Source of the DNA: Arenicola marina
Taxonomy: Eukaryota > Annelida > Polychaeta > Arenicolidae
DNA: 64,000 nt
Reading direction: 5' to 3'
Assembly: GCA_964019135.1 (NCBI GenBank)
Contig: OZ025257.1
Coordinates: forward strand, 26,706,352 to 26,770,351
A program made the position numbers and the translations under genes. Positions 1 to 64,000 of the stretch are shown here, one piece after another; the first letter of the stretch is position 1; each line of letters opens with the position of its first letter. The notes below the pieces were generated by a model. That model saw only the letters and a list, made by a program, of their open reading frames with translations, was not told where the DNA came from and searched no databases.

Positions 1-1585
1 TCGTTCATCTCGGCCCCGCGTAACTGTCAACTTAACGGTTACCATCCACAGTGCGTGGGGTCACGAACGCCTTTCGGGGATAGGTTTTTTAAACATTTTT
101 GATGCAGCATTTTAAAGCTTTAGATTTCGACTTCGTTATTATATGACCACAGCTGATGACTGAAAACAAACATATTACCAAACTGACAGGAGGTCAAAGG
201 TTTTTGTGCTTTACGACTTCGATTTACTCGATAGTCCAAAACTTTATAAAGTTCATTTATAAAAACATGATTCATGTTACTATATTCATCCCACAGTGGG
301 TGTATTGTATGAAATGATCCATGTGATGTCAAATTGCGAATATTTATTGGCTAGACTAGTTTTGAATTTGCGCGTATAAAGGATAATTCTGATGGATAAA
401 CCTACACTCCGAGCTGATTGTTGCAACGGGTGCCAAAAAATTAACTTTTGATATTTCAGTGTCTAAACGGGTGTTTGTGGCAAGTGAAAGGTTGCTCGAT
501 GTGTCAAAACGATCAAGAGATGCCGGGAAACGGCCATTTAGGCCTGATTCATCCCGCGCTTTGCAGCAGCTGCTGACTTTGAGGTTCGAACATTTCACGC
601 ATAGTGTCAACGGCGGCCGACGAGAGGAGGTACGTGGCGCTCTAAACGCGTTTGTAGCCAGAGATTGAGGCTAGGGCGCCCCCTGTCGATTGGACCGGTA
701 AACAGCATGTTAAACACGTTAATGACGCTTCAAAACAGGCACAAGGTTTCACTTTTGCAGAGGGAAAATTCAAGAAGTTGGATTGCTTTGGTCATTGGTA
801 GATAATTGGTCCTGAATATGGTAGGCGTTTATAATTTGTTATGAACCTTAAGGCTTTAGGTTTGCGTTTCTGTACGCAAAATCGACATTAAAAACTAGCA
901 AAACAGCTAGATATGCCACTTGAAACCTGGCTTAGTGTTTACCTGAGGCAGGGGAACGAAAGCGTCAGCGGAACGCCCTCTGCCGGAAGATCAGGGAGGA
1001 GTGATGCAGCGTCGCCATCTCTCGGGAAAAGATCGAGTGTAAAAAGCCGCAAAGTTAATTGATACTATCGCAACCGAACAATGAGCAGAAAAAAGCCTCA
1101 ATCGGGTAAAGCGTTTATTAAAAGCTCTGGTCACCATTAAGTTGTGTGTTCTATGTTAACCACGTAACAACGCATATGATGAGTATTCTTTGACTGCGTT
1201 CACTCCGGCATGTGGCTATTTAAGCGATATGAAAGCAAATAACTACAATATATATACATATGTATTATATAGAGACAGAATCACAGCATGCGACATATTT
1301 CGCTCATGAAATATCTTAATCAACAATCTCACGCGAAAGCCATACGCGAGATGCCACAAACCCGCGTCCAAGTCGAGCATCATCTTGTCCGATTGTCATG
1401 TAGAACTAATTAACATATCTAGCTCTTTCATTCCTATGGTTGAATCTCAACGATGAATCTGTACTTTAATGCATTGATGATCTCAGTACGAGGTGTCTAT
1501 CACGAGACGGCCACCGCCGTAGCACAGCGTTATGCATTGTGCTCCCTGTGGGTCTCCACCGCTGTCGTCGAACGCACGGTCAATG
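1..1585. other. 3' flank of the GPCR gene, no other gene seen
   Basis: No open frame here has recognisable domain content. Read on the minus strand this is the 3' flank of the receptor gene. A perfect AATAAA lies at 1119-1114 and an ATTAAA at 1470-1465, so the 3' UTR could be about 120 to 470 nt long. That is inference from motifs only. Short frames such as 459-668 have no family features. Confidence 0.5.
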
Positions 1586-3161
1586 TTACGTCTTCGGCCT
1601 TAAAGGTGAGTATTCCGCCGGCCGATTGTAACTGCCCCGGGAGTGGACCAGAGGGGAGGGCATCGGGGAGGGTCTGGGGCTCGGGGTAAGGCGTGTGCTC
1701 TTGCCGTTGCGGACCGTCAGTAGCTTGGTTGCGTTGCCATAGGAGGCGGCTGAGTGGTTGGGGCTGGCGGCGGCGCGGGAACGCCGAAGGAGCAGACGAC
1801 ACAACTCCTGCCTGAACTTCTGCCCCGCGGCGCAGTACAGGTAGAAGTTCATGGAGTGGTTGGCGTACATCAACAGCTGGGTGACGGTTCTCAGCAGCAT
1901 GCCCTGGGCCAGCAGGTGGTTCTGCTCGTACGGGGGCAGCGAGCTGAGCTTGGAGTTCCAGTAGGTCGTCAGGATTAGGATGATGTTCATCGGCAGCGTG
2001 GTGATCAGAAAGGCGAAGGATATTGTCAACAGCATCACCGTCAGACGTATGTTACTCTCCTGGTGGTGATGGGCCGAGGAGGAGCCTCCACCCCCTCCTC
2101 CTCCCCCTCCCCCGGCGGTAGCACCCCCGCCCCCTCCCGCCCCGGACCCTCCGCCTGTCTTGCGGGTGTCTCCCCCGGGCGCCGCGCCGGCTCGCAGGGA
2201 CTTGGTCTCGGCGGGGACGTGCTGAGAGAGCTTGCTGCGGTAGGCCTTGGCGCGCATCACCTCGGAGATGATGCGGCCGTTGAGGACCATGAGGACGACG
2301 AAGGGCAGGAAGGAGTAGATGAAGGCGTCCACCCATTGCCAGTACTCCAGCAGCTGCTCCAACCCCCGCGTCGCGTCGCACTGGCTCCGCTCCACCATCG
2401 TTCCATTGCCCACCTCCCCTCCGGAGGTTCCATCCCCGTTGCCTAGCGACGATGACAGCCCCGACGACGACGACGATGCAGTATCCAGCGGCGTCGGGTT
2501 CCGCCTCGTGGTGATGGCCGAGGTGAAGAAGAAGTGAAAGTTAATGGCAAAGATGACGACGCCGATGGAGATGATGACCTTGGCGGCCTTGGAGGAGTTG
2601 CACATGGCCGGTGCCTGGAGCGGGTGGCACACGGCGATGTAGCGTTCCACGGTCACGGCGATGATGAGCCAGACGGAGTAATCACTGACCGTGTAGCCCA
2701 GCACCGTGATGGGCTTACACATCCAGTCCGCCTGGTCCCGGATGTCGTATCCGGTCAGCGTCCCGATCCAGAGCCTGAGCAGGCCGACGTGGAGCACCAG
2801 GGTATCCGTGATGGAGAGCACGGCCAGGTAGAGGTAGGTCGACACTCGGCGCATAGTCCGCCGCGTCAGAATGATGAAGGCCAGCACGTTGCCCACCGTG
2901 CCGAAAACCAGCAGGAAGGGCGGCATGTACGTCATCAGCACCTTGTGGTCCTGGTACTCGCGGTAGTGTAGCAGCTCTTCCTCCGTCCCCACCGCCACGG
3001 GGTCCGTCGCCGCGGACCCGGACAGCCGGTCCACGCAGGCCCACACTTCGGCCTTGCTGGACTGGGGCCCCCGGGGTGGGCAGAGCAGGTCCTGGTCTTC
3101 AGGTGCCAGTCCCGCCCACCACCCCCAGAGCTCCGTGTAGTTGGTGTCCCCCTGAGTCGTC
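1586..3161 (-). CDS. Class A GPCR, neuropeptide-receptor type (large 3' exon; 5' exon missing)
   Basis: Seven-transmembrane receptor of the rhodopsin class, expected in the plasma membrane and coupled to G proteins. Numbering starts at the GTG at 3046 (486 codons to the TAA). TM1 is about 40-62 with GN at 52-53; TM2 72-95 with Asp81; Cys110 and Cys223 can form the TM3-ECL2 disulfide; TM3 ends in ERY at 134-136 followed by the IAVCHP motif; TM4 155-177; TM5 238-262 with Pro248; TM6 332-358 with Pro352; TM7 382-407. CWxP reads TTLP, NPxxY reads NFYLY, and TM4 lacks the usual Trp, as in FMRFamide-receptor-like and GPR139/142-like receptors. ICL3 is glycine-rich (about 297-321); ECL2 is serine-rich with an NGT glycosylation site. 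The frame stays open upstream of 3046 with no ATG until a stop near 3200. A pyrimidine tract ending in CAG at 3162-3164 is a good splice acceptor, so the start codon is probably in an earlier exon. The ligand cannot be told. Confidence 0.9.
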
Positions 3162-3185
3162 CTGCTCCCCAGCAGGCAACCGGCA
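3162..3185 (-). promoter_or_regulatory. Candidate 3' splice site of the GPCR exon
   Basis: Read on the minus strand, a TC-rich tract is followed by GGGGAGCAG just before the exon. Using it gives an N-terminus containing an NYT glycosylation site, typical of receptor ectodomains. A second CAG about nine bases further in is an alternative. The upstream donor exon was not found in this window. Confidence 0.45.
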
Positions 3186-3199
3186 GGAGAGAAGAGAGA

Positions 3200-3604
3200 A
3201 CTTTAATTATCTCATTAAGCTATGGTATCATAAAATAAAACAAAGTTGAAGCATATTCATGTTTTCGAACGAAAAAAATAGCGATAAACATGAAACGTAA
3301 TTGAGGTATGGATTTAGTTTTATTCATGCCCATTTTCTTTCTTTTTAGCCACCAAATGTCGTGAACTCATCCATTTATTGCTGTAATCTATCTATCGATT
3401 ATATCCTGGGTTTGGACTGAATCGTCTTCAAACAATAACAGAAACAGTTTTGAAATTATTTATAGCTAAGCAGACAAATGAGCAACCGCTTTCTTTTTAC
3501 AGCAATGGGTCAAGCTGACACCATTGTTCAACTGCTGCAACCAAGGATATCTGACACTGTCGTTTGTACTGAAGTTGGCAGCTTTCGATTACAGTTAGTG
3601 TTTA
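3200..3604. other. Non-coding, probable GPCR intron start
   Basis: AT-rich sequence just upstream of the receptor exon on the minus strand. No exon, promoter or repeat is recognised here. Confidence 0.4.
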
Positions 3605-3960
3605 GGATTAAACAGTTGGTGTTTCCACTCTTATATTATCGAGCTCTAACGCCTCAAATAATAGAAGGGCATACTATGTTCCGTTGTCTTCGCACCTACC
3701 AACTTAAATTCTGCGTGTGAGGAAACTGACGTCAAAGGGGAATACAAACTCATATGCTTTTACAGTAAGACTCAGATTCTGTTTGCTCATAGGCTTGAAC
3801 TCAACACTCAACCATGACAACAATACACGCCCTAGACAACTAATCTGTCCACGCATTGCCTGAAAGCTCACCTGTCAATCTTGGCATCATTGGGGAATTT
3901 TCGAATAACGCTCAGATGCAATGCTCCCAGAAATAAACCCGCCGGACCTGTTTTGATACT
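3605..3960. repeat. Dispersed repeat, copy 1 (partner at 41475-41840)
   Basis: This stretch aligns in the same orientation with 41475-41840. Shared blocks include the AAACAGTTGG start, an AATAGTAGAAGG-like block, a block around CTTGAACTCAA, AAGCTCAC.TGTCAATCTT, and GGGGAATTT followed by ACGCTCAGATG.AATG. The copies are well diverged with several indels. No coding frame or terminal repeat is evident, so the class is unknown; it may be part of an old transposon. Confidence 0.7.
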
Positions 3961-4365
3961 TTAACGAAAGCGTTTATAGTGATATGTTGGAATAAAAACT
4001 GTAAAATCTCATTCAGATAATGTTATTTGTTTATCTACCCTAAACAAAGTTAACTCCGAGCAAGACAAAATCGTGGCCCGAACACTTTAAGATGATTTGA
4101 TTCCCTGGTGTTTAGTTATACGGCGACAAATTAAAAAAATAACGACAAATATAAAACCATCGTTGCAATGGACGCTTGAATAGAAAGTGATAATAAATAT
4201 GAAATCGCACGATGTATAATTGCTTTTCCCATTTTAGCAGCGCGTAATAACGCTTTGGCTCTAGTATGTGCCGCAGACATTTCTGCTGCGTATGTCGCCG
4301 TTCGGCTGCAGCCACGGCGGACGCTACCCAACACCCCCAGCAGAAGAAACCCTGCAGTGCATATG
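3961..4365. other. Non-coding, nothing recognised
   Basis: AT-rich DNA. The minus-strand open frames here show no domain and run into the tandem array that follows. Confidence 0.4.
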
Positions 4366-4557
4366 TTTGCAATCATGATGACATTGAAAGGCGACTGTTT
4401 GCAATCACGATGACATTGAAAGGCGACTGTTCGCAATCATGATGACATTGAAAGGCGACTGTTCGCAATCATGATGACATTGAAAGGCGACTGTTCGCAA
4501 TCAGGATGACATTGAAAGGCGACTGTTCGCAATCACGATGACATTGAAAGGCGACTG
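4366..4557. repeat. Minisatellite, 32-bp unit x 6
   Basis: Six head-to-tail copies of a 32-bp unit containing GATGACATTGAAAGGCGACT. Copies differ by only one or two bases, so the array is young. Confidence 0.95.
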
Positions 4558-5035
4558 TTCTCTGGAACTAGTAGACGCAGAACTGATTGCTCTCTGTGCC
4601 ACAATTATAAAAATGCCATCCCTGTGTGTACATCATACATAAATTTGAAAAATATAAACACGGTGGTTTTAATTAACACACCACCGGCCAAGGTGTCTGT
4701 AACGTGGATGGGTTGGTATCTCTTGCAAATCAAAGATACATTTTCAACGATGACCTTCGTTGAAGTCAGACGACTATTTGAAAGACCTTTTGTGACTTAA
4801 CTATTTAACTTAAAACCTTTCTATTTTTAGGCACTGCTCTTATAGACTTCCGATCTTTATTTACATACGGACTAATTACCCTGCGGCTGATTATACGAAA
4901 GCAGTTTAGCCGATCACGGCGCATAGTCGGGTAAAGTTACCATGTAAATGATGGGCGATTTTAGCCGGCTAAACGATGTACAGAAATAGGCCACTGGTAT
5001 CGTGTTGCTGTGTGTGGAGGCTGGCATTAGTCCCC
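4558..5035. other. Non-coding, nothing recognised
   Basis: No supported gene, repeat or motif. Confidence 0.4.
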
Positions 5036-5190
5036 CAAGGAATGACCGGGAGGAGTGGCCGGCGTGGTCCGGGGAGTGGCCTGGGGAAGTGGCCGGAGTG
5101 GTCCGGGGAGTGGCCTGGGGGAGATACCGGTGTGGTCGGGGGAGTTGCCGGAATGGCCTGAGGGAGTAATCTGGGGGAGTGGCGGCCCGA
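5036..5190. repeat. Decayed G-rich minisatellite, about 35-bp unit
   Basis: Four to five imperfect units built from GGGGAGTGGCC and GGAGTGGTCC blocks, strongly G-rich on the plus strand. Open frames over it on the minus strand are proline-rich by-products of the array. Confidence 0.8.
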
Positions 5191-5492
5191 CACTCCAAAT
5201 GTATCCAGTCTTAAGACTAATACCATGATTGCCGCGAGGGGCGCTGCACATTCGATACCTCTGTTAATTGATGCGTGCTCCAGGTAAAACTGACCAGGTG
5301 CAAACCCAGGTCTCTTGCGTCTCATTTCACTTCATATTTGTGCAGATTGCTTTAATATTTAACTGTAATAGGTTATGACTAGGAGTGTGATAGTCTTAAA
5401 GGTTTGTCAGTTGTGAAGTTCATATTTAGTTTTTATTTAGCTTAAAATATTCGACGCATATATTAGAATTTTTATTTTTAAGCCTGTGTGAA
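5191..5492. other. Non-coding, nothing recognised
   Basis: AT-rich lead-in to the 345-bp duplication. No gene is supported. Confidence 0.4.
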
Positions 5493-6185
5493 AAATAGAA
5501 GAATCCCCTATATCGGAAATGATATATTTATACCTGAATAGCGTGAATAAAACGTCACTTTACTAACATTATACAGTTACCAATATTGTACAATGGTATT
5601 TACACCACTTAACTTGGGTATTGTATAGTATATATTTCGTATGAATGATATGTTTGATATAAGTCCATATGGTGTAATTAAAAATATGGACTGATTAATA
5701 CTATAATATATGAATTAATGAATAATATAATATTAATAATATGGACTTTAATAGCCTGCAGGAGGACGTTACTGTTTTAGGGGTTGGTTTACTGAGTGAA
5801 AAAAAATTAACAACGGCTTCACTAAATTCTAAAATTTACTATTAGAAGAATCTCTTATATCGGAAATGACATATTTATAGCTGAATAGCGTGAATAAAAC
5901 GTCACTTTACGAACATTACATAGTTACCAATATTATACAATGGTATTTAAACCACTTAACTTGGGTATTGTATAGTATATATTTCATATAACTGATATAT
6001 TTAGGTCCATATGGTGTAATTAACAATATGGACTGATTAATACTATAATATATGAACTCATGAATAATATAATATTAATAATATGGACTTTAATAACCTG
6101 CAGGGGATGACGGTACTGTTTTAGGGGTTGGTTTACCGAGCGGAAAAAATTTAACAACGCATCCACTAAATTTTAAAAGTTACTT
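5493..6185. repeat. Tandem duplication, two about 345-bp units
   Basis: Units at about 5493-5842 and 5843-6185 are roughly 90 percent identical and AT-rich. Each starts with AGAAGAATC and contains GCGTGAATAAAACGTCAC, GGTATTGTATAGTATATATTTC and TTTTAGGGGTTGGTTTAC. Inside each unit GTCCATAT and ATATGGAC motifs alternate, so single strands could fold. It could be a local duplication or a two-copy remnant of a satellite. Confidence 0.9.
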
Positions 6186-6764
6186 GCTTTGGATTACTGG
6201 GGAATGTCTAAGCGTCTTAGAAATTTGTTGGTCCACCAAAGTTGTGACTCTATTTACTAATGTCATTCATCTCAATTGTTTTCACTTGACTTTTAACTTT
6301 CGCTTTGTACATGTCCATGACGGTTTGATTTAGTTATTGGGCTTACTTAATAATGTTGATGCCTTTGGACAAGCAATAGACAGGCATGAAGAGATAGAAT
6401 GTTAACTAAGACCTATATATGAAATGGGCTAGGGGGTACCCCCTCTGAATCGAGAATCCCCAGGAATTAGGGAGAGGATATTTCACAATTTTAGACCAAA
6501 TAGCCAATCAACGACCTTTGGAATCACAGATGGGTAAAATTCCTCCTCTTTTTATAACGAATTATACAAACGAACAATGGTGGAATTAAATTAATCTTAG
6601 GGATAACAACAACTATGGACTTTATTACTAAGTATTATGTTAATTATGTGTGATGACCATTGGTATTTTCACTCCGTTTCTAAATCCGACGAATTCACCG
6701 TCCAGTATATGTACACAAGTAATCAAGATCAAGTTGTACTTGACAGTTGTACTCGTATAACTGT
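6186..6764. other. Non-coding flank of the TIR element
   Basis: AT-rich DNA with no gene recognised. It ends in ACTGT (6760-6764), which is repeated at the far side of the next element. Confidence 0.4.
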
Positions 6765-8980
6765 CAGGGTTCCCCCAGGAAACACAAAAACAAATTCCCT
6801 GATTTTTCCCTGATTTCTCCCTCAGTCATTCAAAGTTTCCATGAGTAATCAAAAAACATGTTCAACATCGCAATTATTATATGTTTTAAATTCATTTGGA
6901 GTAAAGAGAATTGTTTTACTGAGGACGGTTTGAAAATTATAAAAGAACGTGTCAAGAGAGACGTCCTTATTCAGGACCTAGATAATGGTGGTCTCAAGAT
7001 GTTTAACATGATTCACTTTCAACTTGCCTTTGCATGTAAATTGATAAAAAAAAAACTCGACAAACAATTCCAAATGGGGCGTTATTCCGTTATATTATTA
7101 GTCTTACATATGTCTCGGGTTATTACTGTTTAAAGGTAGTCTCATTTTGCCAGCTAAGAGGTGTGCAGAATAAATTCCCAACATTTTATGGAATGAATTA
7201 CTTAGATTGTGGTTGGAATTCTGTCTCGGTGACGATAATGCAACAAACGATAAAATTTCCTCATCTGCTAAAATATTATGGAATAACGATTTATTATTAT
7301 ACCAAGGTATGCCACTGTATATAAAGCGTTGGACAAAATGTGGAATCATATTTGTTAGTGACATTGTTAAGGAATCCGGATCACTTGACTACGGTAAATT
7401 ATATCAGAAGGTAACCGACTGTCCGCTTACTCATTTCGAGTTAATTGTCGTGAGGGGAGGACTGCGGTCTATTGAAGGAAAGTCAACTTTAATGTCAAGG
7501 GATAGTTCAACTGTTTAAAAAAAAAAATGTTGAGTTCTATATCGACGAAGGATATTCGTACTCATCTTAAGAGAAAAGTTTGCTACAGATACATGTTCAG
7601 CCAGCTCAGATAAATTTGGAAGCTTGCCTGGTCACTAAGGAAACGCAGTTGATTTCGCTGCAATGGGGAATACTCCATAACATTTATCTAACTAATAGTC
7701 AGCTACACAGAAGGAAAACGTCTATGTAAAGTATGCAACTAGCCAGATACCACCATACATTATTTTTATAAATGCAACTTGGTTAAAGAATAATGGGATG
7801 ATGTCAAACCCAATATAAAAAAAGTTGGTTGATGAGACAATTATATCGGAGAAGGAAATTATGTAAGGAACACTTGACGTCACAACTTTTATAGACTGAA
7901 TATAATATTTGATTCAATGTAATCTGCAAAGACCAAGACTGGACCAATTATAAAAAGTTAGTTGGAAAATGCTTTAAGAAAATTATGCTAGGTTTTCATG
8001 AGAGATCAGTTTTCTTTAATAATTCAAACTTTATTTACTGCAATAGACATATATTGGTGGTAAAGGAATGTGCCTGTAAAATTAAATTCGGCCATCAAGA
8101 ACCTTATTTTTGTATTCATTTGTATTTTTTCTAGGGAAATATACCGATGCGAACGAATGCACTTTATTTGATGCACTTGATTAGATGCGGATATTTTAAA
8201 ACCTGCGCCTGTGGAGGGGGGTGCTGAAAATGCGCGTTTCCGCATGAAGAATACCCCTTTCGTGCAGATTTTGGCGGTGAAAAGGGGGCTTTACCGCGGA
8301 CCCCCCCCCCCACCCATAGCAATGTATTAAGAACCACCCCCCTCGGGTCTTAATGTCTCATCTAGCACTCTTTTTGGATTATTATTAGGGATTATGGGTG
8401 TGAGCAATAGTGGACACTTTTTATTGTTCACAGACCGCCAGATCAATTAAAATTCATCAAGGTAACTCTCATAACTTAGTTCAAGGAGGAATGCGACGTT
8501 TTGCTCGGGAACAAAGTTTGTATCACACGAATCACCCACAGCAGAGCAATGCGAGGAACATAACAGGATTCCTGTCTTACTTCGTTGGCACACAGTTATA
8601 ACCACATCCTTAGAATTCGCAAGACAAAAAAATATTTTTTACTCGTCATCTAAAAATATAACTGTCTGTTAACCCTGACAACTGCAATATTTCTGGTTGG
8701 AATACATTTAAATGCCACACACCTCGTACAACACAACAAGAAAAGCCAAATTGTATTCTGAGACCAAGGTTGCTCAAATCCGTTTGTGCTTCAAGCACAG
8801 TCTTTAATTATAGACATGTACAAAAAAAGACAGGCAATTCATAACCTTCTACACATTAGTAGTGACTGGGATTGAACAGTGGCCAAAATACAATTTTCGT
8901 TTCTGAAATTCCCTGATTTTTTCCCGCGGGGAATTCTTTGTCACCATTGTCCCATTTTTCCCTGACCTGTGGGAACCCTG
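6765..8980. mobile_element. DNA-transposon-like element with 15-bp TIRs, carrying a LINE insertion
   Basis: The left end reads CAGGGTTCCCCCAGG and the right end, reverse-complemented, CAGGGTTCCCACAGG: 14 of 15 match. The five bases ACTGT lie directly outside both ends (6760-6764 and 8981-8985), as expected of a target-site duplication. Both subterminal regions carry TTCCCTGATTTTT blocks. No transposase frame is seen, so it is non-autonomous or internally replaced. The superfamily is uncertain: CAGGGTTCC-type ends occur in hAT-like elements, but a 5-bp duplication does not fit their usual 8 bp. The centre is LINE sequence, listed separately. Confidence 0.7.
6856..7960 (+). mobile_element. LINE (non-LTR retrotransposon) ORF2 3' fragment
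   Basis: Translated pieces match the C-terminal half of LINE ORF2 proteins. At 6880-7060 there is an FIW start, an RVKRDVLIQDLDNGGLKMFN block and an A-x-K segment. At 7260-7480 there is ILWNN, PLYIKRW and a GI-x-F-x-SDIV block. At 7722-7780 lies a CKVC...PDTTIHYFYKC zinc knuckle followed by a W-D-D-V block. Layout fits L1/Tx1-type elements. It is 5'-truncated (no endonuclease or RT catalytic core) and broken by stops and frameshifts, so it is a dead copy lying inside the TIR element. Confidence 0.8.
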
Positions 8981-8983
8981 ACT

Positions 8984-9811
8984 GTGTTAATTCTACTATT
9001 AATAATATTAGTAATTAATTATATTAACTTTATTCTCTGTCGGTTTCGATGTACAAATATGCCTGTCGCGTGTTGTTATGCGGTCCACTCACATGGTTAC
9101 TGAGCTTGGCTTCCCGACTGGGGTATCAGACTGGCTGGCCCGATGCTACTGCGGGAGGGCGGCGTCACTTCTCACCACGTATAGCCGCATCCCAGGCGAG
9201 CGACCTGCCACGATACCTGGAAGGCTACAAAATCAAACACATCATCAATAATTTATAGCTACATACAGAAGAAGATGAAGACTCTTCCCATCAATCTTCC
9301 CATTCGCCTGCCCTCTTTTCTTTCCTTTTTTTCATTCATGCCTCAACCCGCGCCCCAGCCCCCGCCCCCGCCCCGCCTCCGCCCAAACCGCCCCCACTCC
9401 ACCCTGGCGATCTATTGCTTTACCATCTCTCCCCTTGGGGTAGCTGCGGGCCGGTGACATACATTCAGGAAACGATTCAAGGCCACCAAAGAAAGACCCC
9501 AACAGCCGAGCAATTATCGAGTTCATCAAATATTTATATTCACCCAACATCGTTTTTCTTCTGATAGCCATAGGGTTAATTTGGCGTCATAAGAAGATGG
9601 CAAAAATGACATAAATTTATCAGTAGTCTTTAGTTTTTGCGTCCCGGGGTAGACAATGAAGTGCTCAGAGAACGTACCACCGTTGTAAATCTGAGAGCTG
9701 TTGTAGATTCAGGTACATATATTTTATCCTTCTACTTTAGCATTGCACACTGCTGCTTGTCAAATGCTGGGTTAACCTCCATCAACAAGTTACCAGGGTC
9801 ACCCGTCGAAT
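8984..9811. other. Non-coding, small C-rich patch at 9345-9405
   Basis: No gene is supported. The C-rich patch produces short proline-rich open frames only. Confidence 0.4.
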
Positions 9812-9993
9812 TTATCGGTGAGTCGGTGTTTTAGGCCGTTTTTGTGAACACAAGGGCTAAACTGGGCCATGGAACCATCCGGGACGATGAAGGATGAACA
9901 GATGCAGCATGCCGGAGGTAAGATTCTCCTCCCCGGATTCGAACCCGAGACCTATTGCGTTTTTGTGCGCTAACCACCAAACCAGAGATATTT
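9812..9993 (-). mobile_element. tRNA-derived SINE, family 1, copy 1
   Basis: Read on the minus strand it starts with a tRNA-like head, GGTGGTTAGCGC (A-box region), then GGGTTCGAATCCGGGG (B box). Next comes a body with CTTCATCGTCCC and TTAGCCCTTGTGTTCACAAA. Copies 2 and 3 lie at 24331-24515 and 40775-40950. This copy keeps the best B box. Pol III promoters of this type are internal, which marks it as a SINE rather than a tRNA gene. Confidence 0.8.
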
Positions 9994-10589
9994 TGTTTTA
10001 TCGATCTTAAATGATATTGAATTATCTTGGCAAACCGAATTCGTGGTATATATAATGATCCACATCAGCAAAAATGCAATACGATTGTGTATTATGGTCA
10101 AAGGGTACACAGAAATGCCATAGCACAGCGTATCATACCACGGAATGCCACTCACCTGGTACGTGGATGAGCCCTATTTTTCGACAGTTCGTGGTACTTA
10201 GAGGAGTAACATTTTAGGGCTCCCAGGTCTATACATGTTCTATCTAGTAACCCCCCGGGACATACATCATGGCTTACCGGAATACTCTATCGTACACTCT
10301 GACTTTTCGGGTATCACAATGACGTCCCATATTGTACCATGCCTGCCATGACATCCTTCCCTACTTGCCGCACTACACACCTGTCACATTGTACATTTTA
10401 CGGGCATCTATCATGATATTCCGCGTCATCATGTGTCACAATTGCACCACGTAGTCTAGTGACATGATTTTCCATACCATACAACATATATACCTTTAGC
10501 TGTTAATCAATATCATGGAATAACCTATCCATGGCTTCATCCTGTCTTTATTTATGGTTTCTGCCGATGTTTTAATTCAAATGATCGGT
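9994..10589. other. Non-coding; weak inverted repeat
   Basis: A TTCGTGGTAT-type motif near 10042 and its inverse ATACCACGGAA near 10134 face each other about 90 bp apart and could be the ends of a tiny MITE. No coding evidence. Confidence 0.25.
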
Positions 10590-10838
10590 TGGTTGTATAT
10601 TCAGGACGCATTAACACTTTTGGTCATATCGCGTTAACGGGAGAAGGAAGGGAGAGTGGAGCCATATCCCCGGGAATAACCCCCTACTATTTGCGACGAA
10701 AGACATGGGATCTGTATCCTGCGACCACACAGACATGGCCACAGCGAGGCGCGAACCACCGATCGATGCGCCGTTAGGCTCCTAGGAGGCCAAAACACTC
10801 AAGGCGAGCGCTCTAGCCCACTGAGCTACCGGTCCGGC
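10590..10838 (-). mobile_element. tRNA-derived SINE, second family
   Basis: On the minus strand the head reads CGGTAGCTCAGTGGGCTAGA (A box) and later GGTGGTTCGCGCCTCG (B box), with an extra insert between the boxes. The body runs toward about 10590. The head differs from family 1, so it is a separate SINE family. The left boundary is uncertain. Confidence 0.65.
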
Positions 10839-12391
10839 CCCTTTCCTCAAATTATTATATATTAACGATATATAAGCTTATGTGTATATAACCTGGATAA
10901 ACACACGGGCCACGCCCAATAAAAGTGACAAATCAGAAGGCAACAATCGGTGGGATTGGCGGCACATTCCTACGCGAAGAACGCCATAATAATAGTTCTG
11001 TCGAATATGATGTGACAAGGAAGTGTGTCAGGAAAGGAGGTCCCTGTTTTTATTGTGCGTGTCTGTAGAAGCGATGGTGGCAAAACCGATACGAAGGTTT
11101 GGAACTCGATTGAGTCATGCCGACATCATTCGTGAGACATAGGAACTGGTGCAATCCCGTGGAGATGGAATGGCTGCCGTATTAGCACATGCGAGTACGA
11201 GGTGTTGAGAGGGAGGATGATGGGCACGAGTGACGCTTGTGACAACGAAAATCGGTCGCCATTCTGCATTATGACACATTATGTTAAAACGGAAATGTGA
11301 CACGTACATGATTACAAGTTATATATACTGTAAATTCCATCGCCTTGTATCGAAGCGGTACGAACTGGCGGTGCTACTGAGCGTAGGTAAATGTTCCAAC
11401 CAGTGTAAGGATTTTATGAGAAAACTATAAAAAAACAGATTGTAAAAGTCATGGATTACTCAGGGCGAGGGCCCGTCTGGATCATTAGACGTTTTTTTTT
11501 ATTTAAACAATTGAGGTATGTGTTCCCCATACCTCAATTGATACAGCACGGACGGATCCAGGGGACGGGAGGGGGCCTCTGGTGATAAAGTGGTGTACCC
11601 CCGCCCCCGGTCGCAAGTTTCTAGTGGACACCTCCCTTTTTCATATTCCTGAATCAGCCTTCGTAGAGGACTATAAATGCGTTTGTTACACACCATACAT
11701 ACCCATGCGTTCCGAAGCCGACTATCAACTTGCAAGCGTTGTAAGCAAATGTTGAGAGGAATTGCTTTTTGTACCAAATAACAATCGACATCTTATCGAA
11801 GCGGCGTTGGCCGGCAAAACCCATTAACAATCTATCGTTAAGCTGGCCAATGTGGCTTTCATGCCTCACACCAAAATTCGCGTTTCCTGGTTGACTCAAG
11901 CTAATAAGAGGGCATCTAAGTCACTGTATTTTTGGATAAAATCGAACGATCTTTAAACACATGGATGATTAGAAAGTGAGTATCTATTGATCTTCGGGTC
12001 CCCAGGCTGTAAATAGACCTATGGGTTAATTGAACATATCAATCATACTCGGGCTTAACCTTCACCGAATGACTTTGTGATGGAGTGTGCGGTGGCCAGG
12101 GTAACCATGGGGAGGTGGCGAGCTCGGACGTCACTGGCGCTATTACCACGTTCACCAAGGACGCCAGATCACCCCCCCTCCCTCCCCAAAAAGCATGGCT
12201 AACCTATACCTGATCAGTGAAGGCTATATATAGATGGCACATTAGTGCAAAAGAATCATTACCGCAATTAAATATTCACCTCGTGGAGTAACCAAATGGT
12301 TGTACGCATACAATGTACTGATAGCAAACGGAGCCGTTTTGTAATGTAGCTTGATTGGTGTATTCACAGCACCAGGGGGCAGGTCTGGTTG
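10839..12391. other. Non-coding; contains a perfect hairpin
   Basis: No gene recognised. It holds the 13-bp hairpin at 11508-11540, listed separately. Other open frames here have no family features. Confidence 0.4.
11508..11540. other. Perfect 13-bp stem hairpin
   Basis: CAATTGAGGTATG and its exact reverse complement are separated by a 7-nt loop, and a run of T lies just upstream. No gene beside it explains the structure. Confidence 0.75.
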
Positions 12392-12640
12392 TCATGGAGC
12401 TCTCCTTTGTTTCAGCGTCTGGGTGTGGCGCCGACCGTTGTCCGTGTATAATGACATACAATGGATATCAGGGCCGCAACCTTGGCTTCCCTCGACAGGC
12501 GGGTTGAGAATATCCAGCATTGCCGCCACGATCTCCCCAGATTGGGAGTCGTAACTGACTCTAGTGATGCTTGTTCCTTCAGGATACCCGGTCGTTATCA
12601 CACGGTATACAAACAAAGCCCGAGCTTTCGTTTGGTCCAT
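12392..12640 (-). CDS. Unrecognised small open frame or exon (weak)
   Basis: 82 codons from an ATG at 12640, with balanced composition and no repeat content, unlike nearly all other open frames here. The middle (YDSQSGEIVAAMLDILNPP) and a GCGPDIHC segment look protein-like. The frame stays open upstream to a TAA near 12690, where a weak acceptor (ATTAAG) exists, so it could be an internal exon. No family is recognised, no signal peptide or membrane segment is visible, and it may be chance. Confidence 0.2.
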   Translation of the reverse strand: MDQTKARALFVYRVITTGYPEGTSITRVSYDSQSGEIVAAMLDILNPPVEGSQGCGPDIHCMSLYTDNGRRHTQTLKQRRAP

Positions 12641-13400
12641 GGCCAATAAATAGACTGCACAGCCGGATTTACAAGACGCGATGCCGAGGTGTACTTAATA
12701 GCTGTTGTGGCAGGAGGGAGTGGGTTGCGGGGGGGGGGGGGTCCGAGGTGGAAGGGGCGGCAGGAGAGAGGAAAGGCGAGAGAGTTGTGAACGGAGCTAA
12801 TGATTTGCCCTTTACGCAAAAATAACACATGATACATCTCATTCATATAAAAATATGACAAAAATATAATCGCCTTAAGCCACGCGAATGATGTTCATAT
12901 GAAGATTATCTGAATCTTCGCGGATCATCTTGTGCTTGACATGACGGACAGCTTGATGACCGTAATCACACGCCACATAATGCGAGGGGACTTCAACAGG
13001 TTTCAAACGATACTGTATATGGCGGGCAATTTGGGATTCCATCTATTTGTTTATTGTGAAAATAAATGTGAATTTCGTTTTGCTCCGTAACCGTCCAATC
13101 GTGACATCAGGCAGACAGAAGCCATATCATATATGCTTTTTGAATAGGCGTAAGCTTACTAACAAAGTCAAGTTAAATATATGTATATGGGTCCAAGCGG
13201 AAGCGGCAAGCGGCGGAGATGAGGTGTATTTAGGTTTTGAGGTGTGGTGGGATTTATTTTCTTTACAGATCTGTAATGCTCCGTGGCAAGTAGATCGAGA
13301 TTCCAGCGATGTCTACCAACCACTACATCAATACAACACCGGCCGTGGTATGCCTTGACCGCGGGGCGTCCACCACATCATCCAGTGATCATGTAGCAGA
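12641..13400. other. Non-coding, poly-G tract at 12730-12741
   Basis: No gene is supported. One G homopolymer, otherwise unremarkable. Confidence 0.4.
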
Positions 13401-13409
13401 TACCACAGC

Positions 13410-13770
13410 CGTCTACCCTTTTCCATCGCCATGCCGCCCTCATCCTTGCCCCATATCACGCACTAATTACCTGGCCTGCCCCTTCCCCCCCCCCTCTATC
13501 CTCACCCCCATACCCCCGCCCAATCCCGCGCGCCGTGTTCATGTTACCTTTCATCAATCCATTGCCACTCCTACATTTCCCAAACATACTCATCCGATCG
13601 CCCCTCATTCCACGCTCCACCCTCCACCCTCCACCATCGCCTAGCCCCGCCCTCTCCGTCCCAGACCGCCCCCGCTCCCTTCACCGCCCCAACACAGCCA
13701 TCCACCCAACCCACGCACCCTTTCAATACCTTCCATCTAGGCACCACGCCGCAGGACTCTTCAGATCCTG
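13410..13770. repeat. C-rich low-complexity tract
   Basis: Pyrimidine- and C-rich plus strand built from CCACC/CATCC motifs without a fixed period. Proline-rich frames here are composition artefacts. Confidence 0.6.
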
Positions 13771-13805
13771 ACAACTAATTCCCATTACCGTCACACACCC
13801 CGTGG

Positions 13806-13930
13806 CTCAGCCAATGCCAGATTTATCCGCGTGAATTGACGTCAGAGTTTGTTCAGCCAATGAGCAGCCGCGTAACACTTTGAGCTCGGCTGCAGCCGTG
13901 TCGCCGCTCGTGTCGCCGCTCGATGTGACG
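13806..13930 (+). promoter_or_regulatory. Promoter-like module: CCAAT, CRE, CCAAT
   Basis: TCAGCCAAT occurs twice in the same orientation (CCAAT at 13811 and 13857) around a perfect TGACGTCA at 13837-13844. CpG-rich sequence follows (GTGTCGCCGCTCG repeated). NF-Y/CREB modules of this layout are common in metazoan promoters. No confirmed gene begins nearby, so function is inference. Confidence 0.35.
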
Positions 13931-14120
13931 GGAGCTTATCCAGCGATCTTAATCTCGCGTTCCGGGAAACCGGACACGCATAACCGGCGGGAGATCCCGA
14001 TAATTACACTCGTAACAGTCCGGTCACATCGCCGATGAAAACTCCAGAGATACCGCCATACGCGTTGTAGAGTTTCGCATGCCTCGCCACTTTGACACAT
14101 CAGCAATTTACGTCACATGC

Positions 14121-15850
14121 GTCATTTACGTCCGACAATTAAGCAATTCTTAAACGTAAAATCAACCAACAAATCAAATACAGAAATATTTTACGATCAG
14201 TCTCGCCGAGTTGGGTCGTAAGCGGAGTCCCCATTCGACAGAATATGACCATAAAATATACACCGAAGAATAGCAATAATCGTTGTTGTGTTGCCGGGCA
14301 GAGCTATTATTGCTGCTTCATTTACCCCCATAGAGGACGGGGAGACCGCAGCAGTTGTAATTACCCAGTAGAGCGGGCTGAACGCCTTCCCGCCCGACAC
14401 GCCCCGCAACCCAAAAAACACACTCCAGCTCTCCCTAAAATCACGCGCCGGTCCAGTGAGGGCTGGATGGAGCCGGTCTCTGTCTCGGTCTCTTTCTCCC
14501 ATGCACACGTGGTCCATAGGGTGACAGCGCCCTCTATGTTGAGAATTCATAAATCCGTGAGACGTGCCATCGTGGCTACATTAACGTGGTGACGTCAAAA
14601 TGGCGTCTTTGACACAGGCGGCTAATTGGTTTAGCGGACCGCGCCCGGCGTGGCAACCTCCTCACCTTTCACCAACATGTCGGAATCGAAATGCCAAAGT
14701 GCGAACTATTAAGGGCCAGATCCTTGATAATGGACACCCGTTCATGAACCGTGGGCTTATAGAGGTTCCCACGATGTTCACCATTAGCTGAACAGAGGAC
14801 GTCACGAACCATCCTGGGCGACGCACATATGATGCTTTAATCCAGGACAGAACCACACCCACTTCGAACACGTCTTTGCCCTTTAAATGCCCTCTTGGCG
14901 TTAACTACAGACCGGTCGTGGATAAATCCTATTTAGATGTATCGCATCTGTTCTTCCCACTAAATATTCTCGGTGCCAGACATAAATACCAATAACACAC
15001 GCCATTTTACATGTGGTAGCCATTATTTGTTACACTCGAAAACTTAAAATTTACTTCAGCTCATGAATAATTTACTTCATGAAATAATATACTAATCGAA
15101 AGGTAAATACTAGCATTAAAACCAACCGGCGATGTTTTGCGGATTTTAACTAAAACAAATCTATGGCATGACTGCCCACTTCAAGCATACAACCACAGGT
15201 CTGATATGGCATATCGATGTCATTCTTGCATGAAGGCTAAATCGGAGGTGGTGACACATGCACAATAGCAATAGACATAATAATGTAACATATGGTGTGA
15301 TGCTACACCCTCACACCATCAGCCAAAATAGACTCCCCCTCCCCTCTCGGCATATGGTTTGTAAAAAAAACATGAAAAAGTCATGAAAACGGTTATTTAA
15401 CCATCTCTTTTGCAGTCGTCATCGCGATCTTTGGTGACAATCATTGACATGTGAAGGTAATAGGCTTCAGTTATCTGAGACTTCAAACGAACTTGACATT
15501 TTTGTCGGACAGAAAAAAACTTCGGTTCCTCATTTAACCCAAGCTGTAATGAGTAGTTGACACATCGTGCTATACCATGAGCTCTTCAAGGCATCATGTA
15601 AAGAGGTTTCTTGGTTTTCAGTATGATTAATCATCTATGCACTACCCAATTTTTTGTAATAATCAGGGATAAAAATAAGATGTGAATAAGTATAAGTAGG
15701 TATACAAGGAGTTGGCTGTATGAACATTGACTTACTTCAGTCGTTTTCCAGTCACCGCATGAACGACTATTTCTTGGTGTTACTAAAGGTGTCTTTATTG
15801 CGAGAAAACTAAACTCGGAGGCCGTAACCTAAGACACACCCAAAGTCGTA
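14121..15850. other. Non-coding; CRE plus YY1-like motif at 14589-14607
   Basis: GTGACGTCAAAATGGCGTC combines a CRE with a YY1-type AAAATGGCG motif. The short frame starting there (14600-14791) has no recognised domain. The rest holds no supported feature. Confidence 0.35.
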
Positions 15851-15864
15851 CCTATACCGTCAGA

Positions 15865-16085
15865 CCCCTGTACCTGGTCCAGCCCCGACCGTGGGCCAGA
15901 CAGTCACAGACCCAGATCCAAGCCCAACGTCAAACCCAGACCACCACCACTCCACCCAACCTAGACCCAGACCATGTACCCGCCCCCTCGACCCAGACCA
16001 GCCACCCACACCCTTTCGATCCAGACCAGCCGCCCCCCCCCCCCCCCCACACACACACACTCTCGACCCAGGCCTCCGCCCAGTC
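15865..16085. repeat. C-rich low-complexity tract with CCCAGACC motifs
   Basis: Irregular repetition of CCCAGACC/CGACCC, poly-C at about 16034-16046 and a short CA run. Motif content resembles the array at 54085-55240, but without regular period. Confidence 0.6.
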
Positions 16086-16089
16086 GACC

Positions 16090-18255
16090 CGCTGCAAGTC
16101 GCACACATAGCCTGCATCTACCTGATGCTCCCTGTGGCATTGTATTCATTGCACTTTGATGCGTATTGCTTATGCCACGTCAAGCGCTTCCGCACGCTAA
16201 TGGCGGACATTTGTAGATACCTTGGCGTGCGCATAATCGCCGCTTAGAGGGCGCCACTGGTTGCTGCGTCCCGATGTTTATATATTATTTATGACGCCAT
16301 CAGTTGCTCCCCCATGCACGGCTTACCTTGCACTTACGCTGGCAATGCTTGATAGCTTGGCCATTTGACCAGTTACATTGGGGCTGTGCATTCACCCAGC
16401 AACTTCCACAGATCAGAAAAATTGGCGCCCACTTGCTTATTAATACTAATATAATGTCCAGCGACATGGAAGTGATATCGAGCGCCGAGCCATTTAACAC
16501 GGCTAGGATTGCTTGCCACGTTGCAGCTGACTGTGGCTGGGATCTCTTGTGCTTGCCTGTTCCGTTTGGTCATTTCGATAACAACAAATAGCTCATGAGA
16601 TAATTGTCCGTGTGCGAACCGCATAACGGCTACTTCCGGTCACGCTTGGCTTCCCGTCAGCGCCTGATATATGGTCTGTCAGCCCAGGCCCCATTGCGTA
16701 TTCACTGCGTACCTGTGTCGTACGGCCATGTCTTGATAACCGACACCTTTACGTTAATTCGTTACTTTCGTTTGTTATTTTCTTCCCACTAGAGGGGTTA
16801 ACAGTATTTCATACAAGACCTGTTAATACCATAGGTAAAAACCGGGCATGTGTTCATTTATTTTTCCTAAAAAAACACACAAAAAACACAGCAACGTTAT
16901 CACGTCACTTGAGGTAACTCGTAGCTTAAATCCTATAAAATAGCATGTAGATTAACCAGATGAAGCAGGACTACAAGGGTTGTGGGCGTTGCTGAAAACA
17001 ATGTAGCTATGAAAATCGACGGGGATTTGCACGATAATGAAAACGATGAAAATAAAGCGCAAGATAATTGGACCGCTATATTAAATAGAAATGAAATCAT
17101 TGTGGTACGCCGGCGAAATACAATCATCATGATATTGAATAGCACATGGGGCGTAATCAAGGTATTTGTTAGACCAAATGCACAAGCAAAGAACAGCAGC
17201 ATTCACTCCCAAAAGAACCCGTCCTTTCCGTGCAAACGAACTGGAGGGAATAAGAACTATCATCAACCGACACCTCAGACATCTATCAATGACAACGATG
17301 GAATACAATGGATCTAATTTCCGTAGCGTCGGCTGGAAAAGATCTTGTATAACAATAAGACGGTACTATGTCAGGTATATTCCGAAGGGAATTGATTAGT
17401 TTTATTCCCTGTCGCTGTCGCTAAGTGCAAGCGAAATCCCATCTCTTTTTTTTTTTTATGGAAGATAAACAAATAAGAATGTCTTTCAATAATATTTCCG
17501 GGGACATTGCATATCAGCTTTATTTAGGAAATTACTCAATGATGTCACAAGACTGAAAGGTGAGCTTTGATGCAGTGCATCGAAGGTATCTGCTGTCGAG
17601 GGCGTGTATTATTCCCATGGTTAAGTGTTTTTCGTCTAGCTCAAGAAGATGAGCTGAGAGAATATGAGCCGCATGTCAAAGCACTTGAGTTTTTTTACGC
17701 GTTTACGTCACTTTTTTCGCTCCCAGATTTAAATTGGAAAACGCAAAAATGAGTGGGAAAAGTATGCCTTTCTACTGGTTGGAGCGTTATAACGTAATGT
17801 GAGGAATATAGGCCATATATAGGAGTAACAAAAATGAGCTGGAGTTGTTTTGGCGCGGCACTAACTGTTCAACTACGCCGAGAACCAGAGGCCATATGGA
17901 TTATCACAGCGCTCGCGTTGCTCCTACGCCATACGCGGTTCACCTGTCTGCCCTTCATAGATACATCTATGGAGGACAGGGATTTTGACTGCTAGACACG
18001 AAAAAAACAGGCGATCGCCTTGGCAACAAGGCATAGGATGTCAGTCAAAGGATAGCAAGTCTGTAGATGAGTTGGCCAAATGAAAAACATGCACCTTTCA
18101 CAGTGTTCCCTTTCTAATAGATTTGTCGACGTCGATGTAACATTTTACTTGACACCCAATTGAGAATATTTATAGCAATTTCTGTAGGATATGTTTGTGT
18201 TGTCCCTTAAAAGCGGATTAATCGTTATTTAAAGCCGACTGTCGCCCCACCGCGT
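16090..18255. other. Non-coding, nothing firm
   Basis: Several open frames of 60-111 codons occur but none shows family features. A hydrophobic minus-strand frame at 16933-17202 is discussed among rejected items. Confidence 0.4.
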
Positions 18256-18259
18256 GGGG

Positions 18260-18570
18260 TTCTACCACACTATGGTGGATGACGTCACACTTTCATAACA
18301 CCACAATGGCTGACGTCACGGCGGCATGGGTGATCTCAGTGGATAGATAAAGTGACGGTGCCACATCACCATGGTAGGTGACGTTACACTGGCGTAACGT
18401 CACAATGGATGACGTCACAGTGGATGCCACAGCGGCACATCATCATGGTGGATGATGTTACACCTACGCGGTATTTTTCTATGGTGAATGACGTCACACC
18501 TGCCTCAGGGGATGACGGCACTGGTATAACACCGCAGTGGGTGACGTCACAACAGAGTAAAACCGTAACG
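18260..18570. repeat. Decayed tandem repeat rich in CRE palindromes
   Basis: Five perfect TGACGTCA octamers and several one-base variants (TGACGTTA, TAACGTCA, TGATGTTA) occur in about 300 bp, usually in the context GGTGGATGACGTCACAC. The spacing suggests a degenerate 30-40 bp tandem unit. TGACGTCA is the CREB/ATF consensus, so the array could act as a CRE cluster; function is inference. Confidence 0.7.
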
Positions 18571-19540
18571 TCAGACCGGCGAGATCGCCCAAGGTTCATG
18601 TAACAGCATTCTTGTTCCTGATTTTCCTGACATACGTTATTTCCCGTGCACTTCATAAATGGTGCATCCAAAAAAAGTTATAAGCCTACTGGCGACCATA
18701 CTGAGCAGATGGAGATCTCACATCTGGGTACAGGACGTAATATATGATCGGCTAACAGTGTCATCCGCGCACGTCGTTCGTATCCTAACCTAATAATTTA
18801 TGTATGATGACACTTTTCAGACTTTTATTTTATAATGTTCCTCTCGCAAAAAGCCACCATTTTTGTTTAAACTTGAAGCTGCTTGACCCAAAAATACAGA
18901 AAACACGTCCACAAAGTGGGACCGCCTGCCCCCCCCCCCCCCTCCCCCACTCCCCTGGATTCACTAATGTAAGGTTACCCGGGAGCTCAGATCGTCATTA
19001 CGGCTTGGGGCCGTATTCTTCCCCTAATAGTAAGTCACGCACTAAGTAATTGGTCTTAATTCACTCCGCAAAAACCCCACTAGCATGAAACGGGTATTAG
19101 AGTAAAAAGATCTGTAGCCAATCAGGCAATCAGCAGGTCATAGTTTTATAATATGAGGTTGAGATCAGCGTCAGTCGTCACGGTATAGATATAAACAGTA
19201 TCGCATGAACGCCAAAGGGGCGCTTACCCACAATGTTTTTACCTATAATTGAGTCATTTGAGATAACTCTCGTATCCTACAAATTAATTAACTCATAAGC
19301 TCGTTGTTTTGGGAGCCCAAGACAGCAATGAATGATGTCATAGCGACGCAATTAATGGTCGTTATTTGTCATTATCATCCGCATTTGTTGCTTATTAGTT
19401 AATTAGTCCATTGTCTATTGTTTTCTTTCGTGCAATGAGAGCAAACGTGTCATGCCGCGAGGAGACTACAGAATAGGAATGGTTCCTTGATTAGATAAAG
19501 CCAAGGCCCTCGAGGGATGAGATATAAATCCAAGGTGTAG
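18571..19540. other. Non-coding; dispersed GGGGCCGTATTC motif
   Basis: At 19007-19042 the sequence GGGGCCGTATTC...AAGTCACGCAC resembles 24517-24553, suggesting ends of one dispersed repeat family. The rest is unremarkable; poly-C at about 18930-18942. Confidence 0.35.
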
Positions 19541-19549
19541 TTTCAGGTG

Positions 19550-19735
19550 CGAATTGAATTGTAGGTTGAGGTGTAGGTTGAGGTGTAGGCTGTAGTCTAT
19601 GTTGAAGTGTAGTTAGAGGTGTAGGTTGAGGTGTTGTTAGAGGTAAAAATTGAGGTGTAGATAAGGTAAAAATTGGGGTGTAGACTAGAGGTATAGGTTA
19701 AGGTATAGATTGGGGCAACATTGATGAAAACGTTG
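19550..19735. repeat. Degenerate minisatellite, TTGAGGTGTAGG unit
   Basis: Repeated 12-13 bp units with many substitutions toward the right. The open frame on the minus strand over it is a by-product. Confidence 0.75.
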
Positions 19736-19884
19736 TGGTGTAACTTGAGGTACAGTTTAACGAGATACAGTTTTTCACGAGATACACATTTCCCTGCAGA
19801 ATACGCTCCAACTATCCGTGCAGCTTCAGGTGTACATATATATATAGTTAACCCGTACGTCGGCCGGTACACCCCTACCACTGA

Positions 19885-20030
19885 GGGGGGGGGGGCACAA
19901 GACGCGACACCCACCCCCCCCCCCACCTCCAGCTTACCTCTATCCCTCCCCACATACCTTACCCCCTCTTCCAACCCCCTCCAGCTTACCCCTATCCCTC
20001 CCTACCTCCCTTAGCCCCCCCCCCCCTCCC
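19885..20030. repeat. G run then C-rich tract with CTTACC(C)CTATCCCTCC repeats
   Basis: A G10 run is followed by C runs and two or three about 60-bp C-rich units. Simple composition, no gene. Confidence 0.55.
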
Positions 20031-20159
20031 CACTCCCCGCAGCGTACTCGCACGGAAAACTTGGCCTGACAAGCAGAGCTGGCAAGCGGAGAGACAAGTG
20101 AAAGGTCGGGGGCAACCCCGGGCCATCTGTATGTCAAAATCCACCCTGCACTCTCATTA

Positions 20160-20255
20160 CCGCCGACAGCGTGTCGCAGGCCGCTCTGTGCAGCCCTGGG
20201 CCGCTCTGTGCAGCCCTGGGCCGCCCTGGGCGGCCCTGGGCCGCCGGGGGCAGCT
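20160..20255. repeat. GC-rich short tandem, 20-bp unit
   Basis: CCGCTCTGTGCAGCCCTGGG occurs twice, followed by three decayed GGGCCGCCCT units. It lies in a CpG-rich patch upstream of the TATA-like site at 20365. Confidence 0.7.
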
Positions 20256-20364
20256 ATTTAAGAAGCCCCCCGCGGCCAGCTGCCTATCGCCCCACGGCCC
20301 GCGCGATGGCAACGGGCCGGCCACATGTCGCCGCCCGCCCCACCTCCCCCCGCCCCCAGCCAAC

Positions 20365-20417
20365 CTATTTATATATTGTCGCTCTTTCAGAGTCAATTGC
20401 CTCTCGCAGACGTGAGT
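20365..20417 (+). promoter_or_regulatory. TATA-like site and donor-like GTGAGT, or a 21-nt microexon
   Basis: CTATTTATATATT at 20365-20377 fits a TATA box or a MEF2-like site inside CpG-rich DNA. It is followed by GCTCTTTCAG, 21 nt, then GTGAGT at 20412. This can be read as a promoter with a very short first exon. It can also be read as an in-frame 21-nt microexon (20391-20411) with a normal acceptor and donor. Neither reading is proved. Confidence 0.25.
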
Positions 20418-20682
20418 AGCAGGCCGATGATGGCCGCGTCCAGGGCGTATTAATTTCTCTTTTGTTCCTCTCTTCTGCTTTGAGAGTTGGAACGGATGGC
20501 TTAGAGGAAGATGTATGACTCCCTTGTCTGCGGACAAAGGTCTTGGTCTTTACGCCGAGACATGATGGGAGAGGGTGAGAGGGGGGAGGTGGGGGGGGGG
20601 GGTAAAAAATCAGACGTTTTTAGGATGGCTTAAATATACAGATAATACGACTGCACTGCGAGTAGTACATCGCAGTCCCCCA

Positions 20683-21512
20683 CCGCCACCCTGGCACTGG
20701 CCCTCGCCGCCACCCTGGCACTGACCCTCATCGCCACCCTGGCACTGACCTCACCGCCACCCTGGCAGTGACCCTCACCACCACCCTGGCTCTGATCCTC
20801 ACCGCCACCCTGGCACTGACCTCACCGCCACCCTGGCACTGGCCCTCACCGCCACCCTGGCACTGACCCTCACCGCCACCCTGGCACTGACCCTCACCGC
20901 CACCCTGGCACTGGCCCTCACCGCCACCCTGGCACTGACCCTCATCGCCACCCTGGCACTGACCCTCACCGCCACCCTGGCACTGACCCTCACCGTCACC
21001 CTGGCACTGACCCTCACCGCCACCCTGGCTCTGACCCTCACTGCCACCCTGGCACTCACCCACACCGCCACCCTGGCACTAACCCACAGCGCCACCCTGG
21101 CACTCACCCACAGCGCCACGCTGGCACTGACCCTCACCGCCACCCTGGCACTCACCCACACCTCCACCCTAGCACTGACCCTCACCGCCACCCTGGCACT
21201 GACCCTCACCGCCACCCTGGCACTGACCATCACCGCCACCCTGGCTCTGAACCACACCGCCACCCTGGCACTGACCCTCACCGCCACCCTGGCACTCACC
21301 CACACCGCCACCCTGGCACTGACCCTCACCGCCACCCTGGTACTCACCCACAGCGCCACCCTGGCACTAACCCTCACCGCTACCCTGGCACTGACCCTCA
21401 CCGCTACCCTGGCACTCACCCACACCGCCACCCTGGCACTCACCCTCACCGCCACCCTGGCACTCACCCTCACCGCCACCCTGGCACTGACCCTCACCGC
21501 CACCGTGCAATA
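20683..21512. repeat. Minisatellite, 24-bp unit, about 35 copies
   Basis: Unit CCCTCACCGCCACCCTGGCA plus four bases; the commonest variants end in CTGA or CTCA. Because 24 is a multiple of three, long frames stay open on the minus strand (a 262-codon VSARVAVR-type repeat), which is not evidence of a gene. Confidence 0.95.
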
Positions 21513-21523
21513 AAAAGACACAA

Positions 21524-21536
21524 GAAGATGGCGGCG
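21524..21536 (+). promoter_or_regulatory. YY1-like motif beside the 24-bp array
   Basis: AAGAAGATGGCGGCG contains the full YY1 consensus AAGATGGCGGC. YY1 sites often sit near transcription or translation starts. No following frame is convincing, so the role is unknown. Confidence 0.3.
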
Positions 21537-21539
21537 CCA

Positions 21540-23127
21540 GAAGCAGCCGTTAGACCCCTTCCCTCCTCCCCCCCCCCCTCCCCCCACCCCCCCTCCGTCC
21601 CCGCTCCGATTGGAGCCTCACGTCCATGGCGCCCATTCAGACTCCCGACCACCACTTCCGGTTAGGAGTCGAACAGCTTTCCAGGTAGGTTAATGTGGAT
21701 GTGTGTTTGGGTGCTGGTGAAGGCCTGCGGGGGGGGGGGGAGGGTGCGGGTGAAGGGGTGGCGGGGTCAAGGCGATGGATACAGGAGAAGGGCGATTGGC
21801 GGCAGAAGGAGAGAGGTGGGGAGTGTGGAAGGTATCAGTGTGGGTGGGGGGTACATTCGCTCACAATGTATGATAAGTGGGGCCGCCAGCGTAACAACGG
21901 ATATTAGGAATACCAGGTGCACCCATCTTAGACCCAAGCTGCGAGCCTCAGCAATGATTGGACCTGCGCTAGCGCTTTGAACGTCGGGCTGATATCGATA
22001 TACATACTATATATATACACCTTCTGCGAAATATGTATATATATATTTGTTACTTGGTCAGCGAGAAAGGGAATACTCAGCTCAAGGGTACCCAGGGGTA
22101 ACTGGGTTATATCAGTGCGGATAAGGACTCTTTTATTTAACGCATTGGGCCTCATGTAACATGCATAACATGATGTATCTATTACACATACATGCATAAT
22201 TATGTACCGCACTGACCAAAACACATCAGGTAGGGTTTCGGACATGGTGGAGGTAAAGGCTCCCTGCCATAATGGGAGCCTCAACGTTACCCCGACACGC
22301 ATCCATAAGCCACTTCGTCACTACAGGGATTCTAACCCTGGACCGCCGCCAACAGTAGCAACAATATCATTCATGATTTTGTCATTTTCGCTTAAAATGA
22401 GTTAAATCTTTCTCGAGGGAGCGGAAGGAGGAGAGGAGGGCGGGCATACGGGGCTTTAACACAGTACGTGCGCCGCCCAGCGGAGAAACAGATTAAAGTA
22501 AAAAAATAACCATAATACACCGCTGATCGGCTTAGCAAAGATCCACCTTCCTAGAACTAGTGCTAGAACAGATTGCACGTTTTATCTCATCATTTCTCGA
22601 AATACAATCAATAAGAATTCAACGTCACCGAAACTTATTTGGTCTCCTACAAAAACGCCCCAGTGAATCTCATTTTGCGACCTACAATAAAACGCCACGG
22701 CTCCCAATCTACCGGACTTTATTTCATAGAGTATAATGGTATTAAAGTTAGGTCTTAAAAACTCCGAGGGTCTATATCAAGATTTAAAGATTTCGCAGAA
22801 GATGATTAACTACAGCGGGATGACGAAGAAGCTTAACATACTAGAGACACCCTGACAGCTAATGAAGAAAGATCACCTTCCCCTGAAAGCTGCGCCGTAC
22901 GAACGCGGTTATGTGTAATATCTCAAAGACGTACTGTATCATCCACTGCCACTATAGTGCGGAAGAGCGTTACGACCAAGGTCCTTAGCATCAATGAAAA
23001 CGGAAGTCTGGCAGCTCTTGGACTCCCTTGTGAATGACATAGCTAATACCACTGCGATGCCGTCACAATTTAAGGATGAAAATTATACGCCAACGGTATC
23101 TTTTATGACGAACGATAGGTATTATCT
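21540..23127. other. Non-coding; one possible decayed SINE at 22200-22350
   Basis: On the minus strand CCAGGGTTAGAATCCCTG at about 22320-22340 resembles a B box, but no clear A box is seen. G-rich runs lie at 21730-21745. Nothing else is supported. Confidence 0.3.
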
Positions 23128-23134
23128 TGTTGAC

Positions 23135-23280
23135 ATTTTGGCCGCATTGTTGCCGCAGTAAAGCCACATTAATGCCACAATAAAGCTACATTAATGCCGC
23201 ATTGTTGCCGCAGTAAAGCCAAATTATTGCCGCAGTTTTTGCCGCAATTCTGCCGCATTATTGCCGCGCTATTGCCGTAG
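23135..23280. repeat. Degenerate minisatellite, ATTGTTGCCGCA-type unit
   Basis: About ten imperfect 10-14 bp units with TTGCCGC or AATGCCAC cores, some joined as a larger unit including AGTAAAGCC. Confidence 0.8.
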
Positions 23281-23282
23281 CA

Positions 23283-23845
23283 TGTAGTTACTATTGACGA
23301 GGCGTATAAATAGTCAGAAATTCTAGAGCCTGTGGGAAAGTGCATACTGACCTTCACCACCCCCTCCATCCCCCCGCCCCACACACACACACCCCAGGTA
23401 CGTTATTCCTGCAGCTGAAACCTATCAGTCCACCATGTAATTATCTTTCTTTCGCAAGGTCACGACACGCGGCCCCACCGCCGACAAAGTCGTTATATAT
23501 AGTCTATATATTTCGTAATTATATAGCGGCCACAAAACTAAACATATGGTGTCCCCATGGCACTAGCAGCTTCTGACGCCGCTCATAAGCATAGTAGGTG
23601 AATAAATCTATTAATAGCTCATGGAATATACGGAAAATATAATTTAATGTGTATCTACCACAAACAAAGGTAAAGGTTGTCCGGGAAGGGGCGACGGGGG
23701 GGGGGACGAGGGAGGACGAGGGGGGACGAGGGGGCACGCGGGAGGCAGGTCTACAAGAGATTATCCAAATGGCCTGATGATGTGCGATATGACCTTGGAG
23801 GGCAAGAAGGAGGCGTTATATTATCGAACAAACCAACCAACCAGT
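23283..23845. other. Non-coding; GGGGGACGAG tandem at 23695-23745
   Basis: Short GGGACGAGG repeats make a small G-rich array. No gene is supported. Confidence 0.4.
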
Positions 23846-23849
23846 CTTC

Positions 23850-24150
23850 CGGGCTGTCTGCCTCCCTATCTCAGATGTTATACAGATCGAAAGGTCGTGG
23901 GTTCGAACCCTGACTCACGCGTCTTGGACAAGCTTCAACCAATCCCAGTTCATTGTCCGGCAGGTGTCGTGACCCGGGTTTAGCGTTCGTGTGCACCAAA
24001 GCGACCCACATTCCCACCCCGGGCATTCATCACCTACATGGCGAAAATGCCGACCTTGGGGTGACCTTGAAATGTTCTTCCACTTGGAACGGCATCCGAC
24101 ACATTTCCGGACCTGATTCCGCCTCAGGCATCAAAACCATCTGATCCGTT
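23850..24150 (+). mobile_element. tRNA-derived SINE, third family, sharing the family 1 body
   Basis: The head includes CCTATCTCAGATGTTATA (A-box area) and AGGTCGTGGGTTCGAACCC (B box). The body TTCATTGTCC...TTTAGCGTTCGTGTGCACCAAAGCGAC aligns with TTCATCGTCC...TTAGCCCTTAGTGTGCACAAAAGCGGC of family 1 at about 70 percent. The head differs, so two SINE families share one central domain. The right end is uncertain. Confidence 0.65.
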
Positions 24151-24179
24151 ATCGATATCCAGGTAGGGAAAGCGGAAAA

Positions 24180-24222
24180 AGGAGGGGGTGGGGGTGGGGG
24201 TGGGGGAGGGGAGAGGGGTGAA
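24180..24222 (+). other. Strong G-quadruplex-type tract
   Basis: Six or more runs of four or five G separated by single T or A bases. Such tracts fold into G-quadruplexes in vitro; any role here is unknown. Confidence 0.7.
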
Positions 24223-24330
24223 TGGGGGATAGCAATACACCGGCCATGGCCTTGGCGGAAGAAGATCAAGGCTCTTCAGGCCCGAAAGTTCCACCGACAT
24301 GCCAGAAACAGCTGGCATTCTCGGCCAGTG

Positions 24331-24515
24331 ATATGAAATGAAATCAATCGGTGTTTTGGGCCGCTTTAGTGCACACAATGTCTGAATCAGGCCAAGGAGT
24401 CCTCCGGAGTCAATGAAGGGGTGAAAGGGTGACACATGCCCCAGGTGAGGCGCTCGGGCTCGGATTGGAACCCGTGACCTATTGCCGGATAGAGAGACGC
24501 GCCCCGCCAGGTCTA
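24331..24515 (-). mobile_element. tRNA-derived SINE, family 1, copy 2
   Basis: Minus-strand copy with a B-box region CACGGGTTCCAATCC, a CTTCATTGACTCC body and a tail reading CCAAAACACCGATTGATTTC. The A-box end is decayed. Confidence 0.7.
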
Positions 24516-24965
24516 GGGGCCGTATTCATTATCCTCTCTTAAGTTACGCACGAAAAGTGCGTTTTCGTCTTAGCCTCAAATGCTCCTTGTGGAGGTGCTC
24601 ATGATTAGGAAATCTGCTTCAATATAATGTTAGCACTTTCTTAATTCAGAAAATCCACTTCTTATAGTTTTGTATAGCATGTTTTTTCCGAGCTATGCGT
24701 TGGCTCCGAGAGTCCCATACATTGATGTGTCACGGTGGGTTCGTAGGAAGAAGGTGCGTGTGAATTAGATAATAGGGAAAATCTTTAGGCCAAGTGCATC
24801 AAGGTGTAATTTACGGGTGGAGTCGGGTGACAGGGCATATCGACAGGTCTCCCGGGGAGGGGGGTGGGCAAGTGGAGGGAATGTGGGTGAGGGGTGTTAG
24901 AAAATAGCCAAATAGAGATAAATTAGACAGGTGTCAGTAAGAACAGAAACAGCAGGACATATACA
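24516..24965. other. Non-coding; possible MITE-like remnant
   Basis: Starts with GGGGCCGTATTCATTATCCTC, similar to 19007-19042. No paired terminus was found. Confidence 0.3.
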
Positions 24966-24967
24966 AG

Positions 24968-25645
24968 TACTGGTTATCAAGGGAGGGAGTCATCAGGGGT
25001 AGTGGTTACCAAGGGAGGGGGTCATCAGGGGTACTGGTTAACAAGGGAGGGGGTCATCAGGGGTACTGGTTAACAAGGAAGAGGGTCATTAGGGGTACTG
25101 GTTAACAAGGAAGGGGGTCATCAGGGGTACTGGTTAACAAGGAAGAGGGTCATCAGGGGTACTGGTTACCAAGGAAGAGGGTCATCAGGGGTACTGGTTA
25201 CCAAGGGAGGGAGTCATCAGGGGTACTGGTTACCAAGGGAGGGGGTCATCAGGGGTACTGGTTAACAAGGAAGAGGGTCATCAGGGGTACTGGTTACCAA
25301 GGGAGGGGGTCATCAGGGGTACTGGTTACCAAAGAAGAGGGTCATCAGGGGTACCGGTTAACAAGGAAGAGGGTCATCAGGGGTACTGATTACCAAGGGA
25401 GGGGGTCATCAGTGGTATTGGTTACCAAGGAAGAGGGTCATCAGGGGTACTGGTTAACAAGGAAGAGGGTCATCAGGGGTACTGGTTACCAAGGGAGGGG
25501 GTCATCAGGGGTACTGGTTAACAAGGAAGAGGGTCATCAGGGGTACTGGTTAGCAAGGGAGGGGGTCATCTGGGGTACTGGTTACCAAGGGAGGGGTCAT
25601 CAGGGGTACTGATTAACAAGGGAGGGGTCATCAGGGGTACTGATC
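24968..25645. repeat. Minisatellite, 32-bp unit, about 21 copies
   Basis: Unit AAGGRAGRGGGTCATCAGGG plus GTACTGGTTAMC. Two main variants (AAGAGG with TTAAC, GAGGGG with TTACC) alternate irregularly, a sign of gene-conversion-like turnover. Strong purine bias on the plus strand. Confidence 0.95.
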
Positions 25646-26090
25646 AGCGGAAAAGCCAATATACACCCGGTTAAGGACCCTGGGGGATACCAGCAATCAG
25701 GGGGACGGACAATCACATGTACCGATGAAAGATGGCCATCATGAGTGCCTCATACCATCAGAGAGGTGACCAAGTACGCGAGATAACCGGGACTGAGATC
25801 ACCCAAGCGTCAACAAGACATCGTCGTAAAAGAAAACTGCGGGCAAAAGTCATGGCTTTTGACGAAATTAGCCCGTCAGACGAAATTGCCAGCGATTTCT
25901 ATCGCAACTTTATGTGCTTCACGCAATGCGCAATCATAGGCAATCGGTGAAATGATATTCAGTTTTTGTGTGGGTGGCCGTTGATGGGTTACCAGGGTTT
26001 GGCGCCATGTACTCCCCTGGGATCGGGCGGGGAATCCCATGGCCGCTCAGATGACTGGCTTGCGGCCATGGTGAAAGCACCGGCCGTGTT
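25646..26090. other. Non-coding, nothing recognised
   Basis: A 72-codon frame at 25732-25950 has no domain. Confidence 0.4.
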
Positions 26091-26094
26091 GTCA

Positions 26095-26490
26095 CCATGG
26101 CCTCAGCGCCGTCTGCGGCGACCAATCCCGAGACCATGGTGACCAATCCTGAGGCCATGGTGACCAATTCTGAGGCCATGGTGACCTGCTGAGGCCATGG
26201 TGACCAATCCTGAGGCCATGGTGACCAATCCTGAGGCCATGGTACCCAATCATGAGGCCATGGCGACCAATCATGACGCCATGGTGACCAATCCTGAGGC
26301 GGGACCAATCCTGAGGCCATTGAGACCAATTCGGAAGCCATTGAGACCGATCCAGAAGACAATGTGGACCAATCTTGAGGCCATGGCGACCAATCCTGAG
26401 GCCATGGTTACCAAACCTGAGGCCATGGTGACCAATCCTGAAGTCATGGTGAGTAATCCTGAGGTCATGGTGACCAGTCCTGAACAGGGT
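26095..26490. repeat. Minisatellite, 21-bp unit, about 18 copies
   Basis: Unit CCTGAGGCCATGGTGACCAAT with variants. The length is a multiple of three, so open frames run through on both strands (MVTNPEA on plus, GLVTMAS on minus); both are artefacts. Confidence 0.95.
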
Positions 26491-27785
26491 GGGTGGGTAG
26501 GGGTTGGGGGGAGGGGGGGGAGGGGTTCCAGGGCTGTGTGCCCGGGGGATTCGTAAATAAGGGTGGTGGGATAGAATTTGTGTTTGTGTGAGGGGGGGAG
26601 GGTCATATGAGAATGGCGGGAGGGGGAGGGCATACAGGAACAGCGAGCGGGGTGGCGGAACATGCGGATACGACTGGTGGGGTTGGGAGTTGGATGAGGT
26701 TAGGACTACTATGGTTCGGGCTATTGCTATAGTTTTCTTGGGCGTGGTTTGGTATTAATCAGTGTCTGCGTGTGTGTGTGCCTGTGTGTGATTGTTTATG
26801 GGGAGGACCTGATATTAGCAGTGGTTCCTTCCCAGTGGTGCCCTCATGCGGCGATGTGTTAAAGCCTACACCCCATCTTCTGGCGAGTCCGTGATCCTGA
26901 TATCCCCCGTTATACAGATCGGACGCCCGGCCCCGATGGCCCGACCAGACTGCTTGTCTGGCCGGCAGGGGGAGCTGCAGTCGTTACTCAGCATCCCCCA
27001 GAGGCCCATCCACCCCTACCCAGGGGGGAATAGGGGAGAGGGGCAGTGCCTGTGAAGGTGGGGGTGGTGGCGGGGCGGGGGGGGGGGTGTAGGGTCAAAG
27101 GTTGGGGAGGGGATGGAGGCAGAAGAAAGGGACCGGGGAGGGGGTGAAGGCAAGGGGATACGTCCATAAGACACGTCGTTAGGGAGCGTAAAGTTCCCGT
27201 TATGATATTGGGCTCCTATGGGTTCCTATGGGCGATGTGATACCGGAAGGACTTCACAAATAAGGATTTTTACCAAATAGCGATCGTGCGCAACATTAAC
27301 TTCGGCTTCGGTTCCGGTGAAATAGTGGGAGGTAAGCGGGAACGATGTAAGCGGAAGTTATCGTGTTGGCTTCTTCAAATGGCGTATATAAATAAACAAA
27401 TGTTTCATGCATACAGAGCAGCGGTGAATCGAGCGGATGACACCCCTCCCACTCACCCATACCGCCCCCAGACATTTTTTAGAGTAACATCTAACTGAGC
27501 AGTAAAGTAAAAAGTAAGCACATATTTACATGCCATCAAATAGCAAGATAATTGTTCACATAAAGTGAGTAGCGTAGCCCCCTCCCCACTCCCGATCCCG
27601 GAAAAAGAGGGAAGAAAGAAACAACTCTTCGACTGTGGGAAACTAACCTTAATATATTCCAAACGCAACGATGTGTGAAATGGGCTGGGAGGGGAGGGGG
27701 AGTGAGGCGTCATATCGATTTTCGCGTCTCCAAACCGAGGAACAAAGTGACGTTTAGATGACAAATTGTATGCTTCCCGGCTTGA
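26491..27785. other. Non-coding; G-rich tracts, short TG run
   Basis: G-rich patches at 26490-26540, 26590-26650 and 27055-27130 and a TG microsatellite near 26767-26790. No gene is supported. Confidence 0.4.
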
Positions 27786-28115
27786 CCTACGTCCGCGAAC
27801 CGCCATTACAGCTCCCGCTTGACCTACATCCGGGCACCGCCATTACAGCTCCCGCTTGACCTACATCCGGGAACGGCATTACAGCTCCCGCTTGACCTAC
27901 ATCCGGGCACCGCCATTACATCTCTCGCTGAACCTACATCAGGGTACTGCCATTACAGCTCTCGCTTGACCTACATCCGGGCACCGCCATTACAGTTCTC
28001 GCTGAACCTACATCAGGTACTGCCATTGCAGCTCTCGCTTGACCTACATCCGGGTACTGTCATTACATCTCTGGCTAGACCTACATCCGGGCACCACCAT
28101 TACAGTTCCCGCTTC
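27786..28115. repeat. Minisatellite, about 37-bp unit, 9 copies
   Basis: Units contain CTTGACCTACATCCGGGCAC followed by CGCCATTACAGCTCTCG. Two subtypes (TTGACC...CCGGG and TGAACC...CAGGG) alternate in the middle, suggesting amplification of a dimer. Confidence 0.9.
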
Positions 28116-28580
28116 TCCCCCTTGTTTTTCCTCAATTCCCTTGCGCACGTGTCTGGGAGATGTACAAAGAAATGGCATAGAACACCATTGTATTCATGTA
28201 TTCCATCGCTTACTAAGAAATCACGATGCAGCTCTGGATGATACACAGGCCTATTAACGCCGTGACGGAATATTATGTTACCCTAAAGGTCAACAGGTGT
28301 CACACAAGACAGTCCTAACAGGCAATAGGTGTAATAATGGATGTAATAAATTATTGATTTCATCGCCTGAATTGGGCGGGACTGTACATAGAAAGGCGTC
28401 GCCCACCGAGGTTTTTTCCACAATATAATGATTGAAAAGGTAATCTGAGCCATCATTAGTAACTACAACGGAAGGAGGCGTCCATGCAAACGCTGAGATG
28501 CCTGATAAAGGGCTTAAAACTGAGACCATTAGCGTCTGGGAACCAATTAAATTCGGCACACGATGAAATACTTATTTTTC
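28116..28580. other. Non-coding flank of the gap
   Basis: No supported feature. Confidence 0.4.
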
Positions 28581-28780
28581 NNNNNNNNNNNNNNNNNNNN
28601 NNNNNNNNNNNNNNNNNNNNNNNNNNNNNNNNNNNNNNNNNNNNNNNNNNNNNNNNNNNNNNNNNNNNNNNNNNNNNNNNNNNNNNNNNNNNNNNNNNNN
28701 NNNNNNNNNNNNNNNNNNNNNNNNNNNNNNNNNNNNNNNNNNNNNNNNNNNNNNNNNNNNNNNNNNNNNNNNNNNNNNNN
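28581..28780. other. Assembly gap, 200 N
   Basis: Exactly 200 undetermined bases, a typical placeholder length, so the true size is unknown. Confidence 0.98.
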
Positions 28781-29369
28781 CTGATCATCCTCCTTCACTC
28801 AGATTTCCGTGGTCTCCTAAAGCTGTGGCCACTTACTGCTGATCCAGGTGCAATTTTACCGTAGTTTAAATAGCATTTATTGCTTGAGGCCCTGGGCTTC
28901 AATACTAGTGCAGCGTTTGGTGATGGTAGGCCTATGTTTACAAACAAAGTTTGTTGACACGAGTCATCATCTTCACATCAAGCGACCGCGAAAAGATGAC
29001 ATTGTCGGAAACTATCGATATAGCGAAACCACTACCACTGCCCCGTTGGATTATAGCCATTTAATGAAATACGAATTGACCGCTCATATTATCGACAAAT
29101 TGAAACTTACCTGGGATTATTCACAAGTTGTTTGTAGGTCCGATATATATATATATATCAATATATTTGCAGATAGATAGGCAGATAGATAGTGTGTGCC
29201 TTGTTATCCAGTAGGGGTGCCAGCCCCCTGTGTATCCGAGTGGTGGGCCGATAACAAGCCGCCCAAGGCCGTCTTTGCCTGAGAGTGACAGAAGCAATCG
29301 GTGCGCATCCGAGGTGCATATCACATGTAAGCTATCTGCAGCGGGCAGACCGTCCCCCGGCAGATCACC
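28781..29369. other. Non-coding; short AT and GATA-like runs at 29140-29190
   Basis: A (TA)n run and repeated AGATAGAT/GCAGATAG units. No gene is supported. Confidence 0.4.
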
Positions 29370-29630
29370 GTGGCCAGGCCATACCAAGCCAGGCCATGCC
29401 AGGCGGGGCCGCGGCCGTGGGAAGGGGGCCAGCGGAGGACAGCGCGGCTCAGTGGAGTAGTTAGCGGGGCTGTGGGCCGGGGAGACCAGGCTGGGCTGGG
29501 CAGGGCCGGGCCTGGCTCGGCAGGACAAGGCTGGGTTGGGCTGGGCTGGGCTGGGCTGGGCTGGGCTGGGTTGGGCTGGGCTGGGCAGGGCTTCGCTGGG
29601 TTGGGCCGAGGGAGCGGGGTAAGCCGCGGT
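29370..29630. repeat. GGGCT pentanucleotide array with decayed flanks
   Basis: GGGCTGGGCTGGGCTGGGTT-type repeats, most regular at 29527-29590. G-rich on plus and likely to form G-quadruplexes. Confidence 0.9.
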
Positions 29631-30334
29631 GGGCCACGGGGGGGGGGGCATCGGCCAGGCTGACGGCGCGGCAAGTCTCTCTACCCAAGTCATAGAGAGC
29701 GGGAGGGGGAGGGGGGGGGGTTGATGGGAACGTGGGGTGATCTACTGAGTGGGGTTGGACGTGAGTGTCGAAGCGGGGGGTTGGCGGGGGCAAGTTGAGA
29801 GGAAAAGAGAGGGGTAGTCAGTCAATCCATAGCCCCTTTTATCAGCGGACCTATATTTCCGTTCTCGGGGTATACCCCTTTCCCCGCACTATAGCTTCAC
29901 CCGTGACCCTCTGCAGGGCATGCATCCCCGGGGCCCGGCAGTGCAGCACCCCGCCCATTGACCCTGCCACCCACACAGCTTGGCATCGCCCCAGGGGGCT
30001 ACAGCCAAGGCATGTGGACAGTGGGAAGAAGATAGCGGAAGGTAGCCACAGGCCCGGAGGCAACTCCTTAGTGAACGGAAATACATACAACCCACCATAG
30101 TGAGGTCACCCCTCAAAGGATACCCATGATTAGAGCGGGTCTTTAGTCTGGCCGTTGGCAGCTAGGCTCAGTTGGTACCCAAGGCACAAACTTGCTCCCC
30201 ACAATCAGGCCTTTCTATACTTGTCGCCGACAGCTGTTTACTTCATCAAGTTTGTCTCGAAGCCGTTTGTCCCAAGGTCAGTCTGGCACAGGCGACAACC
30301 TGTAGAGATTGTAATTACCAACCCCCGAGTTCCC
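29631..30334. other. Non-coding; G-rich start
   Basis: G-runs at 29636-29650 and 29700-29722. No gene is recognised. Confidence 0.4.
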
Positions 30335-30525
30335 CACCGCCACGGCCACTCGACCGCCACGGCCACCCCACCGCCACGGCCACCCCACCGCCACGGCCAC
30401 CCCACCGCCACGGCCACCCCACCGCCACGGCCACCCCACCGCCACGGCCACCCCACCGCCACGGCCACCCCACCGCCACGGCCACCCCACCGCCACGGCC
30501 ACCCGACCGCCACGGCCACCACAAC
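30335..30525. repeat. Minisatellite, 17-bp unit, about 11 copies
   Basis: Unit CCGCCACGGCCACCCCA is nearly invariant. As 17 is not a multiple of three, one open frame passes through all three frames and codes a 17-residue repeat. The homogeneity points to recent amplification. Confidence 0.95.
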
Positions 30526-30574
30526 AACCACACCACAGCCTTGAACTCTCATTCTCATATTTCCACCAGACATA

Positions 30575-30880
30575 AATTCCATGTTTTCAGCCAAGAGTCC
30601 AGACGTAAGTTTCATTTTGTCAGCTAAATGTCCAGACAGTTTTCATCTATTCAGTTAAGACACACTAGAGAAAAAGAATGAAAAAGACCCCGCAATAGTT
30701 CTCATCGAGAGTATTTATCCCATTTGTTCATCTAACAGTAGCGACACAGTTATCAGCATTTCACCCAAGAGTCGCGGCATAATTCTCTTCGTTTTAGCTA
30801 AGGGACCAGAGATAATGCTCATCTTTTCAGCTAAGCATCCAAACATAATTTTCATTCGTTCAGCTAAGAGTCGCGTCATC
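30575..30880. repeat. Decayed minisatellite, about 35-bp unit
   Basis: Five or six units of the type CAGCTAAGNNTCCAGACATA followed by ATTTTCATTTNTT, interrupted at about 30660-30745. Confidence 0.7.
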
Positions 30881-31377
30881 TAAGCCATGGACAGAATAGG
30901 AATTAGCAGCACATAAAGCCCACAGTGTCCAGACAATGGCCGATAAGATAAGTCACGGGCCCTCAGCATTGTTACAGCCATCTAGCTATTGAAGGCTGCA
31001 CATTCATCAATAATATTGACCAATAGGCGGATGAGCAGCCGAGAGCTGCATCACGGAAGCCAGGGAACAAAGGACGCCCTCTACCGGACGGAGATTGCTA
31101 TTCTCTGGTGGCCTCGGCTGAAGGACATCCACAAGATCAGACCGATAACACTGCAGTCGGTTTGTATAACTACACAATGGTTATACGGCAATTGTTTCCT
31201 GGGCGCCGCCCGCCATCTTGTTGTGTCCTTAGCGAGGCAGCGTGGTAATGCCATTGCTCGCTGCGGTCACCACGTCAAACGCGCTCAAGGTCGTTTGAGT
31301 GTCACGTGGGCGCGACCGTCCATATGAGATCCCGCCCGGCACACCACGTGAGAGGCAGAGGACGCTCCAGCTTATGT
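30881..31377. other. Non-coding, nothing recognised
   Basis: A 112-codon frame (30989-31327) has no family features. Confidence 0.4.
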
Positions 31378-31590
31378 ATACATAAATAAATATAAATATA
31401 CATAATTATATATAAATATAAATTTGCATAAATATAAATAAATATAAATTTGCATAAATATATATCAATATAAATTTGCAAATATATATATATATATTAA
31501 AATGTGCATAAATATATATAAATATAAATGTGCACGAAAATGCAATAAATAATATAAATTTGCATAAATATATAAATATATATCCCCACT
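31378..31590. repeat. AT-rich tandem array, AAATTTGCATAAATATA-type unit
   Basis: About seven imperfect 25-35 bp units with ATAAATTTGCATAAATATA cores and (TA)n expansions. The minus-strand frame over it is an artefact. Confidence 0.85.
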
Positions 31591-32452
31591 TGTATACAGG
31601 CCCTTTGGAGCCACGTGGGTGAAGTGGACGGTGGTAGGGCGCACTCAACCTATCATTTCGATTTCTATGATGGAAATTTGATCATGTAGATGGGAAGGAA
31701 AGGCTGCGGAAAGATTGCGAACCGGGTTTGCGATTGAGGTTGGGGCGAATTGCTTTAATCAATGGAGTAATACAATTGATGGCTGGACACCGGACGAACG
31801 TCCGTTCCGGTCTACCCACATCTATTGTACACCTCCCCCCCTCCCCACCCATCCATCGCTATTGTACGCCCCCCCCCCCCCAACTCCCCTACTCCCGCTC
31901 TCTCAACCTTCACGCCGACGATGGCAGGACATGGCAGAAAGGGAAGAAACAGGTATTGCGTTACGTCACGCGGGCTCCAGCTACTAGACGAGACTGAGCT
32001 CTCCCGTGCGGCGTGTCGTCATGACAACTCCCCACAGGTATGGCTCAGCGTGCCCCCCACCCCCGCCCGGGCCCGCACCCTCATCCCCAGCCGCATCCTC
32101 CCCCCCCTTACTCCATCCCGCCCTCATCCCCTGTAACCGGCTTGCGCGGGACACGGGAAACGAGACAAAAAGTTGGACATGTGGAACCATTTGCAGACGT
32201 GACGCTAGGACTTTCCAATCAATCTTTCTGGATTAGCATGAACCGCATGGGAGTGCAGGCTCTTGGGAGGCCATCCCTACCCAGAGCACTACCCCGTCCC
32301 CACCCGCCCGACCGCCCACCCCCGCCTATCCCATCCCACCCTCCATTAGGAAGTTCAGACTTATTGCGTCCAACATAGTGTTGTATAGTGTTATAAGGTA
32401 ACGGTGTCATATATAACGTATTGAGAGCTCTTTACCCATATCCGCCCTGCCT
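31591..32452. other. Non-coding; C-rich patches
   Basis: C-rich tracts at 31828-31900, 32050-32130 and 32280-32345 give proline-rich open frames. No gene is supported. Confidence 0.4.
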
Positions 32453-32751
32453 CAGGAGCGGATCGAAGAATTTGAAAGGAAGGGGGGCGGGTGACTAAAA
32501 ATTTGCTATCGGGGGTGGGTGGGGGTTGGGTGTGGGGGTGACTGACTGTAACCAGGCGACTGGGAGGGGGGGGGGAGTATGACGGGGGTCCACCCATTTT
32601 CATAGGACCGGGGGCTGGGGGGTCTATACCCCAGATGCAGCTTTTATCATTGGCGGGGAGGTCTATCTATGTATGCTCAAATTTCCAAGGGGGAGGGGGC
32701 ACCGGCCTACCCCCCCCCCCCCCACCCCCTCCGCCACTAGATCCGCTCCTG
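32453..32751. mobile_element. Small TIR element (MITE), 299 bp
   Basis: Both ends are CAGGAGCGGATC in inverted orientation (12 bp perfect). Inside lie G-rich left and C-rich right halves, so the plus strand could fold back. Ends of the CAGGRGCGGATCYAG kind occur in many animal non-autonomous DNA transposons (established knowledge; superfamily not assigned). No coding capacity and no clear target-site duplication. Confidence 0.75.
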
Positions 32752-33236
32752 GAATAACTTCACAAAGGCTATTTGCCAAAACCAGGTGGTTAACATGTCG
32801 GACCACGTGGCCGACGTGACGTCATCGGAACCGGAAGTCAGCATAATTTGGTTCACGTGTGTGTCAAATCTTACTTACCTATATTACTGTGGCTGTGACA
32901 TCATGACGTAAAAACGTGAGACGTGTCCGACATAGAAACCTACCTGAGGAAGAGGGCAGGCTTTGCCAAATATAAATTGCCCGTAAAAGCTTTTCAAAAC
33001 TACGGTATGAAGGCGGAAGGCGGGACGGGCTTCACCACTCCTCTGAATCCCCTACTGGCATTCCCATTTAGAATCAACATGACATGACCACTCAGAGGGC
33101 CGCCAGACCTGAGATACTCGCGTGTAATGGAATACCCTGCCTTTAAAGGCGTTTACCCCTCCCGCCTGCCACTGACTCAACCGTACCTACCGTGTTCACC
33201 CCATGCATCTACCGCCTCCAATTGGGTCAAATGGTG
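32752..33236. other. Non-coding, nothing recognised
   Basis: Contains CRE-like GTGACGTCA near 32818 but no gene. Confidence 0.35.
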
Positions 33237-33480
33237 GAGTCTCTCTCTCTTCGTGCCAATCCATCCTCCCACACCACCAGACGGCGACTCTCTCTTCGTG
33301 CCAATCCGCCCTCTCCCACCACCAGACGGCGACTCTCTCTTCGTGCCAATCCGCCCTCTCCCACCACCAGACGGCGACTCTCTCTTCGTGCCAATCCGCC
33401 CTCTCCCACCACCAGACGGCGACTCTCTCTTCGTGCCAATTCGCCCTCTCCCACCACCAGACGGAGATTCTCGCTTCCTC
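33237..33480. repeat. Minisatellite, 45-bp unit x 5
   Basis: Units carry CGACTCTCTCTTCGTGCCAA then TCCGCCCTCTCCCACCACCA. All three plus-strand frames stay open since 45 is a multiple of three. Copies are nearly identical. Confidence 0.95.
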
Positions 33481-33989
33481 GCCTAATGACCTGACATCCG
33501 GGTCTTCTATCGGTCAACTGCTTCGCGGAAGAGGTCATCTTGTTTTATTCCTTTAGTTTTGAGTTTCAGTCGGAGATCCGTCTTTTTTTGTCTGGATCAT
33601 TTTATAGTCATACGCCGCGGACCTTCCTGTTGTGTCTCTTAATGCCGCTCGTTCCAGTCGGTTCATTCCACTGTTAACATGACCTTTAGGTCGCAGATCC
33701 ATTGGTCTTTATCAATGGACGCCTACTGCAGTTGGACAACCAACCCGATGACCTTCTGCCCCATTTCAAATGTCACAATCAAATTGCCCTTCCAACGCGA
33801 AAGGAGCGAATAAGTTTATAGCCTCATATATAGTCTGAAATTGCCATCATCTACACCAATTATATGTCTTCGCTGTGTTCGTAACATGGTAACGGTCGTC
33901 ATAACTACGCGTCTTAATCGGTGAACGTCAACGGCGTTCAGTACCTGCCATGTTGACCTCTTCCGATTTTGATAATATTTTTTTCTTCA
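33481..33989. other. Non-coding, nothing recognised
   Basis: No supported feature. Confidence 0.4.
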
Positions 33990-34500
33990 ATTGTGGTCGT
34001 AAGATAACGGAATGTTTAGATATCAATATCTTCATCAAGAGAATAAAAACCGTCCATGAACCAAACTCGATATCAACCGCTTCGGCGCGGCAAATATCGT
34101 TTGATTAACGAGCGACCTCTACTGGGAGAGTGCAACAGACGTCCCTATTCGAACCTCGACATGCCAGTCAGTGAGCGGATTGTTTCTCCCATCATTCACC
34201 TCGTTATCCGCGAAGATGCCTTGTCCAAAAAAGACCCATATCATACATTGTGGTCGTGAGGATAACGGAATGTTTAAATCTCAAGATCTTAATCAAGAGT
34301 ATGAAAACCGTCCATGAACCCAACCCCGCCGATATCAACCGGTACGGTGGAGCAAAACTCGTGACGAACGAGCGACGTCTACTGGGAGAGAGCAACCTAC
34401 GTCCTTATTTAAACTTCGACATGCCAGTCAGTTGACGGAATCTTTCTCCTATCATTCTCCTCGTTATCCGAGAACATGTCTTGTCACAAAAAGACCAATC
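33990..34500. repeat. Tandem duplication, two about 255-bp units
   Basis: Units at about 33992-34247 and 34248-34498 share ATTGTGGTCGTRAGRATAAC, AAAACCGTCCATGAACC, CTACTGGGAGAG, CGACATGCCAGTCAGT and CTCGTTATCCG. They are clearly diverged, so the duplication is old. Short frames in both units are too degraded to call coding. Confidence 0.85.
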
Positions 34501-34774
34501 CATGCATCCAGGCACATAATGAAGATGTAATGAGTAATGTAATTCTCAACTTGTAATCCACTGTATCGTCGTTAGTTTGGAGTGGGTGCGTCACCATGAA
34601 GCATAACATAACGTTAGTGTTATTGTTAAGTAACCTGTGGGCCGCAAGAACAAATTAGTCAAAGCACGACCCGATAGAAGAGAGACATTCCATGTGAATG
34701 CGTCCTACGTCTTAATATGAGGTGAACTTCGTCAGACGCTGGTGTAATCTATGTCATATAGTCAACCACATTTT
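34501..34774. other. Non-coding, nothing recognised
   Basis: No supported feature. Confidence 0.4.
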
Positions 34775-35050
34775 GCGTCACGCTACACTTTTCAGTAGAC
34801 AGCGTGTTGCCTTGCGTCATACTAGTTGGTTGACAAATTGTATTGCGTCATACTATTTGGTTGACAAAATTGTATTGCGTCACACTATTTGGTCGACAAA
34901 TTATATTACGTCATAATATTTGGTTGACAAAGTTATATTGAGTCATACTATTTGGTTCACAAAATTATATTGCGTCATACCATTTGGGTGACAAAATTGT
35001 ATTGCGTCATACTATTTGGTTGACAAAAAAATATTACGTCATACTACCAT
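34775..35050. repeat. Minisatellite, about 28-bp unit, 9 copies
   Basis: Units of TATTGCGTCATACTATTTGG followed by TTGACAAA, differing by single bases. First copies are more diverged than central ones. Confidence 0.9.
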
Positions 35051-37110
35051 ATTCTGTTGTATGTCATAGCATTGAGTTAACCGGAAGTTTGGGCCAGTCC
35101 AGTGTGTACTGACGTTACTAACCTCATCACTGCTCCCGGGTTTCAAATGCCACAGAGCAATGAACTAACATCTTACATGATTATAGACCAACCGATTTGT
35201 TCCGCGTTATAATATTGACTGGCTGAAAACTTAGACGACAACCACAATAAACCTCTTGCTGCCGAAACTCATTATTCGTACCTTCGGTAGTGTCGAGTTT
35301 TGACTCCAGAACAGTGTTTTTTCCTCATTAAATCCAACAGCCGTCCAATATCTTTACAACCGGAGGGAAAGTTTTGTCACATCATTCCGGGTTGTCCCCA
35401 TGTGTGACTGACAATCGCCAATGCCTGTGAGTAGTGTGACATGTGCGGGTGGCGAGAAGGATGCGGGAGGGGCGGAGGGGTGAGGGGGGAGGTATGGTGA
35501 AGCAGTGGGTATCAGAGGTCTACCGGAACGTGCCAAGTCCTTCAGGAACGATCGATATTGTGATCGTTACCGGGCAATCCCTGATATTGGTCTTGATTAA
35601 GTAGCTCTGGGACCCCCTAGTTTATGGCAACAAAATGGCGCCTGGGCTGTGATCGTCATAGCTATGAAGCCTGGCTGTCGTCTTGGTCACGTAGGCATTT
35701 AGTGACCTTTTTGCCCTTCCCCGCAGCTTTCACTTACCCATTTACTGTTATCTCAGACGACAATATTCACTTCCAACCCATACTTCATTCTCATCTCTTA
35801 ACCGTTATCACTTAGTGGCGAAAGCGGCCTGTTAACTGATGCGTAGATGCGCAGGACAGGCGTTGGGGTATCAGAAAAACTATAACACGAAGCAGACCTT
35901 CCTCAAGCGCCACACGCTCTACTTCCGGTTCTCTTCCCGATACACCATGGGAAACGACATCATTTTCAGAGTTATTCTCTCCATGGAGACAATGACTTGC
36001 CTAATAACCCTCCTCTCCGCCCCCCCACCCCCCCATACACACACTCTCCCTCTGGCCAGGAGGAGGTCTACGAGAAGCCGGGGGCTTTAGAGAGGCGGCA
36101 ATGACACCCCTTAACCGTCCCTGTTTTCCTTCATCAGGGTCAGTCGTTTACAGGGTGCAGGTCTATTATGTAACTTGTCGGCCTAGACATAACTAGACGT
36201 AACGGGAGCCGAGGTACCATGTTTGGGATGACACGGCCTACCATGGGAGACTTATATGGAGAACTTGTCACGAAATCACGAACTACACACACTGGACGGA
36301 GTATGGGTCCGATTTTCTATGCCAGGAGAAACACATGGATATTTCCATTTCCGTCTAAAGATCAAATGAACAATTAACGACTTTGCGAACCAAATTAATT
36401 ATTAGTACTGAATTAAACACAGGACCAAAAATGGTAGAATTTAATATTTTTTGGGGGTAACCATGGATTTATGTTAAATAATGGCCCGTTATATCTGTGT
36501 AATGCTTTAATGGGATTAATTCATTGTCCAGTATCTGTAGATTTATTTTTACATTACTGTACGGTTGTTCTTTCGCTCCTTTTCTTCGCTTCTTTCTCTT
36601 TTATCACAATCCTACAAATAAATGTTGGATGCTAATACGTGATGAAAATAATTCTGCTACAGTTTAATTTGTTTACTCACTTTCAGTTGCCAGAGATCGC
36701 ACACTGTTGTATGCTTTTCGCCATGCTGCGATCGATGGATGTGGAAATGGAATATAGACCTATACATTTTTGACCGTGTACGTTTAGATCGTCATCAAAC
36801 CGTGTACTATAAACCATTATAAATGGCTCTTCCCTGTATTTAAGTGCTCGATGGCGGAGATCAATATGCAGGGATGCCCCCCTGCCATTAGGTCGCGCTA
36901 GGGCAAGTCCGACTGGGGGTTGTTTCTTTCTCATAAACACATCGCGGTGAAAGAAAAAGTGACTGCTGGTGGCAGCATATGTCGCGGGAAGACGTGAGCG
37001 TGGCGGAGGAGTGCGGAGAAGGCACTATCCATTACTCCGACATCCGGCCGTGGTGAAGGTGTTTTATACGCCGGGAGGGACGCTATCGACAATTTACCTG
37101 TCTTCCATAC
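35051..37110. other. Non-coding, nothing firm
   Basis: ATG-like YY1 motif AAAATGGCGCC near 35634 and a C-rich patch at 36020-36040. No gene is supported. Confidence 0.4.
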
Positions 37111-37119
37111 TCGGGGAGT

Positions 37120-37255
37120 TCAGTAGGGGCGGGGGGGGCGGTCGAGGTGCGTGGGTGGGGGGAGGGGGTGGAAGAGGGCGGTCGAGGAGGGAGGTGGGAG
37201 GGGAGAGGGGAGTGGTGCGCGGGGTGGGGGGAGGGAGGGGGGTGGTGGTCGGTGG
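37120..37255 (+). other. G-rich low-complexity tract
   Basis: Many runs of four to eight G with GAGG and GTGG spacers; no fixed period. Open frames over it are glycine-rich (plus) or proline-rich (minus) artefacts. Confidence 0.65.
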
Positions 37256-39095
37256 TAAAGCTAACCTGGCAGGCACATACATCGGTCAATGAATAGTTGA
37301 CGGGGGAACATCAGCAGAATACAAGACCAGGCGACCGGCCTCTGTAGGACAGGGGTCGGCGCCCTCTCAGTCACTGTAACGTGGTAACTCGGGGAAGGGG
37401 GATGGGGCATGGGGAATCGGGGATGGGGGGACTACCAGGGTTCTAAGATCATAAAGATACGGTAGTTATGGGTTTCCCAGAGTGATTGTCTCCACTGGTG
37501 GGCGGGGGAAGGAGGATAGAGGAGAGGGGGGCACACCGCGATCTGTTGGTGGATGGGGTTGAGGTGGGGGCAGATCGCAGAGGACAATAGGTGGGGTGGG
37601 GGGGGTGGGCGGGGCGGAAGCATGAGGGGGGATTGGCACGTGACGCCGCATGGCATACGTTGCTTAGCGTTCTGTTGACGTGTTTCGGTCGCCGGAAAGA
37701 CCAGATTTATTGGCAGTAAAAAAGGCGTATTCATAGACCATTCAAAACGGGGGACTGATACCTGGCGTATGCCTTTAACGTGCGGCGCAAAGACCCGGAT
37801 GGTGTCGCTGGAGACTTGGGGTATGTATGAGGGGGGGGGGTTATGGGTCGTAGGAGTGTGTGTGCGGGGGGAGGGGGCGGAGGGGGTTGGAAGGGGCAGC
37901 GTCATCATGTAGCAATTGGCCGAGATTGACGGTGGACTTGATCAGGAACCAGGGGTAGGTAGTAGAGCCATAAAGGTGACCCTAAACCAACACGGGGGCG
38001 GACACCAAGGGCGGCGATTGCTCTCGCCATAGTCGGTTAGCTAGCAGCTGATGTTTCTGACCTGACAGGCGGAAGGCCACACCATGGTTCCTTATTATAG
38101 TAGTATTACTGAACCATGTCGGATGTTACACGCCGACACCGGAAAACCGGGGAATAAATCAGACAACTTACGGGTAACCGCCAGGGGGCGGTAGAGTCTG
38201 AGATTGCACAAACGAGTGGTATTCATACATCATAGCTGACGTCAGCTCTTTTCGGACCGTGATTCCGTCGATGACATAGGAAGGCGTATTTCATTGTTAT
38301 CCTTTTAGCCAGTATAGTGCGTTTAAAGCGGATTAATGTGGTAATGGTGCCGATATTCCGGTCGCGACCTATTATTATTCATTGATGTAAGCGGCTGGCA
38401 GACATTTTACATTAAATTGTGGTCTGCCTCCAGATATTACGGCTATACGTATGACCGGCCGTCTGAAACTTGCCGCCCGGACCACAGACCGTATAGCATC
38501 TAGTCAGACCCAGAGCCGAGGGGTGGGGGGCAGGGCGGGGAGATGGGTGGTGGGGCGTGGTTGGGGGGGGGGGCAAGGGCCGCTGGCGAAGTCCGGAAAC
38601 TCCTGCCCCCGCGCGTTTTAGCGAGTATCGAATTACAAGCCCCTTGGAAGATGGGGTTATGTTCTTGAAGGTCAAGGCCGAGTCGATTATAGCATGCCTT
38701 GATGAGTGTGTAGGACGACCCTGACCTTGCATGGATGTAAGTCACTTAGCGCTGGACGGGCTGGGCCACGCCGTGTGTGCAACAAGTGCCCTTGTCATGG
38801 CCATGGGACAGAGGGTGGAAGGAGGAAGAAGAGCTGGTTGGGGGGTGAAGATGAGTGACGGGAGGAGGATGGATGGCGTGAGGGGTGGGGGGGGAGGGGG
38901 GGTGGGTGTGACGTGACGTGGGGAGGGGGTCCTTATGGGACCCATGCTGTGTCACTAATGGCGTCTTGGTGAGACTCAAAGAACTGTAACAGCGGGAGAG
39001 TTTCTGGGAGAGTTTACATTCATATGAGACGCATTACCAAGCCACCGCCATGTCATATCGTTTATATGCTAGCCGGGCAACAATCACGTGATGTC
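37256..39095. other. Non-coding with several G-rich patches
   Basis: G-rich at 37395-37430, 37500-37630, 37825-37890, 38515-38575 and 38880-38930. The frame at 37432-37908 on the minus strand is low complexity and not a gene. Confidence 0.45.
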
Positions 39096-39097
39096 AG

Positions 39098-39200
39098 GAA
39101 CAAGAGTGAAATATCGAGAAACATGGGTTAAATATCGAGAAACAAGAGTGAAATTTCGAGAAACAAGAGGGAAATATCATGAACAAGAGTGAAAACTAAC
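39098..39200. repeat. Minisatellite, about 24-bp unit, 4 copies
   Basis: Units of GAACAAGAGTGAAATATCGA plus GAAA with small changes. Confidence 0.9.
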
Positions 39201-40558
39201 CTGATTTTTCTGTATGCATCTGCAATCCTACGAATTGAGCCAACGAACACTGATTAGATACAACAGCTGGTTCTTTGCTTTAGTCTTAACGTCACATGTG
39301 GCCACCCCAAAGTACCCAAAGTACCAGCTATGTCACTCACCTAGATTCCTCACAAGGTTGCCGCTTCAGTCACATCCAAATGTACTGTTGATGCGGACCG
39401 TACTCGAACCTTCTCTGTCGCCGTGTCTGTGTGTCCACTCATGCAGGGGCAAACATTCCGCTGCGACACAAGCCATCCATCAGCCAATCAATGGGATGGT
39501 TACATAGTGCGTACGGTAACTGTGACGAGGGTGCACGGGGGTGTGGCGAGCAGAGCCTCCTCTCCTCAGTGACAACCAGGTTACCCCCCTCGCCTCAGTC
39601 AGGGCCTCCTTTCAGTACGTGGAGGTGTACTGACGGGAGGTTACCGGGAGTGTCTCCCACTTGGGCAGTGTAGCGTAAAGCGAAGCCAGGTAGACAACCA
39701 GTTTTCACCGACCAACATCACCGCCAGCGCCCCCAACGAAAGTTTAAAAAAAGTAGTGGTGTAATGCGAAACGCGAGTATAAGCTTTCACATCTCTAACG
39801 TGTAATAATAAATCAGCTACCTATTAACATGGAATTCGTGATTGCGTGAGAGAAACCCCGCAGACTTAATATGTGGTACAATCTTCTCTGCGTTTCATCT
39901 TCATTTCACAACGAAATATATCCTTCTGCTGGACAATATGCGCTGGGGAACCCATCAAACGCCTCACCGACCCTCGAGTTATCACCATTATTCATCAGGC
40001 AATAAAGACAGGCTTGCATGGATTCCCCATCTCATCCACCACCCCGCCCCCCCCCCCCGCTCCCGCTCCCGTCCCTTTTCCCCGCCCTCTCCGTCACCCA
40101 CCCCAGATATATATCGACGGACTCACCCACCCCAGCAACGGCAGCAGCAGAAGCAACTAAGCCATAGCTTGACCGGTATCATCGTCGGAGCCGCTCGTTA
40201 GGGCTGGTGCTGGTATATTACGGCCGTGGACCTACTCACCAAGACGGTAATGTCACTGTAAATCAATGTGAGCAATCACTTAACTTGGGGGGTGGAGGGC
40301 GGGGGTCGGGGATGGGGCGGGGGCAATCAATATGAAGGGGACCGGGCCGGGACTACACGAGGGGTCGGGGGTACATGCTGAGACCGAGGAGATCTGAAGA
40401 TTGGCGGACGAATAGCCCCGTGCCACCCCCAGAGCCGCGCCTATGTAACTGTCGCCAGGGCGATGTGTGGTCTGTTATCTCTCTGCCCGGGCCGGGGTGG
40501 CTGCTTAACACGGATGGGGCTGACGGGCCACTGTACAGGGAACGGTCTTGATATATAG
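39201..40558. other. Non-coding, nothing firm
   Basis: C-rich at 40040-40100. No gene is supported. Confidence 0.4.
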
Positions 40559-40562
40559 ATGT

Positions 40563-40584
40563 TTATATATATATATATATATAT
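40563..40584. repeat. TA microsatellite
   Basis: Ten or eleven TA dinucleotides. Confidence 0.9.
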
Positions 40585-40774
40585 TGTGTCTGTAGGCCTT
40601 CCTCGCGTCATGTAGCAGAATCAGTATATAACATAGAACATATTTACATTCAACATCGACATAAATGTAGCTTAGAAATAAAAAAGCAATTCATGCCCAG
40701 ATTTATTAGCTTATGTGGGCTCATATTTTGCATGTTGCATGAAATCCATCGTTATTGATATATGTATATATAAT

Positions 40775-40950
40775 TCAAATGAAATCAATTGGTATTGTAC
40801 GCCGCTTTTGTGCACACTAAGGGCTAAGTTGGGCCCAAGAACCTCCCGGGGACGATGAAGGATAGATAAATCGTGCCCCAGGTTAGGTGCCCGGGCCCAG
40901 ATTCTAAACCCTGGCCCTGCGATCTATTGCGCTAACCACCATACCCAGGG
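40775..40950 (-). mobile_element. tRNA-derived SINE, family 1, copy 3
   Basis: On the minus strand the head is GGTATGGTGGTTAGCGCAAT and the B-box region CAGGGTTTAGAATCTGGG. The body reads CTTCATCGTCCCCGGGAGG and TTAGTGTGCACAAAAGCGGC, and the tail ACCAATTGATTTCATTTG. The most complete body of the three copies. Confidence 0.8.
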
Positions 40951-41474
40951 ATGTATCCCCTCATTGATATGAAAACGACTTGATCATGACAATGTTCCTG
41001 ATGTCTCTGTATGTTATTTTATCTCTCTTTTATCTTCTCTTTTATGTCTCCGTATGTGGGCTGATAAATCAGGTGCTTAACGGTGCTGTATATTGAACCC
41101 GAGGGTGTGTCTAGGGCTATCGGGAGCGTTAACCTCCACTCCCCCTTAGCCATCATATGCATATACCGGCCGCCCAACAAAATATCGCTTTCCTCATTAT
41201 CATTACCTGGTATTCGCCTTCATGATGATGGTTCACCCACGGTATCTGTTTCCTAGCGTCCATGGTTCCTCAAAGCTAGCCCAACCAAAATGGCGCCACA
41301 TATTGATGATCTTTGCGCGATGCTCAGCCTAGAGGACAAATTGTTTTCTCGCAAACAGTAGGATGAAGAGACTCATGGCATTGTTGGTAAAATTACTGCT
41401 CACCCAGCCTTCCCCCCTTGTCTTGGTGTGAAGAGCCGTTTTTATTGTTGTATTTTGAATCGTGATCCTTGGTG
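40951..41474. other. Non-coding, nothing recognised
   Basis: YY1-like AAAATGGCGCC near 41288; no gene. Confidence 0.4.
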
Positions 41475-41840
41475 TCAGGCTTAAACAGTTGGCTTAAACA
41501 AATTTAGCTTGTATTAATTTTCTGCTTCCTTGCTTATATTTCCCGTAGAGTTTAGCGATCCAAATAGTAGAAGGTGATACTTTTCCACTTATTTTTGCAC
41601 CTTCCAATTTAAATTCTGGGAGCATGGAAAGTTACGTCATAGAGAAATACAAACGCTTGTGCTATTATATTGAGAGTCAGATTATCACTGCTCATTGGCT
41701 TGAACTCAATCGGGAGACTACAGTAACATACGCACTGCATCAAAGCTCACTTGTCAATCTTCTGACCCCACTGGGGAATTTCTAAAAGAAAAACGCTCAG
41801 ATGTAATGCCCCAACAAATAAATGCGCCGTTAAGTTAACT
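41475..41840. repeat. Dispersed repeat, copy 2 (partner at 3605-3960)
   Basis: Same-orientation homologue of 3605-3960 with shared blocks in the same order. Differences are spread over the whole length, so it is an old dispersed family, not a recent segmental duplication. Confidence 0.7.
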
Positions 41841-44815
41841 GCGAGCTACAAAAATGGCACCAAGAGTTTAATATGACACCTATTCTTGGTTTGTTTAAGT
41901 CCGTGTTTTATATATCACACACACAAATGAAATAACAACGTATTTGGCGCAACACACTTGCGGAACTTCTTGGCTAAAAACGTTCCACTGGTGGCACTTG
42001 GTTTGACCTTGGCCTTGAGCATAACATAAACGTCCATCACAAAGACTCTCGACCATTCACCCACGTCGACAATTGACATGTTGCTATACCTTTAGCCAGC
42101 TACTCCAGCCAACCCCACCACATCCGCACCCGCCCCCGCACCCGCCCCAACCCCCGTACCCGCCCCCGCCTCACAGATGACCCGGCCATCCATCTTACCA
42201 GGTGTTTGAACTCAGTCCTCTTTAGAAACACCGGAAATTGCACCCTAGCGTTCATCGCAGTGCGTCATTGTGGGTAATCTGCCTGTCTCCCGTGAATGGA
42301 CACTGGCCACCTGTAAAATTGTCCGTTTCCACCTTGGCAACACAGCATCTCCCACCCCCCACCCCTCCCCGCACTCCCCCAACCGCCACCCCCAACCAAT
42401 AACCTCACCCCAGTTTAAGGACAACCAATCCATCCCTATGACCCCACGCCCCGCCACCGCTCTCCCATTGACCCTAACCGTCATGGCGGCCAAGGGTCAG
42501 GTGGCACCAGCCCTACCCCCCTCCCCCCGCCACCCCCATCCCCCGCCTCGCCCTTTCCTAGTCAATCATCCGGGTAGATCCTCACGGAAGATGGATCATA
42601 TCATGGGCACCGGGTTTCTGGGATTCAGTCTGGACGTTCGGACACCTAGATATGAGCGACCAGCTGATGAGGGCTCAAACCGGAAGTGACATCCCCGGGG
42701 GGCCATCAATCACATCACAGGTACCGTTCCTGGAGGATCACAGCCCAAGAGCCAGACTCGGATCTCCTGTTACTCACCGGCAACTGCCGAGACGTCCACG
42801 TGTCACAGTGTTTGCAGATGTGATTGATACTGCTCATCACATGGAATAAAAAAGCCTCCTTTATGTAAATAATTGGTCCAAGGGTTGCATGACACCCAAT
42901 CTTTAAATATGACTCCGATTTTGGTTATTACCACGAACATATATAATCTAATCGTGTTAGTCACAAGGCACTCAACTCTTCTTACTGCCGTGTACTTGCA
43001 GACAAACGTTCAATACTATCATTTTACTGTCATGGCTTTTAGTAGCATGATGCACTTTGTCCTGTAAAAGAACATGAGATTTCCATAATTAATTTAATGC
43101 ATTTTTTGGAAATGCCTATAAGGCCGAAGTACCGTGTAAGAATGCATCTTTATCGATGGTGTGAAATGTCTCTGTTCAGCGCATTAACATTGAATAACAA
43201 TCAAAATGGTCAATTCCCCTTTAATCGTCGCGCGCTGAATTCTTATTACCATAATACATTTATTTAAGGGCGATGTTTGACAGAAGACTGAATCTATATA
43301 CTGATGCCTTTGCTGTGCAAATCGTGGATACGATAAAGCAGAAAGTAATGTTCATCTTTATAGCTACTTCATCTTGATCATTACTATTATTAATCACAAA
43401 TATTACATGTGTTACTTAGTCTCTGACAAGTTCTTTCCACATATATAACGTACCACCGACTGTCTTAATTTCCTTATTACTAATTTTTAACCGACACATT
43501 TTTGGTTCAGAAGTGGCTTTATTTGCGCAATTATTGCTTACCCGAATTGGAATGAAGCTGTACTGTTCACTAGTTAGTTACCATGTACTTATGTATGTAA
43601 GTCTGTTTCGACAATGATTTTCCTTTAATGTTTTTTTATTTTCTAATATTATTGCAATAAAAACTTGTTGTTTTTGTTCTTATCGTGACAGTTATGCGAA
43701 TTAAATTGTATGTGCCATACTTCTGTTGCAAACTGTTCGACATTGTACTCCAGCAGACAATATCTAGTTTTATTTTAACTGTGCAAGAGAGTCTTCAGCA
43801 GCTATATAATTCAAGTCTATCTAAATATACAGCTTATTGTTACGTATATTCCGAAACATGTCCTCCATTTATTTGATACACTGACACATGGTATAGGCTG
43901 CACCGCATTCGACACTTGCACCTTGGCCTCACCCGGGAAGCAGTCATATCTGCACACGCAGAGAAAATAATAAGATCGTTGTTTTCTGTTTGTTCGGACA
44001 CATCTCTTATCATTACAGGTAAACTGCTTTGTTCATGCGCCGACCAGGCTGTCTGGTGCAGATACAGCTACCTGACACACCAGCCGACCACACTGACAAC
44101 CATCCAGCGTGCGTGATCCGATGTGATTTGCAGGAATCAAGTCCGCCATTAAATTTGACATGATTAGTCGGCTAAAGCGGGGACTTCCCCGTATGGGTGA
44201 GCAGTTGGACATACAACTTGCATGAAGACGACACACGGGGGGATTTTCCTCCAAGACGGCTCTCAACTCTGAGTTTTCAACGTCTTCCACGTGTCAGGGC
44301 AAAATGTATATCTTTTAACACATGATCGATATATTCATTGCTAGTGTGGAATGGGCCTTTAGTCCCTTGCCCAATGCCCTTTTAAAAGTATGAATATCGA
44401 TGGCTAGACGTCCAATGGATAATGGATCATCCTATATATATGACAGTCAACACGACATAGTTTTGCTGATAAATATATCCGGGTGGCATAGACCACATCT
44501 TTCACAAGTGGACAACCAGGAGACACAGATGGAGATGACTGCCAACGGTATAACGCGGCGCTATGGGCCACATCGCATAAACTTGTCTGTCTGTTGGGGT
44601 CTCATGGGTAGGTCCCCGGGTCTGGTATCTGGCAGGCATCGCCGTTCCATTCGCTGGGTCTAAGCGCCCGTTTTCACCATCGTGTAGCACAACCCCAGCG
44701 CCTTTGGATACCAGTCGTCAGTGTGGTTGACCCACGTGACCACATTGGTCTTGCCGCCATACACATGCCATCTCCGTCTTCCTGCCATTGCACTCCGTCC
44801 GTCCCCCCTCCTCAC
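41841..44815. other. Non-coding, nothing firm; small C-rich tandem at 42118-42170
   Basis: CCGCACCCGCCCCCGCACCC units at 42118-42170. C-rich region 42345-42545. The 139-codon frame at 42270-42689 is proline-rich and lacks any family feature. 42870-43880 is AT-rich and empty of recognisable signals. Confidence 0.4.
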
Positions 44816-44905
44816 GTCACCACCTTCCCCTCGCCCCCCCACCCTATCCCCCCCTCACTCTACCCCCCCCCCTCACTCTACCCCCCACCCCCCCACACTC
44901 TAGAT
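44816..44905. repeat. C-rich short tandem, CTCACTCTACCCCCC unit
   Basis: Three imperfect units of CCCCCTCACTCTACCCCC in a pyrimidine tract. Confidence 0.7.
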
Positions 44906-47364
44906 CCATGCCCTTCGGCCTCCACCGCCACGTGGCTCTATGCCGGTGTCTATTGCAAACGGTGGACGGTCCGAAGAAAAGTAATTCAATGGACAGAAAC
45001 AACCATGGGGAAATCTGGCGCGCCTCCCAGGAGAACGCGCAATCATTTGTGGAGTAAATATAGGGCGGAGAGGTCGGGCAAGCCTCAGCGTCTCAGAGGT
45101 CGAGTTGTGGGGGTTGGCCTAATATCCATGTATATATATATATCTATATATCTGATGGGGACAGACCCCAGCAAGATCAATTGCGGGAGAACGGACGAAC
45201 CAGATACTGAAATGGCCTGGATGGTTTAGAACATACGATAGACCTACTAACACTGCCCGTATACTCACCATGAAGGTAATGCGCGGCATTGCTTAATTTT
45301 GCTTAACGGTGAACAATTCTGAATTCTGTCAGATATAGCTTGTTATTTACTGATCATATCCCTGTCCAAATTTGTCAGCATCTCTTATGGGATTTCAAAA
45401 GCAAGACGGTCGAACAGTCTGATTTTTGTGCAACGAGTACTTTGTTGTATGCTTACGAGAATAACATAATGATATTGATAGTTCATTTTGGGGGGCAATG
45501 TGAGCTTGAACTGTCTCACCTAAACGATCTTTGGAAACACTGCCCCATTTGGAATTTCGGAGATTAAAAAATTGAAACATGGCCAATGATCTTAATTAAG
45601 TTATTTAAGATTATTTGCTGTTATTTACATTGGCTTAGTATTAAGATATCGAAAATACTCAACTTTAGGGAGGACTTCATAGAGTAACCCACGTTCTATC
45701 ACACTGTGATTCTAAACGTCCTTTGCCATTGGATCGATCTGAATGACAAGCAGCGAGCCGGGAATGCAAGTACACCCTCTCGACATCAGATGCATTTGTA
45801 TAGCGTTAAAGCTTGCAGGTCGTAAAATCATAAGTAATTTCCATATAGCTCTCATGGGCAATGCTCTCTGTCTCTGTGAAATAGTCTTATTTGTTTCTAT
45901 TCAATGGACGGTGGGTGTGGAGGGAGGGGCGGGGGTGGAAGTAAACCTAATAATAATAATATTATATCAATAAAAATGACAATGGAAACTAAAAAAAAAA
46001 ATGCTTGCTCCTTTAACATAAGGATTGTCCATGTTAAATATAGCATATACTTTTTATTAATTTACATGGCCCAAATGACCTTTCTACGACGGGTAAATGA
46101 CGCAGTCTTGAATAGATGTGTGAGATGTGAAGACCATCTTGTTATACGTATCCATTGCTTATAGATGCGGCTTGTCGGACCGAATAACGGCAAATGATAT
46201 TTCCTGATATGAATGTGAACAGTCTGTTCATTTTCTTGTCATTTTATTTCGCGATCTCGAATGACGATCAAGGTGATTGGATTACATTGGAGGGTACACA
46301 TTACCCTCCTTACTTTTATACACATGGTGAATTTTTTTTATATTTTATTTTTTTATATTTCCATAATCGTACAGCAAGTTGTGACATCAGACAGACAGAA
46401 TAGAATATATGTTATATTGTTAAGAATATACAACTGTGCAAGAGAGGGATCATGCTAGAAGAGGGATGACCGGTTTCCATTTTCTTAGAAATATTGTCTA
46501 TAAATAAAATACAATAAAATGAAATATACACATGGTGAATGCTTCAGCGATGACCGAGACGAGATACAATACAAGTTTTATGTCGGAGTCAAGTCATGTA
46601 TTGTTACGCGTATATATAATTAGCAACTTGTGGGACCCAATAGCGTCACGTGATATGGTTTGTGTGAGGCTGGGAGGTGGGTATTTAAAGGAAAGTGAGG
46701 GAATGAAGTAAGTGGCAGAGCGGTAATATATCTATATTTATCTTGTCTTTGTCTGGAAGAAATAAGGAAGATTTCTTTTTAGAAACCCACCGGGTTCCTG
46801 AAATATGTTGTTTCAGACAATTGAGCAGAGAATTGGCGCAAAATCAAGACATGAATTAAACCCAAGACGAGCCAGAAGCTGCACTTTTTGCCCGTCCGCC
46901 GCCCCCACCTCCACCCCCCCTCCTCCTCCTACCCACCACCTTTCCCAGCCACCGTCGTTGCAATGGTCGGTCCCATGGCCGCACCACAGACATGACCAGA
47001 TATCTTATATCGTTCAGGCATCACGGCTTACAATTGTTAACGTTGTAATGCGCCCGTTAACGTTGTAAATCCTCGACCGTGGCAGGAACGGGCTGAGTGC
47101 ACGTCTCCTCGGGAGGGGGGGGGGGGGGGGTGCACACAAAGGAAGGGGAGACATGAGACCATGTCGCCACGTGACTGGCATGGCGAAATGTAGCGAGATA
47201 TGGGAGTGTCGCCTGGCCAGTCGTGAGGCAATGCCGACTGTCACCGGGGCTCCTTTGTGCGCATGCGTCTCCGTCTGATGATCAACCTGATATACCCGGG
47301 AATAGAAACCGGGAATGTAAAGGCGATACTTATTTAATTATCATGATTAACCTTGTCAAAGGTC
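44906..47364. other. Non-coding, AT-rich in the middle
   Basis: AT-rich from 45240 to 46760; no gene or element recognised. A G run at 47116-47130. Confidence 0.4.
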
Positions 47365-47575
47365 AAGGCCGTCCGATTAAAGGAAAAACGTAAAAGTGCT
47401 AAGGCTTGCTTAAATATTTGTCCTAAAGAGATGGGACTAGCGTCAAAAAGGGTCAAAAAGCGTCAAAAAGTTCCCCTGATTAGGGGACAAAACTTTAATA
47501 TGGATAATGTATTTGCGCGTAGGAAGAAGTTTCACGCAAAATGACGTCATAGTTCGCGGTGTCCTTATGAACATC
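47365..47575. repeat. Dispersed repeat D2, copy 1 (partner at 49965-50140)
   Basis: Shares ATTAAAGGAAAAACG, ATATTTGTCCTAAAGAGA, ACTTTAATATGGAT, GTAGGAAGAAGTTTC and ACGTCATAGTTC in the same order and orientation with 49965-50140. A short GGGTCAAAAAGCGTCAAAAA expansion is unique to this copy. Confidence 0.85.
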
Positions 47576-47699
47576 AAAGATCTTGTATGGAAAAGAAGCG
47601 AAAGCCGTATCTATAACCCGGTAACAGGATTGTGGTGGCGCCCCCAAGCGGTGAGGGTTATTACATCGCTCTAGCCAGGTGTGCACGGGTGTGTCCTGC

Positions 47700-48560
47700 T
47701 GCCTGAATGAAGGCCGCTGGGGGGGGGGGGGGGAGGGTCGGCCTTCTGAGGAATTGTTCAGAGTTGTTTTTACCGATTTTTTGGGCTTGTGGGTCATTTT
47801 AGTCTACAGGTTCGCTTGTTTGACATCACCCACCCCCTAGAGGGCGTGAGAGGAGGTGGGTAGGGGCGTAGGGGAGGGGTGGGGGGGGGGGTTAGGATAC
47901 AGAGGGTTTTTATATTTTATTTTAAAAATATTTTTTTTTTACGGTTTCTTGTACTTAATATTGTTTTTTGAGTAAAAATGTTTGCTTCATTGACACCACC
48001 CGACCGCTAAGAGGCGTGGGATGGGGGCGGTTAGCAGCGGGGGGGGGGGTTAGGGCCTTGGGGGTGGGGGGTCGGCATGCTGAGGAATTTTTTTAGAGCT
48101 ATTTATTTACCGATTTTTTGGCTTCTGGGGTTTTTTAGTCTACAGGTTTGCTTGTTTGACATCACCCACCTCCTAGGGGCCGTGGGAGAAAGGGGGTAGG
48201 GGCGTAGGGGTGGGGTGGGCGATTGGGTAGGGGTTACAGAGGGATTTTTTTTCTCAAAATGTATTAATATTTTTTGTTGCCATTTCTTGTACTTAATATT
48301 GTTTTTTGAATGTAAAGGTTTGCTTCATTGACACCACCCAACCGCTAAGAGGCGTGGAATGGGGGCGGGTAACGGCGGAGGGGTGGGGGGGGGGGGAGTA
48401 TGGACGTAGAGGGGAGGGGGTATGGCAGGCCAGGTTTTTTTTCGATTTTTATCAAGCAATTTTGCAAATTTGCGGGTTATTTTATTCTAAAGGTTCGCTT
48501 CTTTGAAATCGGAAACCTCCTAAGAAGCGTGGGAGGAGGGGGAGGGGGGCGGGGGATAAG
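47700..48560. repeat. Higher-order tandem repeat, about 338-bp dimer of A and B subunits
   Basis: Five subunits of 165-175 bp alternate A-B-A-B-A. Type A carries GTCTACAGGTTCGCTTGTTT and a CACCCACCYCCTAG block; type B carries TTTGCTTCATTGACACCACC and GCTAAGAGGCGTGG. Each is followed by a long G-rich run. A-to-A spacing is 336 then about 347 bp and B-to-B 338 bp. The last A unit is more diverged. Confidence 0.85.
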
Positions 48561-49375
48561 AAGCGTAGACACTAAAAATGGATGCATTTTTAGGTTGCAT
48601 GCCATAGCATAGGCATAACCATGGAGTGTTAAAAGTGGGATGACACAGTTGAACAGTAATTTAACGGAGATACTCTAAGCATTAATGAAAATATCTTTGG
48701 CTACTTTCCACATACAATGCGAATCTCTCTGAAACAAGTCTACTCATCCCAATGCAATGAAAGCGACAGTTCCTATATCCTTATGCAGTCAGCCCGACGC
48801 TCTTACTGTAATTCTTAGTGGAAAGTATATATTATTAATTAATAATTGTTCTTATTTGGACCTGTTGTGTTATGATAAACTGTGTTGCTTTGGCCATAGT
48901 TGTTGCTGCGACACAGCCTGCCATGAGTCTGATCAGACTAACAATGCCTAATTTACGGATCTTCACACACGCAGTTGACACTGGTTGAGCTGTCAAACAG
49001 TCAGTTGATAATGACAGTTCGCCTGTCACAACATAAACAAACATGGTCATGGACTAATCTCAATTGTTCACCGAAACCTCATAGAAAAGATACTTAGCTC
49101 TCTTTGTCCCTGGGGAATTGATAGAAGGAAATATCTCCTCTTGTCCCTTTATAATTGTGGCAATTCCATGCCGCCCAATTTGTGCCACGACCGGACTTCC
49201 AGCGGCTACAACCTGCGTCCATTTTGCCGTCTGCACCGAGTTGACCGAGCGCTGATTAACCCTCCCCGCTAGGCGGCGTCGCGCGCATGTCGTGTTATCG
49301 TTTTACGTCGCGCTTTCGCTTCTTGTTCTATAATTTCTTTGTGGACATTGTATCCCACTTTCGTTTTTTCAGCCT
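48561..49375. other. Non-coding, nothing recognised
   Basis: No supported feature. Confidence 0.4.
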
Positions 49376-49850
49376 CACGGACTCCTGCCTCTCGCACTCA
49401 CATCCACCAGGTTCCTGCACTCATCCCTCCCACCGCCTTCACCCTTTCCCGTCAGAATCATACATTCATGCCCCCCCTCCCCCCCCCCCCTCCCCCGCCT
49501 ATCGACATCCACCGTGCATGGGCGTGCACAGGGAGCACGTGCCCCCACTTTCAGCCCCTAAGGTATAGCTGTGCCCCGTGTGCAACACATTATTGTGCCC
49601 CCTCCCCTATTTCAATAATTCCTGCACACGCCCTAGCGGCACCAATTTCATGGGCTCCTCCCCCTCCCCCCCCCCCCCGGCCCACCCACACCAACCAGGG
49701 TTAATGTAATGGACTCCTCTCTGCTCATCCCCCACACCCATCCACCCGACTTCTGCAGCCCCCCAGCCCTTCGACACTCAGACTCCTGCACTACTGGCCC
49801 GCCCCCCGGCCCACCGGCACCCACCAAACTTATGCCTTCCTGTTTTTCTT
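49376..49850. repeat. C-rich decayed repeat with ACTCCTGC motifs
   Basis: GGACTCCT(G/C) and CACTCATCCCCC motifs recur irregularly in pyrimidine-rich DNA with C runs at 49478-49492 and 49665-49680. Proline-rich frames here are artefacts. Confidence 0.55.
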
Positions 49851-49964
49851 TCGTACCCTCTATTGAACTAACGACAAGCAGCTATCGTTCACCAACTTTT
49901 ATGGAAATGTGGCATGTCCGAACCTCTACAATGTTCAAGTTACGGACTTCCCAATGCCAACGGT

Positions 49965-50140
49965 CATTTGATTAAAGGAAAAACGAAAAAGTTTTAAAGT
50001 TTAATATTTGTCCTAAAGAGACTAGTACAAATGTTCCACTGATTGGGGACACAACTTTAATATGGATCATTTCTTGGCGTGTAGGAAGAAGTTTCGCGCA
50101 AAATTACGTCATAGTTCATGCGGTCTTATGTTCAAACTAA
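49965..50140. repeat. Dispersed repeat D2, copy 2
   Basis: Homologue of 47365-47575. It is followed by TGGACATTGTTTTCCCACTT, which also occurs near 49341, so the repeat may have been rearranged locally. Confidence 0.8.
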
Positions 50141-50615
50141 ATGGACATTGTTTTCCCACTTTCGTTTTCTCAATCATCGTCAACCTTCAAAGATGACCCA
50201 GTTGCTTGCTAGCCCCACCCCTTTCCGCTACCCCAGACACAGACTCATGCTCCCTCCACCCAACAGATTCATGCTTTTAGCTGGGAAGGAGTGGTGAGAT
50301 TGAGCCATGACCGAGCCCGACCGAGTCATTACAGCGCTGTTAGAGGGCGTGAGACGGACTTGACGTGGCCGGTGTGATCCTTTCAGCGTAGGAAGGGGGT
50401 TGCGGAGTCCAGGTCGCACTAGTCCTATTCCCCCCTCAGTGAACCAGTTAGCAACTTTCAATGCCACGCAGGCACCGCGGTCGCTCAGCATAGACAGACG
50501 GCAAAGAGACGGGCATACAACCACATAACCACACAACCATATGAGCCCATTGGGAAAACCCGTCCGCGGGACCTCTTCTTCTCCCTGCTTGTGTCGTCGG
50601 TCTCCTCTGAAATGT
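50141..50615. other. Non-coding, nothing recognised
   Basis: No supported feature. Confidence 0.4.
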
Positions 50616-50619
50616 TTCG

Positions 50620-51285
50620 CATCCGTCTCCCGGTTGGTGTCGTCCGTCTCCCGAGAACTCGTCTTCTTCCGGCTTGTGTCGTCCGTCCCCCGGGAACTCG
50701 TCTTCTTCCGCCTGGTGTCGTCCGTCTTCCGGCTGGTGTCGTCCGTCTTCCGGGAACTCGTCTTCTTCCGCCTGGTGTCGTCCGTCTTCCGGCTGGTGTC
50801 GTCCGTCTTCCGGCTGGTGTCGTCCGTCCCCCGGGAACTCGTCTTCTTCCGGCTTGTGTCGTCCGCCCCCCGGGAACTCGTCTTCTTCCGCCTGGTGTCG
50901 TCCGTCTTCCGGCTGGTGTCGTCCGTCTCCCGGTTGGTGTCGTCCGTCTCCCGGTTGGTGTCGTCCGTCTCCCGAGAACTCGTCTTCTTCCGGCTTGTGT
51001 CGTCCGCCCCCCGGGAACTCGTCTTCTTCCGCCTGGTGTCGTCCGTCTTCCGGTTGGTGTCGTCCGTCTCCCGAGAACTCGTCTTCTTCCGGCTTGTGGC
51101 GTCCGTCCCCCGGGAACTCGTCTTCTTCCGTCTGGGGTCGTCCGTCTTCCGGCTTGTGACGTCCGTCTTCCGGCTGGTGCCGTCCGTCTCCCGGGAACTC
51201 GTCTTCTTCCGGCTGGTGTCGTCCGTCTCCCGGGAACGCGTCTTCTTCTGGTTAGTGTCTTGTGTCCGCGGGAACTCTTCTTTCT
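50620..51285. repeat. Minisatellite with 21-bp and 39-bp alternating units
   Basis: Basic unit GGTGTCGTCCGTCTTCCGGC plus one base; many copies carry an 18-bp insert GGGAACTCGTCTTCTTCC, giving 39 bp. Both lengths are multiples of three, so frames of 238-249 codons remain open. Codes for VVRLPAG-type repeats only; not a gene. Confidence 0.95.
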
Positions 51286-51351
51286 ACTGAAAGCTGGCGG
51301 CTGGTGACTTCGGTCCCCGGTGACTCAACTTCCGGGTTACGGCGTGTTTCG

Positions 51352-51840
51352 CTTGGTCTGAATGAAGAATGAATGAAGAGGCACCTCTTTGGTGAACGCT
51401 TAGTCAATGATGATTTGAATAAATATGACCCTAGACAGGGGTAGGAATTGAACCCGCAACCTACTGGTTTAAAGTCGAGTGCGTTACCTCTCGACCACGG
51501 CGGCTTCTGATGGAGAGTGCAGTGGGTGGAATATATATGCTCATCTCACCTAGTCTCGCTAGTTGCCACATAAAGTGGAGGGAAAAAAATTATTGCAGAG
51601 AACCTACATGTGATAACCGTACATAGAATGCATGTCCAATGATGCTCGTACGGAAGGAAATACTGTGGCAAACAGACATGTGTATATGCAACTCGTGCCT
51701 AAATTTTACGTCACTAACGTAGTTACCCGCCTTGGTCGAGGGGTTGAGAGCTCGACTGCAGATCGACCTGCGGCTGGTTCAAACCCACCTATCGCCATAT
51801 TTTTTGTCTTTGTGCCAGTGGCAGCACATAAGGGCTAGCA
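51352..51840. mobile_element. Left arm of a large inverted repeat with two divergent tRNA-like units
   Basis: Matches the reverse complement of 53570-54081 over its length with indels. It holds a tRNA-like unit on minus (51436-51504, with GTGGTCGAGAGGTAACGCAC and GCGGGTTCAATTCC) and one on plus (51727-51787, with TTGGTCGAGGGG and GGCTGGTTCAAACCC). Both have A- and B-box-like motifs, and they point away from each other. This looks like a head-to-head dimer of a tRNA-derived SINE. Confidence 0.7.
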
Positions 51841-52545
51841 TCAATATAAATTTATTATTTAAATTATAGACATTTTAGGCCTTTTAGTTTTGCATTTGTG
51901 AATTTTATAGCAACAACGTTATTGTTTAATTGAAAGATAATGTATTGTTTGTTTGTACTCGTTGCTATACCTCCGGTGTATATGTGAATATGTTATAATG
52001 TGTTATAATTATTATTATATTGCTGAGGGACTGAAAACGGCTGAAAGGAAACAATGTTGACGTGATGAGATATGACAGTGAAGTCAAAATTCATCAGGCC
52101 CCATTTCTGCCTTGCCTTTTCGTCGTTGGCCCAGGAAATCGATTATTGGGTGAGTGTAACCGCGGGAGTCTGACATAGACACCCTTCACACACTCTCTTG
52201 CTAGCCCGTGTTGTGCATTTCTACTTCTGCAGAGTTGTTCATTTCGCTCGTTGGTGGCAGGGACGAGATGTTCAAACGTAGGCGGGGCAGCGATGCTTGT
52301 TGACTTGCCTGTTCGAGATGCGATATTCATTGCTATGGCATGCCCTATCATCCTCAATTATTTATTTGCACATATCTCATATTAATTCCACATATGGCTA
52401 TTAAAATAAAGAAGGCATGAATTTACTCTCTGGCTATCAAAATAAAGAATACATTTACTATTTATTGTTGAGTTGCGTTAATACCATGTATGCAAACAAT
52501 GTAGGCATTTTTTTCATAGCCTATCAATCTTCTTTTGGCGCGCGT
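51841..52545. other. Spacer between the left arm and the central array
   Basis: AT-rich, with a minus-strand frame (52094-52357) of unknown nature. No domain is recognised. Confidence 0.4.
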
Positions 52546-52549
52546 CACT

Positions 52550-53270
52550 AGTTGTGTCCCCGGGGACTCTTCTTCCGGCTTGTGTCCCCGGGGACTCTCT
52601 TATGGCTTGTGTCGCCGGGGACTCTCTTATGGCTTGTGTTTCCGGAGACTCTCTTCTGGCTTGTGTCCCCGGGGACTCTCTTATGGCTTGTGTCTCTGGG
52701 GACTCTCTTATGGCTTGTGTCTCCAGGGACTCTCTTATGGTTTGTGTCCCCGGGGACTCTGTTACGGCTTGTGTCGCCGGGGACTCTCTTATGGCTTGTG
52801 TCCCCGGGGACTCTTTTATGACTTGTGTCTCTGGGGACTCTCTTATGGCTTGTGTCCCCTGGGACTCTCTTATGGCTTGTGTCCGCTGGGACTCTCTTAT
52901 GGCTTGTGTCCCCGGGGACTCTCTTATGGTTTGTGTCTCCGGGGACTCTCTTATGGCTTGTGTCGCCGGGGACTCTCTTATGGCTTGTGTCCCCGGGGAC
53001 TCTCTTATGGCTTGTGTCTCTGGGGACTCTCTTATGGCTTGTGTCCCCTGGGACTCTCTTATGGCTTGTGTCCGCTGGGACTCTCTTATGGCTTGTGTCC
53101 CCGGGGACTCTCTTATGGTTTGTGTCTCCGGGGACTCTCTTATGGCTTGTGTCCCCGGGGACTCTCTTATGGCTTGTGTCCCCGGGGATTTTACTTCCGG
53201 TTTGTGTCCCCGGGGACTCTCTTATGGCTTGTGTCTCCGGAGACTCTCTTCTGGCTTGTGCCCCATGGAC
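52550..53270. repeat. Minisatellite, 27-bp unit, about 26 copies, with a 7-unit higher order
   Basis: Unit GGGGACTCTCTTATGGCTTG plus TGTCCCC. The block of variants starting near 52825 recurs 189 bp (exactly seven units) later, near 53014. The first unit contains TTCTTCCGGCTTGTGTC, also found in the array at 50620-51285, so the two arrays share ancestry. Frames of up to 269 codons are by-products of the 27-bp period. Confidence 0.95.
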
Positions 53271-53274
53271 TCTT

Positions 53275-53569
53275 ATTCCTATTCATGTTGCTATGACGTA
53301 TCAGGACCTTATAGCGAAAGCTTGGTTTTAAATGTCAAAAAGCGGTTCTTAAAGTGTCAATAACCTACCTTGTAGTGAAGACCGGTGACCGTAGTTCTCG
53401 AATTGTGACCTGTATCAAGCGAATAAACAAACTGGCAAACAAACATACATACATACAAACAAATTTACCAACCGAACATAGTACAATACTGACAGAATTT
53501 TTTAACTTCTCTCAGTAACAATACATTATGCTACACTTACAACAATAACGTTGTAACAGTTGTTATAAT
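53275..53569. other. Spacer with CAAA/CATA short repeats
   Basis: ACATACATACATACAAACAAA near 53440; otherwise nothing. Confidence 0.5.
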
Positions 53570-54081
53570 AATGCACAAGTACAACGCAAATGTGTAGTTG
53601 ATGGATATGGTACCCCAGGAACAAAAAAACATTTTGATAAAAAGGGGGATTGAACCAGCCATTGCTTGGTTGGTTATGGTCTGCAGTCGAGCTCGCTACC
53701 TCTCAACCACGGCGGCCAATGTGTAAAGTGAAAGTTATGCACTAATATGAGATACAAAGTTCGTTCAGCCACAGTATTAAAAAATCATTCTATCTGAGCA
53801 TCATTGGACATTATAAATATACAGTTAGCGCAACCTTTTTTTTCTCCAAAGTTTGTTGAACTAAGCGGGATGGGGGTGAGATGACCATATATATTCCACC
53901 CACCGCACTCTCTATCGAAAGTCGCCGTGGTCGAGAGACAAACTTTATCGACTTTAAACCAGAAGGTTGCGGGTTCAAATCCCACCCTGTCTAGCTTCAT
54001 TTTGTTTTCGTCCAGCCATACTTGGTCTCACTGACTACGCACTTGCGTTCACCAGCGAGGTGCTCGTTCACTCAGACCAAG
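53570..54081. mobile_element. Right arm of the large inverted repeat with two divergent tRNA-like units
   Basis: Mirror partner of 51352-51840. It holds a tRNA-like unit on minus (53645-53716, GCCGTGGTTGAGAGGTAGCG and GGCTGGTTCAATCCC) and one on plus (53921-53982, GTCGCCGTGGTCGAGAGAC and GCGGGTTCAAATCCC). The outermost CAGACCAAG equals the reverse complement of the left outer end. The arms are diverged (roughly 70-75 percent by eye), so the structure is old. Confidence 0.7.
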
Positions 54082-54084
54082 AGA

Positions 54085-55240
54085 CCAAAGGGTGGTCCAA
54101 TCCCTCCCACCCCGACCTGGAACACTCCCATCGACAACGACCTCCAGATCACCCCATTCCACCCCGACCTGGACTACTCAGTCCGACCCCGAATCGGACC
54201 ACTGGCTCCTACCTTAACCCGGAGCACCGACCTCAACCCGGGCACTCCCTCCCATCTCGACCCAGACCAATCCCTCCCACCTCGACCCAGGCCACTCCCA
54301 CCGACCCCAACCCATACCAATCCCCCCATCCCCACCTCGACCCAGGCCACTCCCACCGACCCCAACCCAGACCACTACCACCGATCCCGACCCGGACCAC
54401 TCCCACCGTCCCCGACCCAGACAACTCCCTCCCTTCCCCACCCGGCACCCACCGACCCTGATCCGGTCCACTCCCACCATCCATGACCCGGAATACTCCG
54501 CCCGACCCCGACCCAGACCACTCCCATACCGAACCTGTCCACTCCCACCGACCCCGACCCCGACCCCGACCCGGGCCACGGCCTCCCACCCCTATCCGGG
54601 CCACTCCCTTCCACTTCGACCCGGACCACTCCCACTGACCCGGGACCACTCCCACTGACCCCGACCCCGACCCCGACCCGAACGACTGCCTCCCACTCCG
54701 ACCCGGACCAGTCTCACCGACCTCGACCCGGACACTCCCTCCCATCTCGACCCAGACCTCTACCTCCCACCACGGACCACTCTCACCGACCTCGACCCGG
54801 GTCACTCCCACCGACCCCAACCCAGACCAATCCCTCCCACCTCGACCCTGACAACTCGCATCCACCCGGCCTTCGACCACCCCAACTCACCTCGATCGAG
54901 ACCAATCCCATCCAGCCAGACATGATCCACTCACTCCCACCCCAACTTGGACCATTGCCAGCGACCCCGACCCGGATCACTGCCTCCCACCCCGACCCGG
55001 ACCACTCCTACCGACCCCGACCCGGACCAGTCCCACCTACCTCGACCGGGACCAGTCCCATCCGCCCAGACCCGGACGAATCCTAACCATCGCTCCGGGA
55101 CCATTCCTACCCGCCTCGATCGTACCCACACCCTCCCATCCCGACCGGGACCGCTCTCACATACGCCGACAAGGACCCCTCTGACGCTCCACTCCGACCC
55201 ACTTCTACCCACCCCGAACATGACCACTCACTCCCGGCGC
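54085..55240. repeat. Long C-rich minisatellite, ACCCCGACCCGGACCACTCC-type units
   Basis: More than 40 variable 18-30 bp units built from CCGACCC, CGGACCACTCCCAC and CCTCCCACC modules. Strongly pyrimidine- and C-biased on plus. Minus-strand frames are glycine/serine/valine repeats and not genes. Confidence 0.9.
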
Positions 55241-55384
55241 GCCTTGGACCACACCCTTCATGCGACCTAGACAACTCCTTATGTACGTAGGCTATTTGTC
55301 CCAATTTCCAATGCAGGTATCAACTTACTGGCCTCCCTGCTCTTTCGTGTAAGTAAAAATAAATCCCTCCCTGTCAGCTGAATT

Positions 55385-55627
55385 CCCCTCGGACAACTGT
55401 CCCCGGACAAATTCCCCCCAAGACAATACTCCCTCGGTCAGCCCCATGCCCACTTCCCAACCAAGACAATGCTCCCTCTGTCAGCCCCATGCCCCCTCTC
55501 CCCCGTGCCAATACTAGTTCGGTCAGCCCCATGCCCCCATCCACCCCCCTCTCCCCCCCCAAGACAATACACTCTCGGTCAGCCCCATGCCCTAGCTCCC
55601 CTAAGACAATACTTCCTCGGTCAGCCT
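55385..55627. repeat. Minisatellite, about 50-bp unit x 5
   Basis: Units carry AAGACAATACTCCCTCGGTC then AGCCCCATGCCC and a variable C-rich spacer. Confidence 0.85.
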
Positions 55628-55785
55628 GCGCTAGCAGCGTGGTCTAACGGCTTAAGCTTGTGGCCTAGACCCGTAAGTTCGAAACGGCCGGGGCTAAATA
55701 TTTCGCCATAAAATAGGACATAGCACGGAGCGGGGCGAAATATTTGGCCCCGGCCGTTTCAAACTTACGGGCCTGGACTAGTGGC
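55628..55785. repeat. tRNA-like foldback hairpin
   Basis: Left arm 55665-55707 and right arm 55734-55781 are near-perfect inverted copies about 43-48 bp long (only a few mismatches and one small insert) with a 26-nt loop. Upstream, GTGGTCTAACGGCTTAAGC and GTAAGTTCGAAACGG resemble A and B boxes. The left arm includes the B-box end, so this may be a foldback duplication of a tRNA-like element end. Confidence 0.75.
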
Positions 55786-55849
55786 CTGGGCAAAGCGGGC
55801 CTTGGCATTTTGCAATATGAAGGACACGGCCATCAAAAATACTGAATAC

Positions 55850-56270
55850 TGAGTATCTTGAAAACAAGAGGGATAGAACCATTATTTTGATACCTGTGCA
55901 TAGGTTTTCGGGGTCGATGAATTGGAAACAAAATCATTATTGAGTAGCCTGTTGCAACGCATCCGGACAAGACCACGAGAAATACAAAATATTTTGCAAA
56001 TTAACACTGACGATTTTTATATTTATGTATGGGTTTTTGGGATCGCTGAATAAAGAAATGTTATTGTGTAAGTTACGACAACGCATCTGCCATTTCCAAG
56101 ATGGCGGATACGGCCTGCAACAGTACACAACATCTTCAAAACCAAGAGGGATTACTCTATTTAAGTCTATGTATTGGTTTTCTCGATCAAAGAATTCAAC
56201 AAATTGTGTCTTCAAGGGTAAGGAGCCCTCAGGCTGCCATAATGGCGGCTATTTTATTTCAACAATGACA
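55850..56270. repeat. Diverged tandem repeat, about 145-bp unit x 3
   Basis: Units share a (G)GTTTTCGGGATCGNTGAATT-like block, an AACGCATC or equivalent block, and CAAGATGGCGGATACGGCC or ATAATGGCGGC-type motifs. Old and eroded. Confidence 0.6.
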
Positions 56271-56309
56271 CACAATATCTAGAAATCTGAAAGCTGTAGG
56301 AGCGTCATT

Positions 56310-56714
56310 GTGAGGATCTCCATATGTACCATGGGCGCTGATCTAAACAGATCTAGCCTACAGATAACGAGATCTGGGATCAATTTATCTAGTAACCTTT
56401 GCTCGCAAGCATGTCATAGTCGCTGGGACCATGCTTCGCATGAAAGACATCGGTCGAGAATACTACGGTTTGTGATCAAAAGTATTGTTTGTAGACGGCA
56501 TTGGACAATTTACACCAAACACACATCCTGGGCGTACGTGTTCAGGACTCCATCGAAGTTGAACAATGCAACAAACACAGGAGCTCGATCAAAAACGCTT
56601 TACATTCAAAAGCTTTACATTGCGTGTCAACTTCGCAACGGAAACCTGAAAGACTTTCTCTCTCACGAGAATCATCCGTGTCCGCCTTCACTACGAGTTG
56701 ATGTAGTGGGTTGA
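56310..56714 (+). CDS. Unrecognised 134-codon open frame, possibly repeat-derived
   Basis: The C-terminal part, about residues 107-130, has LRNGNLKDFLSHENHPCPPS. It reminds me of a segment (DFFSHENQxCPPxLS) seen in multicopy predicted proteins of invertebrate genomes. That is memory, not a search. The upstream part looks like ordinary translated DNA. If real it is probably a fragment of a repetitive gene or element. Confidence 0.2.
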   Translation: MRISICTMGADLNRSSLQITRSGINLSSNLCSQACHSRWDHASHERHRSRILRFVIKSIVCRRHWTIYTKHTSWAYVFRTPSKLNNATNTGARSKTLYIQKLYIACQLRNGNLKDFLSHENHPCPPSLRVDVVG

Positions 56715-56831
56715 ATACAAGTAAAACGCCATCTCAAGCAATTGGGGAAACTTAGGCTATAGTTGGGGTATTTATACAGATGAACAAGTCATCAACAATG
56801 ATTTTCAGGCAGCTTCATATCCCGAAAAGCC

Positions 56832-57224
56832 ATGGATAGACAGCAAAATAACAGTTTTATCCTAAAATACTGTAGGATTTTCCGCCATTTAAAAAAATTG
56901 TCCGCCATAGCCGTCAAGGTAATGGAGATAATGGAACTTCGTCCAATTTCAAGTACTTCCGTTTCAGTTTCCTTCCCCAAGGTAGAAGATGTTGACGTGT
57001 ACAAAATACTTCGGGCTAGAACATGGCGAAAAGCAAAGCACAATTATTTTTTCATGGCAACGGAACATTTGCCCAATGATAAAGTATTCAGATTCGGGCT
57101 AATTTGGAAAATTCGTCAGAAATCGGGAATACTAACTAAAACAGGGATTTTTAAGGCTAATGGCGGGGAACATAGATTCCAGATAACTGGGGAAAGAAAA
57201 ATACACTTGCCGTCTTTCTTTTGA
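56832..57224 (+). CDS. Unrecognised 130-codon open frame
   Basis: Basic, with no signal peptide, membrane segment or known motif. Composition is not low-complexity. No upstream promoter or splice logic is seen. It may be chance or a decayed element. Confidence 0.15.
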   Translation: MDRQQNNSFILKYCRIFRHLKKLSAIAVKVMEIMELRPISSTSVSVSFPKVEDVDVYKILRARTWRKAKHNYFFMATEHLPNDKVFRFGLIWKIRQKSGILTKTGIFKANGGEHRFQITGERKIHLPSFF

Positions 57225-59035
57225 CGACATTGGCACTTGCAAATCTTCCTGTTTTTAATATATCCCTAATGCTGAAGTATAGCATTTTTTGGTCGTTTCG
57301 TCAAGCCGTATCTGACATGTTGATGCTCATACCGGCGAACTGGTCAACGTTTTGGGTTGCGGGGCATAACGTTTGCGTCTAATTATTTGCACGTTGCCGT
57401 GCGTCATGCCATGACGTCTCCATGACGTGATGACGTCATAATTTTATAACGTCAATTACTCAGTTATTATACCCCATAACGACTTTCGGTTTATTTGACG
57501 TCGTACCTTATATCCACGAGATAAATCTTGCCGTGTGTATCTTCTTTTGCAGTACCGAAATTTGCGACAAAACAGACGTCAAAATTTACGTTACCCGACG
57601 AAATTGTGAAATCATTTCCTTTTCACCTATTTAGCCGCTAGGTAATATCATTATAAGTTTATAAGTAGCTAACATGAAAAGTTAGAAGCCAATTTGTTTC
57701 AACTGGTAAGCGTCAGTGACGTGATGGGTGCCGATTGGCATCGATGTGACAGGAATAGTTGACGTCAACCTCGCGTTAGGTGGCGTTTTTAAATTTGAAG
57801 GGTGATAACTCGTGTAATATTTGAGCTATGGAACCCATTTTGGCATGAAGCTGAAGACAAATGTAGACTTGTAAACCCTTACAGAATTGCCTTGGGACGC
57901 TTAGTTTGGCGGCTAGAGGTGCACCCCCCCCCCCCCCATACCACCCCCTTGCTGAGGCTCCCATTATGAGAACGGCGATATCGACCGGCACGGCTTCGGG
58001 TTGCGATGGCCGCCGTTCGCTTAATAGCGACGCTAGAGAGTCGGGACTGGTTTCAAAATACGGGCAAACGTCGACTTGGGTGAGGATTCCGCGTTTGCCT
58101 TTAGCCTAGTGCACTTAGGCTCGGCGCTAGAGGGTTCCGTACTATAGCAATGATGAGTCTGAGAACAGGCATTAGGGCGTCACCAAGCACACTTAGCAAG
58201 ACGGGATTTGAACGTATTCACTTAAAATGGTGCCCTCTATCTGGAAAAACAGCCCGCGTTGAACAGCAGCCGTTAGATTGTTTTCACCCAGCAACGACAT
58301 CCTAGGGGTCCAATTTGGGCTAAATTGCGCTTTGAGCGAGCCCACTACAGCCATCAGTGGGCAAGTTGGGCTCGAACGCCTTCAGATATCGGCTGCCAAA
58401 TTCACCAAGAGTGGCGGAATTGCCATATGTATCATAAAACCAATACGTTCCACTCTTACTTCCCGTTCAAATAGTGACGGTACTAAAAGCACGGTTTAAC
58501 CTATACAATTATATTAGGATCGGTTCATAAAGTGCGTACATGGTTCAAAATAGTGCCTGCAGCCCCCAATTTGCACGTCTAACGCGCTTGTTAGCCCACA
58601 TTGTTCGCTGAAGGAGCTGTTTAACCCAATTTGCCTGCTTAAGGCCTCATGTAACCAGCATGAGGCAAGAATAGATCATAGTATATGTGTTTCTGCATGT
58701 CATGGCCTGTACCACAGTGGCGGCGCCTAAGTGGCACCACAGACGTGTGTGTCAAAGTTAACGTCAGTACCTCAGCCTATGGCTGTCTTGTTTAGATGTT
58801 AGCCTCTTTCTCAGTCTGTTTCTGTTGCAGCCTCTGTCCTCCTTTCTTTCTAATTATATATTTCCTCTCTCTCTCAATCGTCATTCCGTCCATTCTCTGG
58901 TAGTGAAAATCCGAAAATGCGTTCATACAGCGAGTTGCCGCGAACAATACTCCTTCCGAACTGATTTTGGCGGTGAAGACGGTGGCATCCAGTTGCTGCT
59001 TTGAACCAAGCTCATTTCTAAAATATAAGTCCTTG
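57225..59035. other. Non-coding; CRE-like cluster at 57408-57440
   Basis: CATGACGTCTCCATGACGTG followed by ATGACGTCATAA has three near-CRE sites in about 30 bp. Poly-C at 57924-57937. The remainder shows no supported gene. Confidence 0.4.
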
Positions 59036-59039
59036 CAAA

Positions 59040-60150
59040 TAAAATTCAGCTGGATGATTTGCTCCCATTAGCAGAATCGTCTTCGTGAATTAACCATTCT
59101 GTATATATCAAAAACGGAATAGAACATATCTGGTTCCCTCAACCACGAGTTGGTGAAATATATGTTAGTCAACTAACGTTATTTAAAAACTTGCTTCCAC
59201 AGTCACCGATTTCCCCTTTGCGTTTTCACAATTAAATAAGATGTGCGGAATATCTTCCGGTGCTTGACATATTGAACATAGACAAGATAAGGCTTTCGCC
59301 TATGTGTATCAATTGTTTCCACATGGCGGGATGTTTGTCAATTAAATTGGATCAATATTGAATCCTGAATTTTCTTCACTATATTAGTGTATACCTCAGA
59401 TATGGGAATTCAATCGTGTTTCTTAATAACAGAGTCCAGCTTGCATATTTTCCGTGGCTTTCGATTCTTGCTTACCCGTCGACAATAATATTCTTTTACG
59501 ATAAGCCCAAAGAAGAAGGGCCTTACAAAAGTTTGCCTAACGAAGGTTGTTAAACTTGATATGCTTCAACAGAAATATGTTCCCCTCAATTAATCATTTA
59601 AAACTTAGATATCGTTCTTTTCTGCTCTATTTATAAATGCGCATAGTTACTAATTTCCCATATGAAATTGTTTAGCACCTCGTTACTATCTAGGGAATAT
59701 TGACAAAATTAATTAACCTAAATAAAGAAACAACTTCTGCACATAACTTTGTTATCTCCCTAAATATTGGGCAGTCACTCTTATTAAACTTCATTGCTAA
59801 AAAGTTATCACCAAAGTGGTTGAAGTAATTTATATATTCTTCCAATATAGTTCCGTCATCACCATTCAGAAATCGCTTAACCCATGTGCATTTTAGCGCC
59901 TTAAAGTGTGTTTCTATTTCTATCATTCAAAAGCATCATGTGCCACAGGTTGCACACGAGTATTTCGACTTCTTCGATCTTTTTGGTTTTACAAGAAATT
60001 ATATAACAGTGTATTTATCGTTAGTGAAATTTTATCGGGGATGTCAAAATAAATTGCATTAAATGGCAACTTAGAAAGAATCTCTGCCTTCAGAACTGTC
60101 CTTCTACTTTTTCCAGTCTTCCGGTCAATGACCAGTCTCTTGCCGAAGCA
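59040..60150 (-). mobile_element. LINE (non-LTR retrotransposon) ORF2 3' fragment
   Basis: On the minus strand: TVLKAEILSKLPF and IPD...NTLLYNFL (about 60000-60120) match the end of the RT/thumb region; then MIEIETHFKALKCTWVKRFL with LNGDDGTILEEYI (59800-59926); then CSICQAPEDIPHILFNC (59225-59293), the C-terminal CCHC knuckle. Same type as the copy at 6856-7960. It lacks the 5' half and has stops and frameshifts, so it is a dead truncated copy. Confidence 0.8.
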
Positions 60151-60917
60151 ATAATGCTACTTAGCCCAATAAACGTGTCTATGAGTTTAACTCTGCATAA
60201 TAATGTTCGACAAGTAACCCTGTGTTTGTGTCACCGCAGACAAGTAGCGGGTCGACCGTTGTCCAAGCCTCCGTGTGGGTTGCTCGTATGTCCACGTGCG
60301 TCTATCTCTGACGTCATCAGATCGATTCTGTCAGAGTGGCCGCTGGTGTCGTGGACGCGAATAGGGTCTAAACGGCGCCTTAAAGCCGATAAATAGGTAC
60401 ACACTAGCTGCTACAACTATCTTTACCATCCATGGGATGGCCTCACCCCTGAATATATTGCGTCTTTACACTATTTACTGGCGGGTTAAGTACACGTCCA
60501 TTAATGAGTCACACGAGGTCTGCATGGAGGCCGTACAGCTGGAGACCTAAACTACCCTCTTGCTGCTGTACTTTCTTAGTCATTGCCCCTTCCTGTTTTT
60601 TTCAGTGACGGGCGGTGTCAATCGGTTTGTCAACTTGTCACCCTAAGTTTTCCTCTATCCGTCCACCAACACTTTCACTTTCAACACCAATTGCAAGCAC
60701 CAGCGGCCTTCAAAGAAATATTCACGTAGAGATGTCCCGTCGGCCAACCTCGAAATGCATTTTTCGCTTTGTGTGTCCATTGTGAAGGACTCTTATCACG
60801 TGATGTGACCCAGTCACGCGATCGACCAAGGACAATACGTGGCCATCATCCATAGTGTCCTTCATCGCTGTTCGCCAGATAGACTCGATTGCGTAATCTA
60901 TTGACCCCCACGTCATT
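60151..60917. other. Non-coding, nothing recognised
   Basis: An 80-codon plus-strand frame (60154-60396) has no features. Ends at CATT (60914-60917), the likely target-site duplication of the LTR element. Confidence 0.4.
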
Positions 60918-61443
60918 TGTTACACCGGTCTTTCTTGTAATTCTCGTTCTAGTTCGAGCTGGGGAACTCGCTTGCTGTGGCCGGTGAACGTGAGGTACTA
61001 ACGACACGACTTGAGTAGTATATATCTTCAGCTTTATTCTCCACACTCGTTACTTGTCTCCCTGTCCAAAAAGTCTCAAGCTCTAGCCGTCTCTCGTGTC
61101 CCCCAAAGGTTTCCCAGGAAGTCTCGAGTCCAAGGTTGTCAGTTCGTTTTGTTCAGTCATTGTCATTCCCCATTGGCTGTCAGAGTCCAGCCAATGGTCA
61201 GTCGTGCCAATGAAGCGTGAAGCTGACCGCGACCCAGGTCGGGCGTTACGTGGGTTCTTAGGGCGGCCAGCCTCAGGCTTAGTCAGGTGGTGAGACAAAT
61301 AGTACATAAGACACGCCTCTATAATGGGCGGTCGACGGTCGTTATATAAATAGAGCTTAATCTGGGTGTTGGTGTGGGAATTTAGATAAAGTTCAAATAA
61401 GTCCAATATGACGGATAAGGGATACGAATTAGCCACTATAACA
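60918..61443 (-). repeat. LTR (left)
   Basis: 526 bp with TG...CA ends on both strands. GAATAAAGC on minus is a probable polyadenylation signal, and TATTTATATAA-like sequence lies upstream of it in that orientation. Confidence 0.85.
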
Positions 61444-61584
61444 TATTGCCTACCACTTTGGAAAAGTCATGCTTCCACTGCATGACAATTAGATGTATTT
61501 GTCTCAGGGGTGTCGATAGTCGTTGTCAGTCCTACATCAATCACTACGTCGGTCAAGACAACCAATACATATTACAATAAACTA

Positions 61585-61890
61585 TGCTGCACCTTTAAAT
61601 CAATTACACAGTGAATATCTTGTGCAGCGAAGGGTTGCATGTTCTGAATGTAATACAGATGATATATATATATAGGTTACACAATAAAGTTGTTTACAAA
61701 GGTGGCTTAGACTCACAGAGGCAATTCATATGACAATTGACAGTGCTGTATCCTTAAATCATCTGCCAAGCGTATATATTGTGTAGCAGAGGTTACATAT
61801 TCTAAAATGGCAATACAGATGATATATAGATAGATTACACAATAAAAACATTTATAAAGGTTCACACAACCGAAGCAATACATATGCGAG
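61585..61890. repeat. Diverged internal duplication inside the LTR element, about 150 bp x 2
   Basis: AATACAGATGATATATA and GATTACACAATAAA-type blocks occur at 61650-61700 and again at 61815-61850, with matching flanks. Confidence 0.6.
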
Positions 61891-63428
61891 AAGTTCACGG
61901 TTATATACCGATAATTACATAGTTATGATACCTCAACAGAGATACCACATATTTATGTGATCGCATTATTTTTGGGATCAAACATAGGTTCTGATACATT
62001 GATGTACGACTCCGGTGGGCGCTTACATGTATCACATCACTGAATCGTGTTATTGTGCGTTGCCATCATCGTAACATATTGAGTCCAAACCATTAACATA
62101 TAATGGTAACTTTAAAGCATTGCACACATTGTATATTTATGCACATACGATAACTGACAAGTGATTATTATTTACGACAGGTCATCGCTAGTGCACACAT
62201 GAATTAACAATAAATGAACATGATATGAAAGAGACAGTATAGCAAGACAGAGCAATAATATTGAAGCGATTCTTTCAATACACAGGTTGGTCAATCACTT
62301 TACTTGGTTCAGTATATATATTTTGTGTAAGCAAGCGCGCATTTGCAAGCAGGGTTTCTTAGAATGAGTACGGGTTGTTAATCATTTGTCGATTCGTATC
62401 AGCAAGAGGGTCTCCGCGAAGTAACATACAGCTGTGCAATTATTCTTAGCAACGGCCTGTCACACATATGTCGAGACATTTCAGTCCGAACTGTTGACGG
62501 TTACGGTAGAGCCCAACGATAAACGACTATGTTTAAACATGTGCATGACACAGACATAAAATCAACAAGACACAACACATAAACGATAAGACAGGCCTAC
62601 ATGCTTGTGTTCCTTCTACACAAAGAGGATACTAGGCATTTACGTAAAACCTTTGACAAACAACACACATTCAAGATAAACAAAGACAAGAAAGATAGTA
62701 ATGAGCGTGCGACTGATGACCTGTGTTATTAACAGCACAAACAGAGCGCTGCCGCTGTTTATATGGTGCCTTGTCAGGCGATGGCAGTTACATAAGAGCT
62801 GACGTTTTAACAGTGTCAATGAAATTACGTGACAGGGATTAACATGCAAGCTCAACGATTTATAGGGCGATCTGCGACAATTGAAGATTTGTGTTATCTG
62901 TGCGACTACCCGCTATGTGTTAATTGTCTGTGTTTTTGTTGGCAAATAAATGCTTATCGAAGGCCCGCTGTTAACCGTAACTCTCTTATCTGTGTACAAT
63001 GCTTGCGTGGTGTGATTGAGATTGTCGAGTGGTGTGAATTGTCTTGGAATAACACCATTGTGCGTAATCCTGACCCCGCGGGATTACAGGCTTGATGCAT
63101 GTCTTTGACTGTGTGGTAAGTTGAGTCGCTGTTGGAAGAACCCTCTACAGCCATGGGTCCGCTGTCATCTCGCAGAAGTGTGAATGGTGATTGGTATGTT
63201 TCTGAGGATACCGATAAATATGATAGCGAACATAAAGAAATTGTCACCCACCTGGTAAAGCGCGTATAAAGTAAGATTTGCTATGAATAAATTTGCCCTG
63301 AGATTGAGCTCCACCCTGAAGCTATTTACCGCGTAATACAGTTCAAAAGTAGGGAAAAAAAGGGTGTTTTCGATGGGGAGACAAACGAGCATTTGAAGTT
63401 TGGTCGAGCGTCGGATTCTTCACCACTT
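61891..63428. other. Internal region of the LTR element, no coding capacity seen
   Basis: AT-rich. Short frames (for example 62829-63095) show no retroelement motif. Confidence 0.6.
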
Positions 63429-63954
63429 TGTTACACCGGTCTTTCTTGTAATTCTCGTTCTAGTTCGAGCTGGGGAACTCGCTTGCTGTGGCCGGTGAAC
63501 GTGAGGTACTAACGACACGACTTGAGTAGTATATATCTTCAGCTTTATTCTCCACACTCGTTACTTGTCTCCCTGTCCAAAAAGTCTCAAGCTCTAGCCG
63601 TCTCTCGTGTCCCCCAAAGGTTTCCCAGAAAGTCTCGAGTCCAAGGTTGTCAGTTCGTTTTGCTCAGTCATTGTCTTTCCCCATTGGCTGTCAGAGTCCA
63701 GCCAATGGTCAGTCGTGCCAATGAAGCGTGAAGCTGACCGCGACCCAGGTCGGGCGTTACGTGGGTTCTTAGGGCGGCCAGCCTCAGGCTTAGTCAGGTG
63801 GTGAGACAAATAGTACATAAGACACGCCTCTATAATGGGCGGTCGACGGTCGTTATATAAATAGAGCTTAATCTGGGTGTTGGTGTGGGAATTTAGATAA
63901 AGTTTAAATAAGTCCAAAATGACGGATAAGGGATACGAATTAGCCACTATAACA
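63429..63954 (-). repeat. LTR (right; 5' LTR if minus is sense)
   Basis: Same length as the left LTR and nearly identical to it. Followed by CATT (63955-63958). Confidence 0.85.
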
Positions 63955-64000
63955 CATTACTAGCGGAATTGGATCAGACGGTCATGATCTTTCGCAGTTT

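Follow-up and report, generated by a model that had tools for sequence, protein, structure and literature searches.

Two divergent tRNA-like units in a repeat family of Arenicola marina, possibly the inner domain of a foldback-like DNA element

The window analysed here, a stretch of 64 kb from the genome of Arenicola marina, contains two inverted arms, each with two tRNA-like units (heads), which face one another across a minisatellite. A sequence-only reading of this 2.7-kb structure likened it to a foldback element built from SINE heads and suggested that it could be a new composite transposon or the scar of hairpin-mediated duplication. The locus raises the question of which of these descriptions applies, and whether the palindrome or the single arm is the repeated entity.

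The arms at 51352..51840 and 53570..54081 are inverted copies around a 27-bp minisatellite, about 71% alike, and their proposed coordinates proved to be exact; identity is 70.6% over 350 bp, and an alignment of the left against the right arm with looser scoring gave 66% over 498 columns. The left arm (forward strand, L lineage) begins with CTTGGTCTGA at 51352, followed by head 1, a spacer and head 2. Head 1 (51436..51510, reverse strand) reads outward, its A box starting from 51497 and its B box from 51454, and a TATA-like box about 27–34 nt upstream of it (51531..51538, reverse strand) belongs to a 42-nt block with 7.7% pairwise mismatch. Head 2 (51725..51806, forward strand) reads inward and is immediately followed by a run of six T. 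The right arm (reverse strand, R lineage) is inverted relative to the left one and ends with TCAGACCAAG at 54081. Its head 2 lies at 53625..53716 on the reverse strand (A box from 53709, B box from 53656, T5 run), and its outward-reading head 1, at 53918..53996 on the forward strand, has a degraded A box and agrees with its left-arm counterpart at 62 of 74 positions.

The left arm is continued by a sequence termed mL (51841..52375, forward strand), which adjoins the arm in many copies and gave 83–93% identity in the genome search (best 40 of 102 candidates, so that counts are lower bounds), with a drop to 76–77% at loci L036 and L053. The minisatellite proper (52552..53273, forward strand; 26.7 copies of the 27-bp unit according to Tandem Repeats Finder) comes after mL in copies in C11 too. 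The remainder of the interior, mR (53276..53523, reverse strand), is the end of another repeat, TE-X, which ends in CTGACAGAAG; the idea that the inner minisatellite and mR form a fixed unit was rejected on this ground. TE-X pieces, with the ends CTGACAGAAG..CTTCTGTCAG, occur in the window at 53276–53523 and 57049–57604. TE-X interrupts mL in the array copies read in C1, C2 and C17, and in the array unit of L039 the interrupting copy is 3.6 kb long.

On the outside, the left arm is preceded by a minisatellite of 37–39 bp units (TCTTCCGGCTGGTGTCGTC..; Lsat, 50570..51282, forward strand), the usual outer neighbour of arms of the L lineage, and the end of the right arm is adjoined by a C-rich minisatellite (Rsat, 54085..55077, forward strand). 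Further left lies a partial terminal repeat of the A type (49849..50188, forward strand), 79% identical to the A-type repeat that bounds the element at locus L025; no mirrored partner of it was found in the right flank searched, and a second type of terminal block, Z, has no match within the 64-kb window. The arms alone are mirrored at this locus, the outer repeats and flanks are not. Tandem Repeats Finder masked 12.7% of the window, many of the arrays being G+C-rich minisatellites. To the right of the locus, a near-perfect 91-bp hairpin at 55675–55765 looks like a palindromic repeat, and its Rfam match to mir-1295 (30.9 bits) is far under the gathering score of 100 for that family. Among ten open reading frames of the window submitted to Pfam, one of 538 amino acids (1586–3202, reverse strand) encodes a rhodopsin-type seven-transmembrane domain (PF00001, E 1.7e-27), that is, a G protein-coupled receptor.

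The proposal of four tRNA-like heads is borne out by their promoter boxes. When the whole window was searched for strict pairs with A-box and B-box starts 31–71 nt apart, exactly three were found, and all of them are heads (starts of A and B boxes: 51733/51776 on the forward strand, 51497/51454 and 53709/53656 on the reverse strand); the fourth, head 1 of the right arm, fails the strict A box by having GAGAGAC instead of GAGAGG and is recognised by its 62 of 74 positions shared with its counterpart. An internal Pol III promoter in strict form in three of four heads compares with an expected 0.025 pairs per window, the mean of 40 first-order Markov windows (maximum 1). The tRNA models with which the heads were to be checked gave no cloverleaf. 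ARAGORN predicted not a single tRNA, whether in the window or across 30 loci, no Rfam family reached its gathering score in 14 loci, and a tRNA search with Rfam was negative both for 8 kb of sequence (E ≤ 1) and for the left arm (451 bp, E ≤ 10). Folding of two units was no better than that of shuffled sequences (z of −0.06 and −1.39). The heads are tRNA-like in their promoter boxes only, and the possibility of true tRNA genes was rejected, since neither ARAGORN nor the Rfam covariance models recognised a cloverleaf.

The two heads differ in what follows them. A TTTT run lies 36–40 nt past the core of head 2 in 25 of 27 units; after head 1 it is absent within 60 nt in all 33 matched units, and the closest one lies at 65 nt. 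(One window match of the head 1 expression, at 53678, is in fact head 2 of the right arm and was excluded from the 33.) In the left arm of the window the first TTTT is 907 nt beyond the core searched, and the sequence downstream of head 1 often runs for hundreds of bases through minisatellite without one; since T is rare in the minisatellite on the strand concerned, composition alone may account for the scarcity. Head 1 of the right arm, which is outside the 33 matched units, is followed by T-runs.

A search of the host genome (867 Mb in 762 contigs) showed that the divergent pair of heads is a genuine repeat family. The mitochondrial COX1 gene of the host reads well with genetic code 5 (13 TGA codons, and AAA at places usually occupied by lysine), which speaks against an echinoderm. 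The left arm gave at least 42 matches, its own place included (best 40 of 123 candidates), and it is 83–89% identical over at least 400 bp to at least 39 other places, many of which are near-identical array copies. The right arm reached elsewhere at most 73% over about 400 bp and at most 78% over 250 bp (best 40 of 86 candidates). By these figures the arms are old, and unequal in their divergence from other copies. A 39-mer of head 1 had 70 matches at up to three mismatches, 40 of them perfect, and none in the reversed control; these fall into 32 loci, spread over 15 contigs. For head 2, a 38-mer had 57 matches, again with none in the control. In 54 of the 70 head 1 matches, head 2 follows downstream in one and the same geometry at 247–407 bp (53 at 247–282 bp, one at 407 bp), and in several of the ten loci read among the 16 unpaired matches, the usual spacer adjoins a head 2 that is altered or cut short. 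The sequence-only reading had allowed that copies elsewhere might be single units, which would make the pair a nest of insertions peculiar to this locus; given this degree of pairing, that objection does not apply.

The palindrome itself is another matter. Most head 1 matches are single arms or members of direct arrays, the latter on C1, C2, C11 and C17, and this dominance, the unmirrored flanks and the existence of two arm lineages speak against the four-headed 2.7-kb structure as the mobile unit. In a midpoint-rooted tree of 30 arms, the right arm together with L043 and L044 splits from the other 27 with support of 100/98, and the left arm is joined with L027 (86/90), which implies that the two arms differed before they met at the window locus. 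Duplication of one arm through a hairpin on the spot, one of the origins first suggested, would account for the inverted arrangement of two arms from the same family; it is highly improbable here, because the tree separates the arms and because they are only about 71% alike when the left one is 83–89% like copies elsewhere.

The same data permit the reading that two repeat copies of different lineages came to face each other by chance, so that the palindrome has no meaning at the level of an element. The split in the tree (100/98), the unmirrored outer flanks, the fragment of a foreign repeat in the interior and the prevalence of single arms and direct arrays all fit such a nest. Nevertheless, we regard it as rather unlikely, since about 16 kb away, at L027, an L arm in inverted orientation is joined directly to the same R end and Rsat, since inward-facing head 1 pairs are found in C11 and C6 as well, and since outer repeats are mirrored at other arm loci. 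The junction of the R arm end with Rsat recurs at L027 (C10:26776663) and L043 (C18:19096546; best 40 of 82 candidates), and a C-rich array like Rsat also lies alongside L053, an arm of the group that does not include the right arm. From the junction at L027 it follows that L and R ends had been joined before the copies at L027 and at the window locus parted.

Inward-facing pairs were counted among head 1 matches at up to three mismatches, to which head 1 of the right arm does not belong, so that palindromes with a diverged arm of that kind would be missed. Within this scope other four-head palindromes were found in C11 only, three times, with a spacing of 2788–2789 bp and both heads in both arms, and two inward-facing arms lie at 568 bp in C6. 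We interpret the three in C11 as copies that go back to a single event. Over 418 bp, the two facing arms read in C11 share 88.5% identity, and the tree places both in one clade, in keeping with a local inversion, or hairpin duplication, at that place. The palindrome thus has at least two origins, which differ in kind; nothing among the loci examined marks it as a fixed unit, and the 2.7-kb structure is probably one particular, relict arrangement.

The Z block has a sharp end, as seen from the clustering of alignment starts (23 of 40 scored alignments at query positions 27–29 and 32 of 40 at 23–30, from the best 40 of 60 candidates). Leaving out the place of the query itself, eight of 39 scored copies lie within 3.5 kb of an arm, at seven other arm loci, and all eight face inward. 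Two arm loci have Z on both sides: C9:31306772-31308804, with inward blocks on both flanks, and L033, with inverted pairs of 105 bp at 88.6% and 38 bp at 94.7% and a third copy further right. Conversely, 31 of the 40 scored Z matches have no head 1 match within 3.5 kb, and 24 of the 32 arm loci have no scored Z match among the best 40 of 60 candidates. The element at L025 (C10:28054360-28061143) has inverted ends of 484 bp at 87.8% and, inside them, an inverted mL of 316 bp at 90.2%; counts from the search with its A-type end (best 40 of 442 candidates) are lower bounds. End types are mixed, comprising A, Z and a third type, the right end at the C13 locus, which is matched in inverted orientation left of L041. 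Long terminal inverted repeats are present at L025, L033 and C9, and at the window locus it is the arms alone that are inverted. Directly beside the L025 element lies a second inverted-repeat structure (C10:28049644-28054269, L059/L025) with arms 66–77% alike and internal minisatellites, parts of whose sequence are also contained in the window at 55361–56888, right of the locus.

The minisatellites take part in the layering. Of 17 oriented 10-kb loci, counting that of the window, 15 have forward Lsat immediately to the left of the arm, the two exceptions being L036, with none, and L031, with a single unit 1 kb away. Inverted Lsat occurs to the right at L033, L034, L035, L053 and L055 (a single unit in L034, L035 and L055), so that in four of these forward Lsat on the left is mirrored by inverted Lsat on the right, and L053 has it on the right only. 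Direct Lsat is present to the right of L032, L035, L038, L039 and L040, instead or as well. A foldback-like context of inverted repeats and minisatellites is thereby supported at several arm loci; the SINE part of the proposal is not supported, as no 3′ tail was seen and the sequence upstream of head 1 travels with it. No target-site duplication was found at C9:31306772-31308804 or C7:20086871-20089650, where the termini are uncertain and the test is weak; three Z ends share sequence beyond CCCACTGGG, which makes the true terminus uncertain. For these reasons the loci are called built like foldback elements and are not equated with them. Inspection by eye of up to six stop-to-stop reading frames (at least 110 amino acids) per locus recognised no transposase in 17 loci, and only among those of L033 and L034 were there frames that looked like pieces of reverse-transcribing elements. 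A Helitron-like origin was also considered, as an assumption of ours, given the minisatellites and terminal hairpins.

Taken together, we consider it slightly more likely than not (about 0.55) that a foldback-like DNA repeat family, in which no genes were recognised, carries the arm as its inner domain or cargo. The inverted ends of such an element would consist, from the outside inward, of a unique terminal block (Z or A), one or more minisatellite arrays (Rsat, Lsat), the arm and mL, the arm contributing two divergent Pol III-type units, head 1 directed outward and head 2 inward. The units were probably multiplied at the DNA level, as their upstream flanks travel with them, and mobilisation would depend on a transposase acting in trans. 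Most copies are single-armed and may have lost the second arm. At the window locus an L and an R arm, each with its usual outer minisatellite, would then face each other across the minisatellite and a TE-X fragment. Against this explanation stand the two elements without a target-site duplication, the many Z blocks and arms that lie apart from each other, the unmirrored outer repeats at the window locus, the weaker constraint on head 1 of the right arm, and also the mixed ends, the direct Lsat copies and the arrays in C1, C2, C11 and C17, which amplification and exchange through duplication and satellite recombination would explain.

If retroposition had instead spread the arm as a SINE, or as a back-to-back pair of SINEs, and the inverted order were incidental, then the A and B boxes, the T-run after head 2 and the related tRNA-like units elsewhere would be as expected. 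Retroposition of a Pol III transcript would not, however, carry upstream sequence, and here the spacer, the TATA block and mL are kept with the heads: the aligned copies have in common the block and the spacer that lie upstream of the two heads, and do not start at a head. The spacing of the pair in 54 of 70 matches and the lack of TTTT within 60 nt of head 1 in 33 of 33 units point in the same direction. Such an origin of the arm is very unlikely. Casual inspection of the arm alignment showed neither an A-rich or simple-repeat 3′ tail nor a target-site duplication.

The origin of the heads is a separate question. They align with each other, and the 26-nt half with the A box has 189 genome matches at up to three mismatches (control 0). 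Among the matches listed, those with no or one mismatch lead to arm loci, and many with two or three lie outside them, some dispersed and some in tandem arrays. Both of the two dispersed relatives that could be read are tRNA-like units outside the family that share the A box; the B box is clean and correctly spaced in one of them and degraded in the other. This makes a SINE-like or tRNA-like origin plausible. A common ancestor of this kind is likely from these resemblances, and the arm would probably have taken its units from a dispersed tRNA-like (SINE-like) head family. Tandem arrays with a tRNA-like head in each unit were noted at C6:13309931-13319604, C7:6291745-6293408 and C3:46373656-46374829, with spacings in multiples of 48, 78 and about 72 bp, and an array of tRNA genes, one per about 1.34 kb, at C3:29958398-30002839.

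Head 1 has diverged less than the rest of the arm. In 15 copies found by the whole-arm search, one per array, its pairwise mismatch is 2.4% (0.024) compared with 11.8% (0.118) elsewhere, and 64 of 75 of its columns are invariant as against 191 of 352. It is the 75-nt window of lowest mismatch in the whole arm, including the stretch between the boxes. Left out of this count were the array duplicates L039, L040 and L028b, the right arm with L043 and L044, and L046–L054, which had been chosen through the head 1 pattern; in a 27-row alignment that includes rows left out, head 1 shows 5.0% and other regions 9.5–23.8% mismatch. L044, which was found through the right arm, has kept 71 of 75 positions of head 1 of the left arm and 190 of 263 elsewhere (p = 1.6e-5), and in single comparisons with the left arm four of 13 are not significant (p 0.053–0.24). 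Head 2 is barely better kept than the spacer (9.2% versus 12.8% mismatch), and head 1 of the right arm is less constrained (62 of 74 against the left arm; p = 0.27 against L044). Low divergence amid otherwise drifting copies calls for a function, and suggests that head 1 is still in use or under constraint.

Such conservation over the whole length of head 1, together with the direct arrays in C1, C2, C11 and C17, might also be expected of host Pol III genes for small RNAs amplified with minisatellite spacers. This we hold to be doubtful, because there is neither a cloverleaf nor an Rfam family, folding is no better than in shuffled sequences, and the copies are spread over 15 contigs, some of them inside inverted repeats. 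Returning to the arm as the inner domain of a foldback-like family, it is tempting to speculate, as a tentative and less probable extension, that the divergent Pol III pair is itself selected: head 2 would yield a short terminated RNA, and head 1, with its 75 nt kept and no near terminator in L-type arms, would be read outward through the element's own GA-rich minisatellite layer. Either the transcript or the TFIIIC/Pol III complex on it would serve the element (in mobilisation, replication or as a boundary) or the host. If so, tRNA-like Pol III units would be carried and conserved in a DNA-type inverted-repeat element and not as SINEs, foldback elements would have a transcribed inner domain, and minisatellite RNA made by Pol III is predicted, which can be tested.

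Galileo and TU are foldback elements, and with such elements in general the arm family shares inverted termini with tandem repeats and the modularity of its copies; it also offers an instance in which minisatellites form structural layers within inverted repeats. To our knowledge, an inner domain with divergent and constrained units of the Pol III type is not a familiar foldback feature. The Twin SINEs of mosquitoes likewise have two tRNA-related units per repeat; theirs point in the same direction, and those of the arm family diverge, about 220 bp apart. In titles and the openings of abstracts of the open-licence literature no description of tRNA-like pairs in a foldback element was found, a result that does not prove that none exists.

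The description of Tetris, a foldback transposon of Drosophila virilis, also lists Drosophila FB and sea urchin elements as foldback elements (PMC4079207). According to the parts of that description available to us, Tetris resembles the arm family in its layered long terminal inverted repeats, made up of a flanking block, a domain of tandem repeats in variable copy number and an inner domain, and in its variable middle, the lack of conserved open reading frames, the rearranged copies and tandem repeats that also form satellite-like arrays (PMC4079207). It differs in having target-site duplications of 8–10 bp, none having been found at the two elements tested here, and the arm family, unlike Tetris as described there, carries tRNA-like units and has two or more types each of outer block and outer minisatellite (PMC4079207). 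MER6, a MITE, is described as carrying a conserved V domain derived from SINEs, and its abstract mentions no tRNA-like head, divergent pair or minisatellite layer; the likeness lies in the spread of a SINE-derived conserved block as the cargo of an inverted-repeat DNA element (PMC6887750).
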